DNA of 64,000 nt from the NCBI GenBank assembly GCA_019186965.1, contig JABARV010000002.1, positions 62,001 through 126,000 of the forward strand. The letters run 5' to 3'. The translations under genes were made by a program, and so were the position numbers. This document shows positions 1 through 64,000 of the stretch, piece by piece. The notes below the pieces were generated by a model that worked only from the letters and a program-made list of their open reading frames with translations, ran no database searches and had not been told where the DNA came from. Source of the stretch: Turneriella sp. (lineage in GTDB: Bacteria; Spirochaetota; Leptospiria; Turneriellales; Turneriellaceae). The first letter of the stretch is position 1; the number at the start of each line of letters is the position of its first letter.

Positions 1-2
1 TA

Positions 3-2105
3 CCCAACTCGCTTTTGGGCGCGTTTATCCTCATGCTCGCGATGGGATTTACTATCAACGTGATCACTCTTCTTGCGCTTTCGCTGTCTATCGGGCTTTT
101 GGTCGACGACGCGATTGTGGTGCGCGAAAATATTTTTAGAAAAATGGAAGAAGGCGAACCTTCTGTAAAAGCGGCTGAAACCGGTACACAGGAAGTGTTG
201 CTTGCGGTTGTGGCGACAACGATGACGGTGATTGCCGTCTTTTTACCTGTGGGATTTCTCTCGGGAATCGTGGGGCAATTTTTGCGGCAATTAGGTCTCA
301 CCGTTGTGTTCGCGATGACAATCTCCCTTTTCGATGCAATCACTATGGCGCCGATGCTCTCCGCATATTTTGGCGGGCATGTTCACGACAAACCCAATAT
401 ACTGATCCGCTATTTCAATAAATTCCAAGATTGGCTTGAGGCAACGTACGCGAGCATCATGAAATTTACTTTGAGACGCCCTCTTGTTACGCTGGGACTT
501 TCGTTTGTGGTGATGATCGTCAACTGCGGTTCGTGCTTCACCGTTAAAAATACATTTTTTCCACCGAACACCCAACCGGAGTTTTTGGTCAACTTTGAAA
601 TGCCTCCCGGAACCAGCTTAGAGGGTTCTAAAAAAATGGCGGAAGAAATTGAGAAGCGATTGTCTAAACTCCCCGAAGTTCACATGATTGCTTCGGTTGC
701 AGGTACGTACACCGGCCTTGCAAATAAAGGCGAACTGGGTATTGTTCTCGTCGATCGCAAATGGCGTAAGCGTGAAACGTGGCAGCTTAAAGACGTGGCA
801 CGTAACATGCTCAAGGATTTATCCTATGCAAAAGTTTCGGTGAACGACTACAGCGCAGTGGGCGGTGGCGTCATGTATCCCTTTAACTTAAACTTGAGCG
901 GCGAAAATCTCGACGAGTTGGAAAAGTATTCAGCAAGCGTTATAGAGCAGCTCAAAAAAATTCCAGACTTCATCGATATTTCATCCGACTACCAAACAGG
1001 CAAACCCGAATTTCAAGTGCAGCTCGACCCCGACCGCATGCAACAGGTGGGCGTGGGGCCTGCCGCTGCAGGAAACGAATTGCGTTTACACGTCGCGGGT
1101 GGCATTGTCGGTAAGTTTTACGACAACGGTCTTGAGTACGACATCCGTATGCGGCTTAGAGAAGACCAGCGCGATCTAAAGACATCGTTCGCGAAAAGTT
1201 ATGTGCCGAACCTAAGCCAACCTTCGCGCCCTATACCGCTCAGTATTTTAGGTAAAGGCGAGGTGAAAGCAGGGCCGTCGAATATTTCACGCCAAGACAG
1301 AAGCCGAGTGATTAAACTCCACGCCAACTTGGCACCGGGGGGTGCTCTCGGAAATGCAGTTGCGGCGGCAAAGAAACTCATCCACGAGAAAGCTCCACCA
1401 CCAGACGGTGTGCATTTGGTCTTCTGGGGACAAGCCGAAGACTTAAAAGAACTCATGGATAACATGGTGGTGGCGTTTGGTCTTGCGCTCCTCTTTATTT
1501 ACTTAGTACTCGCCTCGCTCTACGAATCTTTCATCACACCGGTGACGATTCTTTTTGCGATACCGCCCGCCATCTCCGGTGCGTTCGTCTCGCTCGCGAT
1601 TTTTAGAGAGCAGCTCAACCTCTTTAGTATCATCGGGCTTATTATGCTCATGGGGCTTGTGACGAAGAACTCGATTCTCTTGGTTGACTACGCGTTGCAG
1701 CGTGTGCGGCGGGGCATGAGCCTCAACGACGCAATTTTTGAAGCGGGTAAGGCGCGGCTACGCCCCATCCTCATGACATCGTTTGCGATGATTGCGGGAA
1801 CCCTCCCGTTGGCATTGGGTTTAGGCGAGGCAGCGAAACAACGCACCGCCATGGGGATTGCCATCATCGGTGGTTTAGTTTTCTCCACACTCATGACACT
1901 CTTCTTCGTGCCTGCCGTTTTTGGTTACATCGACCGCTTCCGTGAATGGATTGAACACCGCTTTAGGCCAGATTACGATATGACGCTCGTGGGCAACCAC
2001 GGCCACGATGCGCACATCTCCATGCCCAAAGGCGACGAAGGAAAAGCGGCATTGGTCGTGAAAGAAGAGCCGAAGCCGACAAAGCGCACGAGAAAGAAAA
2101 GCTAA
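3..2105 (+). CDS. RND family efflux transporter, C-terminal two thirds (5' truncated by window)
   Basis: This is an inner-membrane proton-driven pump of the AcrB/MexB/HAE1 type, normally working with a periplasmic adaptor and an outer-membrane channel. The frame is open from the first bases, so the gene starts before the window. The first visible helix carries the proton-relay pair in GLLVDDAIVV (TM4), and GLVTKNSILLVDYA marks the later relay segment. A long periplasmic loop lies between the two membrane blocks. About 700 residues of an expected 1030-1050 are present. The extreme C-terminus is basic and lysine-rich (ending KPTKRTRKKS). The substrate cannot be read from the sequence. The gene is more GC-rich than most neighbours. 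Family assignment is secure. Confidence 0.93.
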   Translation, partial: PNSLLGAFILMLAMGFTINVITLLALSLSIGLLVDDAIVVRENIFRKMEEGEPSVKAAETGTQEVLLAVVATTMTVIAVFLPVGFLSGIVGQFLRQLGLTVVFAMTISLFDAITMAPMLSAYFGGHVHDKPNILIRYFNKFQDWLEATYASIMKFTLRRPLVTLGLSFVVMIVNCGSCFTVKNTFFPPNTQPEFLVNFEMPPGTSLEGSKKMAEEIEKRLSKLPEVHMIASVAGTYTGLANKGELGIVLVDRKWRKRETWQLKDVARNMLKDLSYAKVSVNDYSAVGGGVMYPFNLNLSGENLDELEKYSASVIEQLKKIPDFIDISSDYQTGKPEFQVQLDPDRMQQVGVGPAAAGNELRLHVAGGIVGKFYDNGLEYDIRMRLREDQRDLKTSFAKSYVPNLSQPSRPIPLSILGKGEVKAGPSNISRQDRSRVIKLHANLAPGGALGNAVAAAKKLIHEKAPPPDGVHLVFWGQAEDLKELMDNMVVAFGLALLFIYLVLASLYESFITPVTILFAIPPAISGAFVSLAIFREQLNLFSIIGLIMLMGLVTKNSILLVDYALQRVRRGMSLNDAIFEAGKARLRPILMTSFAMIAGTLPLALGLGEAAKQRTAMGIAIIGGLVFSTLMTLFFVPAVFGYIDRFREWIEHRFRPDYDMTLVGNHGHDAHISMPKGDEGKAALVVKEEPKPTKRTRKKS

Positions 2106-2140
2106 GTACGATAGCATTATGGCGCGTGGCTGTCTAAAAT

Positions 2141-2989
2141 TTATACCCGAAGAACTTGGTTAATGAGCGTACCAAGCATACCATCGTGCGTAGTAATTGC
2201 ACGTTGGTTTGCTTCGTACATACGCTGTACTTCAATCATGTTGACCATCTCGGTAACAATGTTCACGTTTGAGGCTTCTAAAAATCCCTGCAAAATTTCA
2301 GGCGCTTTAACTTGGTCTACAGGACGCATGTCGCCCGATTCGGGAGTTGTGTCGTAAAACGATTCGCCCACTTTGTTTAAATGGCGCGGATGGTCGACCG
2401 TACGGATTTGGAGTGTATCTAAAAGGACAGGGTTTTCCCACTGGTTTATATCTTTACTTGTCGCGTTTTGGGGATTATTCCCAATTGCTTGGTTAATCCA
2501 CACTTCGCCATTTGTTTTTACAATGTAATTGTTGTGGTTTACCTGTATGGGACCTTTTTCTCCCATAAGCGGAAATCCGTCGGGAGTTACAAGCATACCG
2601 TTACGGTCGAGGATAAACGCACCACTACGTGTTAAGCGCGGCCCCCTTTCGGATTGGACAACAAAAAAACCTTGGCCGTTAATTGCAATGTCTTGGTCGC
2701 GTTCGGTACGCTTGAGCGCCCCTTGGTCAAAACGCGTATAAATTTCATTGACTTCGCTTCCTGTACCCAACTTGCCAACAAGCGGAGAAATATCAAACCC
2801 ACCCATAGGCACCCAGCCTACACCGTCGTCGCGTGTGCGGTGGATTAATACTTCGGGGTTTGCACGGAAAATAGCAACGTCTTCCTTGAAAGCAGTTTTA
2901 TCGACGTTTGCCAGGTTATTGGCGACTGTATCCATTTTAGTCTGCATTGCGGCCATTCCCGACGCGCCCGTATAAATACCCCGTAGCAT
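2141..2989 (-). CDS. flgF: Flagellar basal-body rod protein, FlgF/FlgG family
   Basis: This is a structural protein of the flagellar rod, exported through the flagellar type III apparatus and assembled in the periplasm. The N-terminus [12 protein letters not shown] followed by a [14 protein letters not shown] segment is the classic rod/hook N-terminal motif. The C-terminal helix contains [19 protein letters not shown], typical of FlgF/FlgG. At 282 residues it is slightly longer than FlgG (about 260). In spirochaetes two such paralogues exist, often called FlhO/FlgF and FlgG. The MLRGIYTG start favours the FlgF-like one, but the choice between the two is not certain. It lies 50 bp downstream of dgt on the same strand. 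Confidence 0.88.
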
Positions 2990-3039
2990 ACTTTATTATC
3001 GGGAAATTTTGAAAAAGTTTCGAGAGATAATTTCGATAG

Positions 3040-4158
3040 TTAGTGTATACCCAAAATATCGTGGTTCCATTCAAGCGCGTAACGGTCTGTCATTCCTGCA
3101 ATAAAGTCGGCTATAACACGCGGCCTACTCTCTTCTTCGGTACGCTCGTAAAAGTCGCGTGGGAGCATTTTGGGATCAGCGGCAATAAAATCGTAAATAC
3201 GCGAAAGCACAAGTGCGGCGCGTTCATTCATCCGAACCACATCTGCGTGGCGGTAAAGGTTGCGAAACAAAAAATGCTTAAGTTCTTTAACGCGTTTATC
3301 CATCAAACCCGAAAAAGTAATTAAAGGCGGATTTTCTCGTATAGCCGTATAGCCCACCACTTCTTCAATATTTTTTACCCGTGCGGCGTCGATTGCACGC
3401 TTAGATGCGTTGATTAAATCTACCACCATCGAGTTAATCATTGTGCGGATCGTCGTACGGATTAAAATTTTATTTTTTGCGTGGGGATACTTATTTTTCG
3501 CTTCTATAAAATGTATACGCCAAATTTCAACACCGTCGAGCATTTCTTGCGAAAGGTAGCCGCTTTCTAAACCGTCGTCGATGTCGTGGTTGTTGTACGC
3601 AATTTCGTCGCATACATCGACAATGAGCGCTTCCAAACAGTGCCCTCGCCTGCTATTGTCTGGCGCGTTTTTAAAATCGTGGGGTTGTGTTTTGTGCTTT
3701 TGTAAACTTGAAAGTGTCCCTTCTGTTAAGTTGAGTCCCTTAAATTCGGGATAGCGTTCCTCCAATTCTGTTACAATGCGTAGCGTTTGTTCGTTATGGT
3801 CAAACCCACCGTGTTCGCGCATTTTTTCGTGGAGGGTGCGCTCCCCCGCATGGCCAAAAGGAGGATGTCCCAAATCGTGCGCTAATGCAACCGTTTCTGT
3901 AAGGTCTTCGTTCAAAAGAAGCGCACGTGCAACAGTACGTGAAATTTGCGCTACCTCAATGGAGTGTGTAAGGCGCGTGCGAAAATTATCTCCCAAGTGG
4001 TTTACAAAGACTTGCGTTTTGTATTCAAGCCTGCGAAAAAATTTTGAATGCACGACACGGTCGCGGTCGCGTTGGAACTCGTTTCTTAAAGGATGTGGTT
4101 TTTCGACAAAGCGGCGGCTTTCGAAAAGTGGGCCTTGTGCCGCCAAGGGAGAAAGCAT
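3040..4158 (-). CDS. dgt: dGTP triphosphohydrolase-like HD protein
   Basis: This is a predicted cytosolic dNTPase that cleaves dGTP or other dNTPs to the nucleoside and triphosphate. The HD-domain metal ligands are visible: an early LTHSIEV histidine, the HD pair in LAHDLGHPPFGHAGE, and a downstream DEIAYNNHDIDDG segment that is characteristic of dGTPase. The RDRDRVVHSKFFRRLEYKTQVF N-terminus also matches the family. The length of 372 residues fits the shorter bacterial class rather than the E. coli 505-residue form. It lies between tRNA-Gln and flgF on the same strand, with no functional link apparent. Confidence 0.9.
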   Translation of the reverse strand: MLSPLAAQGPLFESRRFVEKPHPLRNEFQRDRDRVVHSKFFRRLEYKTQVFVNHLGDNFRTRLTHSIEVAQISRTVARALLLNEDLTETVALAHDLGHPPFGHAGERTLHEKMREHGGFDHNEQTLRIVTELEERYPEFKGLNLTEGTLSSLQKHKTQPHDFKNAPDNSRRGHCLEALIVDVCDEIAYNNHDIDDGLESGYLSQEMLDGVEIWRIHFIEAKNKYPHAKNKILIRTTIRTMINSMVVDLINASKRAIDAARVKNIEEVVGYTAIRENPPLITFSGLMDKRVKELKHFLFRNLYRHADVVRMNERAALVLSRIYDFIAADPKMLPRDFYERTEEESRPRVIADFIAGMTDRYALEWNHDILGIH

Positions 4159-4201
4159 ACTTGAGTATCGTCTTTAAAGGTGGCGTAAGTTTAAGGATGT
4201 T

Positions 4202-4273
4202 CTGGGCCGGAAGGGGTCGAACCTTCGCATGGCGGAATCAAAATCCGCTGCCTTACCACTTGGCTACGGCCCA
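4202..4273 (-). tRNA. tRNA-Gln (anticodon TTG)
   Basis: The reverse complement folds into a full cloverleaf. It has a 7-bp acceptor stem TGGGCCG/CGGCCCA, a D arm, a 5-bp anticodon stem GCGGA/TCCGC with loop TTTTGAT giving anticodon TTG, and a T arm GAAGG-TTCGACC-CCTTC. The discriminator base is G, as usual for tRNA-Gln. The 3' CCA is not encoded. Confidence 0.96.
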
Positions 4274-4284
4274 ATTTGTACTAA

Positions 4285-5280
4285 CTAAAGAGAATGAAAA
4301 AAATTTTCTACCAACCAAGCACTCCCTAGACGCGCTTTAAGAAGGTGTTGTATTTTTTCTCTTTCGTGCCGCACGAGAGCCGCTTCGGTTACCGCAAAAA
4401 GCGCGGTTCCAGAACCCGACATACCTACGTACGAAAGCCCTTTAATTGTTTTGTGCATAACCTCCGCAAGCGTATACTTTGCTTTTTTAAGCAAAATTGC
4501 CCCACGGGGAAATACTTCCTCTGCCACCGTATCAAAGTCGTTTGTAACCAACCGGACTTGGTGGTAGGGTTCGTCCGAATAGGGAATTTCGGTGAGGCGT
4601 AAAGCCAAATTAGTGTTTGCATCCTGTTCCAAGGCATTATTTTCCACAACTGGTAACTCCCACGTACGTACCGCACTGTACATTTGTGGTGTCGAAAAAC
4701 CAAAATTGGGCACACAAACCCATCCGGCCATGGGAGAAGTTAACTTAAGCCCTATAAGTTCGTGCCCAACACCTTTAAGGTGTGCAGCAGAGCCTTTTGT
4801 ACCAAAGCGCATAAAAAATGGAATATCCGCACCCAAGCGTTCGGCGCGGGTAATAAATTCGTGCGAAGGGTGTGTGCCAGGATATGCGGATTTCCACAGG
4901 TATAAAAGAAGGGACGCTGCATCGGATGAAGCCCCCCCCAGACCCGATGGGGAGGGGATGCGTTTATGTAGGGTGATTTCTACGTACGGGAGTTTAATCT
5001 CTTTCTTAACTAAGAAAGAGCGTGCCATAGCTATGGAATTCCATAGCAAGGGGGCTTTATATACCCCACGGAGGAAATCCGCCCGTTTTTGTACCCCTGG
5101 GCTACCATAGAACTTATAAAAAATTGCGTCGTGTGGACTTTCACGCACCACGAGCCTATCGAATATATTTATAGGGAGAAATATACTTTCGACGCGGTGG
5201 TAACCATTAGCGTAGCGACCGGTTATACGAAGCCCCAAATTGATCTTTGCGGGTGCAAAAAGTGCCGTAGAATTTTTCAT
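4285..5280 (-). CDS. ispE: 4-diphosphocytidyl-2-C-methyl-D-erythritol kinase
   Basis: This is the GHMP-family kinase of the MEP isoprenoid pathway, phosphorylating CDP-methylerythritol in the cytosol. The start APAKINLGLR and the ATP-binding loop PSGLGGASSDAASLL (around residue 113) are diagnostic. A C-terminal GMSGSGTALFAV motif is also present. The length of 331 residues is a little above the usual 280-310. The start overlaps the atpZ stop by 4 bp, which suggests translational coupling. The stretch encoding LWNSIAMARSF lies on a cluster of palindromic DNA (4999-5047) that is described separately. The MEP pathway is also used by Leptospira. Confidence 0.92.
   Translation of the reverse strand: MKNSTALFAPAKINLGLRITGRYANGYHRVESIFLPINIFDRLVVRESPHDAIFYKFYGSPGVQKRADFLRGVYKAPLLWNSIAMARSFLVKKEIKLPYVEITLHKRIPSPSGLGGASSDAASLLLYLWKSAYPGTHPSHEFITRAERLGADIPFFMRFGTKGSAAHLKGVGHELIGLKLTSPMAGWVCVPNFGFSTPQMYSAVRTWELPVVENNALEQDANTNLALRLTEIPYSDEPYHQVRLVTNDFDTVAEEVFPRGAILLKKAKYTLAEVMHKTIKGLSYVGMSGSGTALFAVTEAALVRHEREKIQHLLKARLGSAWLVENFFHSL
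4999..5020. repeat. Perfect inverted repeat, 10-bp arms, AC loop, inside ispE
   Basis: The arms CTCTTTCTTA and TAAGAAAGAG pair perfectly around a 2-nt AC loop. The apex reads TAACTA, the same as in hairpins at 5881-5898, 15182-15196 and 29689-29702, although the arms differ. It lies wholly in coding sequence. Confidence 0.8.
5030..5047. repeat. 18-bp perfect palindrome centred on GAATTC, inside ispE
   Basis: GCTATGGAATTCCATAGC is self-complementary. It is preceded by CCATAG, so CCATAGCTATGG (5025-5036) forms an alternative, mutually exclusive palindrome. The same 18-mer recurs in trmD at 17522-17539, and with one change just before feoA at 62155-62172. In both ispE and trmD it encodes the peptide LWNSIA. 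Confidence 0.85.
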
Positions 5281-5579
5281 TCGCTTAAACGCTTAGCAGC
5301 TACCAAAAGGCGGTAGATAGCTATGGAAAAACCGAGCATAAGACCTGCAAGGGTAAACCACGGAGAAGCGTTGAGGCGGTTATCTAAAAGGGAACCCAAA
5401 TAGACAAAAACTAAAAAGCTAACGGCAAATTCGACGCCAAGCCAAGTGTAGCGCATCGTCTTTGGAGTGCCACGCGCCGATTTAGAAAATACGTTATCGT
5501 CTGTTTTAATCGACGCACGTACTTTTGCTTCCTTTGCTTTGAGGGCTTCAAGTTCGCGCTTTAGGTTTTCTTCGTCCAT
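5277..5579 (-). CDS. atpZ: AtpZ/AtpI-family small membrane protein
   Basis: This 100-residue protein has a charged, probably coiled N-terminal third and two hydrophobic helices (roughly residues 43-62 and 71-90). The YTWLGVEFAVSFLVFVYLGSLLDNRL segment followed by GLMLGFSIAIYRLL matches the AtpZ/ATPase_gene1 family. Those proteins usually sit at the head of ATP synthase operons and have been linked to F-ATPase assembly or Mg/Ca transport. Here no atp genes follow; it sits between wbpE and ispE. The start is supported by AGGAAAGG upstream. The family call is good, but the role in this location is unknown. Confidence 0.78.
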   Translation of the reverse strand: MDEENLKRELEALKAKEAKVRASIKTDDNVFSKSARGTPKTMRYTWLGVEFAVSFLVFVYLGSLLDNRLNASPWFTLAGLMLGFSIAIYRLLVAAKRLSE

Positions 5580-5596
5580 AAGCGAGAACCTTTCCT

Positions 5597-6691
5597 TTAT
5601 TTTATTGCGTTAGCTACGGAAGCAACTACCATATCCTGGTCTTTTTCGCTAAGGTAAGGGTGCATCGGTAGGCTTACCACACGTTCTGCTATACGTTCTG
5701 CAATAGGAAAGCTTCCTTTAGGTTGGTTGAGGTATGCAAAAACGGGTTGTAGGTGTAGCGGAATTGGGTAGTGTACCGCCGTAGGGATTCCATTTTCTTG
5801 CAATTTTTTTTGCACTTTTTCTCTATCGTCGACAAGTACTGTGTACTGTGCGTATACACTTAAATTGTGTGGTTCAATGTACGGGGTAACTATCCCGTGC
5901 TGTGCAAGGAGTTTTGAGTAACGTGCGCCAATTTTTTCACGGAGCGTAACTTCTTCGGGAAAAATTTCAAGTTTAGGAAGCATGATAGCCGCTTGTAAGG
6001 TATCCATCCGCCCATTAAGGCCAATAATAGGGTGGTGGTAACGCCTGTCTTGCCCGTGCAGGCGGATGTACCCCATTTTTTTGGCGAGTTCATCGTCGCT
6101 CGTAAAAACCGCCCCACCGTCTCCGTAGCAACCAAGGGGTTTGGAGGGGAAAAAACTAGTTGCGCCAATGGTGCTCAAGTTACACGATTTCTTTTTTTTG
6201 TATTCTGCGCCAAAGCTTTGAGCAGCGTCTTCAATTACAGGCAGGTTGTGCTTTTGTGCAACGGCATTAATAGCGTCAAAATCGGCGCATTGTCCATAAA
6301 GGCTTACGGGCATGATTGCTTTTGTTTTAGGAGTGATTGCCGCTTCAATTTTTTTGGGGTCGATGTTGTATGTTTTTTCGTCAATATCGACAAAAACGGG
6401 TTTCGCCCCAATAAGCGCAATCATTTCGCCTGTTGCAATAAAAGTAAAAGGAGATGTGATAACCTCGTCACCCGCCTTTATGCCCAACGCCATAAGGGCG
6501 ATAAGGAGCGCGTCGGTGCCATTGGCGACGGTAAGCGCGTGCTTTGCTCCAGTGAAATCGGCAAGTTTTTTTTCTAACTCGGCAATTTCTGGCCCCATAA
6601 TGTACTGCCCATGCGCAAGCACCTTTTGGATGTTTGCGTCAATTTGCGGCTTGATACGCGCTTGTTGTGTTTTAAGGTCGATGAAATCCAT
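5597..6691 (-). CDS. wbpE: WbpE-like PLP aminotransferase (nucleotide-sugar, DegT/DnrJ/EryC1 family)
   Basis: This is a cytosolic PLP-dependent sugar aminotransferase. It closely follows the WbpE/WlbC pattern, which makes UDP-2-acetamido-3-amino sugars (on the way to ManNAc(3NAc)A in Pseudomonas). Supporting segments are the start MDFIDLKTQQARIK, GPEIAELE, PVSLYGQCADFDAINA, VIEDAAQSFGA (PLP ring stacking) and SFFPSKPLGCYGDGGA, which contains the PLP lysine. The length of 364 residues is normal. The other genes of such a pathway are not nearby. A role in LPS or in acyl-amide lipid A sugar synthesis is possible. The hairpin at 5881-5898 lies inside it. Confidence 0.87.
   Translation of the reverse strand: MDFIDLKTQQARIKPQIDANIQKVLAHGQYIMGPEIAELEKKLADFTGAKHALTVANGTDALLIALMALGIKAGDEVITSPFTFIATGEMIALIGAKPVFVDIDEKTYNIDPKKIEAAITPKTKAIMPVSLYGQCADFDAINAVAQKHNLPVIEDAAQSFGAEYKKKKSCNLSTIGATSFFPSKPLGCYGDGGAVFTSDDELAKKMGYIRLHGQDRRYHHPIIGLNGRMDTLQAAIMLPKLEIFPEEVTLREKIGARYSKLLAQHGIVTPYIEPHNLSVYAQYTVLVDDREKVQKKLQENGIPTAVHYPIPLHLQPVFAYLNQPKGSFPIAERIAERVVSLPMHPYLSEKDQDMVVASVANAIK
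5881..5898. repeat. Hairpin ACGGGG-TAACTA-TCCCGT inside wbpE
   Basis: Eight pairs form, one of them a G-T wobble, around the AC centre of a TAACTA apex. It belongs to the TAACTA hairpin set noted elsewhere in the window. Confidence 0.55.
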
Positions 6692-6695
6692 ATAC

Positions 6696-6983
6696 TCAAG
6701 GGTAAATTCTTTTGTGTGCGTTGCGGTGCAAAGCCCTTAGTGGGTTACCCGGTAGCCTCATTTTCCACATCGAGCGACTCTGAAAACTTCCCCTCGGCGG
6801 CAAGGTCGGACAATCTTTGGCCAAACCATAGTTTTTGAAGCCTCGGATAGCCAATCGTCGATATGCTGTTTCATAATTTGCTTTCATCGCATGCGCAATA
6901 GATGAAATCCTGAGTGTCCGCGCTGCAAGAATTGCGTTTATAATTGCAGACATTTGTTTGCGGAACTTAGGAGTTCTACCCAC
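6696..6983 (-). pseudogene. N-terminal remnant of a DDE-type transposase
   Basis: The first 45 or so residues (MGRTPKFRKQMSAIINAIL, then TLRISSIAHAMKANYETAYRRLA) look like the helix-turn-helix N-terminus of an IS transposase. After YRRLA the frame runs into the left terminal inverted repeat of the element (about 6785-6813) and then into unrelated sequence, so no catalytic domain remains. It reads as an open frame but is best treated as the relic of an internally deleted insertion sequence. The exact IS family was not identified. Confidence 0.6.
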
Positions 6984-7112
6984 AACGGGAGTGATGAATG
7001 CATCGATTGTTTCTTCTGAAAATTGGCTTTTCCTATAGAAGTATGGGCAAAGTATTATGTCACATTACAATTTTTCTAAAAATTTGTCCGATCTTGCCGC
7101 CGAGGGTAAGTT
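6785..7112. mobile_element. Deleted insertion sequence / MITE-like element with about 29-bp terminal inverted repeats
   Basis: The left end (6785-6813) and the reverse complement of the right end (7084-7112) share AACTT, CCCTCGGCGGCAAG and TCGGACAA with single-base differences between the blocks. Between them lie the start of a transposase (coding leftwards from 6983) and one copy of the ATTATGTCACATTA motif (7054-7067). No convincing target duplication was seen. This element accounts for most of the 464-bp gap between wbpE and gspC. Confidence 0.65.
7054..7067. other. Dispersed near-palindrome ATTATGTCACATTA
   Basis: These 14 bases are identical to the head of units 1 and 2 of the tandem array before eno (15074 onward). 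The core TATGTCACAT is also found at 51966. The centre TGT-C-ACA is nearly symmetrical, like an operator or a transposase-binding site. Confidence 0.6.
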
Positions 7113-7155
7113 GTTTTGCTTGACGCAGATATCGCGCACCATAACGTAGCTTCAG

Positions 7156-8142
7156 ATGGTTTTGGCGGATATCCGCAATATCGATATACACAAGCTTAAA
7201 AAGCGTGCGGCACAAACAAAAGAGGTATTGTTTTCTTTAGGCGCACGCATACGGTACAGTAGAACTTGGTGGTATACAGGCGTAGCCGTTTTGGTCGGCT
7301 TGGGGCTTGCACGCCTTACGCACTCCTCCATTTTATATTTTGTAACGAAGTCTCTACCGCTTCCCGCGCCTCGAGCTTTGCAGCAAAACAACGAAACGAA
7401 TGCGCCAGCATTTATGGATCCCACCATTACTGTTGGCGGAGCGCTTTTCCAACGCTTAGGAGAAACAGCAGTCGCAGGAGCGCCAACAACCGTTGAACAA
7501 CCCGCGAAACCTTTTAAGCTAACTGCAACTCTCGAAGGTCCAGTCGATATCGCTCGCGCACTTATCGAAGTCCAAGGGGAAGGTATCCGTGAATACTGCG
7601 CTGCGTCTTCGGCGTGCCGCAAAAAAGATAGGGAGTGCGAGTGTGTAGTGCAGAACGCCACAATTATCTCTATTGCACAAGAATATATTTGGATTAAAAT
7701 GAACCAAAGCCGCTACAAACTTAAAATAGGGCAATCGACAACAGATTTAATCCAACAGGCAGAGCAACAAGCGGCGGCAAAGCCAGCGGCAGCACAAGGC
7801 GTAAGCACAGGGCAAGTTATCTCTAAAGTAATTTCTCGCGAAGAAGTGAATAAAAATATTTTAGGAAATCCAGCAAAAATTTATGAAGGCGCCCAGTTTG
7901 GCCCACACCTCGTGAATGGAAAAATTGAAGGGTATAAAATTGCAAGGGTAAACGACAACCATATTTTCGCAAAACTTGGCGCCAAAAGTGGCGACATTAT
8001 CCGTAAAGTTAATGGTTATGGACTCAACGATACCGAACGCATGTTTGAGCTATGGAAAGCAATCCGCACCGCCCCCGAAGTAAAAATTGAGTTGGAGCGC
8101 GACGGTAAAATTATTACTTACGATTTTCAAATTAGAAACTGA
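7156..8142 (+). CDS. gspC: Type II secretion system protein GspC (PDZ-containing)
   Basis: This is an inner-membrane protein that links the T2SS inner-membrane platform to the GspD secretin. It has a cytoplasmic N-terminus, one membrane helix around residues 38-57, and a periplasmic homology region. A Gln/Ala-rich linker runs from about residue 196, and a C-terminal PDZ-like domain contains GDIIRKVNGYGLND. The segment ISREEVNK..GNPAKIYEGAQFGPHL matches the GspC linker-PDZ region. The length of 328 residues is normal. No other gsp genes are within the window. No clear ribosome-binding site precedes the ATG. Confidence 0.82.
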   Translation: MVLADIRNIDIHKLKKRAAQTKEVLFSLGARIRYSRTWWYTGVAVLVGLGLARLTHSSILYFVTKSLPLPAPRALQQNNETNAPAFMDPTITVGGALFQRLGETAVAGAPTTVEQPAKPFKLTATLEGPVDIARALIEVQGEGIREYCAASSACRKKDRECECVVQNATIISIAQEYIWIKMNQSRYKLKIGQSTTDLIQQAEQQAAAKPAAAQGVSTGQVISKVISREEVNKNILGNPAKIYEGAQFGPHLVNGKIEGYKIARVNDNHIFAKLGAKSGDIIRKVNGYGLNDTERMFELWKAIRTAPEVKIELERDGKIITYDFQIRN

Positions 8143-8159
8143 GCGCGTATTGTTTTTTG

Positions 8160-8234
8160 CGCGCCCGAGAGGAGTCGAACCTCTGACCCTCAGATTCGTA
8201 GTCTGATACTCTAATCCAGCTGAGCTACGGGCGC
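8160..8234 (-). tRNA. tRNA-Arg (anticodon ACG)
   Basis: The reverse complement gives acceptor GCGCCCG/CGGGCGC, a D arm GCTC-AGCTGGATTA-GAGT, an anticodon stem TCAGA/TCTGA with loop CTACGAA (ACG), a variable loop, and a T arm AGAGG-TTCGACT-CCTCT. The discriminator is G and CCA is not encoded. The A34 is expected to be modified to inosine. Confidence 0.96.
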
Positions 8235-8370
8235 TTTTAATTAGTTTGCCCAAAAATGGTATTTATACATGCCGTCAACCAAACCATCCATTTATGAATC
8301 ACTGACAAAACAGCCATTTTCTCTGAAATCTGCCTGTGCTTTATGTACCCTATAGGTAGCGAGGTTTTAT

Positions 8371-9903
8371 ATGAGAATATGGGAGTTAAAAGTATACCCC
8401 GAAAAAGAAAGGCTCCCGAAGGAAAAACAGCTGGCGTATTTAATGGCAGAACTTGCGCACCACAACCAGCATGCAGACAAAGACGCGGTTGAAATGGTGG
8501 GCAACCGTATCATCGATAATGCAGCGGTAGCGATTGCCTCACTCAACAGAGCACCCGTTGTGGCGGCACGCGCACAAGCGTTGGCGCACCTGCGTAAAGG
8601 CGGCGCGACACTTTATGGAGTCTCTCCAGAGACGACTGTCGACGCCGAGTGGGCTACATGGGCAAATAACACAGCCGTGCGCGAGCTCGACTTCCACGAC
8701 ACATTTTTAGCCGAAGAGTATAGCCACCCAGGGGATAACATCCCCGCTCTCATCGCCGTTGCCGAACAGAAAAAAATCGGCGGGCGGGCACTCACACAGG
8801 CAATCCTCACTGCGTACGAAATCCATGTGAATTTAGCCAAAGCCATATCGCTCCACAAACACAAAATCGACCACGTCACTCACCTTGCACCCGCGGTCGC
8901 TGCGGGTATCGGTACACTACTTCACTTACCCATCGACACCATCTACCAAGCGATCAACCAAGCGGTGCACGTTTCGACCGCGACGCGCCAATCGCGCAAG
9001 GGTGCCATTTCGTCGTGGAAGGCGTATGCGCCCGGGCATGCGGCAAAGCTCGCTGTGGAAGCGGTCGACCGAGCGATGCGCGGCGAAGCATCGCCGTCGC
9101 CGATTTACGAAGGCGAAGATGGCGTCATCGCGTGGATGTTGGATGGTCCCACAGCGGTTTATCACGTGCCGCTTCCCGAGGTGGGTTCTCCCTTCCGTTC
9201 CATTTTAGAGACTTACACCAAGGAACACTCAGCCGAGTACCAAGCGCAGGCGTGGATCGACCTCGCGTTTGAAATCCGCGATAAAATAAAAAATGCGAAC
9301 AACATCCAAAAAATTATTTTGCACACCAGCCACCATACGCACAACGTTATTGGTACAGGCTCCAACGATCCGCAAAAGTTTGATCCCGACGCCTCGCGCG
9401 AGACTCTCGACCATTCGGTGATGTATATTTTCGCCGTCGCTTTAGAAGACGGGACGTGGCACCATGTGCATAGTTACTCCCCTGAGCGCGCACACCGCCC
9501 CAGCACGGTTGCGCTGTGGCGTAAAATTACAACGGTGGAAGATGCACAGTGGACAGAACGCTACCACGATAAAGACCCGAGCAAAAAATGCTTCGGTGGG
9601 CGCGTTGAAATCCTGATGAACGACGGCACAAAATTTGAAGCTGAAAAATTGCGCGCCGATGCACACCCCGCTGGGAAAAGGCCGTTCCAACGCGAGCAAT
9701 ATAAACACAAATTTTTAACTCTCACCGAGGGGATTGTCTCTCCCAAAGACGCCGCGCACTTCTTTAATTCTGTCGATACGCTCTATACACTCGAAGCCTC
9801 ACAGATTGCCCAACTTTTGCCGCGCGTTATACCCCAAAACGTAGACGGAATTATGCCGAACGGCTTTTTGCCGCATACGCCAACTCACGTACCAAGCTCT
9901 TAG
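8371..9903 (+). CDS. prpD: 2-methylcitrate dehydratase / MmgE-PrpD family protein
   Basis: This is predicted to dehydrate 2-methylcitrate to cis-aconitate-type products in the methylcitrate cycle for propionate breakdown. It is a cytosolic enzyme of the MmgE/PrpD fold. The recognisable segments are the RELDFHDTFLAEEYSHPGDN stretch, HKHKIDHVTHLAPAVAAG, ATRQSRKGAISSWKAYAPGHAA, and the C-terminal GGRVEILMNDG. The length of 510 residues is in the PrpD range (about 480). GAGG upstream of the ATG acts as the ribosome-binding site. No prpB or prpC lies nearby. The gene is clearly more GC-rich than its neighbours. A dehydratase on another tricarboxylate substrate is possible. Confidence 0.88.
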   Translation: MRIWELKVYPEKERLPKEKQLAYLMAELAHHNQHADKDAVEMVGNRIIDNAAVAIASLNRAPVVAARAQALAHLRKGGATLYGVSPETTVDAEWATWANNTAVRELDFHDTFLAEEYSHPGDNIPALIAVAEQKKIGGRALTQAILTAYEIHVNLAKAISLHKHKIDHVTHLAPAVAAGIGTLLHLPIDTIYQAINQAVHVSTATRQSRKGAISSWKAYAPGHAAKLAVEAVDRAMRGEASPSPIYEGEDGVIAWMLDGPTAVYHVPLPEVGSPFRSILETYTKEHSAEYQAQAWIDLAFEIRDKIKNANNIQKIILHTSHHTHNVIGTGSNDPQKFDPDASRETLDHSVMYIFAVALEDGTWHHVHSYSPERAHRPSTVALWRKITTVEDAQWTERYHDKDPSKKCFGGRVEILMNDGTKFEAEKLRADAHPAGKRPFQREQYKHKFLTLTEGIVSPKDAAHFFNSVDTLYTLEASQIAQLLPRVIPQNVDGIMPNGFLPHTPTHVPSS

Positions 9904-9925
9904 GCTATTTCGGCGAAACAAAAAA

Positions 9926-9950
9926 AACCGCAACTCATAGAGTTGCGGTT
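9926..9950 (-). terminator. Intrinsic terminator of flaB
   Basis: Arms of 11 bp (AACCGCAACTC / GAGTTGCGGTT) pair with a 3-nt loop. On the minus strand they are followed by an uninterrupted run of T (9918-9927 on plus reads A). The orientation suits transcripts leaving flaB. Confidence 0.9.
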
Positions 9951-9964
9951 CAGAGTCGTACGGC

Positions 9965-10011
9965 GAGTACTTTTTCTATGCAACACGCCGTGTTGCATAG
10001 AAAAAGTACTC
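9965..10011. repeat. 23-bp perfect inverted repeat with a single-base centre, in the flaB 3' UTR
   Basis: Positions 9965-9987 and 9989-10011 are exact reverse complements around one C. The inner part reads ATGCAACACG on the left. It lies between the flaB stop codon and its terminator, so the flaB mRNA would end in two consecutive stems. Confidence 0.9.
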
Positions 10012-10029
10012 AGCATTAGCTGAGTACTT
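10004..10029. repeat. Second overlapping inverted repeat after flaB
   Basis: The arms AAGTACTCAGC (10004-10014) and GCTGAGTACTT (10019-10029) pair across an ATTA loop. The left arm shares bases 10004-10011 with the right arm of the 23-bp repeat, so the two stems cannot form fully at the same time. Confidence 0.85.
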
Positions 10030-10036
10030 CGACTTC

Positions 10037-10885
10037 TTAACGAAGGAGTTGTAACACGCTTTGTGGACGTTGGTTCGCTTGCGCGAGCATCGCCGTACCA
10101 GCTTGGGTAAGAATCTGGTAACGTGTATAACTTGACATCGTTTCTGCCATGTCGGTGTCACGGATGCGGCTTTCAGACGCTTGGATGTTTTCGTAAGCGT
10201 TCATGAGGCCTTTCGCTGCATGCTCGAGGCGGTTGTAGTACGCGCCCAAGTCAGCACGTTGCTTACTGATAATGCGGAGTGCCTCATCAGAAAGTCCGAT
10301 AACAGAGTTCGCTTTACCTGGTGTTGAAATCGAAATAAATGTAAGCACTGTAGGGTTGCGTAATTTCAACGCCGCAGAGGTCATTGTTTCGATAAACACA
10401 CGCTCGCGTTGGTGCATGTTTGCGCCCATGTGGAACCACATAGATGCTGTTGGATTTAACCGCGCAAAAGAACCTGTTAAGAGTTTCATTTTGTTAAACT
10501 CAGCTTGCGAAGCGATACGATCGATTTCGTCGATGAGTTCAGAAATCTCAACTTGGATTTGTTGACGGTCTTCGTCGGTATAGATACCGTTGGCGGCCTG
10601 AACTGCGAGAACGCGAATGCGTTGTACCAGCTCGCCGGTCTCTTGTAGGTAGCCCTCGGCAGTCTGGATAAAGCTCATACCATCTTCTGTGTTTTGTTCT
10701 GCACGACGCAGACCACCTACCTGCGTGCGCATCTTTTCTGATACTGCAAGACCAGAAGCGTCATCGCCGCCGCGGTTAATGCGCATGCCGCTCGACAACT
10801 TTTCCATATCCTTATCCAAATACCAGTTTTGGAATTTCAACACGCGGTGCGTGTTGATCGCAGACATATTGTGATTGATAATCAT
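10037..10885 (-). CDS. flaB: Periplasmic flagellar filament core protein (flagellin) FlaB
   Basis: This is the core flagellin of the periplasmic flagellum, exported through the flagellar type III apparatus. The N-terminus [20 protein letters not shown] and the C-terminal end ([25 protein letters not shown]) are diagnostic of spirochaete FlaB. The conserved D0/D1 coils are complete, and the short middle section includes [18 protein letters not shown]. The length of 282 residues is typical. GGAGG precedes the ATG. A sigma28-like promoter, a 5' hairpin, a 3' inverted repeat and a terminator show a single-gene, strongly expressed unit. Confidence 0.97.
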
Positions 10886-10974
10886 CTGTTTCCTCCGTGA
10901 AACTTCAATTCCTGGGGGCTCCCAATGGGTTACCCGCGAAACCTCATGTCTCGCCGTCTTTCTTTTATTTCAGA

Positions 10975-10990
10975 AAGACTGCCCAGTCTT
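10975..10990 (-). promoter_or_regulatory. Hairpin at the predicted 5' end of flaB mRNA
   Basis: AAGACTG and CAGTCTT pair with a 2-nt loop. The predicted start of transcription from the sigma28-like promoter is near 10991, so this stem would form the very 5' end of the message, where it could protect against decay. Confidence 0.5.
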
Positions 10991-10997
10991 ATCTTTC

Positions 10998-11024
10998 ATA
11001 TCGGCGGATTAAAATTTTTCTTAA
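10998..11024 (-). promoter_or_regulatory. Sigma28 (FliA)-type promoter of flaB
   Basis: On the minus strand the -10 element GCCGATAT (11005-10998) is one base from the consensus GCCGATAA. A weak -35 TTAA lies 15 nt upstream within an A/T-rich stretch. The position is about 110 bp upstream of the flaB ATG. Confidence 0.7.
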
Positions 11025-11110
11025 TATTAAATTTTAAAAAAGCGCTTCACTTTTTTTTATTTTCTTAAAAAAATGCTCAAGGGATTTTGGCTTTATGCCG
11101 AACGCGCTTT

Positions 11111-11977
11111 TTAAAAATCGTTAAAATATGTAGAATAAAGTCGTGTGGTGGTATTTCCTAAAGAGGTAAGAACTCCCAACGCAAGTTTATCAGTCCCCGA
11201 CTCGAAATAATTTCCGTTTGTGTTCGTATCAGCGTAACAAAGATAGCTAAAGCTACCCTGTGGTAAAAATTTAGTGCTCGCTCCGTCTCCTGTGGTTAAT
11301 CCATCGCCAGAGCGTGAAAAAATAGAAACGAGCTGTGTTTTGGTGGTATACGCAGTTATATTTGAATCGGCAATATAGCACCGAAAATTCCATGTTTTTC
11401 CGGTTAAAAATTCGAAGGTGTTACCAACCGATGGTGAAACTTTGCTGTCGTCGAGAAGTAACTCTGTGTCGCCGTTTATAGTAACCATGCCTGTTGCGGA
11501 ATAACCACCCACTGTCGCATCGATAAAGCCATTGGCTCCACAATCAGCGCCTGTAGCACCTACATTGACCGCAGCCCTTATCCCCCCGCTTGCGTTTATC
11601 GAAAAATAGTACTTATACCCACCGTTGGGTAGGCTTGCTGGTGTAGAATCCATACACCCCGTCGTTGTATTTACGCTATTAAGGGTAATTGCAGCAAGCC
11701 CTGTAGCGTCAGTTTTTGTGGTTCCGTTATCTACAAGCATCGCTTTAAGAGCGCCGTTTTGGTAAACGAGCACGCTAAAATTTTGGTTTTGGAGCGCCGC
11801 TGTAGAAAAACTTGTTCTTAGTGTTAATGTCCCTTGCGGGGGCGTAGTTATTTGTATATTGTTTACTGGAGTTAAAACCTCAACGGTTTGCGAACAGGCG
11901 CCTAAAAAAAACGCGGTTACCGCTATACTACAACGTAAAGCTAAAGAAATCCTTAGTGTTGTAGAGAGGTTGTACAT
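11111..11977 (-). CDS. Putative lipoprotein of unknown function
   Basis: The chosen start (MYNLSTTLRISL) overlaps the stop of the upstream gene as TAATG, implying translational coupling. A hydrophobic signal segment ends in a lipobox FFLGAC, so a lipidated Cys is expected near residue 27. The mature part is Thr/Ser/Asn-rich, with a cysteine at the 'TTGCMDS' segment, others near 'GADCGANG', and a C-terminal SYLCYADTNTNGNYFESGTDK stretch. Its composition suggests a beta-rich surface protein. No known domain was recognised. It forms a pair with the DUF1566 lipoprotein upstream. A further in-frame ATG lies 21 bp upstream, but the TAATG overlap makes 11977 more likely. Confidence 0.75.
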   Translation of the reverse strand: MYNLSTTLRISLALRCSIAVTAFFLGACSQTVEVLTPVNNIQITTPPQGTLTLRTSFSTAALQNQNFSVLVYQNGALKAMLVDNGTTKTDATGLAAITLNSVNTTTGCMDSTPASLPNGGYKYYFSINASGGIRAAVNVGATGADCGANGFIDATVGGYSATGMVTINGDTELLLDDSKVSPSVGNTFEFLTGKTWNFRCYIADSNITAYTTKTQLVSIFSRSGDGLTTGDGASTKFLPQGSFSYLCYADTNTNGNYFESGTDKLALGVLTSLGNTTTRLYSTYFNDF

Positions 11978-14922
11978 TAAGGCAACCCTCTTACACAACG
12001 GATATTCCTTTTGAGCGGTTTAAATATTCCTGTCAATGTTGAATTATCTTTTTGCGCAGTACCAAGATAACCTCCGACGTAGTTAAACGTCCAAATTTGG
12101 TTATTTGCAGGGAGGTTTGAACCCGTGGTAGAACCACTCATTGCATAATTCGTCGAAGAAAAGTATTCTTCGTCAACGGCATTAGGTGTTGGGAAAATAG
12201 TTATATCGATGTTAATTCCCTGTGTAGCGAAAAGTGAACGGTTCGCAATACTCCTAAGCTCATTAATCGTGGGTGCACGCCACGCATAGCGCGGTCGTGT
12301 GTAATCGTTTAACGCACGCGCTGTATCGTTGTCGTCGTCGTAACGTGTTGCATTTAAACTATCGCAGTAGTTGAGGCCTTCGTTCCACTGTACCGAGTCG
12401 TTCGCAGTTACCCCGTCATCGTCACACGTGGGTGTATCGAAAACACCGTAACGGCAACGCTGCCACCTAAGTTTATTGATGGGATCATCGACGACATTGC
12501 TTCCCGCATACGTTACCCCATTAACTAAAACTGCATACGGTGTTCCTGCAACCAAAGGTGCACTGGGTGTCAATGTTACCGTCTTTCCAGAAAGGACAGC
12601 CGTACTTACCGCTGCAAGAGGGGATGTACAAAAATTCCATGGGCTTGCATTTGCACTAATGATACAATAATTTGCCGCATTAGACGCCTCATTTGCTTTG
12701 GGGAGACGGTCGAACGTAAGGTTAATTGTATTTAAATTGGGAGAAGCGATACTGTCGACATTAAATGCCACAGTTGCAGAAGGGCTGGAACGCCGTGCTA
12801 TACCCGTGAAAAGCCCTCGCGCAACTGACAAACTTTGCTTGGGCGTGACAACGATAGTTGTGATAGTTGCTGTTGGTGTACCAAAATATCCACCTCCGAT
12901 GTCATTGTCAATAATTGGCGATGCGGTGTACGGAACATACTCCACTCTTCCAACGGCGCTCTTTGATGGGATGTAAAGCCATTGGTTTAATAACGTGTAT
13001 GTTGTTCCAGGCGTCCAAACACTTAACTGCTCGAGATCTCCGTTTAGTAAATCATTAGCGATTGTCGTAGATGTGTGTGCATTGACAGTGCGGTAAACAA
13101 TTTCGGTGCCAGGGCCTGTTCCGGGATCGACAACAAAAACACCTGCTGTATAAGAGACTCCTGTCTGCCATTCGTTACTATACGAATAGACATTTGTTAC
13201 AAAAAGCTTGTACGCGCCATTACTTGCCGGGTTAGTTGTAAGCCGCAACTTAAAAGCAGAAGGTTTGCCTGTAACTTGAACGACCGTTGTAATTGCAGGC
13301 GAAGACGAACCACAGCTTGTAGCATTTTGTGCCTCGATACAATAATTTGTAAGATTGCTCGCATCCGCAATATTGGGTAGCTTATTGTACTCAACAACAA
13401 GAGACGACTCATCTGCATCAATATTATATTCTGGAGTAACGCTTTTTATATTAAAAGTTGTGTCGTTATCAAACCCCACAAATGTCGCTCCGTTTCGTCC
13501 CAACGTTGCCCCCGCAGCAACTGTAGTTGGGTTAAGCGTTTGTGTCTGTGGAGCAACAAGAGGCCCCGCAACACAACGAACCTTTTTACGGTTTGTCGTC
13601 ACGCGTGAAGTATTGGTTTTTGTTGCGGTCCCTGGACCTGGCCCTGTAGCGCCTTTTGTAAAATCAACCGTGTACGCCTGGCTATACACGGTTTGGCCAG
13701 CCATTAACGCACTTATCCCTGTCGCCGTCCAATAGCCATCTGCAAAGGGCGTATTGGGGAAAGCCCCTTCCCACACGGTTGGCCAGCTTGTTTCTTGGAA
13801 TGTATCGAGTGCAGGTACCTCTGGCGCTCCGGGAGAGCCTTCGGGCGGGAGGGATGGGTTGGACATGCTTACGTATGCACCAAAATCTACTAAATTTTCG
13901 AGCTCGTCCATTGTGGGAAGCCTCCAGTCACGCCTTCCTGCGTAACCCATACCGTTTGCTGCAGTGTTTAGGCTTGCGCACGCATTAACCGCTTCGCCCC
14001 AAGTGTATTCCCCACCTGCCGCTGGAGTACACAGGGCACCTCCACCGGATAAGCCGTCGTAAGATGCACCTTTGACACAGGTGCGCCATAAAAGCGTTGT
14101 TGGCGCGTCTAAACTATAGGGATAACAAGCGTCACTCTCGTTTCCATGGCAAGCCGACGTATCTAAGTTCATCGGATGCGCATCTTTACGAAAACGACGG
14201 CCTTTTACAAATCCAGAGGCTTCGCTATCGTAATTTGCAGGGCCGTACAAACTATTGCGAGGTTCGTTAAATCCATTTTGCCCTGCAGGATAGTTGTATG
14301 AACCAATGATCCCTTGGCCAGAATTGGCGCTGTCCCGGCAGTCTTTTTCTTCTTCCCATCGGTTATCAACGGTATCGAAACGGTGGCAATAGTATTGCCC
14401 TGTTTGCACAACATGGTACCGGCCTGGATTCCAACCTACAGTAAAAAATAATTTATCGGGATTATCGAGCGGCATTTCGTCTAAGTTGACAAGCTTGTTA
14501 TTATCAAAATCAAATCCGATGATGTTGTTCTCTGGCCAACGCACCCAGCCCAGTTGGATTGTGAGAGTGTCGTTTAAGTAATTAGTCGACGACCACGTAA
14601 ATACCGTCCCTGAATTCTCGACAGCTAACCATACAATACCAACACCCGCTCCAATATCACGCACGTACGTATTGATATTGGGAACGCTTTTGGCGGTATC
14701 CATTGTCATGTCAAAAACAACGACAATCCGCGTTCCGTTAGCGTCGGTTACTGGAGAAACAGTCGCCGTATGCGCTGGGGAAGAGGTTAAAATTTTAGGC
14801 CGTACTTTTGCACCACGCCCTGTTATGCTATTTGCTGGCGGAGCAAATTTTTCAAACCCTCCACTACATGCACCCAAAACAAAAAAAAGTGGTAAAAGCG
14901 TGTATAGGCAATTTAGTTTCAT
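11977..14922 (-). CDS. Large lipoprotein with two DUF1566 (Lcl) domains
   Basis: The start MKLNCLYTLLPLFFVLGAC gives a signal peptide ending in a VLGAC lipobox; AAGGA lies upstream. The mature N-terminus has a bacterial Ig-like segment (ILTSSPAHTATVSPVTDANGT..VVFD). It is followed by an Lcl/DUF1566 domain containing WRLPTMDELENLVDFG, DGYWTAT and KVRCVAGP. Central Ig/FN-like repeats follow, and a second Lcl-type domain has AWRAPTINELRSIA, EYFSSTN and NIRCVRG. Cysteine pairs suggest disulfides. Such proteins are abundant on Leptospira-type surfaces, with no firm function. An alternative upstream start (14970) would spoil the signal peptide. Confidence 0.85.
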   Translation of the reverse strand: MKLNCLYTLLPLFFVLGACSGGFEKFAPPANSITGRGAKVRPKILTSSPAHTATVSPVTDANGTRIVVVFDMTMDTAKSVPNINTYVRDIGAGVGIVWLAVENSGTVFTWSSTNYLNDTLTIQLGWVRWPENNIIGFDFDNNKLVNLDEMPLDNPDKLFFTVGWNPGRYHVVQTGQYYCHRFDTVDNRWEEEKDCRDSANSGQGIIGSYNYPAGQNGFNEPRNSLYGPANYDSEASGFVKGRRFRKDAHPMNLDTSACHGNESDACYPYSLDAPTTLLWRTCVKGASYDGLSGGGALCTPAAGGEYTWGEAVNACASLNTAANGMGYAGRRDWRLPTMDELENLVDFGAYVSMSNPSLPPEGSPGAPEVPALDTFQETSWPTVWEGAFPNTPFADGYWTATGISALMAGQTVYSQAYTVDFTKGATGPGPGTATKTNTSRVTTNRKKVRCVAGPLVAPQTQTLNPTTVAAGATLGRNGATFVGFDNDTTFNIKSVTPEYNIDADESSLVVEYNKLPNIADASNLTNYCIEAQNATSCGSSSPAITTVVQVTGKPSAFKLRLTTNPASNGAYKLFVTNVYSYSNEWQTGVSYTAGVFVVDPGTGPGTEIVYRTVNAHTSTTIANDLLNGDLEQLSVWTPGTTYTLLNQWLYIPSKSAVGRVEYVPYTASPIIDNDIGGGYFGTPTATITTIVVTPKQSLSVARGLFTGIARRSSPSATVAFNVDSIASPNLNTINLTFDRLPKANEASNAANYCIISANASPWNFCTSPLAAVSTAVLSGKTVTLTPSAPLVAGTPYAVLVNGVTYAGSNVVDDPINKLRWQRCRYGVFDTPTCDDDGVTANDSVQWNEGLNYCDSLNATRYDDDNDTARALNDYTRPRYAWRAPTINELRSIANRSLFATQGINIDITIFPTPNAVDEEYFSSTNYAMSGSTTGSNLPANNQIWTFNYVGGYLGTAQKDNSTLTGIFKPLKRNIRCVRGLP

Positions 14923-16610
<1,688 letters not shown>

Positions 16611-16611
<1 letters not shown>

Positions 16612-17156
16612 TGCAACGGTTACGCTCCATTTTAAGTGTTTGGGTGCGGCACCGTGCGTTTATTCCCATCGTGGTTGCATGCATAGCTCTTGCCTTGGGA
16701 GTTCTTTTGTCGATGGAGCATACACGCAACATCCTCAAAATTCGGGGTCCGTACCTTTTAGTGCTTGCTGCAATTATAGTATTTCCTGTTTTTGCATTCC
16801 GCTTTTTTGATCCGCAAGAAAATGCACGTCCCATTTCTATTTTCTTTGTGCTCTCTGCGCTGTATTATATTTATATGGGCGCTCCCGATGCCGTCGCTTT
16901 TTTTCGCCTTTTTCTTTTTGAACGTATGCCGCCCGGAACTACACGGAATCTCTTGTACGGTGTTGCAGCGTACTTTAGTTTAGCGGGAATTTTGCATTAT
17001 ATTCTTAAAGTAGAACGTGAAGAGGATGAAAAGCTAAGGATACTCGACGTATCGATAATTAAATTTCTTGTGTACGCTATTCTTCATATTGTGTACATCA
17101 ACCTTTTTGTGACAATTGCGCGTGAAAAATTTGGAATTTCTACGGTTTTTTTGTAA
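16611..17156 (+). CDS. Hypothetical integral membrane protein
   Basis: This 181-residue protein has about five hydrophobic helices (near residues 16-35, 46-64, 75-93, 113-131 and 148-168) and a basic N-terminus. It has no recognised domain. It is coupled to eno by a 1-bp TAATG overlap, so it is very likely cotranscribed. The 3' end overlaps the convergent trmD by 17 bp. A cell-division or septum-type protein with a few helices is one possibility, but no motif supports a function. Confidence 0.75.
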
Positions 17157-17811
17157 GCTTTTGCGTAAACGCCTCAGCCTCTTTGCGGCGCCACTCGGCG
17201 ATTTTGGCGTGGTCGCCCGATAAAAGGACTTCAGGAACCTTTTGTCCACGCCAGATCTCGGGACGGGTGTATTGCGCATGCTCGAAGGATATACCACCAT
17301 CGAAAGACTCATGCAATAAAGATTCGGTGTTTTGCATAAATCCGGGAAGTTTACGGGCAACTGAGTCGATGACGACAAGCGCAGCAGCTTCTCCGCCCGA
17401 AAGGACAAAATCGCCTATGCGTATGCTTTCGTCGGCGACACTTTGGGCAATGCGTTCGTCGACGCCTTCGTAGTGCCCACAGATGAGGGTTATGTCTTTG
17501 CGTTCTTTGTATTCAGCAGTAGCTATGGAATTCCATAGCTTACCCCGTGCAGATAAAAGCGCTACGTACGTTGATGGAGTTTCTTCCTTAATACTGTCTA
17601 CAGCACGTGCGATAGGTTCTGCCATCATTACCATGCCTGCGCCCCCCCCATAAGGGTGGTCATCCACCTTTTTGTATTTACCCTCGGCGAAATCACGCGG
17701 ATTTACAAACTTGACCTCTAAAATCCCCGAGCCAACTGCTTTTCCCAGAAGAGAGGCCTTAAGCGGGCTTGCAAAAAATTCTGGGAAAAGCGTAACTATG
17801 CGAAAAATCAA
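17140..17811 (-). CDS. trmD: tRNA (guanine-N1)-methyltransferase TrmD
   Basis: This is a SAM-dependent SPOUT methyltransferase making m1G37 in tRNA. The start MIFRIVTLFPEFF, the PYGGGAGMVM loop, the LICGHYEGVDERI knot segment and GDFVLSGGEAAALVVIDSVARKLPG are all intact. The length of 223 residues is normal. It is not in the usual rpsP-rimM-trmD-rplS order but follows a CAP-domain gene with a 4-bp overlap. A 20-bp palindrome at 17521-17540 lies inside it and encodes LWNSIA, where other TrmD proteins have varied sequence with no length change. Confidence 0.95.
   Translation of the reverse strand: MIFRIVTLFPEFFASPLKASLLGKAVGSGILEVKFVNPRDFAEGKYKKVDDHPYGGGAGMVMMAEPIARAVDSIKEETPSTYVALLSARGKLWNSIATAEYKERKDITLICGHYEGVDERIAQSVADESIRIGDFVLSGGEAAALVVIDSVARKLPGFMQNTESLLHESFDGGISFEHAQYTRPEIWRGQKVPEVLLSGDHAKIAEWRRKEAEAFTQKLTKKP
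17521..17540. repeat. 20-bp perfect palindrome inside trmD
   Basis: AGCTATGGAATTCCATAGCT is fully self-complementary. The central 18 bp equal the ispE copy at 5030-5047. The flank CAGT before it is also found at the feoA copy (CAGTAGCT..). Confidence 0.88.
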
Positions 17812-18305
17812 CGTTTAGTCTTTGGTACGTTTTCAGGGAAGCGTCCCATATAGTTTCCGGGAGGATTGTAGTTACAAACGACATAAACTCCGCCCCTTGC
17901 GGAACGTGCTGAACCGCAACCGAGTTCCGTGGAGCCTTTCCAAATAACCTGTGTAAAGTGGCCTGTTTTCATACTAAACCCTGGATTACTGTAATTGTAG
18001 TCTTTAATTTCGTTGTACCATGCGTCGACGACGTTGTTTCCCGTGGGTTCGCGGCCAGACATCCAAAAAATGTTCTCACCGTATTTATTGGGGTTGCGAT
18101 GGCGCATATTGTCTTCACGCGCAATTTTTGTTGCCCAATCCTGTGCCACCTTTTCGACTTCTGTGCTCCACTTAAGTGGAGCTACACCGTGCTTTGCCCG
18201 AAGCGTATTATGGCGTTGCAGGATTTCCTTTTGGAATTTTGTTGTACCCGCTTGGAGGGAAAACAGAATGGCGCTAAACGCTACAAAAAAAGCAATTCTC
18301 TTCAT
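17808..18305 (-). CDS. Secreted CAP/SCP (PR-1-like) domain protein
   Basis: The start MKRIAFFVAFSAILFSLQAG gives a short signal peptide without a lipobox. The mature part is a single CAP domain. It contains HNTLRAKHGVAPLKWS with its conserved His, ENIFW, GHFTQVIWKGSTELGCG (second His/Glu set) and a closing VYVVCNYNPPGNYMG. It is about 165 residues long and expected in the periplasm or outside the cell. CAP proteins are associated with sterol or lipid binding, or possibly proteolysis, but the bacterial role is undetermined. It overlaps trmD by 4 bp. An ATG 24 bp further upstream is less likely because it would lengthen the signal peptide unusually. Confidence 0.85.
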   Translation of the reverse strand: MKRIAFFVAFSAILFSLQAGTTKFQKEILQRHNTLRAKHGVAPLKWSTEVEKVAQDWATKIAREDNMRHRNPNKYGENIFWMSGREPTGNNVVDAWYNEIKDYNYSNPGFSMKTGHFTQVIWKGSTELGCGSARSARGGVYVVCNYNPPGNYMGRFPENVPKTKR

Positions 18306-18439
18306 AAGGCATGACTGTAGCATGTGCAAGGTTTGTAAATCGTTTTTAAAGTGTTGTACAAGTGCAAGGGAGCCTGTGCCTTTTACTCCCCTTGAAACTC
18401 TTTACACCTTGTCTTTAAGTGCAATAATAGCCACATCTG

Positions 18440-19174
18440 ATGAACATGCATGCTGTCATTTTGGCGGCTGGTCGCGGAAAGCGCATGCAAAGCGACCTGC
18501 CAAAGGTCCTTCACGTTTTGGGTACAAAACCACTTTTGTGGCATGTTCTCGACCAAGTGAAAGCGGCCGGATTTCCCTCGGCAACGGTTGTTGTATCGTA
18601 TAAAAAAGAACTTGTAGAAAAATCCGTAATGGCATGGCAGGCAACTAACCCCGATTTACTTGTGAACTTTGCAGACCAAGGCGAACCTAGAGGAACAGGC
18701 CATGCGCTACTTTCCACAGAAAGCTTTGTTCCCAAAGATAAAGATATCGCCGTTTGTTTGGGCGACGTTCCCGGTATCCAAGCAAAAACTCTTCAGCAAA
18801 TATACGCCACGTTTACAGCGCAGGCGCCAGCAGCGTTAGTTGTTTCTATGGAGCTTAAAGAACCCAAAGGGTATGGTCGTATTGTTCGTGGAGTAAACCA
18901 ATCTATAGCGGCAATTGTCGAAGAAAAAGACGCCTCCGAAGAAATACGCCGTATACAAGAAGTTAACACAGGTATCTTTTTTTTACGCTGCAGTGATGTT
19001 TGGTCAGCGCTTAAAAAAATCACTCCCCAAAACGCACAGGGCGAATACTACCTCACCGACATTGTCAGTATTTTATTAAATGAAAACAAAACTGTGGCTG
19101 CGTATTTACACCCAAATGCGGATGAATTCCGAGGTGTCAATTCACCAGAAGACTTGCAAAGGCTTGCCTCATAA
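18440..19174 (+). CDS. glmU: GlmU-like UDP-GlcNAc pyrophosphorylase, uridyltransferase domain only
   Basis: This is a nucleotidyltransferase predicted to make UDP-GlcNAc from GlcNAc-1-P and UTP. LAAGRGKRMQSDLPKVLH is the nucleotide-binding loop, and EPRGTGHAL, GDVPGIQ, KEPKGYGRIVR, VEEKDA and EVNTGIFF follow in GlmU order. At 244 residues it lacks the left-handed beta-helix acetyltransferase half of E. coli GlmU (456 residues), so GlcN-1-P acetylation must be done elsewhere. It leads a cluster with prs, rplY, pth and tilS, and overlaps prs by 1 bp (TAATG). Activity on a related sugar phosphate is possible. Confidence 0.82.
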   Translation: MNMHAVILAAGRGKRMQSDLPKVLHVLGTKPLLWHVLDQVKAAGFPSATVVVSYKKELVEKSVMAWQATNPDLLVNFADQGEPRGTGHALLSTESFVPKDKDIAVCLGDVPGIQAKTLQQIYATFTAQAPAALVVSMELKEPKGYGRIVRGVNQSIAAIVEEKDASEEIRRIQEVNTGIFFLRCSDVWSALKKITPQNAQGEYYLTDIVSILLNENKTVAAYLHPNADEFRGVNSPEDLQRLAS

Positions 19175-20115
19175 TGATTGAAGCAGATTTAAAAATAATT
19201 GCAGGGCGTTCCAATCCTGAGCTTGCACAAGAAATTTGTGACTCTATTGGCGTAAAATTGGGCGGCGTTGAGTGCAAACGTTTTTCCGATGGTGAAATTT
19301 CTGTAAAAGTTTCGGAAAATGTGCGTGGCAGTGATGTCTTTGTTATCCAGTCTACATCCAACCCCGCAAACGACAACCTTATGGAATTGTTGCTTCTTGT
19401 CGATGCGTTGCGCCGTGCGTCTGCACGCCGTATAACTGCAGTTATACCTTATTACGGTTATGCACGGCAAGACCGTAAAGTGGAGCCACGCGTTCCAATT
19501 TCTGCAAAAGTTGTGGCGACGATGCTTGAAGCTATTGGCGTCAAGCGCATTTTAACAATGGATTTACACGCAAACCAAATCCAAGGTTTTTTTGAAATAC
19601 CCGTTGACCATCTTTTTGGCGCACCTATTTCGATTAAATATTTTCGCGAGTTGGGTCTTTCCGATTTAGTTATCGTTTCTCCCGATGTAGGTGGGGCAGA
19701 ACGCGCACGCTTTTTCGGTAAGCAACTGGGAGCGAGCATGGCAATTATCGACAAACGCCGTGAAAGGGCAAATGAGTCTGAAGTTATGCACATTGTTGGT
19801 AACGTCGAAGGAAAAAATTGCCTTCTTATCGACGATATGATAGATACAGCAGGTACCATTTGTAAAGCAGCGATTGCGCTTAGAGAAAAAGGTGCGCAAA
19901 AAATTATTGCAGCAGCGACACACGGTGTTCTTTCAGGAAGTGCAATCCAAAATTTAATTGGTTCGCCTATAGACGAAGTGGTCGTCACTAATACGTTAAA
20001 AATTTCTGACGAAAAACGTTTTCCTCGGATGCGTGTACTTTCGGTAGGCGCACTTTTTGGTACTGCTATTAGACACATCCACGAAGAGAAATCGGTCAGT
20101 TCATTGTTTTTGTAA
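19174..20115 (+). CDS. prs: Ribose-phosphate pyrophosphokinase
   Basis: This cytosolic enzyme makes PRPP from ribose-5-phosphate and ATP for nucleotide and amino acid synthesis. The ATP/Mg segment TMDLHANQIQGFF, the flexible loop YYGYARQDRK, the PRPP-binding DDMIDTAGTICKAA and the FSDGEISVKVSENVRG start region are all complete. The length of 313 residues is normal for class I. It is coupled to glmU and followed by rplY after 17 bp, with GGGAG ahead of that gene. Confidence 0.97.
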   Translation: MIEADLKIIAGRSNPELAQEICDSIGVKLGGVECKRFSDGEISVKVSENVRGSDVFVIQSTSNPANDNLMELLLLVDALRRASARRITAVIPYYGYARQDRKVEPRVPISAKVVATMLEAIGVKRILTMDLHANQIQGFFEIPVDHLFGAPISIKYFRELGLSDLVIVSPDVGGAERARFFGKQLGASMAIIDKRRERANESEVMHIVGNVEGKNCLLIDDMIDTAGTICKAAIALREKGAQKIIAAATHGVLSGSAIQNLIGSPIDEVVVTNTLKISDEKRFPRMRVLSVGALFGTAIRHIHEEKSVSSLFL

Positions 20116-20132
20116 AAAAAGGGAGATAAAAA

Positions 20133-20780
20133 ATGGAAAAAGCAACACTCAAAGCGACAAAGCGCGATGGAAAAATTGGCGGCAAAAATTTGCTGCGTTC
20201 AGGAATAATTCCAGCGGTTATCTATAACCACGGTAAAAGCGAAAATATACAAGTGTTCGAAAAAGAGACACGTAAACTTTTTGCGCACGGTATCTCAGAA
20301 TCGCGCTTAATCGATCTTAACATCGATGGAAAAGTAGAGCAAGTCTTTGTAAAACAATACCAATCGCATCCGGTAAGCGATGTTTTACAGCATTTAGATT
20401 TTTACCGCGTTTCGCAAGATGAAAAAGTACGTACACGTATCGCTATTCGTCTTGAAGGTAAGGCGCAAGGCGTTAAAGATGGTGGTATTCTCGAAGTCTT
20501 TTTAACAGAGGTTCCTTACGAGACTTATCCCAAACATTTGACAGAAGCGCTTGTCATTGATATTTCTAACTTGGCAATTGGCGCATCGTTCCATGTGGCT
20601 GACGTCCAACTACCGCCCGATTCAAAAATCCTCATGGATCCACAAACGGTTATTTGTAACGTAACGCACCAAGCGAAAGAAGAAGAGGCGGCAGCGCCAG
20701 CAGCGGCGGCGGCAGGAGCTGCTGCACCTGCATCTGAAGCGGCCAAGGCGGAAGCGCCAAAAGCAGACGCAAAAAAATAA
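20133..20780 (+). CDS. rplY: 50S ribosomal protein L25/Ctc with Ala-rich tail
   Basis: This is a 5S rRNA-binding ribosomal protein of the longer Ctc type. It has an N-terminal L25 domain (ATKRDGKIGGKNLLRSGIIPAVIYNHGK, HLDFYRVSQDEKVRTRIAI) and a C-terminal beta domain (GGILEVFLTEVPYE..HLTEALVIDISNLAIGASFHV). A tail of about 35 residues (from EEEAAAPAAAAAG) is rich in Ala, Glu, Lys and Pro and probably disordered. The tail length varies between species. The ctc-pth gene order seen here is common in bacteria. Confidence 0.95.
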   Translation: MEKATLKATKRDGKIGGKNLLRSGIIPAVIYNHGKSENIQVFEKETRKLFAHGISESRLIDLNIDGKVEQVFVKQYQSHPVSDVLQHLDFYRVSQDEKVRTRIAIRLEGKAQGVKDGGILEVFLTEVPYETYPKHLTEALVIDISNLAIGASFHVADVQLPPDSKILMDPQTVICNVTHQAKEEEAAAPAAAAAGAAAPASEAAKAEAPKADAKK

Positions 20781-20807
20781 GATTAAAGGTAAACGTATCG
20801 CAGCGTA

Positions 20808-21437
20808 ATGGCTCTTTCGGATCTTAAATTAGTAATTGGCTTGGGAAATCCAGGCGATCGCTACATGAACCACCGCAAGAATATCGGTTTTAAAGTAGTC
20901 GATGTTCTTGCGAACAATACTGGTATTCAAATTAAAACAAAAAAGAAAAAATCGCTTTTGGGACAAGGCGATTTTGAAGGGCACGACATTGTTCTTTTAA
21001 AACCACAGACGTTTATGGATCTCTCTGGCGAAGCTGTACTTTATATCGCTTCTTTTTTGCGCGTACAGGTCGCTAATATTATCGTGGTTCATGACGATAT
21101 TACCATGAACTACGGCGATGTTGTCGTTGCGCAAGGTCCTCCAGAGATTCCCAATGTTGGTGTTGAATCTATTGCACGCGGGTTAAAATCGGACAAGTTT
21201 GTGCGTATCCGCATGGGTGTTGGCCCTGTAAAAATTCGGGGTAAAGAAATTTTATCGCCAAAAGAAAATGAAATTAACGCGTTTATGCACACCGACTTTA
21301 CCCTTGCAGAAAATATGCGGATTATCGAAGTTATTAACGATGCTGAAGCAGCTTTACGCTCTATCTTGACACAGGATATCAAAGATGTATTGCAGCGTTT
21401 TAAGTTAGGTGTTAAATTTACTAAAAACCGTCCCTGA
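20808..21437 (+). CDS. pth: Peptidyl-tRNA hydrolase family protein with altered catalytic residues
   Basis: The fold is that of Pth, which normally recycles peptidyl-tRNA. Recognisable parts are IGLGNPGDRY, KPQTFMDLSGEAV, VVHDDITM (the equivalent of Asp93) and FVRIRMGVG. However, the catalytic histidine in the usual Y-x-x-T-R-H-N motif is lysine here (YMNHRKN). In addition, the second conserved histidine of the GGHxGHNGL loop is replaced (QGPPEIPNVGVESIARGL), although the following Asn remains. The length of 209 residues and the position after rplY are typical of pth. It may be inactive, or have a new binding role, or have moved its catalytic base. It overlaps tilS by 29 bp. Confidence 0.85.
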   Translation: MALSDLKLVIGLGNPGDRYMNHRKNIGFKVVDVLANNTGIQIKTKKKKSLLGQGDFEGHDIVLLKPQTFMDLSGEAVLYIASFLRVQVANIIVVHDDITMNYGDVVVAQGPPEIPNVGVESIARGLKSDKFVRIRMGVGPVKIRGKEILSPKENEINAFMHTDFTLAENMRIIEVINDAEAALRSILTQDIKDVLQRFKLGVKFTKNRP

Positions 21438-22530
21438 AAAAAAAGTATTCATCGTCGCATTTTCCGGCGGTGCAGATAGCGTACTTGCAGCGCATTTAAT
21501 CCACAAAACAAATCGTCCTTTTAAACTTTGGTATTTACACCACTACCCAACCCCCATTGAACAAAGCCGAGCCGTAGTTTTTTCTGCGGCACGTGCGCGT
21601 TATGGTGAAAATATTTTTATCGAAGAAAAGGCGGATGTATCCCGTATCGCACGCCGCTTACGCACAAGTTGGGAACACGCTGCTTCGTTAGTACGTAAGC
21701 GGCGCCTTCTGCAATTACAGAAAAAACTTGGCGCACAAGTTGTTACAGGGCACAACCTTTCAGATTATTACGAAACATTATTGCTTAGGCGTGAAAGAGG
21801 TATTCCTCATTCTGCTTTGCCGTCCTTGTCGTTAATAGATGATGCCACACAATTTATGCGCCCTCTTTACCGTATGACACGTTACGGTGTTCGAAAAAAG
21901 GCAGCCCAGTGGAATTTAAATTTTTTTGACGATCCCGAAAACTATAATTTACAATTTGCGCGTAACCGAATACGCATGCAGGTTACTGCTAAAGTGCGCC
22001 ACCTATTTCCCCAAAATGCAGATAAGCTTTCGTACGCATTTGAGGTTGTAGAACCTTTGCGAGAATTGCGTATGAAATTTAACGATTTTTCTGCAGTTAC
22101 GGATACCCAAAAAGCGCGGATTGTTTTTCGTGCATACCAAAAGCTTGGTATTGTACGCACTTTTACAAAAAACGATTTTGTACGCGCTACGCGCCTACCT
22201 TTTTTACATCCCCCGTTTTTTGCGCACGAGGAAACTTATAAAGAGAAAAAATATATTGTTTTTCGTCGAGGGTTGGGTAATATCCCTTTTCAAGTTGATT
22301 TACCTTCACAGAACTTTCGACGCGCCGATACAATTACCCGTGGAGTAAAAATTTTGCGTCCATACGGGCATAAATCTGTTACTAAAATTTTAAGCGAGAG
22401 AAAACTTTCTTTGCGTGAAAAACGCCTCACGCGTGTTTATTTAGAAAATACCTCTTCGCAGGTTTGTACAAAAGTTATTTTTGCAAATGGTGAAATACTT
22501 GCAGCGTGGCGTCCAGAAAATGAGGTTTAA
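21409..22530 (+). CDS. tilS: tRNA(Ile)-lysidine synthase
   Basis: This ATP pyrophosphatase-type enzyme makes lysidine at C34 of tRNA-Ile(CAU), allowing AUA decoding. The PP-loop VAFSGGADSVLAAHL is near the N-terminus. GHNLSDYYETLLLRRERG and the IRPLYRMTR-like segment (FMRPLYRMTRYGV) follow, with NRIRMQV further on. The length of 373 residues lacks part of the extended C-terminal domain of E. coli TilS (432). The first ATG gives a 29-bp overlap with the Pth-like gene; no better start was seen. Confidence 0.85.
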   Translation: MLNLLKTVPEKKVFIVAFSGGADSVLAAHLIHKTNRPFKLWYLHHYPTPIEQSRAVVFSAARARYGENIFIEEKADVSRIARRLRTSWEHAASLVRKRRLLQLQKKLGAQVVTGHNLSDYYETLLLRRERGIPHSALPSLSLIDDATQFMRPLYRMTRYGVRKKAAQWNLNFFDDPENYNLQFARNRIRMQVTAKVRHLFPQNADKLSYAFEVVEPLRELRMKFNDFSAVTDTQKARIVFRAYQKLGIVRTFTKNDFVRATRLPFLHPPFFAHEETYKEKKYIVFRRGLGNIPFQVDLPSQNFRRADTITRGVKILRPYGHKSVTKILSERKLSLREKRLTRVYLENTSSQVCTKVIFANGEILAAWRPENEV

Positions 22531-23536
22531 AAAAATTACTTCGCCAGGAAAAACTCTCGTTTTTTCAAGCCTCGATAAATGTTACAATCCTTTTATCGCG
22601 TATTTTCTAAAGCTTTGGAAAGAGCGTTTTGCTACAAAACCGGATTATAATGTCGACTCGATTGTTACTCAGGAGTTTTGTGAGTTCAAAGGCGTACCTA
22701 CGACGCCTTCAGCGTTTTCGCGGTTTATCCTTAAGCAAAAATATAAAACGATTATATTTTTAAACCCTGATATAAAAAAAGATAGATCGCTCCGGTGGGC
22801 TTCACGCGTTGCTCTTGTAAAAAACAGAACAGGATTTAATCCACTAAAAGGGGTTAATCCATTAAATCTTTCTCTCCCTTTTAATACAGAACACCACCAC
22901 TATGTACACCAATTAAAAATATTTTTTGAACATATAACCGGCGAGAAAGTGCGCGAATGGAAAACTCCAGAATTTCCTCTCATTCAATATAGTGAGCCAA
23001 TGATAACTCCGTTTGCTATAATCGCTCTCTTTTGTGGAGACGAAAAAACAGTGCGGCTTGCGCATGAATTTGCTAAACTTATTAACTTCGTTACGCGAAC
23101 ATTGCACGTCGTGCTTATTTTAAGGGGGGAGCTTCATGAAGTACAACACCTTTCAAGAACTTTGAGCCATCCCATGACGGAAAAAGCGCTTGCAAACACA
23201 CGGCTTATCACGAATCCCACAGAGGAAATCCAACTCTTTTGGGTTCGTCACGCATTATGGGTTACAGGAACGGATTCTTTGGCTCTCAATTTTGCTGCTT
23301 TCGCGCAAACTCCATCGTTGAGTATTTTTGGGCCGCTCAACGAACGCGTGTGGCAGCCCTTTTCAACCCGTGCACGTATCCTTTCAGGGGAATTCAACTG
23401 TAGGCCGTGTACAAAGTATCCAGGCAGCGCCAATTGTACAAATGCTGTACAGTGGAATTGTATTTCTGGAATTACGGCAGAACTAATGCTTGCGACACTC
23501 AATGGAATGTTATCAAGGCAAGCCCGAAAAAGATAG
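22520..23536 (+). CDS. Glycosyltransferase family 9 (heptosyltransferase-like) protein
   Basis: This is a predicted inner-membrane-associated LPS glycosyltransferase. The C-terminal half has the GT9 donor-binding pattern WVTGTDSLALNFAAFAQTPSLSIFGP. A Cys-rich end GEFNCRPCTKYPGSANCTN..QWNCISGI follows, as in many ADP-heptose:LPS transferases. The N-terminus is poorly conserved and lacks a clean 'iGDxilt' loop, so sugar specificity is uncertain. The chosen ATG overlaps tilS by 11 bp; an upstream ATG at 22481 would overlap by 50 bp. Confidence 0.75.
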   Translation: MRFKKITSPGKTLVFSSLDKCYNPFIAYFLKLWKERFATKPDYNVDSIVTQEFCEFKGVPTTPSAFSRFILKQKYKTIIFLNPDIKKDRSLRWASRVALVKNRTGFNPLKGVNPLNLSLPFNTEHHHYVHQLKIFFEHITGEKVREWKTPEFPLIQYSEPMITPFAIIALFCGDEKTVRLAHEFAKLINFVTRTLHVVLILRGELHEVQHLSRTLSHPMTEKALANTRLITNPTEEIQLFWVRHALWVTGTDSLALNFAAFAQTPSLSIFGPLNERVWQPFSTRARILSGEFNCRPCTKYPGSANCTNAVQWNCISGITAELMLATLNGMLSRQARKR

Positions 23537-23609
23537 AATATGGAAAAAGGTAGTCATATTTTTGGGCATTTGCGTCTAATTTGTAGAGATTGTAAGGGGC
23601 AATAGTAAG

Positions 23610-24878
23610 ATGGTCACCCGATTGGCTATTGTTTTTACAGTTCTATTCGGGAGTGGAGCAATTAGTGCAGCTCCAAAGTTGCGTAAAGCGAAAGCTCCGC
23701 CTGTAGATGTTTTTGCAGAAGCACAGGGGAAAGCACTACGGTGGCACTTTGAACAAGGCGAGGTGCTTGAACTCAAAAAATTTTCAGAGCAAAATATAAA
23801 AACCCAAGGAGTGCTCCAAAAGCGTTCGGTATTCCATCGGGTTCTTCTAGATTCGGGCGCACCCGACAACGCAAGAGGATTTCCGCTTACGGGCACGTTT
23901 ACAAGCCTAATCCGTAACGCGGACTCAAAGCTTGCGTATAGCGAATATGAAAATTATAGCGGCAGTTTTTTTATGAAGCCAACAGGGGAGTTTGTTGTTG
24001 CGCATGGCCAATACATGCCCAACATTCGTTCTGTACCAACTTTTCCTGAAAATCGCGATCCGCAAATTGTTGGCGATGCGAATTTAGATATTGGAGCTAC
24101 TTGGGAAAGTCCTGGCGAAGAAGTGATGCAGTTTTCAACGCTCGTTACAGTGCCTTTTAAAGTGCGCTACGAATACCGAGGCACTGAAAATATTAAATCT
24201 GAAGAAGGGGAGAAAAACTGCCACAAATTTATCTCTAACTACGAGTTAACGTACGGAAACGACGAACCGGGAAAGCCTCGCGTTTTTGGTTATGTTACCG
24301 CAGTTTGGTTTTGGGACGCTGCGCAGGGGATTCCTTACTATGCAACGGAGGAATACAATGTTATCATTGTTAACGAACAAGGGGTTGCTAATGAATTTAA
24401 AATTAACAGCCGAAGTTATTATCGAAAGTTCAAAAAGCGTGTAGAGAAAGATAAAATAAATCTCGCTTCACAACTGAAAGAAGCGTTTGTCCAAAAAAAT
24501 GCAGATGTTGATGTTCGTGTAACCGATACGGGGGTCGCAATTTCTTTACCCGATGTTTTTTTCGATACAAACAGTGCAGAACTGAATAAGGCGGCTAAAA
24601 AAACTCTTGAACAAATTATAGAGACGCTTAAAGCGACGGATTTTCCCCATATCCGTGTGCGGGGGCATACCGACTCTACTGGAGATGCGGATTATAATAT
24701 GAAGCTATCCGAAAAACGTGCTGAGCGCGTGGCTGATTTACTCATCGACGACGGGGAGTTGAATGCAGATAAAATTAGCTTCGATGGCCGTGGCGCTAAA
24801 GATCCAATAGCAGATAACGAGACAGAGGAAGGCCGTGCAAAAAATCGCCGTGTTGAAATTATTTTATTAGATAAGTAA
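23610..24878 (+). CDS. OmpA-family envelope protein
   Basis: A signal peptide (MVTRLAIVFTVLFGSGAISA) is followed by a domain of about 270 residues with no recognised family. It is rich in aromatic residues and contains a GTENIKSEEGEKNCHKFISNYELTYG segment. The C-terminus (about 305-420) is an OmpA peptidoglycan-binding domain: DVFFDTNSAELN, VRGHTDSTGDADYNMKLSEKRAERV and GRGAKDPIADN. It should lie in the periplasm or outer membrane and anchor to peptidoglycan. It heads a same-strand cluster with a lipoprotein, an ECF sigma factor and a small membrane protein. The first three are spaced by 6 bp or overlap. Confidence 0.85.
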   Translation: MVTRLAIVFTVLFGSGAISAAPKLRKAKAPPVDVFAEAQGKALRWHFEQGEVLELKKFSEQNIKTQGVLQKRSVFHRVLLDSGAPDNARGFPLTGTFTSLIRNADSKLAYSEYENYSGSFFMKPTGEFVVAHGQYMPNIRSVPTFPENRDPQIVGDANLDIGATWESPGEEVMQFSTLVTVPFKVRYEYRGTENIKSEEGEKNCHKFISNYELTYGNDEPGKPRVFGYVTAVWFWDAAQGIPYYATEEYNVIIVNEQGVANEFKINSRSYYRKFKKRVEKDKINLASQLKEAFVQKNADVDVRVTDTGVAISLPDVFFDTNSAELNKAAKKTLEQIIETLKATDFPHIRVRGHTDSTGDADYNMKLSEKRAERVADLLIDDGELNADKISFDGRGAKDPIADNETEEGRAKNRRVEIILLDK

Positions 24879-24884
24879 GAGAAA

Positions 24885-25385
24885 ATGAAACTAAACATCC
24901 ATAATGTAGGTCTACAAAGTATGGAGAGGCGAGGTTTGTTTATTGTACGCATAGCAAAATTTTTTCTCGCAACTGTGCTTTTGGGATTTACTTTTTTTCT
25001 TTTTCAATGCAAACCTTGGAAAAGTAAATCGCCACAGGAACGTGCGAACGCGATGGTAAACCGTATCTCGCAAGAATTGTCGCTTAATGGGGCACAATTA
25101 GAATTGGTGAACGAAATAAAGGAGGATATACTCGAGCAGCAGCTACAAGATAAGCCTGAACGCGACAAACAACTAAAAGAATTTTCAACGCTTTTTATTT
25201 CCAATTCTATAGACAACGAAAGTCTCCTCTCTCTTAAAAAACGCCACGATGCACTTCGATCAAATACAGAGCTGCTATTTATTAGGAGTCTTATTCGGTT
25301 ACATAAAGTTTTAACGCCAGAGCAACGTACGCGAGCAGTAAATGTGCTTCTAAAATCGGAGGATAAAAATGCAATCACCAGATAA
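24885..25385 (+). CDS. Small lipoprotein, CpxP/Spy-like in layout
   Basis: A 166-residue protein with a hydrophobic segment ending FFLFQC, a plausible lipobox, at about residue 42 (or residue 30 from an internal ATG at 24921). The mature part is helical and charged. It ends with SLIRLHKVLTPEQRTRAV, resembling the LTxxQ motif of periplasmic stress sensors such as Spy, CpxP and ZraP. It overlaps the ECF sigma gene by 17 bp. The similarity is by pattern only. A role in sensing envelope stress ahead of the sigma factor is inferred from context. Confidence 0.65.
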   Translation: MKLNIHNVGLQSMERRGLFIVRIAKFFLATVLLGFTFFLFQCKPWKSKSPQERANAMVNRISQELSLNGAQLELVNEIKEDILEQQLQDKPERDKQLKEFSTLFISNSIDNESLLSLKKRHDALRSNTELLFIRSLIRLHKVLTPEQRTRAVNVLLKSEDKNAITR

Positions 25386-25887
25386 ATCCAATATTAATTT
25401 TACACAAATCATTGCGGAAACTAAAAAGCCTGTTCTTGCCGCGATCCGTCGGCATTTAAATGCCCAATACGATTCGGCTATTGACGATGTAGCGCAAGAA
25501 GTTTACATACGTGCGTACAAGGCGCTTACGCAAGGCAAGCTTAAAGAGCCTTCGAAGCTGCGGTCGTATCTTTACACAATTGCAAAAAATGAATCTTTGC
25601 GGATGAATCTACGCCTTAACCGTGAAGAAATTAAAGCTAAAAAATTTCTCGAAGAAGAGATTGAACGTACAAATCCGTTAAGAGAGATTGAAGAACCCTT
25701 AAGCGAAATGGCAAGCCGTATTATCGATGAGCTAAGTTCAATTCCCGTACATTACGCACAGGTTGTTGAGCTATCGCTTTTGGGTTTTAGCGCGAGAGAA
25801 ATTGTTGAAAAACTAAAAATTAAACCCGGTACAGTGAAGTCGAGATTGTCGCGAGGCTTAGCGCTTTTGCGTAGTCGAATTGCATAG
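25369..25887 (+). CDS. ECF-type RNA polymerase sigma factor
   Basis: This is a sigma-70-family protein with region 2 (DDVAQEVYIRAYKALTQG, then PSKLRSYLYTIAKNESLRMNLR) and region 4 (VVELSLLGFSAREIVEKLKIKPGTVKSRLSRGLALLRSR). The length of 172 residues is typical for ECF factors. The flanking genes encode an envelope OmpA-like protein and a lipoprotein upstream, and a small single-pass membrane protein 9 bp downstream. This arrangement suggests an extracytoplasmic stress response. The target promoters are unknown. Confidence 0.92.
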   Translation: MQSPDKSNINFTQIIAETKKPVLAAIRRHLNAQYDSAIDDVAQEVYIRAYKALTQGKLKEPSKLRSYLYTIAKNESLRMNLRLNREEIKAKKFLEEEIERTNPLREIEEPLSEMASRIIDELSSIPVHYAQVVELSLLGFSAREIVEKLKIKPGTVKSRLSRGLALLRSRIA

Positions 25888-25896
25888 AAGGCAAAA

Positions 25897-26169
25897 ATGA
25901 AGAAACGCGACAATACCCTCACTGATAAAATACTTTTGCGCCTCCAGAGCGAGGATTGGAACTTGCGTTTAGAAGAACGTATTCACAAAATCCAGCAACA
26001 CCGAAAGCGTGTTCGCTTTCGGTTAGGAGCAATTTTTTCAATAGTAGTCTTTTCGATTATTACTGTTGCGGCAGTCACTGTTGAAGATACAGCAAGCGAT
26101 AGTAATATTTACGCATCTTTTGAAGAAGCTTCAGGTGGGTTAGAAATGCAAGTTTCTTTTATTGAGTAA
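25897..26169 (+). CDS. Small single-pass membrane protein, possible anti-sigma factor
   Basis: At 90 residues, it has a basic cytoplasmic N-terminal half, one membrane helix (about residues 47-65) and a short acidic exterior tail. It begins 9 bp after the ECF sigma stop with a weak ribosome-binding site. No zinc-finger anti-sigma motif (HxxxCxxC) is present. The position and topology fit a minimal anti-sigma factor, but this is an inference from context. Confidence 0.6.
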   Translation: MKKRDNTLTDKILLRLQSEDWNLRLEERIHKIQQHRKRVRFRLGAIFSIVVFSIITVAAVTVEDTASDSNIYASFEEASGGLEMQVSFIE

Positions 26170-26301
26170 ATTTTTGTCAGTGCGCTTTGGCTAAAAGTCC
26201 CCAACCGCGCTGCACAGGCGCGGTCATCGAGCGAAGACAGGCTACTTATGGCCATTTTGCGAGACGGGGAACTTTTGGGAAACCTCAGCTAATTTACGCT
26301 T

Positions 26302-27543
26302 TTAAAGTGCGGTACCCGCAAAAATGAGCACACGTGTAACACCAATGCGTGGTGCTGTTGAGCCAGAAATCCTAATATAGTCTGTACCCGAGGCAAGAGC
26401 AGCTGCCGATGTCCACGGATTTGTTCCTGTTGTCTTGTGGAGAATCGCATTTCCGGTTGTAAGTGTCGAGCGATCGTTGCAATCTGCGCCACTAACATTA
26501 TGTGCCCAAAGCGTTGTGCGGGGGGGAGCGACATCCGCGCAGAGCGTGGTAGTCGATGCTTGGTAGTCAACAGTAGTTAGGGGGGCGCCGCTTGTTGATT
26601 CGCCGCTAAAGTCAAGGTATGTCCAGTTGGCGCTTGCGTGGTTCTTGCCGCCCGTTAGGACAAACCTTCCATCATCGGTTGTTGTGGCTCCATTGAAACC
26701 AGTTGTACGATTTGCCTCAAAGCCTGATGCGAGGTAAAAATACTTACTTGTTGCTGTACCTAACGCAGTACCATCGATATTCTCGATACGGAAGTGTTTG
26801 CCGTTTGTCGAACTTACCGAGCAGAGAGCTTGGTTTGCATTTTCGGCAGCACTTGTGACCATTGAAGAACAACCACTTACAGGAGTTGTCTTAAGTTCAA
26901 TCGTTGGTGTCGATGCTATAGACGCACTTGCATAGTAGTAATTTTTCTTGTTCGCTGCAATCGATGCATCCGCAGTGCCCCAGTTAAATTTTACAGCGAC
27001 AGCTCGGTTAAGAGTAAGGGTTGAATCGTCGCTACAGTCAGCAGAATTAACCCCCGTTACCCAATAAATAAACTGCGGTTGTGCTCCGCCGACGATATCA
27101 AAACAAACACTTTGCGCTCCGGCGGTGTATCCAGTGTTAGAAATCGTCCCCATGTTTGAACCAGATGTACCTCCGTAGTACATATTCGCCTGTGCAGCGG
27201 GAGCGGGTGTTCCACCACCATACCACTGGATGCGCATTTGGTTGGAGGCGATGGACGCTGGGTTGCTACCAGGGAACGAATCAAAGCCTAACGCAAGAGA
27301 CACAGAACTGTGGTCGCCTGAATTTGTCTTGAGACCAGTAATTTTGGCATGCCCTATTGCACCAGAAATCTTGCAGAGTTCGACTCCCGATGAAGCTCCA
27401 CCCGAAATCGTCTGGCTGCAAGTTGCTGGTAGTGAGGCCACCGAACTACTTGTACTTGCCACTTCTCCCCCTTGCGCACAGCCCAACGCGAAGAGCGCCA
27501 TAAGGGGCAGTACGCAAGCAATTTTTTTTACTAATTTTCTCAT
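26302..27543 (-). CDS. Fur-regulated lipoprotein with duplicated domain
   Basis: A signal peptide with lipobox ALGC directs lipidation at Cys22. The mature protein has two tandem units of about 185 residues, each closing with a related Cys-containing block: VNSADCSDDSTLTLNRAV in the first and VSGADCNDRSTLTTGNAI in the second. Paired cysteines (CSQ..ELC, then CSS..ALC) open each unit. No known domain was recognised. AAGGAG precedes the ATG, and a perfect 8-1-8 Fur palindrome lies about 37 bp upstream. It sits directly downstream of the haem receptor operon, so a surface iron or haem role is inferred. Confidence 0.8.
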   Translation of the reverse strand: MRKLVKKIACVLPLMALFALGCAQGGEVASTSSSVASLPATCSQTISGGASSGVELCKISGAIGHAKITGLKTNSGDHSSVSLALGFDSFPGSNPASIASNQMRIQWYGGGTPAPAAQANMYYGGTSGSNMGTISNTGYTAGAQSVCFDIVGGAQPQFIYWVTGVNSADCSDDSTLTLNRAVAVKFNWGTADASIAANKKNYYYASASIASTPTIELKTTPVSGCSSMVTSAAENANQALCSVSSTNGKHFRIENIDGTALGTATSKYFYLASGFEANRTTGFNGATTTDDGRFVLTGGKNHASANWTYLDFSGESTSGAPLTTVDYQASTTTLCADVAPPRTTLWAHNVSGADCNDRSTLTTGNAILHKTTGTNPWTSAAALASGTDYIRISGSTAPRIGVTRVLIFAGTAL

Positions 27544-27579
27544 TTTATTCTCCTTAAAATTTTTTAAATTTAGTAATCC

Positions 27580-27596
27580 ATAATGAGACTCATTAT
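27580..27596 (-). promoter_or_regulatory. Fur box upstream of the duplicated lipoprotein gene
   Basis: ATAATGAG-A-CTCATTAT is a perfect palindrome and extends on the minus strand as GATAATGAGTCTCATTAT. A -35 TTGATA overlaps it, with a possible -10 TTACTA 17 nt later, so Fur would sit in the promoter spacer. Confidence 0.85.
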
Positions 27597-27623
27597 CAAT
27601 AGCAAGGTAAAAAATCTTTATAG

Positions 27624-29735
27624 TTATCCCCCAAATGTGTACCGTAACCCGCCGTAGACGCGTAGTGGCGGCAGCGGTAAATACGCTGCATCGCCCGCCG
27701 AGTTTAAATTTTCCCCACCGGCAAAAATGCTCAGGCCGTTCAAGAAAGTGTATTCGCCGTTTACATCCACGGTCGCGTACGCCCGCGAATAAATTGGTGT
27801 TTGTGTGGGCGGTTTGCCTTCTTCATCCATGTAGTAAGGACGACGGTCGACGAGAGCGAGCATTGTGCGGAGCGTTAGTCCATGGTAACGAAATAAAAGA
27901 CCTAAATTTCCTCTATGACGCGCACGACCTTCCAGTTCGCGGTGGATTGAGTTATCCCAAGCGAATGTGTACGAATAGCCAAACGTCGCCCGAAGGTAGC
28001 GCATCAAATAGACCGTGAGGCGGTTGTCGGTGCCGGTTGTGAAAGCGTGCGCGACATTTTTATACGCGTACTGGGTGACGGTGCCAATGGTGCCAGCGGT
28101 CGCGGTTTGTATAAGGTTTGTGAGGTTGTTATAGTATGCGTTGCTGTCGATGGAAATGCGGCGTGTGGCATACCACTCGACACCCACGTTGACGCTCTGC
28201 GAGTTCTCGGGTTTCAGCGATGTGTTGCCGTGCACCGTGTACCCCGCCGATGGGTTGTCGAAATAAAGATAGAGTTCGCGGAAAGAGGGAGAGCGATACC
28301 CCATTCCAGCGCTCGCGCGTAGAATAAAATTCTCCGTGCCCCACTTTGCGCCAAAGCGCGGAGAAACGTAGTCGCCGAATTGTGAGTCTTTATCATAGCG
28401 GATGCCAGGGGAAATTATAAGTGCATCAAAAATTTTAGAATCGAACTGGGCATACCCCGCGACGCGGTGGCGGTTCTTTTTGTCGACGCCGATGCGCGGT
28501 GATTTCAAATCCTCAAAAATACCTTCCGAGCCTAAGGTCATCCGTCCCAATGAAAAAACAGGCAACGCGGTTTGAGCATGCAGTACATACGTGTTCTCGC
28601 GGGTGTCTTCGTAATTGTCGAGCGCGGTGTCGCCGCGTTGGTCGTACAGTAGTTGATCGCGGAACAAAGTGTAACTACCGTTGAGTTTGAAATCCGCTTT
28701 GCCTTTGTGCGACGAAAGCTCGTTGGCAAGTTTGTTGTCGTCGCGCGCCACCGAAACGCTTTCATTGGCCTTGGCGGCGCTTTGGGAGTGGTGCGTGTGC
28801 AACCGAAACGAACCTTGCGCTGTTTCGGTGAGATTGGTGCGATCGAAAATGCCGCCTGAAACAGGGGTGTCGATACCCCACATGCGCCGGCGGCTATAAT
28901 CGCCTTGCACGGCAAAACGCCAGCTGGGAGCAAACGCCCAGTCGACGCCCGAATCCACACCGTACTCGTTCACGCCTCTAGCCAATGTCGCTATCGAATT
29001 TTTATCGTAACGGTACGGTTGTTGCGTGCGGTACGCTCCCGAGCCGCGCACGAGAAAATCCCCCAGTGGGATTACCGCCGAACCCGAAAGATCGGCTGCG
29101 CCTAAATTGCCTCCCTGTAGTTTAGCATCGATGAGTGGTTTTTTCGGGCGCACTGTGATGATATTCACTACTCCAGCGATAGCGTCGGAGCCGTAAATTG
29201 CCGACGAAGAGCCGCGCACAATTTCGATTTGTTCGACGTTGTCGACACGCAAGCGGCTGGTGTCGTATTGCCCGTTGATACGGCCGTTCAGACGTTCGCC
29301 GTCTTTCATGATTAACAGGTACTGAGAGTCGAGGCCTTGTAGTTGCACGTTGTCGCCGAAAAGTCCGCGCTGGATAAAAAAGCCGGTTTCATTGTTGAGT
29401 GCCTCGGTGACGGTGCGCGCGCCTTTCTCGCGGATTTGTTCTTTGTCAATCACCTCGACTTGCACCACCGAATCGGCGAGACGGCTTTCGCTGCGCTGCG
29501 CGGAGAGCACCACTTTCCGGCGGCGGTTGAGTTTTTCGATATATTCCGCTTCTTGCGTTGCGCTATCTACTTTTGTGCCGTTAGTCCCACTGGCTATGGT
29601 TTTACCATTGTCGTTTACGTATGCCTTTTTCTCTGGAGAGGCTGTATCCTCTGCGTAGAGAGTGCAATATAGACCGAGAATCATTATCGGGATAACTATC
29701 CCTATTAGCTTTTTCTGGTGTCGTCGGATTGGCAT
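27624..29735 (-). CDS. hmuR: TonB-dependent outer-membrane receptor, HmuR-like
   Basis: This is a 703-residue outer-membrane gated porin for haem or another iron source. After a hydrophobic signal segment (IVIPIMILGLYCTLYA), the plug domain begins near RRKVVLSAQRSESRLADSVVQVEVIDKEQIREKGARTVTEAL. It contains VDNVEQIEIVRGSSSAIYGSDAIAGVVNIIT. The barrel follows, with SAGMGYRSPSFRELYLYF and LKPENSQSVNVGVEWY, and the last strand ends LRYTFGG, so it is complete. Association with a HmuY-like lipoprotein supports haem. It is the last gene of the predicted operon 32012 to 27624. Confidence 0.9.
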   Translation of the reverse strand: MPIRRHQKKLIGIVIPIMILGLYCTLYAEDTASPEKKAYVNDNGKTIASGTNGTKVDSATQEAEYIEKLNRRRKVVLSAQRSESRLADSVVQVEVIDKEQIREKGARTVTEALNNETGFFIQRGLFGDNVQLQGLDSQYLLIMKDGERLNGRINGQYDTSRLRVDNVEQIEIVRGSSSAIYGSDAIAGVVNIITVRPKKPLIDAKLQGGNLGAADLSGSAVIPLGDFLVRGSGAYRTQQPYRYDKNSIATLARGVNEYGVDSGVDWAFAPSWRFAVQGDYSRRRMWGIDTPVSGGIFDRTNLTETAQGSFRLHTHHSQSAAKANESVSVARDDNKLANELSSHKGKADFKLNGSYTLFRDQLLYDQRGDTALDNYEDTRENTYVLHAQTALPVFSLGRMTLGSEGIFEDLKSPRIGVDKKNRHRVAGYAQFDSKIFDALIISPGIRYDKDSQFGDYVSPRFGAKWGTENFILRASAGMGYRSPSFRELYLYFDNPSAGYTVHGNTSLKPENSQSVNVGVEWYATRRISIDSNAYYNNLTNLIQTATAGTIGTVTQYAYKNVAHAFTTGTDNRLTVYLMRYLRATFGYSYTFAWDNSIHRELEGRARHRGNLGLLFRYHGLTLRTMLALVDRRPYYMDEEGKPPTQTPIYSRAYATVDVNGEYTFLNGLSIFAGGENLNSAGDAAYLPLPPLRVYGGLRYTFGG
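29674..29690 (-). promoter_or_regulatory. Fur-box-like sequence inside the start of hmuR
   Basis: CCGATAATGATTCTCGG on the minus strand resembles one arm of the Fur consensus (GATAATGAT) and is nearly symmetrical. It lies in coding sequence directly beside the GGGATA-AC-TATCCC hairpin, so it may be chance or an internal operator. Confidence 0.3.
29689..29702. repeat. GGGATA-AC-TATCCC hairpin inside hmuR
   Basis: Six-bp perfect arms with the TAACTA apex, identical to the hairpin of unit 4 in the array before eno (15182-15195). It encodes part of the signal peptide (GIVIP). Confidence 0.7.
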
Positions 29736-29783
29736 TTTATTTTAGTTATTACAGAATAATGGATTGAATACTCGTGTAGTTTG

Positions 29784-30467
29784 TTATGGAGGCGTAACCT
29801 CTGCCCACTGGAAGCGGAATTTAGCGGCGGTGCCGGTTTCGCTGTAATACGTTTTGATTTGTATTTTGTAATACTTATTTGCATACGTCTTTAAAACATA
29901 CGTCATGTCGCGCACAGTTAAGTGTCCGATTGAATACGAAAACCAACACGCGTTCGGCGTTGCGGTAGAATTTAAGAAAGCAAAAAGTACTCCCGCAGTT
30001 GTTGGGCGGCAAGCGTCGCCGCCATCGCCGGCATCCACAACGTCCGTGGTCGCAGGCACAAAGGGCGAAGGGGCTTGGGCGCGTGCGGTAAAGTTGTCTG
30101 CATTCAACGCGACCACTTGAACATTTGCATTCCCCGATGCACCGCCGTTGACTTTAATCATAAAGCGCTCAAACGCAATGTCCCAATCGTTGTTTGACAA
30201 AGGATCGGCAACGGTTATGCCGCTGGGATTTTCAAAATCAAAATACACCCAAGCGCTGTTAGAGGTGGCGTCGAGATTGGTTTCATAAAGTCCACCCCCC
30301 AGGCTTACGGTAGAGGTTGAGACAACCGCAGTGCCACCCGGTGGCTTTCCGGCAAAACCTTCGGCGGTTAATAGAGTGTCGGCGCAGGCAATTTGCAGTA
30401 AGCTTACGAGAAAAACTGCCACCAAAGGAAGTCGATAACCGCGTTTATTTTGATTTTTCTTTTGCAC
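29784..30467 (-). CDS. hmuY: HmuY-like haem-binding lipoprotein
   Basis: This is a 227-residue exported protein with a signal peptide ending LLQIACAD (lipobox-like QIAC). The middle carries SAWVYFDFENPSGITVADPLSNNDWDIAFERFMIKVNGG. The end carries TYVLKTYANKYYKIQIKTYY..KFRFQWAEV. Both stretches are typical of HmuY, the Bacteroidetes haem-binding lipoprotein that delivers haem to HmuR. It lies upstream of the TonB receptor on the same strand. In some HmuY proteins the haem ligands are His or Met; here they cannot be assigned by eye. Confidence 0.82.
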   Translation of the reverse strand: MQKKNQNKRGYRLPLVAVFLVSLLQIACADTLLTAEGFAGKPPGGTAVVSTSTVSLGGGLYETNLDATSNSAWVYFDFENPSGITVADPLSNNDWDIAFERFMIKVNGGASGNANVQVVALNADNFTARAQAPSPFVPATTDVVDAGDGGDACRPTTAGVLFAFLNSTATPNACWFSYSIGHLTVRDMTYVLKTYANKYYKIQIKTYYSETGTAAKFRFQWAEVTPP

Positions 30468-30491
30468 TGTTGTCCTCTGTCCTATCTTAAT

Positions 30492-31073
30492 CTAAGTGAG
30501 TAAATAGAAGAGCGTTACCGCACCTGCCGGTAAAAGCAGCCCCGCAGCCATGTACCATTTTCCTCCGCGCAGCGGTCCGTTTTTTCCCTGTGGGATTAAA
30601 AGACCGGTCAACGCAATGAGGATAAGCGCCACTGCAAAAATATCCGAAATCCATTTCCAGCCTTTGAGCGAATTGCGGTGTAGCACGTTGGCTTCATAAA
30701 AGACGTGGCGTTTGCGCAGGCTTTCATACTCTCCCTTGCCAGAGGCAAGATAAATGTGTAGCGTGGCGTTGTCGTAGTAGAGTTTAATTTGGTCGTCGGT
30801 GGGGTAATCGACAGTCTTGTGCTTTTCCTCACCGACAAGCGCACTGTAAGAGAGCAGCGTGGCTTCGTCTGCTTTATAGCCTGCTGCTTGGGGTTGCACG
30901 GTTATATTTTTTTTAGCGATCACAAAGTCGGGGTTCCAATCGTCGACGTGGTTGAGCGCAATCCCTGAAATCGAATACGCAATGATAAGCCCCAAGAAGA
31001 AATACCCCAAGTCGCGGTGGATGACCCGCGACGCTTTGGTTATTTTTTGTTTCCCGTTTTTACCTTCGGACAT
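30492..31073 (-). CDS. PepSY-associated transmembrane protein
   Basis: A 193-residue inner-membrane protein with helices near residues 22-44, 138-158 and 170-190. It has a periplasmic stretch between the first two. The start KASRVIHRDLGYFFLGLIIAYSISGIALNH and the later VLHRNSLKGWKWISDIFAVALILIALTGLLI match the PepSY-associated TM helix family. That family often accompanies siderophore and haem receptors and is thought to act in reduction or release of metal in the periplasm. The conserved histidines (H19, H38, H131) could bind haem. It lies between hmuY and the chelatase gene, so it is part of the same operon. Confidence 0.8.
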   Translation of the reverse strand: MSEGKNGKQKITKASRVIHRDLGYFFLGLIIAYSISGIALNHVDDWNPDFVIAKKNITVQPQAAGYKADEATLLSYSALVGEEKHKTVDYPTDDQIKLYYDNATLHIYLASGKGEYESLRKRHVFYEANVLHRNSLKGWKWISDIFAVALILIALTGLLIPQGKNGPLRGGKWYMAAGLLLPAGAVTLFYLLT

Positions 31074-31103
31074 AAATCTCTCTTAAACAGTGAATACCGT
31101 TTG

Positions 31104-32012
31104 TTATAGTTTTTGCACGTACTGGCGTGAAATTTTCACCACCCAATCTTCGAGGCCTTTGTCGGGCAAAATCGAGTCGGGTTTATAGACAACGTCGTAC
31201 CCCGCTTTCCTTGCTTTCTCGACGCCTTGGGGGATAATTTTACCTTGGAACATTTCATCGACAGCGACGAGTACCGGCACAACCAAAGCGCGTTTGCCTT
31301 TCTTCGCAACTTTTTCAATCGCTTCGGTTGTTTTCGATGGGTTATAATGGACTAAGTGGCCGCACCAACCGTGTGAATAATCTTGGATACCTAAATTTTT
31401 ACGCACGCTGGCACCCATATTGTCGAAAAGTTTATTCCATTCGTTTTCATATTTTTCATCGCCGTATGCAATCATCACCAACGCTTCTTTCGATTTATCT
31501 TTAGAGAGCGCCTTAACGCGGCGGATTAAGTTTTTTTCGAGAATGTCGGTAAAATCCAGGAGAGGGGTAATAACAACTTTTGCTTTGGGGGTATAGCGCT
31601 CAATTTTTTCAAGACGCATCGCCTCGCGCGATTCGGGATTATTTTTTTGGCCGATGATTGTTGGTATGTCGTCAAAAGGGTGCGGGCTGACGGTTAAGAA
31701 AATAGGTACAAGGACGACGTCGGTAAAACCTTCGGCGTCAAATTCCTTCATGCGTGTGGCGATCGACGGCTCGGTGTATTCCATGAACGCGGTGCGCACG
31801 TCGGCGAAATGCTTTTCTGCGAGAATTTTCGGGCGTACATTTTTCTCAAGTTGCATGAGCGATGCGCGCCATGCCGCCGAGCGTGAACCGTGGTTTACGA
31901 GGAGCAAGCCGATTTTCTTTTTTGCCGTGGTTTTTCTGGGCACTGTGGGGGTAACGATTACCGCCACAAATGCAACGAGTGAAATCAAAAAGCGAGTGTG
32001 AATCCTTATCAT
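31104..32012 (-). CDS. Exported CbiX/CbiK-type (class II) tetrapyrrole chelatase
   Basis: This is a 302-residue protein of the sirohydrochlorin chelatase fold. GLLLVNHGSRSAAWRASL is the active-site start with the metal-binding His, and VLVPIFLTVSPHPFDDIP is the second segment. The C-terminal half repeats the fold (LVMIAYGDEKYENEW, and VVPVLVAVDEMFQGKIIPQGVEKA). A hydrophobic N-terminus (MIRIHTRFLISLVAFVAVIVTPTVP) suggests export, as described for periplasmic CbiK of Desulfovibrio. It heads the operon with PepSY, HmuY and HmuR genes, so insertion or removal of metal from imported tetrapyrroles is inferred. The ATG lies in the Fur site; a TTG at codon 9 is an alternative start. Confidence 0.8.
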   Translation of the reverse strand: MIRIHTRFLISLVAFVAVIVTPTVPRKTTAKKKIGLLLVNHGSRSAAWRASLMQLEKNVRPKILAEKHFADVRTAFMEYTEPSIATRMKEFDAEGFTDVVLVPIFLTVSPHPFDDIPTIIGQKNNPESREAMRLEKIERYTPKAKVVITPLLDFTDILEKNLIRRVKALSKDKSKEALVMIAYGDEKYENEWNKLFDNMGASVRKNLGIQDYSHGWCGHLVHYNPSKTTEAIEKVAKKGKRALVVPVLVAVDEMFQGKIIPQGVEKARKAGYDVVYKPDSILPDKGLEDWVVKISRQYVQKL

Positions 32013-32037
32013 AATTGAGACTCATTCTCATTATCAA
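32012..32037 (-). promoter_or_regulatory. Fur operator and promoter of the haem operon
   Basis: On the minus strand GATAATGAGAATGAGTCTCA gives overlapping Fur half-sites. A -35 TTGATA at its edge is followed after 18 nt by TATGAT, which includes the annotated ATG. The same ATTGATAATGAG string begins the Fur promoter of the duplicated lipoprotein. Confidence 0.78.
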
Positions 32038-32227
32038 TTAAAGTGTAAAGCTTTTTTGTAAGTTCCAGTTGTCTATAGACGCTGTTTCGCAGCTACAAAC
32101 AAACATTTTATCCAACTTTTTTGGTAAAAACAACACTTTTTTTTGAGAAAGTGAGAAAATTTAACCGTTTTCTGGTATTTAATATATAGAGGGTAAATCC
32201 TCTAATTTAAATAAAAAGGAAAACACA
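32038..32227. other. Intergenic region between the haem operon and the ssb-like gene
   Basis: It holds an A/T-rich stretch, a possible -10 TATATA near 32183 and the hairpin at 32187-32204 just before the ribosome-binding site of the ssb-like gene. Nothing coding was seen. Confidence 0.4.
32187..32204 (+). promoter_or_regulatory. Hairpin TAGAGG-GTAAAT-CCTCTA at the 5' end of the ssb-like mRNA
   Basis: Six-bp arms pair around GTAAAT. The same loop with different arms (ATAGG/CCTAT) occurs at 37153-37168, suggesting a related element with covarying stem. AAAAGGA and the ATG follow within 25 bp. Confidence 0.5.
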
Positions 32228-32638
32228 ATGGAAACACTAGAACAAGAGTTAGAAAATGAAAAAATTGCAACGGGAGAAGAAAAAGTTTCGAAACCCAAAG
32301 TCCGTAACCAATGGAACTGGGTTCAACTTTCTGGGCGCATCGCAACCGAGATTACAAAAAAAGTAATTAAAGACCAAACGGTGCTGCAATTTCCGCTTCT
32401 TTTTGAAACTTTACGAAAAACCGATAAAGAAGGCTCGCATGCCAACTTTATCGAAGTAGAAATTTGGGGAAAAATGGCAGAGCTTTATTTTGCGATGCTC
32501 GGCAAAGGTTTGGAGATTATTGTTACGGGCGAGCTTTTCCAACAGCGTTGGGTTGGGAAAGACGGCAAAAAGGCGCAGCGTTTTTCGATAAACGCGCAGG
32601 CGTTGGCTATAACAGACCAGACGTTTCGCCCAAGCTAG
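32228..32638 (+). CDS. ssb: Single-stranded DNA-binding protein-like OB-fold protein
   Basis: This 136-residue protein has the SSB OB-fold pattern: NWVQLSGRIATEITKKVI, then HANFIEVEIWGKMAELYFAMLGKGLEIIVTGELFQQRWVGKDGKKAQRFSINAQAL. It has an N-terminal extension of about 27 residues that is Glu/Lys-rich. It lacks the acidic DDDIPF-type tail that recruits partners in canonical SSB, so it may be a specialised or second SSB. AAAAGGA lies 9 bp before the ATG. The 3' end overlaps the convergent 5-FCL gene by 32 bp. Confidence 0.82.
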   Translation: METLEQELENEKIATGEEKVSKPKVRNQWNWVQLSGRIATEITKKVIKDQTVLQFPLLFETLRKTDKEGSHANFIEVEIWGKMAELYFAMLGKGLEIIVTGELFQQRWVGKDGKKAQRFSINAQALAITDQTFRPS

Positions 32639-33158
32639 TAAATAAAAGCGGCGCCACTTTTTCGTCGTTGGCGTCGTTAGGAAGGGTATCCACAAATTGG
32701 AAAGGGTATCCTAAAAAAATACGCCGCTCTAAAGGGACTGTGCAAGTTTTAAAGTAGCGGTCGTAATACCCTTTCCCCCTTCCAAGCCTGTTGCCACAGG
32801 TATCGACAAAAAGTCCAGGCACAATAAAAAAGTTGGGAATAACGTGCGTTAAATTTTTTTCTTCAACAAACCACATTGCTTCGCCGTTATATTCTGGGTA
32901 TGCAAGCAAAACGCTTTTAAGCGCTTGTGTATGGCGCAATATATTTTTCACGGGTAGCTCGTAGCGCATTGGTTTGTAGATACCCACAATACTTTGGCGG
33001 ATTTCCTTTGGTAAAAAATTTTGGCTAAAGTAATTATTTAAATTTGCAGAAATTCCCAGATGTATTTTTTCGAGGTTGTGTTCTTCTGTATTTTCAAAAA
33101 AAAATTTAGCGCGTTTTTTAAATTCTTCGCGCCATTGTATTTTGCTTAATTGGCTCAC
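32607..33158 (-). CDS. 5-formyltetrahydrofolate cyclo-ligase
   Basis: This cytosolic folate enzyme converts 5-formyl-THF to 5,10-methenyl-THF with ATP. The signature GNRLGRGKGYYDRYF, the preceding FFIVPGLFVDTCG, the R/K-rich N-terminus and the LGYPFQFVDTLPNDANDEKV segment match the family. The length of 183 residues is normal. It starts within the leuS stop (4-bp overlap) and its 3' end overlaps the ssb-like gene. Confidence 0.9.
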   Translation of the reverse strand: MSQLSKIQWREEFKKRAKFFFENTEEHNLEKIHLGISANLNNYFSQNFLPKEIRQSIVGIYKPMRYELPVKNILRHTQALKSVLLAYPEYNGEAMWFVEEKNLTHVIPNFFIVPGLFVDTCGNRLGRGKGYYDRYFKTCTVPLERRIFLGYPFQFVDTLPNDANDEKVAPLLFTSLGETSGLL

Positions 33159-35794
33159 ACGACAAAGTTAATCATTTTATTCTTTACCACAATAACTTTA
33201 CGTATAGTTTTTCTTTCAAGCGCTACTTGAATAGAATCTATCTTGCGCGCAAAATTTTCAAAATCAGCATCGGATATTCCAACTTTTAAACTTTGGCGTG
33301 CGCGAATTTTTCCGTTAATTTGGATTACCGCCTCAAATTCGTCTTCGACAAGAAGCGAAGGGTCGAAAGTTGGCCATGCAGATTTTGCTATACTTGTAGA
33401 ATACCCCAGCGCTTGCCAAATTTCTTCGCTTAAGTGCGGCGCAAAGGGATGCAAGAGTTGTACAAATTTCTCTGCTGCATCTTTTCCTATGCTTTCGAGC
33501 TTGTACGTTTCGTTTACAAAAATCATCATTTGTGAAATTGCTGTGTTGAGCGATAAACTCTCAATGTCTTGGCTAACTTTTTTTATTGTTTGGTTAAGTA
33601 TTTTAAGTACTGCCTTCTCGTTTTTTGGTTTTTCTAAAAGCTTGGAGTTTATTTTTCCGTCGTTAAAATACAAGCGATAAATCCGCGCAAGAAAGCGATA
33701 AATTCCTTCAATGCTTTTCGAAGACCATGGCTTCATTTGTTCAAGTGGTCCCATAAACATTTCGTAGAGGCGAAAAGTATCGGCGCCGTATTCGGCGACG
33801 ACCATATCGGGGTTAATCACATTGCCGCGTGATTTTGACATTTTAGAGCCGTCTTCACCCAAAATAATTCCTTGGTGGACAAGTTTTTTGAAAGGCTCGA
33901 TCGAAGTAACGTAGCCTAAATCGTAAAGGACTTTGTGCCAAAACCTTGCGTAGAGTAAATGCAGTACAGCATGTTCTGCACCACCGACGTAGAGATCTAC
34001 ACCATCTTTAAGCCAATACGCTTCGCTTTCTTTTGATGCGAAACGCTCTTTGTTGTGTGGATCGGCAAAACGGAGGTAGTACCACGAACTACCTGCCCAT
34101 TGTGGCATCGTGTTGGTTTCACGGCTGAGTTTTTTGCCGTCTTTGCTAAAATTTACCCAGTTGGTTAAATGCGCAAGCGGCGATTCTCCGGTGCCGGTCG
34201 GCACAAAGAGTGTCTTCGTGTCGTGTGCCGAACCGGAAGTTCCGTGTCCTCCGGATGGTTGAAGATTTTGGCTTTCTGGAAGGACGAGGGGTAAATCTGC
34301 TTCTTCCTCGGCGACCATAAACCCATCTTCGGTAAAACTAATAGGCACAGGTTCCCCCCAATAGCGTTGCCGCGAAAAAAGCCAGTCGCGCAATTTATAC
34401 TGTACACGCCTTTCGCCAATTTTATTTTTTTCAAGATATTCAATCATTTTGGCTTTCGCGTCTTGAGTTTTAAGCCCATCGATAATGGGCGAATTGACAG
34501 CAACGCCGTCTTCAATGCGTGGTAGAGGCGCACCGGTTGGTGAGCCTGTCGAACCATGCGTCTCTACCACAGGTTTTATTTCAATACCAAACGCTTCTGC
34601 AAATGCGAAGTCGCGTTCGTCGTGTGCAGGGACAGCCATAATCGCTCCTGTGCCGTAACCCATGAGGACGTAGTCTGCGATATAAATGGGAATCTTTTCG
34701 TTCGTCAGTGGGTGTATTGCGTATGCACCAACCATCACTCCACTTTTGTCCTTTTTGTTGACGTCAATTTCTCCAACGGGCAACGCGCCAGCGCCTTTTG
34801 GGTGTTGCACGCCGCGTTGCCTTTCTAAGTCGGTTTTGAGCGCTGTTTTTTCGCGGTACTCCGCAACTTGTTTTTTGTGCGATTCAGGAGTTATTATATC
34901 CACAAGGGGATGTTCGGGGGCAAGTACCATAAAGGTAACGCCGTAGAGTGTATCGGGACGCGTGGTAAATACCTGTAGAGATACAGCATGCTGCGTATCT
35001 ACGGCAAACGTAACCAAAGCACCTGTTGAGCGGCCAATCCAATTTTTTTGTAGTTCGAGGGTGCTTTGTGGCCAATCGACGTGTACTAAATCGTCCAAGA
35101 GTCGCTCTGCGTATGCAGTAATCCGTAGCATCCACTGGCGCATGGGGCGGCGTTCCACCTTGTAACCTTTTCCAACCCACTCTTCGACTTCTTCGTTGGC
35201 AAGTACTGTACCTAACTCAGCGCACCAGTTGACGGGCATGCTGGCAATATACGCCAGGCGGTGGGATGCAATAAACTCTTCGCGCTCTTTTCCATTTAAA
35301 TTTTGGGGAATTTGGAGCTCTTCGATGGGGAGTGCTTTATTTACTTTGGTGTCGTAGTAGGAGTTAAAAAGTTTTAAGAAAATCCATTGTGTAAATTTAT
35401 AGTAATCGGCGTCGGTAGTGTTAATTTCACGAGACCAATCGTACGAAAATCCCAAAGACTTAAGCTGGCGGCGAAAATTATCGATATTCTTTTTTGTTGT
35501 AATTGCGGGATGGATTCCTGTTTGCATAGCATAACGTTCTGCAGGAAGTCCGAATGCATCCCACCCCATGGGGTGTAGAACATTATACCCTTGCATGCGT
35601 TTGTACCGTGCGACAATGTCGGTTGCTGTGTAGCCTTCAGGATGGCCTACGTGTAACCCAGCGCCCGAAGGATACGGGAACATATCGAGTACATAGTATT
35701 TAGGTTTTGTAAAATCGTTTTCAGCGTTAAAGGTCTGTCTTTTTTCCCATTCGTCCTGCCATTTTTTTTCAATGTCTGCAAAAGGATATGCCAT
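33155..35794 (-). CDS. leuS: Leucyl-tRNA synthetase
   Basis: This is a class I aminoacyl-tRNA synthetase that charges tRNA-Leu. The ATP signature PYPSGAGLHVGHPEGY, the editing-domain TTRPDTLYGVTFMVLAPEHPL and the KMSKS loop (GSKMSKSRGNVINPD) are present, and the tRNA-binding C-terminal end follows. The length of 879 residues is typical. Two long inverted repeats lie within the gene at 34194-34236 and 34519-34570. The first falls where a 20-residue Gly/Ser/Thr-rich insert (starting QPSGGHGTSG) precedes PTGTGESPLA, where related enzymes are shorter. The frame is kept. The 3' end overlaps the 5-FCL start by 4 bp. Confidence 0.97.
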   Translation of the reverse strand: MAYPFADIEKKWQDEWEKRQTFNAENDFTKPKYYVLDMFPYPSGAGLHVGHPEGYTATDIVARYKRMQGYNVLHPMGWDAFGLPAERYAMQTGIHPAITTKKNIDNFRRQLKSLGFSYDWSREINTTDADYYKFTQWIFLKLFNSYYDTKVNKALPIEELQIPQNLNGKEREEFIASHRLAYIASMPVNWCAELGTVLANEEVEEWVGKGYKVERRPMRQWMLRITAYAERLLDDLVHVDWPQSTLELQKNWIGRSTGALVTFAVDTQHAVSLQVFTTRPDTLYGVTFMVLAPEHPLVDIITPESHKKQVAEYREKTALKTDLERQRGVQHPKGAGALPVGEIDVNKKDKSGVMVGAYAIHPLTNEKIPIYIADYVLMGYGTGAIMAVPAHDERDFAFAEAFGIEIKPVVETHGSTGSPTGAPLPRIEDGVAVNSPIIDGLKTQDAKAKMIEYLEKNKIGERRVQYKLRDWLFSRQRYWGEPVPISFTEDGFMVAEEEADLPLVLPESQNLQPSGGHGTSGSAHDTKTLFVPTGTGESPLAHLTNWVNFSKDGKKLSRETNTMPQWAGSSWYYLRFADPHNKERFASKESEAYWLKDGVDLYVGGAEHAVLHLLYARFWHKVLYDLGYVTSIEPFKKLVHQGIILGEDGSKMSKSRGNVINPDMVVAEYGADTFRLYEMFMGPLEQMKPWSSKSIEGIYRFLARIYRLYFNDGKINSKLLEKPKNEKAVLKILNQTIKKVSQDIESLSLNTAISQMMIFVNETYKLESIGKDAAEKFVQLLHPFAPHLSEEIWQALGYSTSIAKSAWPTFDPSLLVEDEFEAVIQINGKIRARQSLKVGISDADFENFARKIDSIQVALERKTIRKVIVVKNKMINFVV
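34194..34236. repeat. Inverted repeat with 12-bp arms (one bulge), in-frame insert in leuS
   Basis: CCGGTCGGCACA (34194-34205) pairs with TGTGCCG-A-ACCGG (34224-34236), with a single bulged A. It encodes part of the extra Gly/Ser/Thr-rich segment of LeuS. Confidence 0.75.
34519..34570. repeat. Inverted repeat with 14-bp arms (one G-T wobble) in leuS
   Basis: GTGGTAGAGGCGCA (34519-34532) pairs with TGCGTCTCTACCAC (34557-34570), one wobble. The loop contains a further GGTT/AACC pairing. It encodes ETHGSTGSPTGAPLPR in the LeuS editing-to-catalytic region. Confidence 0.75.
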
Positions 35795-35848
35795 ATTGCA
35801 AAGTTGATGTTCGAGATGCTGTGAAAAGCCTGTTATAAAACCATGTAC

Positions 35849-37087
35849 TTATTGGAAAAATTGCAAGAGTAAGGGGGGAAGTGGGGCCTCAACGGTAACT
35901 TCGCGGCCTTCGTGTGGATGGCGGAATGTAAGGCGGTGTGCGTGCAACATAAGGCGTGGCGCTTTAACGCGACCATAAGTTCTATCGCCAACAACGGGCA
36001 TGCCGTATTCGGCGAGGTGTACGCGCAACTGGTGCGTGCGGCCAGTAACAGGTTCGCAGCGCACGAGCGCATAATTATTTTTAACTTGCAAAATTTCAAA
36101 ACGGCTATACGCGAATGAACCTTCTTCGGTAGATTTAGTGGACCGGTATATGTTTTTCTTACGTACAGCGCGTTCTAGCTGGTTTTTAATTTCCCATTTT
36201 TGGCCCAAAGTGGGATTTCCCCCTGTGCAGACGGCAAGATATTCTTTTTGGATTAAACTTTCTTGAAAGAGCCGTGACGCAAACGGATTCATTTCTTCTT
36301 TTGTGGTAAACAAGACGAGACCCGATGTCGGCGCGTCGAGCCGGTGGTGAATTCCTAAGTACATGGAGGTATTTGGTCGCGCCGCAACAGGAGGTTGCTC
36401 CGTGTCGCGACCAATGTACATGGACGTACTTGGTCGCGCCGCAACAGGAGGTTGCTCCGTGTCGCGACCAATGTACATGGCCGACGACAAAGAAGGCATC
36501 CTGCCTGTCGTCGGCTCTGGGCCTCCATGCCCTTGAGCCAACGACAAAGAAGGCATCCTGCCTGTCGTCGGCTCTGGGCCTCCATGCCCTTGAGCCAACG
36601 ACAAAGAAGGCATCCTGCCTGTCGCCGGCTCTGGGCCTCCATGCCCTTGAGCCGACGACAAAGAAGGCATCCTGCCCGTCGTCGGCTCTGGGCGTCCGTG
36701 CCTGCGAGAAAAATATTTCTTGAGCTCTTCGACCAAATTGTCGCGTGCGTTGTCTAATGTCGCCACCGTGGGTAATCCGGCTGGCTTATTTACGATAAGA
36801 ATGCCGTCTTCGTGGTAAAGTATGCATTTCGGGTCGAAGTGTCCATTTACTTCGCGCGGTACCACGTTCTGCGGATGGTATTCAATCCTAAGTTCGTTAC
36901 CCGACCACACCGGCTTCGAGGCGATGCGGCAGCGCTTGCCATTCAAATATACTGCACCCACCATGATGAGCTTCCGCACTTCGGCTTTCGAGATGCCGTT
37001 TGCGATTTTTTTGTTTAAGAGCGCGTGTGCTGTGTGGTCGAAACGCTGCTTGTGCAGTTCGGTTGGGATTTTGAATTTGTACGTCAA
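35849..37087 (-). CDS. rluA: RluA-family pseudouridine synthase with repeat insert
   Basis: This enzyme isomerises uridine to pseudouridine in rRNA or tRNA. An S4-like N-terminus (GISKAEVRKLIMVGAVYLNGKR) is followed by ILIVNKPAGLPTV. The catalytic HHRLDAPTSGLVLF then comes, with the aspartate around residue 247, and the C-terminal EPVTGRTHQLRVHLAEYG. Residues 127-242 are an insert of six 19-residue units (four of GHGGPEPTTGRMPSLSLAQ type, two of MYIGRDTEQPPVAARPSTS type), each coded by 57 bp. Without them the length is about 296, normal for RluA. The exact RNA target is unknown, and the insert could form a flexible loop without harming the fold. Confidence 0.88.
   Translation of the reverse strand: MTYKFKIPTELHKQRFDHTAHALLNKKIANGISKAEVRKLIMVGAVYLNGKRCRIASKPVWSGNELRIEYHPQNVVPREVNGHFDPKCILYHEDGILIVNKPAGLPTVATLDNARDNLVEELKKYFSRRHGRPEPTTGRMPSLSSAQGHGGPEPATGRMPSLSLAQGHGGPEPTTGRMPSLSLAQGHGGPEPTTGRMPSLSSAMYIGRDTEQPPVAARPSTSMYIGRDTEQPPVAARPNTSMYLGIHHRLDAPTSGLVLFTTKEEMNPFASRLFQESLIQKEYLAVCTGGNPTLGQKWEIKNQLERAVRKKNIYRSTKSTEEGSFAYSRFEILQVKNNYALVRCEPVTGRTHQLRVHLAEYGMPVVGDRTYGRVKAPRLMLHAHRLTFRHPHEGREVTVEAPLPPLLLQFFQ
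36360..36473. repeat. Two 57-bp palindromic units (type A) inside rluA
   Basis: Copies start at 36360 and 36417; TACATGG recurs at 36474. Each holds a stem with TTGGTCGCG / CGCGACCAA arms (9 bp; 36373-36381 with 36406-36414 in copy 1) around an inner GCAAC/GTTGC stem. A second small stem GTAC..GTAC follows. The period of 57 keeps the reading frame. Confidence 0.88.
36481..36708. repeat. Four 57-bp palindromic units (type B) inside rluA
   Basis: Copies start at 36481, 36538, 36595 and 36652. Each has 9-bp arms CCGACGACA / TGTCGTCGG (36481-36489 with 36506-36514 in copy 1). It also has a second stem with GGGC/GCCC and CTC/GAG. The copies differ by a few bases: copy 3 has CGCCGG for CGTCGG, and copy 4 is degenerate at its end. 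The sequence is different from type A, but the length and the two-stem layout are the same. Confidence 0.88.
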
Positions 37088-37152
37088 GATTGCCTCTTAA
37101 GAAATTACAGTAAATATACGTATTTTTCTGCAAGGAGTCAACCTTCTCTGCT

Positions 37153-37168
37153 ATAGGGTAAATCCTAT
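37153..37168. repeat. Hairpin ATAGG-GTAAAT-CCTAT
   Basis: Five-bp arms around GTAAAT, the same loop as at 32187-32204. It lies between the rluA start and the stop of the upstream lipoprotein gene, overlapping its stop region. Confidence 0.5.
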
Positions 37169-39801
37169 TATGGCCCCCTGACACAGCGGACGTTAGGATA
37201 AGGAGTAGATGTTTTTCCTGGATAGCTCGAGACGCCATTTGCAAAACTAACAGCCCATCCCGCGCCGACACTTGTTAGATAAGTACTCGACGACCAATAG
37301 ATATCGGTAACTGTCGCAGGGAAATAAGTACTGTTAACGGCTGGGTTTGTTTTACTCGCAAGACTCAAAAGCTCTGCGATTGAGGGTAAACGCCAGTCGG
37401 TTTGGCCCGCGAAGTTCAGACTATTGCAGGCTGTTAATGCTTGCTGCCAAGTTTTCGTCTGTGCTGTGCCCGTTCCACAACTCGCCCCTGATAAACCTAC
37501 GCTACACTTTTGCCACATTAAACCATTCGCATCGGTAATTGTTTCATCACCGTTATCTGTAAAAGATTTGGGAGCGATGGAACTCGTTGAACTTGATACA
37601 CAACGGATTGGATAAGAGACTGACTTAAAATAGATTACTGAAAAGCCTAAGCCTAAGTGAAGAAGCCAAGCTTGACCAGGGCCAGAAACGTCTCCGCTCA
37701 ATGTCCAGTAATAATCATTAGAAGTCGCCGGAAAGCTCGCGCTGTCGATGGATGGATTTTGTCCCCAGTTAGGCAAAGTTTCAAGCTCGCGGATGGTGGC
37801 GAGCCGCCAATCTTTTCGGCTGGCATAGCCTGCTCCGCTATTTGCTACATTGAGTGCTGCACACTGGTTTATTGCACTCTCCCATGTTCCAGTGAATACT
37901 GTACCTGTACACGTTGCACCAGAACGACCCTCAACACATGTTTTCCATACTAAGCCAGTTGTGTTATCTGTGGTTGTGTAATCTGTATTGTAAGTACCAT
38001 CTGGTATTGGGGAAGTAAAGTTGCGCGGATTAGGAATATTCGTATAATCAGCATCTTGCCTTGGCCAAGTACCATTACCACAACTTTGGCTAGCAGTTAC
38101 GTTGTAACATAGAGTTTGTCCCGTATCCGCTAAAGGAAAATGTTGGTTCAAACTTGTGGTGGTGAATGTCTGCTGAATATCCGACACAAGAGCAACCCCA
38201 AAAATATTTTTTAAGTTTGCTTTATCGAGTTTCCACTGGATTTTTACATTTTCGGGAAACCATACCCAGCTTACCTCTAAAGTGAGTGTATCATTAGTCT
38301 TGGTTGTAGTACTCCAAACAGGTTTGGCATCAACAGGAACGCTCGTATATGTCGATGGCGCTGCAGAAAGAATTTCTGCCGTGAGCGTAATGGGTGATAA
38401 ACCTGTGTCCATGCTCCTGTCAAATTGAACGACTATCTTCGCTATACACGGAGTACCACTGCAAGGAAGTACATTCATTGCTCCATTCGCTGGTGTCGTG
38501 GCGAGGACAGTGGGCGCTGGCTCCACCGGCGTCGCACTTGCTTGAGCACCACTTGCATAGTTAGCCACTGTGTCGTATGCGAAAGCTGCATAATAATAGG
38601 TAGTACCATTTATGAGCGATGTGTCAGTATAGGTTGTTCCCATTCCGTTATACACTTCAGTACCATCGCTTTCGTTCACGGGCGCGCTGCCTGTTTTGCG
38701 CACAACTTTTATACCTGCTAAATCAGCATCCCCGGGTTTTACCCAAGTCAAAACAACCTGTGTATCCCCCGCTGTAGCAATAAAGCTGGTTACATTACCT
38801 GGTGGGGTTGTGTCAATCACATAAGCAGCACTATTTGAGCTGGAATCCACCCATCCCGCCCTACACGCCATCGCCTGTAAGGTTGTATCTACGGCAACGT
38901 TCACATTGCTGGTAAACTTGGTTCCTGTGGTGCATCCTGTTTTGGCGGGGTTACATGCTGGTGGTGCGCCTGTCGAATAACAAATTGTCGTGCCTGAGGT
39001 TGTTGTACTTATGCTGACCGATTGGCTTGTTCCATAAGTACCCGCAACTGGAGTAAAGGTGGGAGTATCGACTGTACCTTCTGAGTTCGTCGTTGCATTA
39101 ATTTCGGCACTGGGGGCACTTGTATTTCCCACTTGGTCTTTTGCCCGCACAACAAAATAATACGTTGTTAAGGAAGATAAGCCCGTGGCTGTATACGTAG
39201 TGCCTCCCGGTGCTGTCGTATAAAGAACGGTAAATGTAGAGGTACATACACCGGGTGTTAGGCTTTGGCAAATCTCATAAGTAATTTGAGAAGAACTGCT
39301 AACGTTGTCTGTCGACGCCGACCAGTTGACTTGGATACTACTGGTACTGAGTACGGTTGGCGTAAGAGCGCTCGGTACACTAGGCGCAACTTTATCGATG
39401 ACATAGTTTGCTGAGGATATAGTGCTAACGGGTGAGCCAACCTTACAAGCGATTGCTTTTATATTGGTATCTGTACTTATCGTAAGGGGAGCACTATACG
39501 TTTGAGAACCCACATTACAAAGAGCATTCGTATCACAAGAAGGGTCTGCGGGTGGAGTTAAAGGGGCAGTAGTATAACAAATTGTCGCGCCGACAGTGCT
39601 GGTTATGGTAACCGATTGGTCGCTGTTGTACGTGCTTGCGGGTGGTGTAAAGATAGGTGCTTGCAGAGTTGCAACACCTCCACTCCCATTTTCTTTAGTT
39701 TCTTTTGCTCGTTTCCAGTCGTCTGTCCAGCTTCTACAGCCCGTTATGAAGCATGGACTTAAAGCCGCTGCCAATAAAAACAGTAAAAATCTCTTTTTCA
39801 T
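37168..39801 (-). CDS. Large multidomain lipoprotein (chitobiase-like, FN3 and DUF1566 domains)
   Basis: A signal peptide with a lipobox (FITGC) is followed by about 850 residues. Two segments resemble the chitobiase/beta-hexosaminidase C-terminal repeat (FTPPASTYNSDQSVTI..TICYTT, and FTPVAGTYGTSQSVSI..TICYST). FN3 domains alternate with them (VNWSASTDN, TTYYYAAFAYDTVAN). An Ig-like segment has VVQFDRSMDT. Two C-terminal DUF1566 (Lcl) domains carry DWRLATIRELETL / YPIRCVS and DWRLPSIAELLSL / YPNVRCVRG. Exposure on the outer membrane and ligand binding are likely. No catalytic motif was found. It is related in layout to the lipoprotein at 11977-14922. Confidence 0.87.
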   Translation of the reverse strand: MKKRFLLFLLAAALSPCFITGCRSWTDDWKRAKETKENGSGGVATLQAPIFTPPASTYNSDQSVTITSTVGATICYTTAPLTPPADPSCDTNALCNVGSQTYSAPLTISTDTNIKAIACKVGSPVSTISSANYVIDKVAPSVPSALTPTVLSTSSIQVNWSASTDNVSSSSQITYEICQSLTPGVCTSTFTVLYTTAPGGTTYTATGLSSLTTYYFVVRAKDQVGNTSAPSAEINATTNSEGTVDTPTFTPVAGTYGTSQSVSISTTTSGTTICYSTGAPPACNPAKTGCTTGTKFTSNVNVAVDTTLQAMACRAGWVDSSSNSAAYVIDTTPPGNVTSFIATAGDTQVVLTWVKPGDADLAGIKVVRKTGSAPVNESDGTEVYNGMGTTYTDTSLINGTTYYYAAFAYDTVANYASGAQASATPVEPAPTVLATTPANGAMNVLPCSGTPCIAKIVVQFDRSMDTGLSPITLTAEILSAAPSTYTSVPVDAKPVWSTTTKTNDTLTLEVSWVWFPENVKIQWKLDKANLKNIFGVALVSDIQQTFTTTSLNQHFPLADTGQTLCYNVTASQSCGNGTWPRQDADYTNIPNPRNFTSPIPDGTYNTDYTTTDNTTGLVWKTCVEGRSGATCTGTVFTGTWESAINQCAALNVANSGAGYASRKDWRLATIRELETLPNWGQNPSIDSASFPATSNDYYWTLSGDVSGPGQAWLLHLGLGFSVIYFKSVSYPIRCVSSSTSSIAPKSFTDNGDETITDANGLMWQKCSVGLSGASCGTGTAQTKTWQQALTACNSLNFAGQTDWRLPSIAELLSLASKTNPAVNSTYFPATVTDIYWSSSTYLTSVGAGWAVSFANGVSSYPGKTSTPYPNVRCVRGP

Positions 39802-39822
39802 AACTCCCTCCTTACGACTGTA

Positions 39823-41328
39823 TTAGAACTTAAACCCAACCCCCAGACCTACCGTTGCAAAAAGGGCGGGTGTTTCGTCGATTACATACGTGGATTCGAT
39901 TTTTAAGTGTAAATCAAATTTTTGTGACACACTCATCCCCAAGATGACACCGCCTGTTGCCGCAGGCATCAAAAATCGTTTTGATTCAAATTGGGTGTAT
40001 TGAATTCTACCACCGAAAGCACCCGCCATGATATAGGGTACAAATGAAAACTGTGAACGACGAAACGTAAGTCCCACACCACCCATGCCTGTGTAGAGTA
40101 ATACTTTGGAGACCGTATCATTGGATTTTATACCATAGTCACCCGTACCTGCTAAATGTATTTCAAACTGGTTAAACAAATACCAAACAGAATGCAATCC
40201 AATCCCAAGAAGACTTTCCAGGCCAGGCGATGGCAAGAGAAAACTTTGTGAAAATGTGGGAGTTAAGTAAAGCATTACAAAATTCTTCTGCGTTAATCGG
40301 GATTGCGTTAAAGTAATTTTTTGATCTAAATTACGTTTTACTTCATTTTTTTGAATCGCTGCTTCTTGAGTTTGCATCGCCTGCTGGATTATAACTTGTT
40401 TCATTTCAGGAGTTGCTCTTACCGAATACGTAACCGATGCAATCGGTTTACCGGAAGCTACTGGAGTAATATTTACTCGATTAGCGCTCACCAACACAAT
40501 AAAGGCATCGCGGATTGAATACTTCTTTAGCCACAGGACAATAGCCTGGCTATTGCGAAATCGGGCAAAACTTAAAATCTGGTTGCGTTCTATATCTGAT
40601 ACTTTATTTTGATCAAAAAATTCATATATAGTTATGTAATTTCCCGGTCGAGTTGTCGCAAGTTCGGTTTTTAAATTCTCCATTTCCCGAATTGCTGCTT
40701 GCTCTTCAACGCCATCAACAAAAGATGGCACTAATATCAACATTTTAAGCGATGATTCACCCGAAGGCTCTTTTCCAGCCAATGCGAAATCATAAATCTC
40801 ACCGACGATATCTGAAGCTAGGCGATCAACAGCACTGAAAAGACGCGTATTTAATGGCGATTCGACCTCGACACGGCCAATAATTTTTTTCGCTGCCGCG
40901 TTGTAGATTGTTGCATTTACGACTAACTGTGTTTCGCGTAAGCTATATGAACCATAAATAAAAATATCGCCTTTGAGAAGGACAGCTAACGCATCAGCAT
41001 CCTCTCTTGTGGCGGGTGATAAGATACCTTCTGTTGGCGCATCGGCGTATTCGAAACGTGCATGTAATGCATTCGAGATCGCTTCAGGAAGTGAGGTCGC
41101 GAGCCATTCGTATTGTGCCGAGTTAGTATTGTCGGTAAATTTAAAAAGTGCAACGCGGGCAAGATTTGCGGTGTCTTGGGTCGGCGTATCCTGTTGTGTT
41201 TCTGCTTTGGTCGATAAATTATCTACAGCCTCGAGATTCGTTGTTATGGTTGTGGTGGCAAAAATCGCGAAAAGTAGAGATATAGTCAACGGTTTGATTT
41301 GTAGAAAAATGAAATTCCGTGCCTCCAT
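39823..41328 (-). CDS. Outer-membrane protein with FlgO-like N-terminal domain
   Basis: The chosen start MEARNFIFLQIKPLTISLLFAIFATTTITTN gives a signal-like segment; a longer form from 41379 is possible. The N-terminal third (RVALFKFTDNTNSAQYEWLATSLPEAISNALHARFEYADAP..) resembles the FlgO/CsgG-like GEVED fold used for trimeric or ring proteins that read outer-membrane assembly. The C-terminus (about 370-500) alternates hydrophobic and polar residues, ending LFATVGLGVGFKF, consistent with a beta barrel. It lies 21 bp downstream of nothing on its strand but is followed by the large lipoprotein gene, with which it may form an operon. Function is unknown. Confidence 0.72.
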   Translation of the reverse strand: MEARNFIFLQIKPLTISLLFAIFATTTITTNLEAVDNLSTKAETQQDTPTQDTANLARVALFKFTDNTNSAQYEWLATSLPEAISNALHARFEYADAPTEGILSPATREDADALAVLLKGDIFIYGSYSLRETQLVVNATIYNAAAKKIIGRVEVESPLNTRLFSAVDRLASDIVGEIYDFALAGKEPSGESSLKMLILVPSFVDGVEEQAAIREMENLKTELATTRPGNYITIYEFFDQNKVSDIERNQILSFARFRNSQAIVLWLKKYSIRDAFIVLVSANRVNITPVASGKPIASVTYSVRATPEMKQVIIQQAMQTQEAAIQKNEVKRNLDQKITLTQSRLTQKNFVMLYLTPTFSQSFLLPSPGLESLLGIGLHSVWYLFNQFEIHLAGTGDYGIKSNDTVSKVLLYTGMGGVGLTFRRSQFSFVPYIMAGAFGGRIQYTQFESKRFLMPAATGGVILGMSVSQKFDLHLKIESTYVIDETPALFATVGLGVGFKF

Positions 41329-41472
41329 AAATTGGCGTAAAAAAAATTGAATCGTCGAGCTGATAGATGATTTCAGCATAGGTGGCGTATGGTAGTGGGG
41401 TGGAACATACCCATTTTGCCACGCTGTAACCCACGCTCGCGACGCGTCAAGACAAATCGATCTTTTCCTTAA

Positions 41473-41586
41473 TTGTTGTCCAATCGACGCGGAGCACTCA
41501 GCCTCGCTACGGCAACCGACTACTACTACGCTAAAGAACGCGGCGACGAAAGCAAATTAATCGTCGCCCCTATTGGACAATCTTAA
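41473..41586 (+). pseudogene. Short open remnant (37 codons) bounded by an inverted repeat
   Basis: Between stops, one frame reads a 37-residue peptide ending DESKLIVAPIGQS that looks like the C-terminus of a lost gene. TTGTCCAAT (41476-41484) and ATTGGACAA (41572-41580) are exact inverted repeats near its two ends, as in a decayed mobile fragment. It is very small, so it could be chance. Confidence 0.3.
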
Positions 41587-41693
41587 AAGTATCGCACCAA
41601 AGGACCCGTGGCAACGAGAAATTATATACGACCAAAATGACCTATACGCTCTTTTAGTCTTGACTATATATACATAGAGGTAATTATAGTCGT
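41587..41693. other. Non-coding stretch before the DUF4143 gene
   Basis: It contains TTGACT (about 41659) and ATTATA near 41684, a possible promoter pair with about 19-20 nt spacing, and AGAGGT 12 bp before the GTG start of the next gene. Nothing else was seen. Confidence 0.35.
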
Positions 41694-42842
41694 GTGCGAT
41701 ATTTAGCTCAAGTTGTCGCAGAAGATCTCGAAACTAAAATGGTTCTCGTTGCTGGTCCACGACAGGTGGGAAAGACTACATTCGTCAGAGCGATAGGCAA
41801 ACGATTCCGAAATAGCCTCTACCTAAACTACGACAATACAACCGATCGAAAGAAAATTCTAAATCAAGCGTGGAGCGATGCGAACAAACTCTTAGTATTC
41901 GATGAGATTCACAAATATAGCCGATGGAAAAATTTCCTCAAAGGCATTTGTGACACCGAAAGTGATAGGCGCCGGTTTCTTGTCACCGGCAGTGCGCGGC
42001 TCGATATCTATCGTCGCGGGCAAGACAGCATGTTCGGCCGCTATTTTCTCTGGCGTATGCATCCTTTCTGTCTAGCAGAGCTTGCCGCTCTAAAACTGGC
42101 AAACGGCTCTGCGCAAGTGTTGCTACAGCGACTGCTTACCCATTCAGGCTTTCCCGAGCCCTTTCTCAAAAATAGCAATGCGTTCACTCGCAGGTGGCGT
42201 GCCTTACGCGCCGAACTTGTCTTCAGGCAAGATATACGCGAAATCGAACAGATTAAAGATATCACTCTGCTTGAACAGCTACACGATCTTCTGCGTAATC
42301 GCGTCGGCGGCATGGTCGCAATGGCTAACCTTGCACGCGATTTGGAAATTGCGCCCAAGACGGCAAAAGCTTGGCTCGAAGTACTCGAACGCAGCTACGC
42401 TCTTTTTTCGGTCAAGCCGTATGCAGGTAAACTTGCACGCGCCATTCTCAAGCCGCCGAAAATTTATTTCTTTGATAATGGTGAAGTTGAAGGTGGCGTG
42501 GGACAGAAATTTGAAAATCTTGTGGCCACACATCTCATAAAACGCCTCGATTATTTGAGCGATTTTAGCGGACACCGTTTTGAACTTAGTTACGTTCGTG
42601 ACAAAGAGGGGCGCGAGGTCGATTTTGTCGTTATTAAAGACAAGAAGCCCATCGCGCTCATTGAGGCCAAGTATTGTGATGCTGCACCGCATGCGGCACT
42701 CGTGTATTTCGGAAAAAAGTTAGGGATTCAAAATTGCATACAGCTGGTCGCCGAAAATGCAAAGAAAAAAACATACCCGTATTGTACTATTTGGCCAGCG
42801 GCCGAATGGTTGTCGCAAAGCTTAGACAAGGATATATTTTAA
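41694..42842 (+). CDS. AAA ATPase with DUF4143 domain
   Basis: This is a 382-residue protein of the AAA_14/DUF4143 group. The P-loop is AGPRQVGKTT (residues 20-29), and the Walker B segment LLVFDEIHKYSRW follows at about residue 66. RRRFLVTGSARLDIYRRGQDSMFGRYF is conserved in the group. The C-terminal REVDFVVIKDKKPIALIEAKY resembles a PD-(D/E)xK nuclease core. The function of this widespread family is not established; it is often mobile. It appears isolated here, next to a gene remnant, which suggests recent insertion. The GTG start is inferred from the upstream AGAGGT. Confidence 0.85.
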   Translation: MRYLAQVVAEDLETKMVLVAGPRQVGKTTFVRAIGKRFRNSLYLNYDNTTDRKKILNQAWSDANKLLVFDEIHKYSRWKNFLKGICDTESDRRRFLVTGSARLDIYRRGQDSMFGRYFLWRMHPFCLAELAALKLANGSAQVLLQRLLTHSGFPEPFLKNSNAFTRRWRALRAELVFRQDIREIEQIKDITLLEQLHDLLRNRVGGMVAMANLARDLEIAPKTAKAWLEVLERSYALFSVKPYAGKLARAILKPPKIYFFDNGEVEGGVGQKFENLVATHLIKRLDYLSDFSGHRFELSYVRDKEGREVDFVVIKDKKPIALIEAKYCDAAPHAALVYFGKKLGIQNCIQLVAENAKKKTYPYCTIWPAAEWLSQSLDKDIF

Positions 42843-42911
42843 GAGCCGCGCTCAATTTATGGCAAAAGAAAAGAAGTTGCCAACTTACTTTCTTTGGCAC
42901 GTAAGTCCCCA

Positions 42912-43334
42912 ATGCGAAGTCAAGTTCCACTTCCACTTTATATAATCCATTTTGTATTGATGGTAACCCCAGCGGTTATAGCGTTCGCGCTTTATACGTT
43001 TGCTTCTTCGCAGCCTATGCCTGATGCGGCATCGAGCGCAGATTCGCATGTTTTCCAATTTACCGCCGCGATTTTAGCGGTTATTGCCGTTGCACTCTCG
43101 CAGCTTGTGCCGCGTTTTATAATCCGTAATGACGCTCCACTTCCTTTGAAGCGCTATACTACAATGAAAATTGTACAGTGGGCGCTCCTTGAAGGTGCAG
43201 CAACTTTTATGGGGATTATTTTTTTTATTACACAGCAAAAAAACATGCTTATTCCATTGGGTATACTTATTGCGCTTATTGCGCTACTGCGTCCCACAGC
43301 GGAAGAGATGTTACGTTATAAAGTAAAGGACTAG
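42912..43334 (+). CDS. Hypothetical membrane protein
   Basis: This is a 140-residue protein (from ATG at 42912) with four hydrophobic helices (about residues 8-29, 48-66, 83-105 and 108-123). It ends 1 bp before the NupC gene start, so it is probably cotranscribed. A start at 42894 (TTG) would add six residues. No family was recognised. A small accessory of the transporter is possible. Confidence 0.65.
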   Translation: MRSQVPLPLYIIHFVLMVTPAVIAFALYTFASSQPMPDAASSADSHVFQFTAAILAVIAVALSQLVPRFIIRNDAPLPLKRYTTMKIVQWALLEGAATFMGIIFFITQQKNMLIPLGILIALIALLRPTAEEMLRYKVKD

Positions 43335-43335
43335 T

Positions 43336-44844
43336 ATGGAAAACTTAACGGGACTTATTGGTATTTTTACGGTTATAGCGTTATGCTATATTTTTTCCAC
43401 AAACCGTAGCGCCATAGACTGGCGCACTGCCGTATGGGGGCTTATACTCCAGTTTGTATTTGCGTTGCTTATTATACGCGGTGAAAATATCGCGCACCTT
43501 TTTGATTTTTTGGGTATACCGCATGGTATTTTTTTGGGGGCAATACTTGCGCAATTTATACTCCTTTACTCTGTTGGCCGGTTTAAAAAAGACTGGGCGG
43601 CGCATGTTTCGGTACGTTGGATAAAGTGCGTTCTCCTTTTGGAGTTTGCAGTTTATGTTCTTAAATTTAATTTGGTGGGGCATCTTTTTGACGCGCTTAA
43701 AACAGGCGCTACACAGCTTTTAAACTTTTCAACTGTAGGAGCTACATTCGTTTTTGGAGTTTTTGGTTCGCAAGAACAAATGAGTACTTCTTTTAAAGCC
43801 GCGTTGGGAGAAAACGCCGGTAGTATTGCGTTTGTGTTTGCATTCCAAGTGTTGCCGACAATTATTTTTGTCGCGTCGATTTTTTCTGTGCTCTATTATT
43901 TAGGCGTAATGCAGCCTATTATACGCCACATTGCTTCGTTCATTAACCGCTTTATGAAAGCCTCTGGGGCAGAAACTCTCGACGTGGCGGCGAATATTTT
44001 TATGGGGCAAACGGAAGCGCCGCTTACCATAAAACCATACTTGTCGAACCTTACGCGATCTGAACTTTTTACCGTAATGGTTTCTGGTATGGCGCATTGT
44101 AGCGCAGCAATTTTAATTGTCTATGTTTCTGTTGCAGGTGTTGACGCACGGCATCTTTTGGCGTCGGTGATAATGACGGCTCCAGGGGCAATTATGCTTT
44201 CTAAAATGGTAATCCCCGAGACAGGTACTCCCGAAACTTTGGGAGCATCGACGCTCTCAAAAGAGGATACGCAAGAAAAAGAAAACGGGGATGCCCCGGT
44301 AAACGCCGTCGATGCCGCTGCGCGTGGCGCCTCCGAAGGGATGATTTTAGCCGCCAATGTCGCTGCAATGCTGATTGCATTTATCGCGCTTATTGCGCTT
44401 TTTAACGGAATGTGGTCTTCGCTGCGTGGGTACGGGATTGCGAATACGTCGGGAATAATGAAAGACGCTATGACGGCGCTTCCTGCGTCTTTGGAGCAAA
44501 TTTTGGGTTATCTTTTTGCCCCCATCGCATGGATAACAGGCGTCCCGTGGAACGAAGCCGTTCAAGTGGGTAACTTGCTGGGAACACGCCTCGTGCTTAA
44601 CGAATTTGTAGGTTATATCGAGTTGGGTAAAATTAAAGCTGTGCTTTCGGCCAAATCGTTTCTTCTTTCGACGTATTTGCTTTGCGGTTTTGGTTCTTTA
44701 ACATCCATTGCAATACAGGCAGGGGGTATTGGGGCGCTTGTACCAAACCGCCGCCGTGAGCTTGCAGAGCTTGGGCTTAAAGCTGTTTTGGTAGGCATCC
44801 TGTCGAATGTTTTGGCGGCGTCCATCGCTGGAATTCTTTTTTAG
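43336..44844 (+). CDS. nupC: Concentrative nucleoside transporter (NupC family)
   Basis: This is an inner-membrane symporter for nucleosides (Na+ or H+ coupled), 502 residues with about ten helices. The AANIFMGQTEAPLTIKPYL motif and the later GNLLGTRLVLNEFVGYIELG are diagnostic of the CNT family. The central SKMVIPETGTPE..GASEGM loop is also family-like. E. coli NupC is about 400 residues; the longer form with extra N-terminal helices is common elsewhere. The start follows the small membrane protein by 1 bp. The 3' end overlaps an ORF that is not part of the next gene. Confidence 0.9.
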   Translation: MENLTGLIGIFTVIALCYIFSTNRSAIDWRTAVWGLILQFVFALLIIRGENIAHLFDFLGIPHGIFLGAILAQFILLYSVGRFKKDWAAHVSVRWIKCVLLLEFAVYVLKFNLVGHLFDALKTGATQLLNFSTVGATFVFGVFGSQEQMSTSFKAALGENAGSIAFVFAFQVLPTIIFVASIFSVLYYLGVMQPIIRHIASFINRFMKASGAETLDVAANIFMGQTEAPLTIKPYLSNLTRSELFTVMVSGMAHCSAAILIVYVSVAGVDARHLLASVIMTAPGAIMLSKMVIPETGTPETLGASTLSKEDTQEKENGDAPVNAVDAAARGASEGMILAANVAAMLIAFIALIALFNGMWSSLRGYGIANTSGIMKDAMTALPASLEQILGYLFAPIAWITGVPWNEAVQVGNLLGTRLVLNEFVGYIELGKIKAVLSAKSFLLSTYLLCGFGSLTSIAIQAGGIGALVPNRRRELAELGLKAVLVGILSNVLAASIAGILF

Positions 44845-44887
44845 TGCAGCGCGAAAACGCGGTGCTATGGACTCAAGGAGGCGAAAT

Positions 44888-45874
44888 ATGCAACGGATAC
44901 TTATTATTGCAAAGCAGTCGCTCGGGGATATTATTTTACAGTTAGGAGTGATGCAAGCGTTAAAGTTGCGCAACCCTGCGGCACAAATTTATGTCGCGTG
45001 CTACGCTAAATACCAACCTGCGCTCGAAAGGCAATCAGTAATTGCAGAAATTATTCCGCTCGATTTGCCTTCTGGAAAAAAACGCGGTTTTTTTAACGTG
45101 CTAGGGGAAATCAAAAGACGGCGTTTTGACGTCATCTTGAGTTTTGGTACAAGCAAGCAAGCAGTGTGGTGGGGATTTCTTGCACGGATAAAAATACGTG
45201 TAGGCACGGCAAACCAACGCTTTGGTTTTCTTTTGACGCGTTCACTGCGTGAGCGTGCAAACGAACTTAATTCATTCGAGTATTATTTTAAGCTCGCGCA
45301 GCTTTTTGCGCCAGGGCTTATTGTTGCGTATCCCAACATTCCCATCGACAAAGGGGAAACACAAAAATTACGGGCGAGCCTTTATAAACAAAAAGTTGCA
45401 CGCAAATTTATTGTTTGGCACATAGGTTCAAGTTTAGAAGAAAAACGCTATCCTGTTTTTCAAATTGTTGAAACATTGCGCCTTTTTAGTAAAAAACGTA
45501 TCACCCTTCCCATCGTTTTCGCAGGCGGCCGTGGTGACGAGCGGTTTTTGGAAGAGTTAGAGGCGACGGTGAATGCAGCAAATATACGTACGGTAAAAGT
45601 TTTTTTTGCAGATGGTATTCAGTTTCAAGCAACAGCTGCACTTTTCTCTCTTGCACACTTGGTAATTGCCAACGACGCTGCGCCGCGCCACATCGCCGCC
45701 GCAATCGGCAAGACAAGCCTTGCTCTACTGCCAAACCATAGAAAACGGCGTTGGCAGGTTTACAGCGAAAAACAAAAAGCGTATTTTTTGTACGCGGATA
45801 CATCGCCCGAATCTCTTTCGGTGGACGCAATTGAACCGAATGAAGTCGCTGAGATGGTTAAACGGATAAGTTAA
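44888..45874 (+). CDS. Glycosyltransferase family 9 (heptosyltransferase-like)
   Basis: This is a predicted LPS-core glycosyltransferase of the ADP-heptose:LPS type. The start MQRILIIAKQSLGDIILQLGVMQAL carries the conserved G-D-x-I loop. AKQSLGD, VWHIGSS, PIVFAGGRGDERFLEEL and the donor-binding LVIANDAAPRHIAAAIGKTSLALL follow as in the family. AAGGAGG lies 6 bp before this ATG, so the longer open frame from 44807 is not used. The length is 328 residues. The acceptor cannot be told from the sequence. Confidence 0.9.
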   Translation: MQRILIIAKQSLGDIILQLGVMQALKLRNPAAQIYVACYAKYQPALERQSVIAEIIPLDLPSGKKRGFFNVLGEIKRRRFDVILSFGTSKQAVWWGFLARIKIRVGTANQRFGFLLTRSLRERANELNSFEYYFKLAQLFAPGLIVAYPNIPIDKGETQKLRASLYKQKVARKFIVWHIGSSLEEKRYPVFQIVETLRLFSKKRITLPIVFAGGRGDERFLEELEATVNAANIRTVKVFFADGIQFQATAALFSLAHLVIANDAAPRHIAAAIGKTSLALLPNHRKRRWQVYSEKQKAYFLYADTSPESLSVDAIEPNEVAEMVKRIS

Positions 45875-45881
45875 GAGATAG

Positions 45882-46802
45882 CTAGTCGTGTATTAGGACT
45901 GCGCCGAAATAGACGCCTTTTTCGGTAAGCCCTAACGAAGGGTAGTAAAATGCACGGTAGCCAACGATAAGGGGAGTCTTAAAGTCAACGCCTAAGTACG
46001 ATAGTTTGAGCGTTATACGTGCGTCGAGCATCATAGGTTTCCAGTCGTTCCATTTTTGGATTGCTTGGCTTCCTATGGAGGTTCCTTTATCGGATAGGCT
46101 GTTGAGTTCAGAATTAATTTCCAGCGGGATATCAAGAAGAACGGCCATTGCAGCAGCGCTCAATTCGAGAAAACCGAATGCGGTAAAATCAACGTAGAGC
46201 CCTGCGTACAATCCCAAATTGTGTGGTCCAATGGTTAGCAAGTACGATTTTGAATTGGCTGCATTGCGTAAAAGATAGACATCATTTTTTTTACCAGCGG
46301 TGTCGCTGTAGCTGGGATTGCTACTTACAAGTAAATTTGAACCAAAGTAAGAATAGTATCCACCCACAGCAGGGCCAATGTAAAACGAAGGGAGTGGATT
46401 AAACATAATACCGTAATCTCCCATGAGCCGTGTTTGCAAAAATTCAAAAGAGGAGCCAATGAGTAAATCTGCTTCAAAATTTGCCATTGGCGCCGCTTTG
46501 TCCATCCTGCTGCTATATATTCTGCCGCGTGTACCAAGCTCTGCTAAGGTATGCGAACTTTTTTCGCTGTTGATTTGGTATTTTGTGTCACTCGAATATC
46601 CCGATGTGCTTTCGACAGTTTCCAATGTTGCGACGCGTATTTGGTCGCCGTTAGAAAGCGGTGCAAAGGACATCGAACGGCTCGAAAAATATACGGATAA
46701 CGATCCCTTTGCGGAAGCAATATCCTCGTCTTTTGCATTTAAAAGGGTAAATGGTAGAAAAAAGGTAATAGCAGCGCGTGCTACTTTGGAAGTATAAAAC
46801 AT
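45882..46802 (-). CDS. Putative outer-membrane beta-barrel protein
   Basis: This is a 306-residue protein with an N-terminal signal-like segment (MFYTSKVARAAITFFLPFTLLNA). The rest alternates hydrophobic and polar residues, with aromatic-rich strands (FNPLPSFYIGPAVGGYYSYFG, LGLYAGLYVDFTAFGFLELS, GYRAFYYPSLGLTEKGVYFGAVLI) and a terminal aliphatic strand. No family was recognised. It is divergently placed from gpmA, with about 117 bp between the two starts. Confidence 0.65.
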   Translation of the reverse strand: MFYTSKVARAAITFFLPFTLLNAKDEDIASAKGSLSVYFSSRSMSFAPLSNGDQIRVATLETVESTSGYSSDTKYQINSEKSSHTLAELGTRGRIYSSRMDKAAPMANFEADLLIGSSFEFLQTRLMGDYGIMFNPLPSFYIGPAVGGYYSYFGSNLLVSSNPSYSDTAGKKNDVYLLRNAANSKSYLLTIGPHNLGLYAGLYVDFTAFGFLELSAAAMAVLLDIPLEINSELNSLSDKGTSIGSQAIQKWNDWKPMMLDARITLKLSYLGVDFKTPLIVGYRAFYYPSLGLTEKGVYFGAVLIHD

Positions 46803-46918
46803 CCACTTATTTTTTGTTTTTTAGACACACCGTCAACGCCATGGAGCCTCATGCGCCAACTCGCACAGGCTCGTTATCACTCTGCTTTACGCACTCACTC
46901 CCACCTAAACACACGCCC

Positions 46919-47623
46919 ATGGCAAAACTTGTTTTAATCCGCCACGGCCAATCGCTGTGGAACCTACACAATTTATTTACCGGCTGGGTCGATGTACCGT
47001 TGTCGAGCCAAGGTGTTGCCGAAGCGATTGCCGCAGGCAAGCGCCTCGCCGATGAAAAATTCAACGTCATCTACACTTCCACCTTGATTCGAGCAATCAC
47101 CACCGCGATGATTGTCATGTCCGAAAACAAAGAAGGCAAGGTGCCTATTTTACAAAAGACCCAGGCAGATGTCCCCGCCAACTGGCCGGCGCAGGCTGCG
47201 CCTTTTGAAAACTGGGTGAAAATTTATTCGCCCACCGCCGAGGCAAATTCCATTCCTGTTTATTCTGCGTGGGAGCTTAACGAACGCATGTACGGCGAGT
47301 TGCAAGGCATGAATAAAGAAGAAACTGCAAAAAAATTTGGCGACGAGCAAGTGAAAATTTGGCGGCGTAGTTACGATGTTCCCCCCCCCGCGGGTGAAGC
47401 ACTCAAAAACACCGCCGAACGCACCATCCCGTGGTTTCAAAAAAATATCGAACCACAACTTAAAGAGGGAAAAAATATTCTCGTCGCCGCACACGGCAAC
47501 AGCTTGCGTGCGATTATCATGTATTTAGAAAAACTCACCGAGGCGCAAGTGTTGGAGCTGGAGCTTAAAACAGGCGACCCGATTATTTTTCGCGCCGAAA
47601 GCAATACAGTCACACGCGCATAA
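46919..47623 (+). CDS. gpmA: 2,3-bisphosphoglycerate-dependent phosphoglycerate mutase
   Basis: This cytosolic glycolytic enzyme interconverts 3- and 2-phosphoglycerate. LIRHGQSLWNLHNLFTGWVDVPLSSQG carries the phosphohistidine motif RHG, and AHGNSLRAIIMYLE carries the second catalytic His. GELQGMNKEETAKKFG and WRRSYDVPPP are present. The length is 234 residues. The chosen ATG directly precedes the conserved AKLVLIRHG; longer open frames upstream are not credible. The gene is GC-rich compared with its neighbours. The small wHTH gene and ruvC follow on the same strand. Confidence 0.95.
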   Translation: MAKLVLIRHGQSLWNLHNLFTGWVDVPLSSQGVAEAIAAGKRLADEKFNVIYTSTLIRAITTAMIVMSENKEGKVPILQKTQADVPANWPAQAAPFENWVKIYSPTAEANSIPVYSAWELNERMYGELQGMNKEETAKKFGDEQVKIWRRSYDVPPPAGEALKNTAERTIPWFQKNIEPQLKEGKNILVAAHGNSLRAIIMYLEKLTEAQVLELELKTGDPIIFRAESNTVTRA

Positions 47624-47626
47624 AAA

Positions 47627-47845
47627 GTGTTGGGTGAACTCGCGCTTTTAATTTTACAGTATTTGTTCGACAGACAAGGCAAGCGTGTTGCCATCACAGA
47701 TTTAGAAGCGGTGACGGGTAAAGACATCCACACATTGCGTGCCGCTATCGAGGACTTAAAAATACTTGGCTACATCGCCGAAGATGAATACCGCATTGAA
47801 ATTCGATCCGAGGGCGTATCGTTTGCGCGCAGCCGATGGGTTTAA
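47627..47845 (+). CDS. Small winged-helix-like protein
   Basis: This 72-residue protein starts with GTG, 3 bp after the gpmA stop, and overlaps ruvC by 10 bp. The pattern LALLILQYLFDRQGKRVAITDLEAVTGKDIHTLRAAIEDLKILGYIAED..IEIRSEGVSFARS looks like a single winged-helix domain. It may bind DNA. There is no known partner; its coupling to ruvC suggests translation together with recombination genes. It is too short for a firm family call. Confidence 0.65.
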   Translation: MLGELALLILQYLFDRQGKRVAITDLEAVTGKDIHTLRAAIEDLKILGYIAEDEYRIEIRSEGVSFARSRWV

Positions 47846-48342
47846 AATTTTTAGGGATTGATCCGGGCTATGCGCGTATGGGGTATGGGCTCATTGAGGT
47901 TGAGGGTGGCCGTGCTTCGTTTGTCGACGCGGGCGTTTTGGAAACGAAACCCACCGATGCCGAGGGGGCACGGCTCACCCAACTGCAACAATTTCTTAAA
48001 AAATATTTATCCAAATACAAAGTTACTCATGCGGGCATCGAGCAAGTTTTTTTACGCCGCGACCTTACGACAGGAATTAAACTTTCAGAAGCGCGTGGCG
48101 TTATTGTGATGACACTTTTTCAAGCGGGCGTGCCGTATTCTGAAATTTCCCCCAGCGCGATGAAAAAGTCGATCACCGGTTCGGGTAGCGCCGAAAAAAA
48201 AACCATGCAACTGATGACTGCGAAGCTCTTAAATTTGCCCGCGCAAATGAAAATCGACGACGCCGCCGACGGGTTGGGGCTCGCCTTCAGCGCATGGCTT
48301 AGTTACCAAAGAAAGCAAATCAAAAAATCTCGAATCGGTTGA
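47836..48342 (+). CDS. ruvC: Holliday junction resolvase RuvC
   Basis: This is an endonuclease that resolves Holliday junctions as part of RuvABC. The catalytic acidic residues are visible: LGIDPG (D), IEQVFLR (E) and DDAADGLGLA (two Asp). The LRRDLTTGIKLSEARGVI and SPSAMKKSITGSGSAEKKTMQ segments match. The length of 168 residues is normal. No ruvA or ruvB lies nearby. Confidence 0.94.
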   Translation: MGLKFLGIDPGYARMGYGLIEVEGGRASFVDAGVLETKPTDAEGARLTQLQQFLKKYLSKYKVTHAGIEQVFLRRDLTTGIKLSEARGVIVMTLFQAGVPYSEISPSAMKKSITGSGSAEKKTMQLMTAKLLNLPAQMKIDDAADGLGLAFSAWLSYQRKQIKKSRIG

Positions 48343-48371
48343 CTTTATAAAAGCGCGTATTACGACGGCGT

Positions 48372-50342
48372 ATGAGCGCACGTTTGGATGGCATCGAGAA
48401 AAAAATAGCAGCGCTTGAAGTCCAAATACAGTCTCTACGGACAGAATTTGAAGAAGCCAAACGTGGTGAAAAAATTGAAAGCGAACCGCCCACAAAAGAT
48501 GTTTCAACGCCACAAAAAATAGCGGCGCAAACAAGTACATCCGCCTCGTCTTGGGAATGGCTTGTTGGCGGAAATATTATCGGCAAGCTTGGCGTTGTAA
48601 CGCTTATTTTATCGGTCGCGTTTTTTATGATCTATGCCATCGACAGGGGATGGCTTGGCGAATGGGTTAGGCTGCTAATTTTACAACTAACATTTGCTCT
48701 ATTATCCTTTTTAAGTTACTCTCTTTACAAAAAAAAATACAAGTACGTACCAGAAATTCTATCGATTGTCGCTATTGGTATAAATACTATCGCTGTTTAT
48801 TCTGCACATTTTTTATACCATTACATTGGAAGCATCGAAACTATGGTGATGATGGTTTCGTTAATGCTCTTGTCGCTTGCCTTTGCAAGACGCATTGGCG
48901 CGCACGCGCTTGCAATGCTCCTTTTTGTTGGATTTTTTATTCTTCCTGTAATCCATTCGCACGAAATAAATGAACCCTTTACCTATTTTGGCTATTTACT
49001 TGCAGTCAACTTTTTATATTTTTTTATTGGCCATAAAACAGTTACAGAAAGCAAAACTTTAATTTCGCCGCATACATTTTGGATAGTTCTTTTTGGAAAC
49101 GCCTTTAGCCTTTTTGCGTGGACGGGTGGGTTTAAAACGTATTCGATTGCGGCGTTAATTTTTTCTGCGGGAAGCCTTGTACTTATACTCTTTCGAGCGC
49201 ATATAGCACGCTGGAGTGAAAGCTCTGCAAATGCCGATTTTTTTTGGAAGTGCGCTACAATTTTAACCGCAAACCTTGTCTACATGGCTATGGTGGAAGC
49301 AATTCTCTCTTTGCTTCCCGAGCCGAGTAGTGAAGTTTTAGCAATTACCTTTGCATGCCAAGCAGCGCTCAATTATATTACGCTACAAATTTTACCACAC
49401 AGCGCTCGGTTTCTTCCTGCGGCATCGGCTTCGATAGTCCTTTTGCTTACACTGGGGATAATGCAAGTTTCCGACGATTTTGAAGAGCGTTTTCTTCTCG
49501 CGATTTTTCTAAGCGCAGCAATGTTTATGAGTACAAAATGGGCAGATCGTTTCTTGTACTACTTTTCTCTTGTTCTTTTTTTATTCAACCTTATTGCTCT
49601 TCTTTTTTCTACAAGTATAACAGATGGAGCATATTTTGTGTTGAATTGGCAAATGGCGTGTTTAACCTTTTGCACCGCTTCGAGTGTTTTACTTCTTATA
49701 AAAACGCAATGGCGCGACGGGTTTATCCGCGTGTCGCATATTGCATCCGCATTACTTGCGTCCTTTGTTGCTGTCATTGCCGAGATGGAACGCATCTTTA
49801 CCTCAACCGATGCGAGGCTTCTTATCGTTACTCTTGTGCTTGCATCGTACTCGCTTCTTTTTCTTTATATTGGTTTTAAATGGCATAAAAATTGGTTCCG
49901 TAAAGCAGGTCTTGCCTTTATGGGACTTGCCATTACAAAATTCTATTTTGTCGATATTTGGTATTGGGATAAATCGGTGCGTATTGTTGCAGGAATAGTT
50001 TTAGGAGGTGGTCTTGTGCTTATTAGTTTTTATTACGAAAAATTTAAAGATAAACTAAAAGGGGTGGTTCTCATTTTGCTGTTTATAGGAGTTTTTTCTC
50101 CTAAGAACATGCTCGGAGCAGTCGCGAAAGACTCGTCTACTGTTACAGTTACTGCAACAGAAGCTCTACCGAGCGGAGAAAAAGCAAGTATCGATAAAAA
50201 AGCGGTTGAAGAAAAAAGTGCAATAGCGAGTCGTGTAAACACAGAGCACAAAAAATCGGTTTGGTTATTCCGTGTTATTTTTTGGCTGCTTTTGGTCTTG
50301 GTGGGGTGGGGTGCTTTTCGGATACATAAAGAAAAAAATTAG
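48372..50342 (+). CDS. DUF2339 family multi-pass membrane protein
   Basis: This 656-residue protein has an N-terminal coiled-coil (IEKKIAALEVQIQSLRTEFEEAKRG) followed by a linker. SSWEWLVGGNIIGKLGVVTLILSVAFFMIYAIDRGWL then begins a block of about 18-20 membrane helices. This is the layout of DUF2339 proteins, whose function is unknown. A C-terminal cytoplasmic stretch and a last helix (SVWLFRVIFWLLLVLVGWG) end the protein. It lies 29 bp after ruvC. Confidence 0.8.
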   Translation: MSARLDGIEKKIAALEVQIQSLRTEFEEAKRGEKIESEPPTKDVSTPQKIAAQTSTSASSWEWLVGGNIIGKLGVVTLILSVAFFMIYAIDRGWLGEWVRLLILQLTFALLSFLSYSLYKKKYKYVPEILSIVAIGINTIAVYSAHFLYHYIGSIETMVMMVSLMLLSLAFARRIGAHALAMLLFVGFFILPVIHSHEINEPFTYFGYLLAVNFLYFFIGHKTVTESKTLISPHTFWIVLFGNAFSLFAWTGGFKTYSIAALIFSAGSLVLILFRAHIARWSESSANADFFWKCATILTANLVYMAMVEAILSLLPEPSSEVLAITFACQAALNYITLQILPHSARFLPAASASIVLLLTLGIMQVSDDFEERFLLAIFLSAAMFMSTKWADRFLYYFSLVLFLFNLIALLFSTSITDGAYFVLNWQMACLTFCTASSVLLLIKTQWRDGFIRVSHIASALLASFVAVIAEMERIFTSTDARLLIVTLVLASYSLLFLYIGFKWHKNWFRKAGLAFMGLAITKFYFVDIWYWDKSVRIVAGIVLGGGLVLISFYYEKFKDKLKGVVLILLFIGVFSPKNMLGAVAKDSSTVTVTATEALPSGEKASIDKKAVEEKSAIASRVNTEHKKSVWLFRVIFWLLLVLVGWGAFRIHKEKN

Positions 50343-50370
50343 CATAAAACTAACGGAAACCCAAAAAACA

Positions 50371-50389
50371 CTATTTTTTCAAAAAATAG
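50371..50389. terminator. AT-only perfect hairpin between convergent genes
   Basis: CTATTTTTT and AAAAAATAG pair around a single C between the ends of the DUF2339 gene and the remA-like gene. It has a one-base centre, like the repeat after flaB. The stem is weak for a classical terminator. Confidence 0.4.
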
Positions 50390-50439
50390 CATGCCTATTC
50401 GCTGTACGCCGTAGCGCTGTTTTAACGCAGTTGCGTCGC

Positions 50440-50721
50440 TTATTCCATTTCAGAATCGATTATCTCTTCAGGTGCAGTACTAGCAGTTGGCTTTTCCATA
50501 CGTTGTGTTAGCGCTTCCGGGCGCATCGCTGACATAAAAATAAAGTCGCTGTCGGTAAGTACCATCGAGCGCATTTTGCGGCCCATGGTGCAGTCGATGA
50601 GATTATTATTTTCACGGCCTTGATCGCGCAAGCGCTTAGCCACCGCCGACTCGGGAGAAATAATTGCGACGATTTTGTCTATCGAGACGCTATTGGAAAA
50701 GCCAACGTGTAAAAGTTTCAT
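50440..50721 (-). CDS. RemA-like (DUF370) protein
   Basis: This 93-residue protein has the RemA/DUF370 pattern MKLLHVGFSNSVSIDKIVAIISPESAVAKRLRDQGRENNNLIDCTMGRKMRSMVLTDSDFIFMSAMRPEAL. In Bacillus, RemA is a DNA-binding activator of biofilm matrix genes and forms ring oligomers. It lies 2 bp after yicC, a common pair. The C-terminal 20 residues are a species-specific tail. Confidence 0.87.
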   Translation of the reverse strand: MKLLHVGFSNSVSIDKIVAIISPESAVAKRLRDQGRENNNLIDCTMGRKMRSMVLTDSDFIFMSAMRPEALTQRMEKPTASTAPEEIIDSEME

Positions 50722-50723
50722 TG

Positions 50724-51653
50724 TTACTCCAAGTTCCGTATTTGCTCACGCAATTTTTCGATTTCTGTTTTCATAAGTACAACGAGGCTGTTGATTTCGC
50801 TATCTTGTGCTTTTGCTCCGATTGTATTTGTTTCGCGTTGCAATTCTTGTAAGTAGAATTCTAATTCACGCCCTACACTTTGGTTTGACTTTAGTATTTT
50901 GAGCATTCGCTCTAAATGGCCTGCAATCCGGTTGATTTCTTCCGTTAAATCGTTTTGTACAGTACGCAAAATTTCTTCTTTATAGTCATTCCAAATTTGT
51001 CGCGCTACCCGCATTGCACCCTTTCCGCTTTTGAATTTTTGCGAAGTTGCGGAGGCTGCAACATTATCGTTTGTCTGTATACTTAAAAAATCGTTTAAAA
51101 TCCTGTGGCGTACGGTGCTAGATTTTCTTCGGTGCGCTTGTATTTGTAGTGTGTTTACGCGGCGTAAAATGCGCTTTAAATAACGGACATGCGTAAGGCA
51201 TGCGCGTACAATACGACGCCCTTCGATAAGGCGCGTTCGTTGCATTTTAAGGAGAGCACGCATCAAATGGAATTCAAATTTGTTTTGGTATGCACGCCAA
51301 TTTTTAACGCGATGCTCAACAAAACCAGGTATGCTCAAAAATTCACGTGGTTCTAAGGCAAATTTTTTTTTTCCTAAGCGTTGCGAGACTAATTTCTCGT
51401 ATTGTGAGATTAAATCTGTGTTGAAAATAATATCCGAAGGAAGCGCGCCAGCGCTTTGAAACGTTATTTCAATACGTCCACGCGTGAATTTTCGACGGAT
51501 AATCGATTCGCTTTGGGCTTTAAACCAGCTAATTTCGTTTGGAAAAAAAAATTCTATTTCGAGGAAGCGGCTGTTGATGCTGCGGGCAGAACAAATAATG
51601 GAGGCACCTTCGGCGGTAAAATGGCTCTCGCCATACCCCGTCATGCTCTCCAT
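50724..51653 (-). CDS. yicC: YicC family endoribonuclease
   Basis: This 309-residue protein follows YicC: MESMTGYGESHFTAEGASIICSARSINSRFLEIEFFFP at the N-terminus and a C-terminal block ending GRELEFYLQELQRETNTIGAKAQDSEINSLVVLMKTEIEKLREQIRNLE. The family is reported to degrade small RNAs such as RyhB. The pair with remA is conserved. A small gene precedes it on the same strand. Confidence 0.9.
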   Translation of the reverse strand: MESMTGYGESHFTAEGASIICSARSINSRFLEIEFFFPNEISWFKAQSESIIRRKFTRGRIEITFQSAGALPSDIIFNTDLISQYEKLVSQRLGKKKFALEPREFLSIPGFVEHRVKNWRAYQNKFEFHLMRALLKMQRTRLIEGRRIVRACLTHVRYLKRILRRVNTLQIQAHRRKSSTVRHRILNDFLSIQTNDNVAASATSQKFKSGKGAMRVARQIWNDYKEEILRTVQNDLTEEINRIAGHLERMLKILKSNQSVGRELEFYLQELQRETNTIGAKAQDSEINSLVVLMKTEIEKLREQIRNLE

Positions 51654-51681
51654 TTTAGCTATGCTTGAAACGCTTACGCGC

Positions 51682-51882
51682 TCAAGCTTTTACATCCACG
51701 CCTTTTTCGGGGTCAATTCCATGACCTGTTTCGGCTTGGCTGGTTTGTTTTTCTTCTACGGCTGCTCCAGTGAGGCCGTTGTGCCCACGGATTGTAAGGT
51801 ACAAAAGCGCCTTTAAATCCTCTGAGGAGATTACAGTAGGCTGTGCGGCCGAAGCGATGCCAATTTCTTGTATCCCTTGCAT
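51682..51882 (-). CDS. Small hypothetical protein upstream of yicC
   Basis: From the ATG at 51882, preceded by GAGGGAG, a 66-residue protein is predicted. It has a hydrophobic-polar N-terminus (MQGIQEIGIASAAQP..), a SSEDLKALLYLTIRG helix and a charged tail rich in Glu/Lys/Gln. No family was recognised. It lies 28 bp before yicC and is probably cotranscribed. An upstream TTG would add ten residues. Confidence 0.55.
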   Translation of the reverse strand: MQGIQEIGIASAAQPTVISSEDLKALLYLTIRGHNGLTGAAVEEKQTSQAETGHGIDPEKGVDVKA

Positions 51883-51965
51883 AGACTCCCTCACAATCAG
51901 AGTGTCGTCCAATTATAGATAACTCTTTAGAAAAAAATGTAATTTTTTTTTTATACCTGCCGAAA

Positions 51966-51977
51966 TATGTCACATGA
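51966..51977. other. TATGTCACATGA motif over the start codon of the YD-like gene
   Basis: It matches 12 bases of unit 4 in the array before eno and lies exactly over the ATG of the next gene, which has no ribosome-binding site. It could be an operator overlapping a leaderless start, or a relic of a dispersed element. Confidence 0.5.
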
Positions 51978-52747
51978 GGCTACGGTGCATATTTTTTATC
52001 TTTTTACATAATTTTATAGTAACAGCGCTTTTAGCTGGCCCGGAAATTTACGATCCTATGGAGGCATATAAAAAGCTAAATACCCTTTCTGCGCGGCCAA
52101 AGCTTGAAAGTGTAACACAGGGAACAATAACAGAAACAGCACAATATAAGTACGAAAACAATTTACTCCGCCGGATTGATTATTTCGATGCAAAAAGAAA
52201 TCCTACTGGTTATTTACTTTACACTTACGACAAAGGGAATCTTACCCGCGAGCAGCTTTTTGACGCACAGGGCGCAATGGTTGAAGATATTACGTACGAG
52301 TACCGTAAAGAAAAACTTATAAGAACCCTTGTTCACGATATACGCGGTAATGCGCACGTAGAGTGGCGCTACAGTTATAGCAAAGAAGGAGAGTTAGTGT
52401 CGGGAAAACGTATCCTCGGCAAAGCGGTAACGGAAACTTTTCGCATTACAAAAAATCCAACGGGAAGTACACAATCTATTTTTAACGCACGCGGAGAATT
52501 GACGAGCAAGGTTGAGTCGGTTTACGAAGATGGCGTTTTGCGCTACCGCGTGAAAACAGGGCTTATTGGTACGCGTTATGCAGAATACCGTTACAATAAT
52601 TCAAAACAACTTATCGAAATTATATACCACGAGACTGTGCGCGGTGTCAAAACATTAGTTAAAAAACACCGTTTCGAGTATTCGCTTGCTTCAAATATGC
52701 CGACAAAAACAGCGCAGAGCCTTACGCCTGCATTAAGAGCGCTTTAA
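51974..52747 (+). CDS. Exported YD-repeat-like protein
   Basis: This 257-residue protein has a signal peptide (MRLRCIFFIFLHNFIVTALLAG). Its mature part contains repeated units of tyrosine/aspartate pattern such as YKYENNLLRRIDYFDAKRNPTGYLLYTYDKGNLTREQLFDAQG and YRYNNSKQLIEI, similar to YD/RHS-type repeats. It should be periplasmic or on the surface. No ribosome-binding site is seen, and the start lies on a dispersed motif. Its 3' end overlaps the convergent lpxK by 26 bp. Its function is unknown. Confidence 0.75.
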   Translation: MRLRCIFFIFLHNFIVTALLAGPEIYDPMEAYKKLNTLSARPKLESVTQGTITETAQYKYENNLLRRIDYFDAKRNPTGYLLYTYDKGNLTREQLFDAQGAMVEDITYEYRKEKLIRTLVHDIRGNAHVEWRYSYSKEGELVSGKRILGKAVTETFRITKNPTGSTQSIFNARGELTSKVESVYEDGVLRYRVKTGLIGTRYAEYRYNNSKQLIEIIYHETVRGVKTLVKKHRFEYSLASNMPTKTAQSLTPALRAL

Positions 52748-53765
52748 GCCCTTCTTTAAGAAGGATTTCATTTTCACAAACCTCAAACTCTATTTTTAAA
52801 TAGTAGAATTGTTTTAGTACGCTAAGTTCCTGTGCGTATTTGCGTAGCCGCACGTAATCCTTTTCGGTTGTGACGACTAAATCGTACGGGCGTATGCGGC
52901 TTAAAATCATACGAATATCTTTTTCAGAAAAATTGTGGTGGTCGCGAAAACTAATTTGTTCTATTCTTTCTGCACCCGCACGGCGGAGCATTTCTTCAAA
53001 TGCATGGCTATTGGCGATTGCAGAAAGAGCCCACACGGTCTCGTGGTTTAGGATTGAAAAGTTTTCAAGGGTAGGGATGTATTGTGGTGTATAGTCGTGT
53101 GGTATTTTAACAAGCCCTTTCGCAGTGTGCGTACTTAAAAAAATATGCGATAGCCTCGATACCTTTTGTACTTTTTCGCGTAGTGTGTCTAACTCAACAT
53201 CGTTGACTAAATCGGTTTTTGTTAAAACGATAATTGAAGCGCGTTTAAGATTTTCTATTGGTTCGCGCAAAATTCCATTGGGTAAAAGTCGCCCGCTCCC
53301 GAATGGATTTGTTGCATCGATAAGGACTACATCTGCGTCGCGGTGTATACGGTAGTGTTGAAATCCGTCGTCTAAAATGAATAGTTTTATACCAAAGTCT
53401 TTAACGAGGGCTTGCGCATTTTTGAGACGGTTACGCCCAACAGCAATTTTTACTCCAGGTAAATTTACCGCCATTAGGTACGGCTCGTCACCCGAGTCGT
53501 CGCTTGACATCAATAACCTGTTTCCATTGGACAACAAGTTTGTTTGGCGTGAAAGATTTCCGCCGTACCCGCGTGAAAGTATCGCTTGCACAGGATAGTC
53601 GGAGCGTAAAAGCTTTGAAAAATATATCGTTGCGGGAGTTTTTCCTGTACCACCGGTCGTAATGTTGCCAACCGAAAGAACACGCGCTTCAGGAATGCGG
53701 ATAGGTTTTTTAAGGCGCTTATTGAGTCGGTCGCCAAAGGAATAAAGCTTTTCGAGAGGATTCAC
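52722..53765 (-). CDS. lpxK: Tetraacyldisaccharide 4'-kinase LpxK
   Basis: This inner-membrane kinase phosphorylates the lipid A disaccharide, so the organism makes lipid A. SVGNITTGGTGKTPATIYFSKLL is the P-loop, and SRGYGG, DDGFQHYRIHRDADVVLIDATNPFG and the later FRDHHNFSEKDI are typical. Two starts are possible. The GTG at 53765 gives the usual N-terminus (NPLEKLYSFGDRL) and is preferred. A longer open frame from ATG at 53837 would overlap the divergent flaA-like start by 25 bp. The length is about 347 residues. Confidence 0.9.
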   Translation of the reverse strand: MNPLEKLYSFGDRLNKRLKKPIRIPEARVLSVGNITTGGTGKTPATIYFSKLLRSDYPVQAILSRGYGGNLSRQTNLLSNGNRLLMSSDDSGDEPYLMAVNLPGVKIAVGRNRLKNAQALVKDFGIKLFILDDGFQHYRIHRDADVVLIDATNPFGSGRLLPNGILREPIENLKRASIIVLTKTDLVNDVELDTLREKVQKVSRLSHIFLSTHTAKGLVKIPHDYTPQYIPTLENFSILNHETVWALSAIANSHAFEEMLRRAGAERIEQISFRDHHNFSEKDIRMILSRIRPYDLVVTTEKDYVRLRKYAQELSVLKQFYYLKIEFEVCENEILLKEGLKALLMQA

Positions 53766-53812
53766 AGGTTGTAGAACACCTCGTGTTTTTCTTGAGAGCG
53801 TGTCGAGCGGTA

Positions 53813-54586
53813 ATGGCTTTTTTGCGAAAAGCCACACGAGATCGAAGGTATAATAAATTTTTATTTACGCTTTTTTTTCTTGCACTTTTTAGTATAACAC
53901 TTGCTGCTAAAGATTCGAAAGATAGCCAATTTTGGTACGGACTTACTCCGGATGCTGCTACAGCGTTTCGCTATGTGACGGATTTTAATCTCAAAGAATT
54001 CGCGCCAGAGAGGAATTTATTGCACCACGTGAGTGCGCGTATAAAACCCGTCCATCCGGCGAAAGATGTGAAAAGCGACCTTAAAGAAGCTTTTGAAAGA
54101 GATGTTGCGCTCGTGGATAAATCGCGGGTGCTAGAAAAAAAAGAACCTTTTGCTCCAGCGTATACTTCTGTCGAATACCGCTGGAATGTTATCAAGCCGG
54201 GGCAAGATACGCTCTATATTCTTCCACAAAAACCTATTTTCTTAAGTGGGCGTAATCGAATTTTTTCGATATATATCCGAGGCGCAAACCATGCACACCA
54301 GTTCTTTGCGATTTTTGAGGGACCAAATAAAATTAAACAAGAAATTTTTGTCGCCTCTCTTGACTATCAAGGCTGGAAACGCTTTGAAGTTGTTATACCG
54401 CCGTATTTACGTTTGCGTAATCCTAAAAAATATAACAGGTATGAGCTTTACTTAACCGCAATTAAAGTGCAGAGCTTTTTTCGCGACCAACCGGGAACTT
54501 CTGTTTTTAATTTAGCGGAAATGTTTATCCTCACCGACACATCCGATAAATTAATCCCGGGTGCAGACATGCCATCGGAATTTTAA
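53813..54586 (+). CDS. flaA: FlaA-type flagellar filament sheath protein
   Basis: This is a periplasmic flagellum outer-layer protein of the spirochaete FlaA family. The signal segment is MAFLRKATRDRRYNKFLFTLFFLALFSITLAA. The C-terminal half carries GWKRFEVVIPPYLRLRN..YNRYELYLTAIKVQSFFRDQPGTSVFNLAEMFILTDTS, with the family's WxxFEV and IxVQSxxxQPG pattern. The length of 257 residues is typical. Leptospira has two such proteins, and it is unclear which this is. It is divergent from lpxK with about 47 bp between the chosen starts. Confidence 0.85.
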   Translation: MAFLRKATRDRRYNKFLFTLFFLALFSITLAAKDSKDSQFWYGLTPDAATAFRYVTDFNLKEFAPERNLLHHVSARIKPVHPAKDVKSDLKEAFERDVALVDKSRVLEKKEPFAPAYTSVEYRWNVIKPGQDTLYILPQKPIFLSGRNRIFSIYIRGANHAHQFFAIFEGPNKIKQEIFVASLDYQGWKRFEVVIPPYLRLRNPKKYNRYELYLTAIKVQSFFRDQPGTSVFNLAEMFILTDTSDKLIPGADMPSEF

Positions 54587-54595
54587 AAAATAATT

Positions 54596-55216
54596 TTATT
54601 CTATTAAGTTGATGTCGGTAAGTAATTTTTGCGCATCGCTTTCTATTTCTATCTTCTCTATTTCGACGTAATCGGGTTTAAATATTTGCACGATAGATTG
54701 TAAGAGTAAATTCGAGTTAAGAAACCACACAATACGGCGTGGCTCAAAAGAAACATTTACAATATTTATTTTCCCCAAAACATCTAACCCCGGCGGAATT
54801 TGCATTAAAATAAAATTAAGGTCAAACCCGATAAAGCGTTTTTTTCGGTTAACCATAAAAAAAGGAGAATCGCCACGCGTGAGGTGGTACAAAAGTATAT
54901 CTTCCAATTTACTGGAGATACGGCTGCTTAATTTAATTAAATCGATGCGAGAAGAGCTAAAAAAACGAGAGCGCGATAGACGCATTTTTACCGTTTGTGC
55001 ATTCACTTCTTCTTTAATCATCCGAAAGTCAAAATAGATATCTCCTGTTTTAAAACCAAACACGCGCTCTTCTCCCTCACGGATTACTCCGCGTAGGTGT
55101 ATTACTCGATTAGCAAAAAGAAACCGAATTCTTTTTACGCGCTCAAAGCGCGGTACAACATGCTCTTTAAGAAGTTTATTGAGAGCAGCTTGCCGAGTGA
55201 CGGCCTTGTACATCAT
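54596..55216 (-). CDS. Hypothetical protein in the upp cluster
   Basis: This 206-residue protein has no signal peptide or membrane helix. Its N-terminus is basic (AVTRQAALNKLLKEHVVPRFERVKRIRFLFANR), and a lipid- or nucleotide-binding type cannot be told from the rest. The stop lies just after the flaA-like gene (convergent), and its ATG overlaps the upp stop by 4 bp, so it is cotranscribed with upp. No domain was recognised. Confidence 0.7.
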   Translation of the reverse strand: MMYKAVTRQAALNKLLKEHVVPRFERVKRIRFLFANRVIHLRGVIREGEERVFGFKTGDIYFDFRMIKEEVNAQTVKMRLSRSRFFSSSRIDLIKLSSRISSKLEDILLYHLTRGDSPFFMVNRKKRFIGFDLNFILMQIPPGLDVLGKINIVNVSFEPRRIVWFLNSNLLLQSIVQIFKPDYVEIEKIEIESDAQKLLTDINLIE

Positions 55217-55833
55217 GTGTCGAAGTATCTATCGCCCGCGTCGCCTAGCCCGGGAACGATATATCCTTTTGCATTAAGTTTTGTATCTAAAACGGCGGTA
55301 TAAAAATGGACATCGGGATGGCTTTTTTGTACAAAAGCAATTCCCTCGGGCGAAGCAAGAACGCTTATTGCGCGTATAGTGTATGGTTTTGCTTCTTTAA
55401 TTTTTGCAAGTGCAAAATCAAGAGAGCCTCCCGTTGCAAGCATGGGATCGACAACCCACACTTCGGTGTTTTTAAGGGGAGGCATTTTATAGTAATAAAA
55501 TTTTGGTTTGAGGGTTTTGTGGTCTCTTTCAACCCCGACGTGCCCTACCTTTGCGTTGGGAATCAGCACGCGAAACCCTTCGAGTAGCCCCAACCCTGCG
55601 CGTAAAATAGGAACAAGCACTGTTTGCCGTTCTATTTTAACGCCGTGCGTGCGCGTAAGCGGCGTTTTTACGGATATTTTTGCCGTAGAGATTTCTGCGC
55701 CAACAAGAGAGCACAAAATTAAACTTACCTCGTGCATGGTGCGCGTAAATTCTTCGTGGCGTGTGTTTGCGCTCCGTAGCGTTGTAATTTTTGCTTGTAG
55801 TAGTCTATGCTCTGAAAAAATTTTAACGCTCAT
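55213..55833 (-). CDS. upp: Uracil phosphoribosyltransferase
   Basis: This cytosolic salvage enzyme makes UMP from uracil and PRPP. The PRPP-binding VDPMLATGGSLDFALAKI loop, VPILRAGLGLLEGF and the C-terminal YIVPGLGDAGDRYFDT are diagnostic. The length of 206 residues is normal. It overlaps the genes on both sides by 4 bp. Confidence 0.95.
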   Translation of the reverse strand: MSVKIFSEHRLLQAKITTLRSANTRHEEFTRTMHEVSLILCSLVGAEISTAKISVKTPLTRTHGVKIERQTVLVPILRAGLGLLEGFRVLIPNAKVGHVGVERDHKTLKPKFYYYKMPPLKNTEVWVVDPMLATGGSLDFALAKIKEAKPYTIRAISVLASPEGIAFVQKSHPDVHFYTAVLDTKLNAKGYIVPGLGDAGDRYFDT

Positions 55834-56801
55834 TCGACCTCCAGTGGATTATAACAGTGGAATAGTGTACCATCGGATATATGCGTCGCCAAAGGAAATG
55901 CCTTCGTACACTCTGGCACAGCGCGTGTGCAGCGTGGCTCAAACGGGCATCCGGGTGGAGCATTCACAGGAGAAGGTATTTCCCCAGGGAGCGTATAGAA
56001 TTCACGGCGGTGTACATCCGTATCGAGCTTTGAGAGGGCGAGCGCTTTTGTATAAGGGTGGCGGCTTTTCTCGAAAATAACATCGGCGCGTGCAGTTTCA
56101 ACAATGTGCCCCAAATACATAACTGCAATACGGTCGGAAAACCACCGCACTATCGAAAGGTCGTGCGTAATAAAAATAGCGGCAAAACCGTATTGCTTTC
56201 GTAAATCCATAAGCAGGTTAAGGATTTGCGCTTGGATAGAAACATCGAGTGCGCTAATTGGTTCGTCGAGAATAAGGTACTTGGGTTTAAGTACCAATGC
56301 GCGTGCAATGGCGATACGCTGCCTTTGTCCCCCCGAAAACTCGTGTATTTTTTTAACGAGATCGTTTGATGAAAGCCCTGTAGCTTCCAGAATTTCAACA
56401 ACACGATCGCGGCGTTGCTTTTTAGGAATACGCTCTTTACGTTTGCGGATAACCATTGGCTCTGAAACAATTTTTTCAACCGACATCCACGGATTCATCG
56501 ACGAAACGGGATCTTGAAACACAACGCCCAAATTTTGCCGTAATTGTTTCCAGTCATTTTTTGTCATTGTGCGGCTATCTATACCGTCGAAAGTAAAATA
56601 TCCCGTATCGGGTTTATAAAGTCCCATGACGATGCGTGCGAGAGTGCTTTTGCCGCTTCCCGATTCGCCGACAAGCCCCACAATTTCTTTTTCGCCAATG
56701 GTGAGTGAAATATTATTGAGGGCTTTTACGGTAAGCTTGTCGCGCGAAAGCATTCCATGCTTGATAGAAAAAAATTTGGATACGCCGTTTAGTGAAATCA
56801 T
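55830..56801 (-). CDS. oppF: Oligopeptide/dipeptide ABC transporter ATP-binding protein (OppF/DppF-like)
   Basis: This is a cytosolic ATPase of a peptide importer. Walker A is GLVGESGSGKSTLAR, and the signature HEFSGGQRQRIAIARAL precedes Walker B YLILDEPISALD. The switch His follows in FITHDLSIV. The C-terminal oligopeptide-transporter block is HPYTKALAL and CPFEPRCTRAVPECTKAFP. The length of 323 residues is normal. No permease or binding-protein genes are nearby in the window. It is coupled to upp by a 4-bp overlap. Confidence 0.93.
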   Translation of the reverse strand: MISLNGVSKFFSIKHGMLSRDKLTVKALNNISLTIGEKEIVGLVGESGSGKSTLARIVMGLYKPDTGYFTFDGIDSRTMTKNDWKQLRQNLGVVFQDPVSSMNPWMSVEKIVSEPMVIRKRKERIPKKQRRDRVVEILEATGLSSNDLVKKIHEFSGGQRQRIAIARALVLKPKYLILDEPISALDVSIQAQILNLLMDLRKQYGFAAIFITHDLSIVRWFSDRIAVMYLGHIVETARADVIFEKSRHPYTKALALSKLDTDVHRREFYTLPGEIPSPVNAPPGCPFEPRCTRAVPECTKAFPLATHISDGTLFHCYNPLEVE

Positions 56802-56886
56802 GGGGTTTGGATAGTCTCGAGTGTATGGGTTTGTCTGCTAAGTCTATCCGCGAGGCTTTACAACACGGCAAGCAGATTTCAGCAAG

Positions 56887-58080
56887 TTAGAGTAATTTAG
56901 AAAGGTCGGTAAATTCGATGTCGAGGTTAATGCCAGCCTCTTCGGGGTATTTAGCTTTTGAAATAAATTTATCTGTAACGTACAGTAGATGGACGAATTC
57001 TAATTCTTTAGGGCGTACATTTTTTGCATTCCGTAAAATCCAAACAACTGGCCGCATGGGTTTTCCCTTGTTTGCCATAACGACCATTCCTGTTGAGCCA
57101 TCAGAGAGTTCGACAATGGAACCTAAAGGATAAATTGCTTGTGAGTCGAGAAAGGTTTTTAAGTAAATAGGATCGTAGCGATAAATACCAAGGGTTAAAA
57201 GTTCTTTCATCGCGTCGTAAGGGAGGCGATTTTTTCTATACGGTTTACGTTCGATAATTGCGCAAAACGAATCGACAATAGCAGCAACACGCGTGTATTC
57301 AGTCATTTCTGCGCCTTTAATTTTACGAGGATAACCCGAACCATCAAAATGTTCGTGGTGTTGAAGCGCCACAGAGGCAAGCGAGTTTTTTATCTTTGCC
57401 GTTTGTGTGAGCATTTGGTATCCGTGTACTGGGTGCGCGTGGATAATTTGCATCTCTGTTTCGTTAAGCTTGGATACTTTTTCAAGAATGGTCGATGGCA
57501 CCTTGAGCATGCCTACATCCATCATGAGGATTGCAAAAACAAGTTCGACAATTTTGGGGCGTGAAAAATCTAAAGCAATTCCCAAGCGTACAGCATAAAA
57601 CGCACACGCGACAACATGCTTATAAACATTCCCTTCGATTACATATTCTAATGCGTAGACGACAATAAGTGGGTTGTCGGTTGCAAGGTTTGTAAACTCT
57701 TCTGCTTTTGCGCGTACATCGTTGGTGTTGGGGTTATTATTTTGGTTAACGCGGGTATAAAAGTCTTTGAGGATTGCCTCTGTCGCCATTGTTAAATTTG
57801 TAAATGGAGGCTTTACACGTACAAGGTTTTTTAATTCTTTTTTAATGAGATCAATATCGATTTTTTGTTGCCCGTCGATAAAGGCCGCTTCGTCCCCTTT
57901 GTTCGCGTAAATGGGTTCCCCTTCGGATAAAACCTCTTCAATTTTCCATTTTGTAAGCCTATCGATGTCGCTTTGCGTTACAATGACATTTGCCGCTGCG
58001 AGCATATTTGTGGGGTCGATAAAGACAGGTTTCGTAAAAGAAACCCCTGGGCGTAAAAGTTTGACCTGGTAGCGGGTCAT
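56887..58080 (-). CDS. HD-GYP-like protein with substituted metal ligand
   Basis: This 397-residue protein has an N-terminal DUF3391-like part and a central HD-GYP domain: HVVACAFYAVRLGIAL, HAHPVHGYQML, HHEHFDGSGYP and VAAIVDSFCAII. In standard HD-GYP cyclic di-GMP phosphodiesterases the second block reads LLHDIGK; here it is MMDVGM, so the histidine and lysine are lost though the aspartate remains. The enzyme may be inactive or altered and act as a c-di-GMP sensor. A C-terminal stretch of about 120 residues follows. It precedes the flagellar export-like genes on the same strand. Confidence 0.82.
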   Translation of the reverse strand: MTRYQVKLLRPGVSFTKPVFIDPTNMLAAANVIVTQSDIDRLTKWKIEEVLSEGEPIYANKGDEAAFIDGQQKIDIDLIKKELKNLVRVKPPFTNLTMATEAILKDFYTRVNQNNNPNTNDVRAKAEEFTNLATDNPLIVVYALEYVIEGNVYKHVVACAFYAVRLGIALDFSRPKIVELVFAILMMDVGMLKVPSTILEKVSKLNETEMQIIHAHPVHGYQMLTQTAKIKNSLASVALQHHEHFDGSGYPRKIKGAEMTEYTRVAAIVDSFCAIIERKPYRKNRLPYDAMKELLTLGIYRYDPIYLKTFLDSQAIYPLGSIVELSDGSTGMVVMANKGKPMRPVVWILRNAKNVRPKELEFVHLLYVTDKFISKAKYPEEAGINLDIEFTDLSKLL

Positions 58081-58125
58081 AGGCTATTTTCGGAATTTTT
58101 GTTGAGAAATTCAAGCATAATCTGG

Positions 58126-58404
58126 TTATTTTAACCTTTCTTGGGTAAGATACGCATAAATACGCGCAACAGCAAGATAAATTTCGGGGGGAATTTGGGT
58201 ATTTACTTTGACTGTCTTTAGCGCAAGGAGCAGAGATTCTTCTTCCCCGTCTTTTACCTCAACGCCATGCTCTCGGGCAAGCGCAACCATGCGCCGTGCA
58301 GCTTCACCTTCGGCGTACGCTTTAACCAAAGGTGCGCCGGTTCCTTTATATTCTAAAGCGCATGCGCGTAAAATTTCTGTAAGTTTATCGGCGGTCTTTT
58401 GCAA
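58126..58404 (-). CDS. FhlB-like protein (C-terminal half of FlhB)
   Basis: This 92-residue protein resembles the cytoplasmic C-terminal domain of FlhB without its membrane helices. KGTGAPLVKAYAEGEAARRMVALAREHGVEV and QIPPEIYLAVARIYAYL follow the FlhB_C pattern. Such stand-alone homologues (FhlB) are found in several flagellated bacteria and can partly substitute for the FlhB C-terminus. The NPTH cleavage motif is not present. It follows the coiled-coil gene by 2 bp, so the two share an operon. Confidence 0.83.
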   Translation of the reverse strand: MQKTADKLTEILRACALEYKGTGAPLVKAYAEGEAARRMVALAREHGVEVKDGEEESLLLALKTVKVNTQIPPEIYLAVARIYAYLTQERLK

Positions 58405-58406
58405 AA

Positions 58407-58964
58407 TTAATGCAAAAGATTTTTAACTGTCTCGGGGCGGAGTTTTGAGAATATATCGCGCCCTTGCGTAAAGTCTTTGACTATTTTCGAGTTTTCAAGC
58501 GAAAGGGCTGCGTCGTCGCTGCTATTTTCTGGTGGAGTAAAAATTCCGGCAGATATAATATTTTGGATTTGGATCTCTTTTTTCAAGAGATTTTCTCTAA
58601 GCAGCGTAACCGATTGGAGGGTTTCGGCTTTAAATTCATCTAAACCTTGGTGCTCTTTGATTTCTAAGTGTGCTGCAGGAAATTTATCGTCCATAAATTT
58701 GCGCAACTCCTTTTGCCACGAAGAGTTTTCGGAAACTTGATTAAGGAAGCTGAGTTGTACTTGCCGTGAAGAAATTCCGGTTTGTAAGTCGTGGATCTCT
58801 TGTTGTAAACCCATTACTTTAGAGCGCAGTGCGTCTATAGAAACGGCAGTGCGCGAGGGAGCTTTTGCTTCCGCTATTTTTTCCGTTTGAGGTTCTTTGC
58901 GTGATTCCGCGTTAAGCTGTGCGCTTTGCGCCCATTTAATCATATCACTGCGCTTTACATCCAT
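58407..58964 (-). CDS. Coiled-coil protein in the flagellar cluster
   Basis: This 185-residue protein is predicted to be mostly helical, with a heptad region around LRSKVMGLQQEIHDLQTGISSRQVQLSFLNQV. No family was recognised. It precedes the FhlB-like gene by 2 bp, suggesting a role in flagellar export or assembly, but that is inferred from location alone. A TTGACA -35 and TAAAGT -10 lie close upstream, giving a very short or absent leader. Confidence 0.65.
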   Translation of the reverse strand: MDVKRSDMIKWAQSAQLNAESRKEPQTEKIAEAKAPSRTAVSIDALRSKVMGLQQEIHDLQTGISSRQVQLSFLNQVSENSSWQKELRKFMDDKFPAAHLEIKEHQGLDEFKAETLQSVTLLRENLLKKEIQIQNIISAGIFTPPENSSDDAALSLENSKIVKDFTQGRDIFSKLRPETVKNLLH

Positions 58965-58970
58965 AGGGCA

Positions 58971-58999
58971 ACTTTACGCGCTACGTGTCAGTTTGTCAA
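58971..58999 (-). promoter_or_regulatory. Sigma70-type promoter of the coiled-coil/fhlB genes
   Basis: On the minus strand TTGACA (58999-58994), a 17-nt spacer and TAAAGT (58976-58971) precede the ATG at 58964. Transcription would begin within a few bases of the start codon, suggesting a leaderless message. Confidence 0.5.
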
Positions 59000-59077
59000 T
59001 CGTTTGACGCAACCTAAAAGTCTACCGATAAATTGTTAAGTTTTATGGTTAGCGTATAAACGCTGGTTTAAATAAAG

Positions 59078-60169
59078 TCAGGCCGAGGTTCCAAAACCAG
59101 CACGGTCTGTTTCAAGTAGTGCAAAAAGAAGTCCCACTTGCATCCATATTCCCATTTGGGTGCGTGGATCGACACCTACGCCTTCAATAAAACCAATTAT
59201 CCAAATAAGTGGAAGCGATACCGCAAGCGCCGATGCTAACACGCGATCACTACCTAAGCGTAGGCGAAAACGTTCGCGTATGTATATAAAGAGAATAAGC
59301 CCGTACGCAATACATAAAAAGAAAAAACCAACCCAGCCGTATTCAAGATAAACTTTTGTAAACTCGTTAGCGCTGGTAATTTTATGCACGGTGTTTACAA
59401 CGCCTGAATACAGTAGCGCTTGCACCACGCTGGCGAACTCCGCATTTTTGAAAAATAAAATGAGGATGGCAATTAAAATTGTGCACCAGAAAATCCATCT
59501 ATGTGCTTTGTGGAAAAGCTGCAAATAAATAGCAGAAAAGATTGCAACGGTAGTCGTCCAAAAAATTATTAAGCCCGCTTCCCAAAGAGCAAACCCTGCG
59601 ACAAAAGCGATAATGAGAAAAATCGAGGCATGGATATATTTACCTGAAAAAAATCGCGCTTGCGCCAGCGCCAAAGAAAACAAAAACGTAATAGCAACAA
59701 AAACCTTGCGGGTGTATGCGCTAATTAACTCTGGATTCGGAATTTTTGCCGTACGCATTTGCCAAAACCCTACAAGCAGCGCGAGAATGACACCTGTTAC
59801 AAAAAAGGTAATAAGTATAAAGAGCCTGTGCCGCGACGAGGCGTAGAAAAAAAGAAGCGCAGGTAAAAGAAGATACCACACTTCGCGTGTGCGTAAAAAC
59901 GCGTCGACATTTTCTCCTTGGGTGGGTGTATAAAAAATTCGCCAAAGAGAAAAGAAAAAAAGCGCAATATATAAAATACGTAGCCGAGGTGAAGAAGTAA
60001 AATTGAGCGCAGCCCTTCCTTCGCGAAAAGTAAGAGAAAAGAAGAAGAAACTTGATGCGGCTGCGAGGCTAATTTGCGCAGCAAGAGCAGAAAGAGGAAG
60101 GAGCAGGGCAAAAAGGCTTAACAGCGCGAAGCTTATTTTCCCTATAAGTGCTTTTTCGGAAAGTAACAT
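59078..60169 (-). CDS. Multi-pass membrane protein, possible O-antigen ligase (WaaL-like)
   Basis: This 363-residue protein has about ten hydrophobic helices. A larger loop around residues 250-275 (VVNTVHKITSANEFTKVYLEYGWVGFF) ends with an H..EF..ylEyG pattern, as in O-antigen ligase and polymerase proteins of the Wzy/WaaL superfamily. It is shorter than typical WaaL (about 400). The assignment is by layout and this loop only. It lies 8 bp after the helicase gene stop on the same strand. Confidence 0.6.
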   Translation of the reverse strand: MLLSEKALIGKISFALLSLFALLLPLSALAAQISLAAASSFFFFSLTFREGRAALNFTSSPRLRILYIALFFFSLWRIFYTPTQGENVDAFLRTREVWYLLLPALLFFYASSRHRLFILITFFVTGVILALLVGFWQMRTAKIPNPELISAYTRKVFVAITFLFSLALAQARFFSGKYIHASIFLIIAFVAGFALWEAGLIIFWTTTVAIFSAIYLQLFHKAHRWIFWCTILIAILILFFKNAEFASVVQALLYSGVVNTVHKITSANEFTKVYLEYGWVGFFFLCIAYGLILFIYIRERFRLRLGSDRVLASALAVSLPLIWIIGFIEGVGVDPRTQMGIWMQVGLLFALLETDRAGFGTSA

Positions 60170-60177
60170 TTACCCTC

Positions 60178-61896
60178 TTATGGACGATGCTGTCCTTTGT
60201 TGCCACGGTTATTACGCCTTTTACTGTTTGTGCCTTGCCGCCGTCGATAATTATTTGGGCGTTTGCGGGAATGCTTTTGTTGGCCTGATACACGGCTCTC
60301 CTGTTCAAGAATTTGTTTTGTCCGTTCGGAAAGTTGCGGTTTTTTCTTTCTGCCAAAAATAGATTTTACTGCATCCAACACCTTTGCCCATACTCCCGAT
60401 TTTTTTCCATCACGGGAAAGGATCGCAAAATTTTTCTCTGTATTTTGTTGTGGTTTTTTGCGCGCATCAAAATACGCCCCGTCACGCCTTTGGTTTTTGT
60501 GTGCGTTACGCTCTGTATTATAACGGTTGTGGCTGTTCTTTTTTTCACCTGTTTGCCCATGGTTACGTTTTTCTGCAGCCAGTGGGTGTTTTTGTTGTTT
60601 AGCCGAAACTCGGCTTTGGTCACGCCGCTTTATATCGCGACGCTGTGGAGCGCGTGTACGTAGGTGGTCAGCGCCATCTTGGCGAGCGACACTCACGATA
60701 CGCACAAAACTCAAGTTGTCGATGAAACGTTGTTCAGGCTGCATAACAGGAATTTTGTATTTTAAATAGCGTTCAAGTTTTTCGAGAGAGTCGTAATCAA
60801 ACTCAGAAGAGAAGCTGAGCGCTTTTCCTGTTTTTCCTGCACGTGCAGTACGGCCAATGCGGTGTACGTAAGTTTCTGAGTCTTGCGGAATATCGTAGTT
60901 AATAACGAGTTGTACGTCTTCGATGTGGAGACCACGGCTGGCGACATCGGTTGCAACCAAAATGCGAAATTTATTTTCTTTAAAGTCTTCTAAAACACGT
61001 AAACGCCTGTTTTGTGTTACCATGCTCGATAAACCCTCGGAGGCAATACTGTGGTGGTTTAAATTTTTAACCAGTACGTCGACATACTGGCGGCTGTTGG
61101 TGAAAATAATTACTGGTTCGAGCTTGTTCGCTTCTAAAAATTGGATGAGATACGGCAGTTTTTCATCCTGGCCTAAATGGAGCATTTCTTGTCCAATAGA
61201 CGCATGGTCGATAAGTTCTGGATTGATGAGGATTTCCTCAGGCTCACGCATAAAATCCCATACCGAGTAAAGTGCACTGTAGTTGATTGTTGCCGAAAAA
61301 AGAGAAAATTGCCGTTCTTCGTTTTCGTTAGAAGAACACTTAGAGAGAATTTTTTGCACATCGGCGATAAACCCCATGTCGAGCATACGGTCGGCTTCGT
61401 CGAGAACGATGCGCACAACACTTTTTAAGTTAATTTCCCCACCACGGATGAAATCTAAAAGGCGTCCCGGCGTTGCAACTACAAGCTGTGGCTTTGCAGA
61501 AAGTTCTCGGCGTTGCTTATCGTGATCGACGCCACCGTAAATTGTCGCAAGGCGTAAGTTAACTGCCTCGGTAAAAAACTGTGCCTCTTCGGCGATTTGT
61601 ACAACAAGTTCGCGGGTTGGCGCTAAAACAAGCGCAACGGGATCGCTATTTTCTATTCCAGCAGGTTTGCTGTGGATGTACTGGAGGATGGGGAGTAAAT
61701 ACGCAAGAGTCTTTCCCGAACCTGTTTTTGCGCACGCGATGAGGTCGCGGTTATTGAGCGCAAGAGGAATAGTTTCCTTTTGGATAGGGGTTGGCTCGGT
61801 AAACCCTTTTTGCGCGAGGCACTCTTGGATTGGCCCAGCAAGCTTCAATTCTGTGAATTGCACAGGGTTCTTTTGGCGTTCGAGACACGCGGTCAA
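60178..61896 (-). CDS. DEAD-box ATP-dependent RNA helicase (RhlB/RhlE-like)
   Basis: This cytosolic RNA helicase is 572 residues long. The Q motif FTEPTPIQKETIPLAL, motif I AKTGSGKT, PTRELVVQI, TPGRLLDFI, motif II VLDEADRMLD, SAT in FSATINYSA, VATDVASRGLHIEDV and HRIGRTARAGKTGKA are all intact. The C-terminal 170 residues are strongly basic and rich in Lys, Arg, Gln and Asn (KRRDQSRVSAKQQKHPLAAEKRNHGQTGEKKN..), as in RNA-binding tails of cold-shock or degradosome helicases. The precise paralogue type is uncertain. Confidence 0.92.
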   Translation of the reverse strand: MTACLERQKNPVQFTELKLAGPIQECLAQKGFTEPTPIQKETIPLALNNRDLIACAKTGSGKTLAYLLPILQYIHSKPAGIENSDPVALVLAPTRELVVQIAEEAQFFTEAVNLRLATIYGGVDHDKQRRELSAKPQLVVATPGRLLDFIRGGEINLKSVVRIVLDEADRMLDMGFIADVQKILSKCSSNENEERQFSLFSATINYSALYSVWDFMREPEEILINPELIDHASIGQEMLHLGQDEKLPYLIQFLEANKLEPVIIFTNSRQYVDVLVKNLNHHSIASEGLSSMVTQNRRLRVLEDFKENKFRILVATDVASRGLHIEDVQLVINYDIPQDSETYVHRIGRTARAGKTGKALSFSSEFDYDSLEKLERYLKYKIPVMQPEQRFIDNLSFVRIVSVARQDGADHLRTRAPQRRDIKRRDQSRVSAKQQKHPLAAEKRNHGQTGEKKNSHNRYNTERNAHKNQRRDGAYFDARKKPQQNTEKNFAILSRDGKKSGVWAKVLDAVKSIFGRKKKPQLSERTKQILEQESRVSGQQKHSRKRPNNYRRRQGTNSKRRNNRGNKGQHRP

Positions 61897-61942
61897 TTAA
61901 GAGTTGTCCGCACCCGCGGAGCTGAAACAGACTCCCAAAGAG

Positions 61943-61971
61943 TTGCCGCGCTGACTCAAATCGTATATATT
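61943..61971 (+). promoter_or_regulatory. Promoter of the feo operon
   Basis: TTGCCG (61943-61948), a 17-nt spacer and TATATT (61966-61971) lie just ahead of the ATG at 61979. Transcription would start at or near the A of that ATG, giving a leaderless message. Confidence 0.5.
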
Positions 61972-61978
61972 CCCCGCA

Positions 61979-62119
61979 ATGGACTATTTGATAGTTATTC
62001 TCATTCTCTTTGCGGCGGCTATCTATCTTTACTTGCGTTTTCGCGGCAAAGTGAAGTCCTCCTGCGAGCAGTGCAACCAGTCGATGGTGTCGCGTGCAAA
62101 ATGGAATGTGCATGGGTAA
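61979..62119 (+). CDS. 46-residue CXXC membrane protein at the head of the feo operon
   Basis: The short frame reads MDYLIVILILFAAAIYLYLR, a single membrane helix, then a cytoplasmic basic segment with SSCEQCNQS (a CXXC pair). It ends with a short tail. In many bacteria a small Cys-containing membrane protein (FeoC-like or 'FeoB-associated Cys-rich membrane protein') lies next to feoAB. This one has only two cysteines, so the match is by size, topology and location. A Fur-like site lies within its first codons. Confidence 0.7.
   Translation: MDYLIVILILFAAAIYLYLRFRGKVKSSCEQCNQSMVSRAKWNVHG
61990..62008 (+). promoter_or_regulatory. Fur-like box inside the first codons of the feo operon
   Basis: The reverse complement GAGAATGAGAATAACTATC matches 15-16 of 19 positions of the Fur consensus (GATAATGATAATCATTATC or its GAG variant). 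It starts about 12 nt after the predicted start of transcription, a location usable for repression. Confidence 0.55.
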
Positions 62120-62154
62120 TCGTGTAGATATCCGGCGTGTAGGCGAAAACAGTA

Positions 62155-62172
62155 GCTCTGGAATTCCATAGC
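62155..62172. repeat. Palindrome abutting the feoA start codon
   Basis: GCTCTGGAATTCCATAGC differs by one base from the perfect palindromes in ispE and trmD, and is preceded by CAGTA as in trmD. It ends at 62172, directly before the ATG, where a ribosome-binding site would be expected. Confidence 0.75.
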
Positions 62173-62421
62173 ATGGTGCGCAAAAAAGAGAAAATCCCAC
62201 TTTTAGAACGTTCGTTGAGTACGCTTGCGCTCGGCGAAAGTGGCGTCGTGGTACGCACTCCCACCCAAAACGAACGCCTTGCTGAAATCGGGATTGTCAA
62301 AGGCGAAAAGGTAACCCTTGTCCAAGTGGCGCCTTTGGGAGATCCCGTTGTGGTAGAAGTGTTGGATACGCCGATTATCTTGCGCCGTTCTGATTTAGCC
62401 GAGGTAATGGTGCACACATGA
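62173..62421 (+). CDS. feoA: Ferrous iron transport accessory protein FeoA
   Basis: This is an 82-residue SH3-like cytosolic partner of FeoB. SLSTLALGESGVVVRTPTQNERLAEIGIVKGEKVTLVQVAPLGDPVVVEVLDTPIILRRSDLAEVMV fits the FeoA domain (GxxxRLxxLGxxxGxxVxxVxxxPxGDPxxxxxxGxxxxLRxxEA). Its stop overlaps the feoB start (ATGA), which implies coupling. No ribosome-binding site is visible; the palindrome takes its place. Confidence 0.92.
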   Translation: MVRKKEKIPLLERSLSTLALGESGVVVRTPTQNERLAEIGIVKGEKVTLVQVAPLGDPVVVEVLDTPIILRRSDLAEVMVHT

Positions 62422-64000
62422 AAATAAAAATTGCGCTCGCGGGAAATCCCAACGCAGGTAAGACGACGGTCTTCAACGCGCTTTGCGGTGCGCGGCAACG
62501 CACCGGCAACTTTGCGGGTGTCACCGTGGAAAAAAAATCTGGCACGTTAAAAGAACATTCAGAAATTGAAATCCTCGACGTACCGGGAACGTACAGCCTT
62601 AAAGCAAAGTCAACCGACGAAACCATCGCGGCGAACGTGCTTACCGGCAATTACGCGGGTGAAACAAAACCTGATATTGTTTTGGTGATTATCGACGCCT
62701 CGAACCTCAAGCGCTCGCTCTATTTAGTCGGCCAGCTCCAAGAGTTGGGCGTGCCGATGTTGGGCGCAGTTACAATGACTGACATCGCGGCGCGGCGGGG
62801 ATTGACTCTCGACATCCAAAAACTCGAACACGCATTGGGATTTCCTCTGTGCGAAGTGACAAAGGCCACGGGGGATCAAATTGCAGCGCTCACCCAAAAG
62901 ATTGTGACGAGTGCATCTTCTAAAACTATTTCGCAATCGAGTATAAGAAGAAATCATGCTAAAAAAGCAACACGCCCTCGATTCACCAACGACGCCAACG
63001 AAATGGAGGTGCGTTACCGTACCATCGATGCCATACTCAAAAAAGTAATCATAAAAGCATTGCGCCCACCCACGTCAATCACCGCGCGCATTGATCGTGT
63101 CTTGACACACCGCCTCTTTGGGCTTTTTGCATTTACAGTCATCATCGGCAGCGTATTTTTTAGCATCTACGCCGGTGCACAGCCGATGATGGACGGCATC
63201 GACGGCACGATGAAAATGTTTGGCGGTTGGGTGCGTTCGGGTCTTAGTAGTTATCCCGTGACCGCATCGCTCATCGCCGACGGTATGATTGCCGGCGCAG
63301 GGTCGGTCATCGTCTTTTTGCCGCAAATTATGATTTTATTCTTCTTTATATCTGTGCTTGAAGAGACGGGGTATATGGCGCGTGCGGCGTTTATGGTCGA
63401 TAAACTTTTGGGTTGGACTGGCCTCAATGGGCGCTCGTTTATTCCGCTCCTTTCGAGTTTTGCGTGCGCCATCCCTGGGATTTTGTCTGCGCGTGCGATG
63501 CCCAATGGCCGTGCGCGGATGGCAACAATTCTTGTTGCTCCGCTCATGTCGTGCTCGGCGCGGCTGCCGGTGTATGTTCTTTTTATCGGTGCGTTCATCG
63601 AGCCGCGTGCGGGGGCACTCTGGGCGGCGGTGGCGCTCTTTGGGATGCACCTTGTGGGCATCGTTGTCGCGCTGCCTTTAGCTTACTTACTCAACCGCAA
63701 AGTCTTGAAGGCAGGCGAAGGTACGTTTATGCTCGAGCTACCCGAATACCGCCTGCCGCACTGGCCCAATGTGTTCCGCCGTGTGTACGACGCGGGGAGT
63801 GATTTTATTAAAACCGTGGGGACGATTGTCTTTGCACTCTCGGTTGTAATTTGGGCGCTCGTTTATTTTCCGCACAGCGAAAAGACGTATAACAAAGAGC
63901 TATCTACCTTTGCGCAAAGTCTGCAACTCAACTCGGCGTCGCTCACTAAAATCTTAAACAAAGAAAAACCCACAGAGAAAGAAGAAGCCATCAAGACCGA
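62418..64000 (+). CDS. feoB: Ferrous iron transporter FeoB (3' truncated by window)
   Basis: This is a G-protein-coupled inner-membrane iron(II) permease. The N-terminal GTPase domain carries AGNPNAGKTTVFNAL (G1), TGNFAGVTVEKKSG, DVPGTYSL (G3) and TMTD (G4). A charged spacer leads to the membrane domain. That domain begins with RIDRVLTHRLFGLFAFTVI and contains two gate repeats with conserved Cys: LLSSFACAIPGILSARAM and APLMSCSARLPVYVLFIG. About 527 residues are present, and the reading frame is open at the end. The gene is GC-rich. Confidence 0.95.
   Translation, partial: MKIKIALAGNPNAGKTTVFNALCGARQRTGNFAGVTVEKKSGTLKEHSEIEILDVPGTYSLKAKSTDETIAANVLTGNYAGETKPDIVLVIIDASNLKRSLYLVGQLQELGVPMLGAVTMTDIAARRGLTLDIQKLEHALGFPLCEVTKATGDQIAALTQKIVTSASSKTISQSSIRRNHAKKATRPRFTNDANEMEVRYRTIDAILKKVIIKALRPPTSITARIDRVLTHRLFGLFAFTVIIGSVFFSIYAGAQPMMDGIDGTMKMFGGWVRSGLSSYPVTASLIADGMIAGAGSVIVFLPQIMILFFFISVLEETGYMARAAFMVDKLLGWTGLNGRSFIPLLSSFACAIPGILSARAMPNGRARMATILVAPLMSCSARLPVYVLFIGAFIEPRAGALWAAVALFGMHLVGIVVALPLAYLLNRKVLKAGEGTFMLELPEYRLPHWPNVFRRVYDAGSDFIKTVGTIVFALSVVIWALVYFPHSEKTYNKELSTFAQSLQLNSASLTKILNKEKPTEKEEAIKT

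Follow-up and report, generated by a model that had tools for sequence, protein, structure and literature searches.

The locus described here probably encodes a periplasmic, iron-regulated system for removing iron from haem, by means of a small PepSY membrane protein and a chelatase running in reverse, with the resulting Fe2+ passing to FeoB. It lies in a 64,000-nucleotide stretch of a Turneriella sp. genome (the window; contig JABARV010000002.1). The initial annotation of the locus had proposed uptake of haem or another metallo-tetrapyrrole, with the metal exchanged or released outside the cytoplasm. This proposal is supported by a gene order that recurs in several phyla, by a link between export of the chelatase and presence of a redox partner, and by the replacement of an importer, all of them read from sequence.

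Four minus-strand genes are arranged in the order chelatase, PepSY, HmuY and TonB receptor, with intergenic gaps of 30, 24 and 48 bases, and terminator-like sites within this unit were not above the level in shuffled sequence. The products are an exported class II tetrapyrrole chelatase of CbiX/SirB type (31104–32012, 302 aa; Pfam CbiX, 1.8e-15), a PepSY_TM_like_2 inner-membrane protein (30492–31073, 193 aa; Pfam PF16357, 6e-15), a HmuY-family haem-binding-type lipoprotein with a GTG start (29784–30467, 227 aa; Pfam HmuY, 1.5e-19) and a TonB-dependent outer-membrane receptor (27624–29735, 703 aa; Pfam Plug, 3.9e-22, and barrel, 3.1e-36). The reading frames, strand and families are thus as first annotated, and so is the Fur-like operator in front, which overlaps the promoter/start region of the chelatase gene (32017–32035, minus strand; 15/19 to the E. 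coli consensus GATAATGATAATCATTATC). Together with the highest-scoring site of the window (27579–27597, minus strand; 16/19), it makes up the two best Fur-like sites in front of genes, and scores of 15 or more were absent from 10 Markov shuffles. A third match, at 61990, lies within a short reading frame before feoA and was therefore not counted. Fur-like boxes are also found 5′ of the chelatase gene in relatives (17/19 in L071, 15/19 in L079 and 13/19 in L005), and the window's genome (G000) has three Fur homologues. Since the box at 27579–27597 precedes the gene for a 413-aa lipoprotein (26302–27543, minus strand), the unit reaches to 26302; the four genes were placed correctly in the initial annotation, but this fifth gene with its own box had been left out. 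The lipoprotein has no Pfam or NCBIfam match and is conserved in relatives, its homologues lying beside the HmuY and receptor genes in three genomes (G156, G193 and G040) and near them in two more (G148 and G172). Genes for FeoA and FeoB occupy 62173–63998 on the plus strand (FeoB_C, 2.5e-15), FeoB running past the window end.

The established activity of class II chelatases in the CbiX/SirB family is metal insertion. Both its sequence and its predicted fold assign the window chelatase to this type and not to the CbiK type: it scores 57.5 bits against Pfam CbiX (cut-off 22), whereas its PF06180 score of 20.3 bits is below the cut-off of 26.2 and the profile of its family reaches CbiK structure 2xvx with E = 2.4. 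Of the 'CbiX/CbiK-type' label given earlier, the first half stands and the second falls. The score against the NCBIfam CfbA equivalog was 62.1 bits, under the cut-off of 120. In profile searches, solved CfbA (2.4e-13), CbiX and SirB chains were matched, and CbiK was marginal. The AF2 model (pLDDT 90) has a SirB-like predicted fold, with SirB as the best Foldseek match (E = 1.9e-8; TM 0.73, by target), followed by ferrochelatases, periplasmic CbiK and Porphyromonas gingivalis FetB (PDB 9b86). Residues H41, E78 and H111 of the N lobe are invariant in 82/82 sequences and line up with the catalytic residues of CfbA and SirB. The C lobe has no second active-site set and instead carries a lineage-specific invariant W216-C217-G218-H219, possibly an extra ligand site, although this role is a guess. 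Export, as annotated, is visible at the N-terminus, where a hydrophobic region (ISLVAFVAVIV; mean hydropathy 3.2) follows positive residues and a signal peptide is predicted over about residues 1–30; in relatives, signal peptides or lipoboxes are clear, with lipoboxes in the G137 orthologue and many others. The chelatase is single copy in the window's genome (3.08 Mb, 99% complete), and its signal peptide and uptake-locus context do not fit a cytosolic role in siroheme, cobalamin or F430 biosynthesis.

Relatives of the chelatase were sought in one genome per species from 84,980 species. This yielded 132 confirmed relatives, and 80 of them were retained. Adding two loci from the window's class (L005 and L006) and removing a duplicate of L006 (L052) gave 81 loci, and as the L071 contig ends at the chelatase, 80 were usable for the downstream partner. 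The relatives are mainly from Bacteroidota, Nitrospira, Chlorobi, Verrucomicrobia and Gammaproteobacteria, with single MAGs of other phyla; on plasmids, the chelatase was found in Persicobacter only and the PepSY gene not at all. A PepSY gene lies directly 3′ of the chelatase gene in 66 of the 80 usable loci (63 from ORF calls, and L022, L023 and L059 by tblastn), the two mostly overlapping slightly or lying <20 bases apart. Because the same adjacency is seen in 66 loci, each fetched separately, the arrangement is not due to chance; within the window's class, the chelatase and PepSY profiles match in the identical 3 of 48 genomes. Two other candidates were set aside: the L004 match, a CbiX of cobalamin type that lies in a cobalamin locus, was not counted, and the genes for 1117–1143 aa proteins 3′ of PepSY in L009, L024 and L035 are CobN-sized but resemble aminoacyl-tRNA synthetases in sequence and are unrelated.

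In a further 11 of the 80 loci the PepSY slot holds an unrelated protein of 470–490 aa with FMN_bind and Fer4_5 (4Fe-4S) domains, found in the four such proteins scanned. All 11 carry the ApbE flavinylation motif D-A-[VI]-SGAT; the loci form one fully supported clade, and in L074 the protein is fused to the receptor. One slot is thus occupied by either of two electron carriers that are unrelated to each other. The only loci with no partner, L031, L046 and L062, belong to one clade, and the same three chelatases have no signal peptide. The low Fisher p makes this link between export and partner look stronger than it is, as the clade represents a single evolutionary event; the loss nevertheless fits, since a non-exported chelatase needs no outward electron donor.

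The presence of a PepSY neighbour, already annotated, can now be refined to a likely electron supply. The protein scores 56.2 bits against PF16357 (cut-off 27) and has three transmembrane helices (3–41, 139–158 and 171–192, in agreement with hydropathy), the first two of which flank a periplasmic beta domain. Three histidines are strongly conserved (H19 in 65/67, H42 in 66/67 and H132 in 67/67 sequences). The topology would place H19 at the cytoplasmic end of the first helix, H42 at its periplasmic end and H132 in the periplasm before the second helix. H42 and H132 could bind a haem on the periplasmic side; H19, on our own inference, might do so together with its counterpart in a partner chain. 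Three-helix PepSY-like proteins of PF16357 have been proposed as transmembrane electron carriers linked to iron (PMC8238504), and the FoxB structure is that of a di-haem reductase with two bis-His haems (PMC10979944, PMC13038864). The window protein resembles FoxB, FhuB/FsrB, VciB and CrpH in having a periplasmic PepSY domain between transmembrane helices and conserved histidines on both faces, but is half their size, with three helices, is linked to a chelatase and has haem as its probable substrate. A FoxB-like fold is not confirmed, because the AF2 monomer gave no significant PDB match in Foldseek. From these sequence features, the protein is a probable transmembrane haem-b electron-transfer partner of the chelatase.

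The lipoprotein scores 71.1 bits against Pfam HmuY (cut-off 27) and matches PDB entries 8b6a (1.1e-12) and HmuY 3h8t (1e-4). No conserved His/Met ligand pair was found in the HmuY proteins, in which ligand residues vary family-wide. The receptor matches generic TonB receptor domains (plug 79.2 and barrel 126.6 bits) and scores 130.8 bits against NCBIfam TonB-hemin, under the cut-off of 316.85. A regular expression for a receptor substrate motif matched just 7 of 53 receptors and is thus uninformative on the substrate. Of the 81 loci, 35 have HmuY close to the chelatase, 53 have a TonB receptor nearby, and 26 have neither among the genes examined. The 16 HmuY proteins sampled all match Pfam HmuY and are often longer, with a double domain.

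Locally, the most telling evidence is provided by relatives that lack the chelatase but have the same partners. In G193 (L113, same genus) and G156 (L112, same family), genes for a periplasmic binding protein, a FecCD permease and the ATPase of an ABC transporter precede those for HmuY, the receptor and the lipoprotein. The window's HmuY, receptor and lipoprotein have orthologues at these loci (HmuY 46–51% and receptor 44–56% identity, the receptor 55.5% in L113), far above other matches, and the window carries chelatase and PepSY exactly where the relatives have this HmuT-U-V-type ABC importer. Judged by gene order, the chelatase–PepSY pair thus replaces the importer in the same slot. The relatives' system brings the ligand in, with cytoplasmic degradation where haem oxygenase is present, whereas in the window system the iron would be stripped outside. 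Haem oxygenase adjoins HmuY in four class members (L115, L116, L117 and L119), and in G137 it adjoins a HmuY on another contig from the chelatase. Neither a HmuT homologue nor haem oxygenase was found in the window's genome or in G090, and in G137 any HmuT-like match is weak at best; among the chosen genomes the mutual exclusion of HmuT and chelatase is statistically weak (p about 0.06). The initial annotation had the chelatase taking the place of HmuS. This is borne out in that HmuS is absent from the locus and CobN from the genome (no CobN-Mg_chel match over the cut-off; the sole match was an 18.5-bit fragment full of stops), but the local slot is that of the HmuTUV-type importer. The genome does have FeoB and the ferrochelatase HemH, and with its own ferrochelatase it probably makes haem. 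In L124, from another family of the phylum, HmuY and receptor adjoin CobN-like and radical SAM genes, with an exported CbiK nearby. Importer, haem oxygenase, CobN-like/CbiK and chelatase contexts together indicate that HmuY is coupled, within a single phylum, to three or more ways of handling the ligand.

We therefore favour the following scheme, in which substrate, direction of reaction, electron path and exit route are all provisional. The HmuY-type lipoprotein and TonB receptor would bring haem across the outer membrane; PepSY, as a small transmembrane cytochrome, would pass electrons outward and reduce the ferric haem; the exported chelatase, acting in reverse, would release Fe2+; and this would be imported through FeoB, the porphyrin being left outside or recycled. 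Demetallation by HmuS needs haem in the reduced state, with NADH as the electron source (PMC12583661). Cytosolic NADH is out of reach for an enzyme in the periplasm. A dedicated donor spanning the membrane would thus be expected, and with two unrelated donors in one slot, electron supply to the chelatase is the most economical reading.

An exported chelatase might instead insert or exchange a metal (Mn, Co or Fe) in porphyrins that are taken up or demetallated outside, a role put forward for P. gingivalis FetB, with PepSY serving general metal reduction. Insertion is a known activity of family members, FetB is among the structural matches (PDB 9b86), and FetB-dependent Mn-PPIX has been reported (reviewed in PMC13402209). 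We consider this rather unlikely, since insertion of a divalent metal needs no obligate electron-transfer partner, and the Fur boxes, FeoB and the lack of HmuTUV-type importer and haem oxygenase fit iron release better.

The other two readings change the substrate or the activity. HmuY and receptor could bind a different tetrapyrrole of iron or cobalt, or else an iron-siderophore, the chelatase then being a metal-binding protein beside a ferri-siderophore reductase; the best solved matches of the receptor are Cir, PhuR and BtuB, its scores are below haem-receptor cut-offs, and reduction of ferrisiderophores is an activity of PepSY proteins such as FoxB (PMC13038864). However, the invariant tetrapyrrole-chelatase active site, the 35 loci with HmuY near the chelatase and the haem oxygenase genes adjoining HmuY in L115–L117 and L119 make this unlikely. 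A moonlighting or inactive chelatase that holds haem for reduction or transfer would suit a C lobe with an invariant WCGH in place of a second active-site set, but binding alone does not demand the N-lobe His-Glu-His that is invariant in 82 sequences, and we regard it as quite improbable. Iron release from haem, with electrons supplied by PepSY, remains the reading that we prefer.

Several known systems resemble parts of this scheme. The Bacteroidota HmuYRSTUV system (PMC12583661) likewise has HmuY, a TonB receptor and iron removal by a membrane-associated chelatase that needs reduced haem, but HmuS is a 1469-residue, NADH-using, class I CobN-like protein, whereas the window has a 302-aa class II exported enzyme and a separate electron partner. 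P. gingivalis Iht shares an exported class II chelatase lipoprotein (IhtB/FetB; PDB 9b86), a TonB receptor and proposed removal of haem iron (PMC10913741). IhtB, reported as not regulated by PgFur (PMC10913741), is however CbiK-type, is missed by the window-family profile, and comes with its own ABC transporter and no PepSY. The class II chelatase CbiK of Desulfovibrio vulgaris (PDB 2xvx) is likewise periplasmic and has a similar fold (Foldseek 2.3e-6) but belongs to the CbiK family. The sirohydrochlorin chelatases SirB, CbiX and CfbA share the fold and N-lobe active site but are cytosolic biosynthetic enzymes, while the window chelatase is exported, in a Fur-box context and an uptake locus. 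Thus, exported chelatases for haem iron had been proposed (IhtB) and haem de-chelation shown (HmuS). In the open-access literature, we found no work that connects a chelatase of CbiX type to PepSY or HmuY.

The results suggest that this chelatase family, which is not known for such a use, serves many bacteria in releasing iron from haem outside the cell interior. We put at about even the chances that this is a widespread haem-iron route, in which an exported, biosynthetic-type class II chelatase works in reverse and its donor is swapped between a haem-based PepSY and a flavin/iron–sulphur module. The question bears on the ways in which haem iron is obtained by anaerobes and by environmental bacteria that have no haem oxygenase. 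HmuS is the best-shown anaerobic de-chelatase, and the operon type described here, present in several phyla, offers a second solution: a small soluble chelatase of a well-studied family with a separable donor, which makes the chemistry accessible with two purified proteins. It would also assign a function to sets of PepSY_TM_like_2 and FMN_bind/Fer4_5 proteins. In Turneriella, the locus shows haem uptake in which extraction in the periplasm appears to have replaced import.

In three Persicobacter genomes, the gene that follows the chelatase is a single frame of 1211-1223 aa (L091, 8896-12567; L092, 8959-12594; L074, 9896-13567), in which an FMN_bind/Fer4_5 electron-transfer protein is joined to a TonB receptor. 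The domain scan covers the L074 frame only, and two of the three replicons that carry the fused frame are complete plasmids. The electron-transfer and receptor parts are separated by a signal-peptide-like segment; the frame may encode a polyprotein that is cleaved by signal peptidase.

Five Chlorobi loci (L056, L059, L064, L066 and L068) have a second chelatase-like ORF after, or overlapping, the PepSY position, and some of these ORFs may be gene-caller artefacts. The chelatases of L031, L046 and L062, found in Chloroflexota and Ignavibacteriales bins, form one clade of the family; they have no signal peptide and the redox partner is likewise absent.

In the window itself, the 413-aa lipoprotein (26302-27543) belongs to no known family and has its own Fur-like box. 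Its relatives within the class adjoin HmuY, and some are about half as long. Elsewhere in the window, a pseudouridine-synthase-like gene (35849-37087) contains 57-bp tandem repeats in two arrays, both of them in frame (36354-36467 and 36480-36702).

Other arrangements were seen among the fetched loci. In Runella, a gene for a Fur-family-like regulator lies directly upstream of the chelatase in L023 (8312-8863) and also in L027. In L124 (110-13491), HmuY-receptor genes adjoin CobN-like and radical SAM genes, with a lipoprotein CbiK some genes beyond; this is a further haem arrangement within the phylum of the window. HmuY is absent from the Nitrospira loci L016, L028, L048 and L057, where the receptor is preceded by a gene for a small secreted protein whose C-terminus is a PEP-CTERM-like tail; this protein may be a replacement for HmuY.
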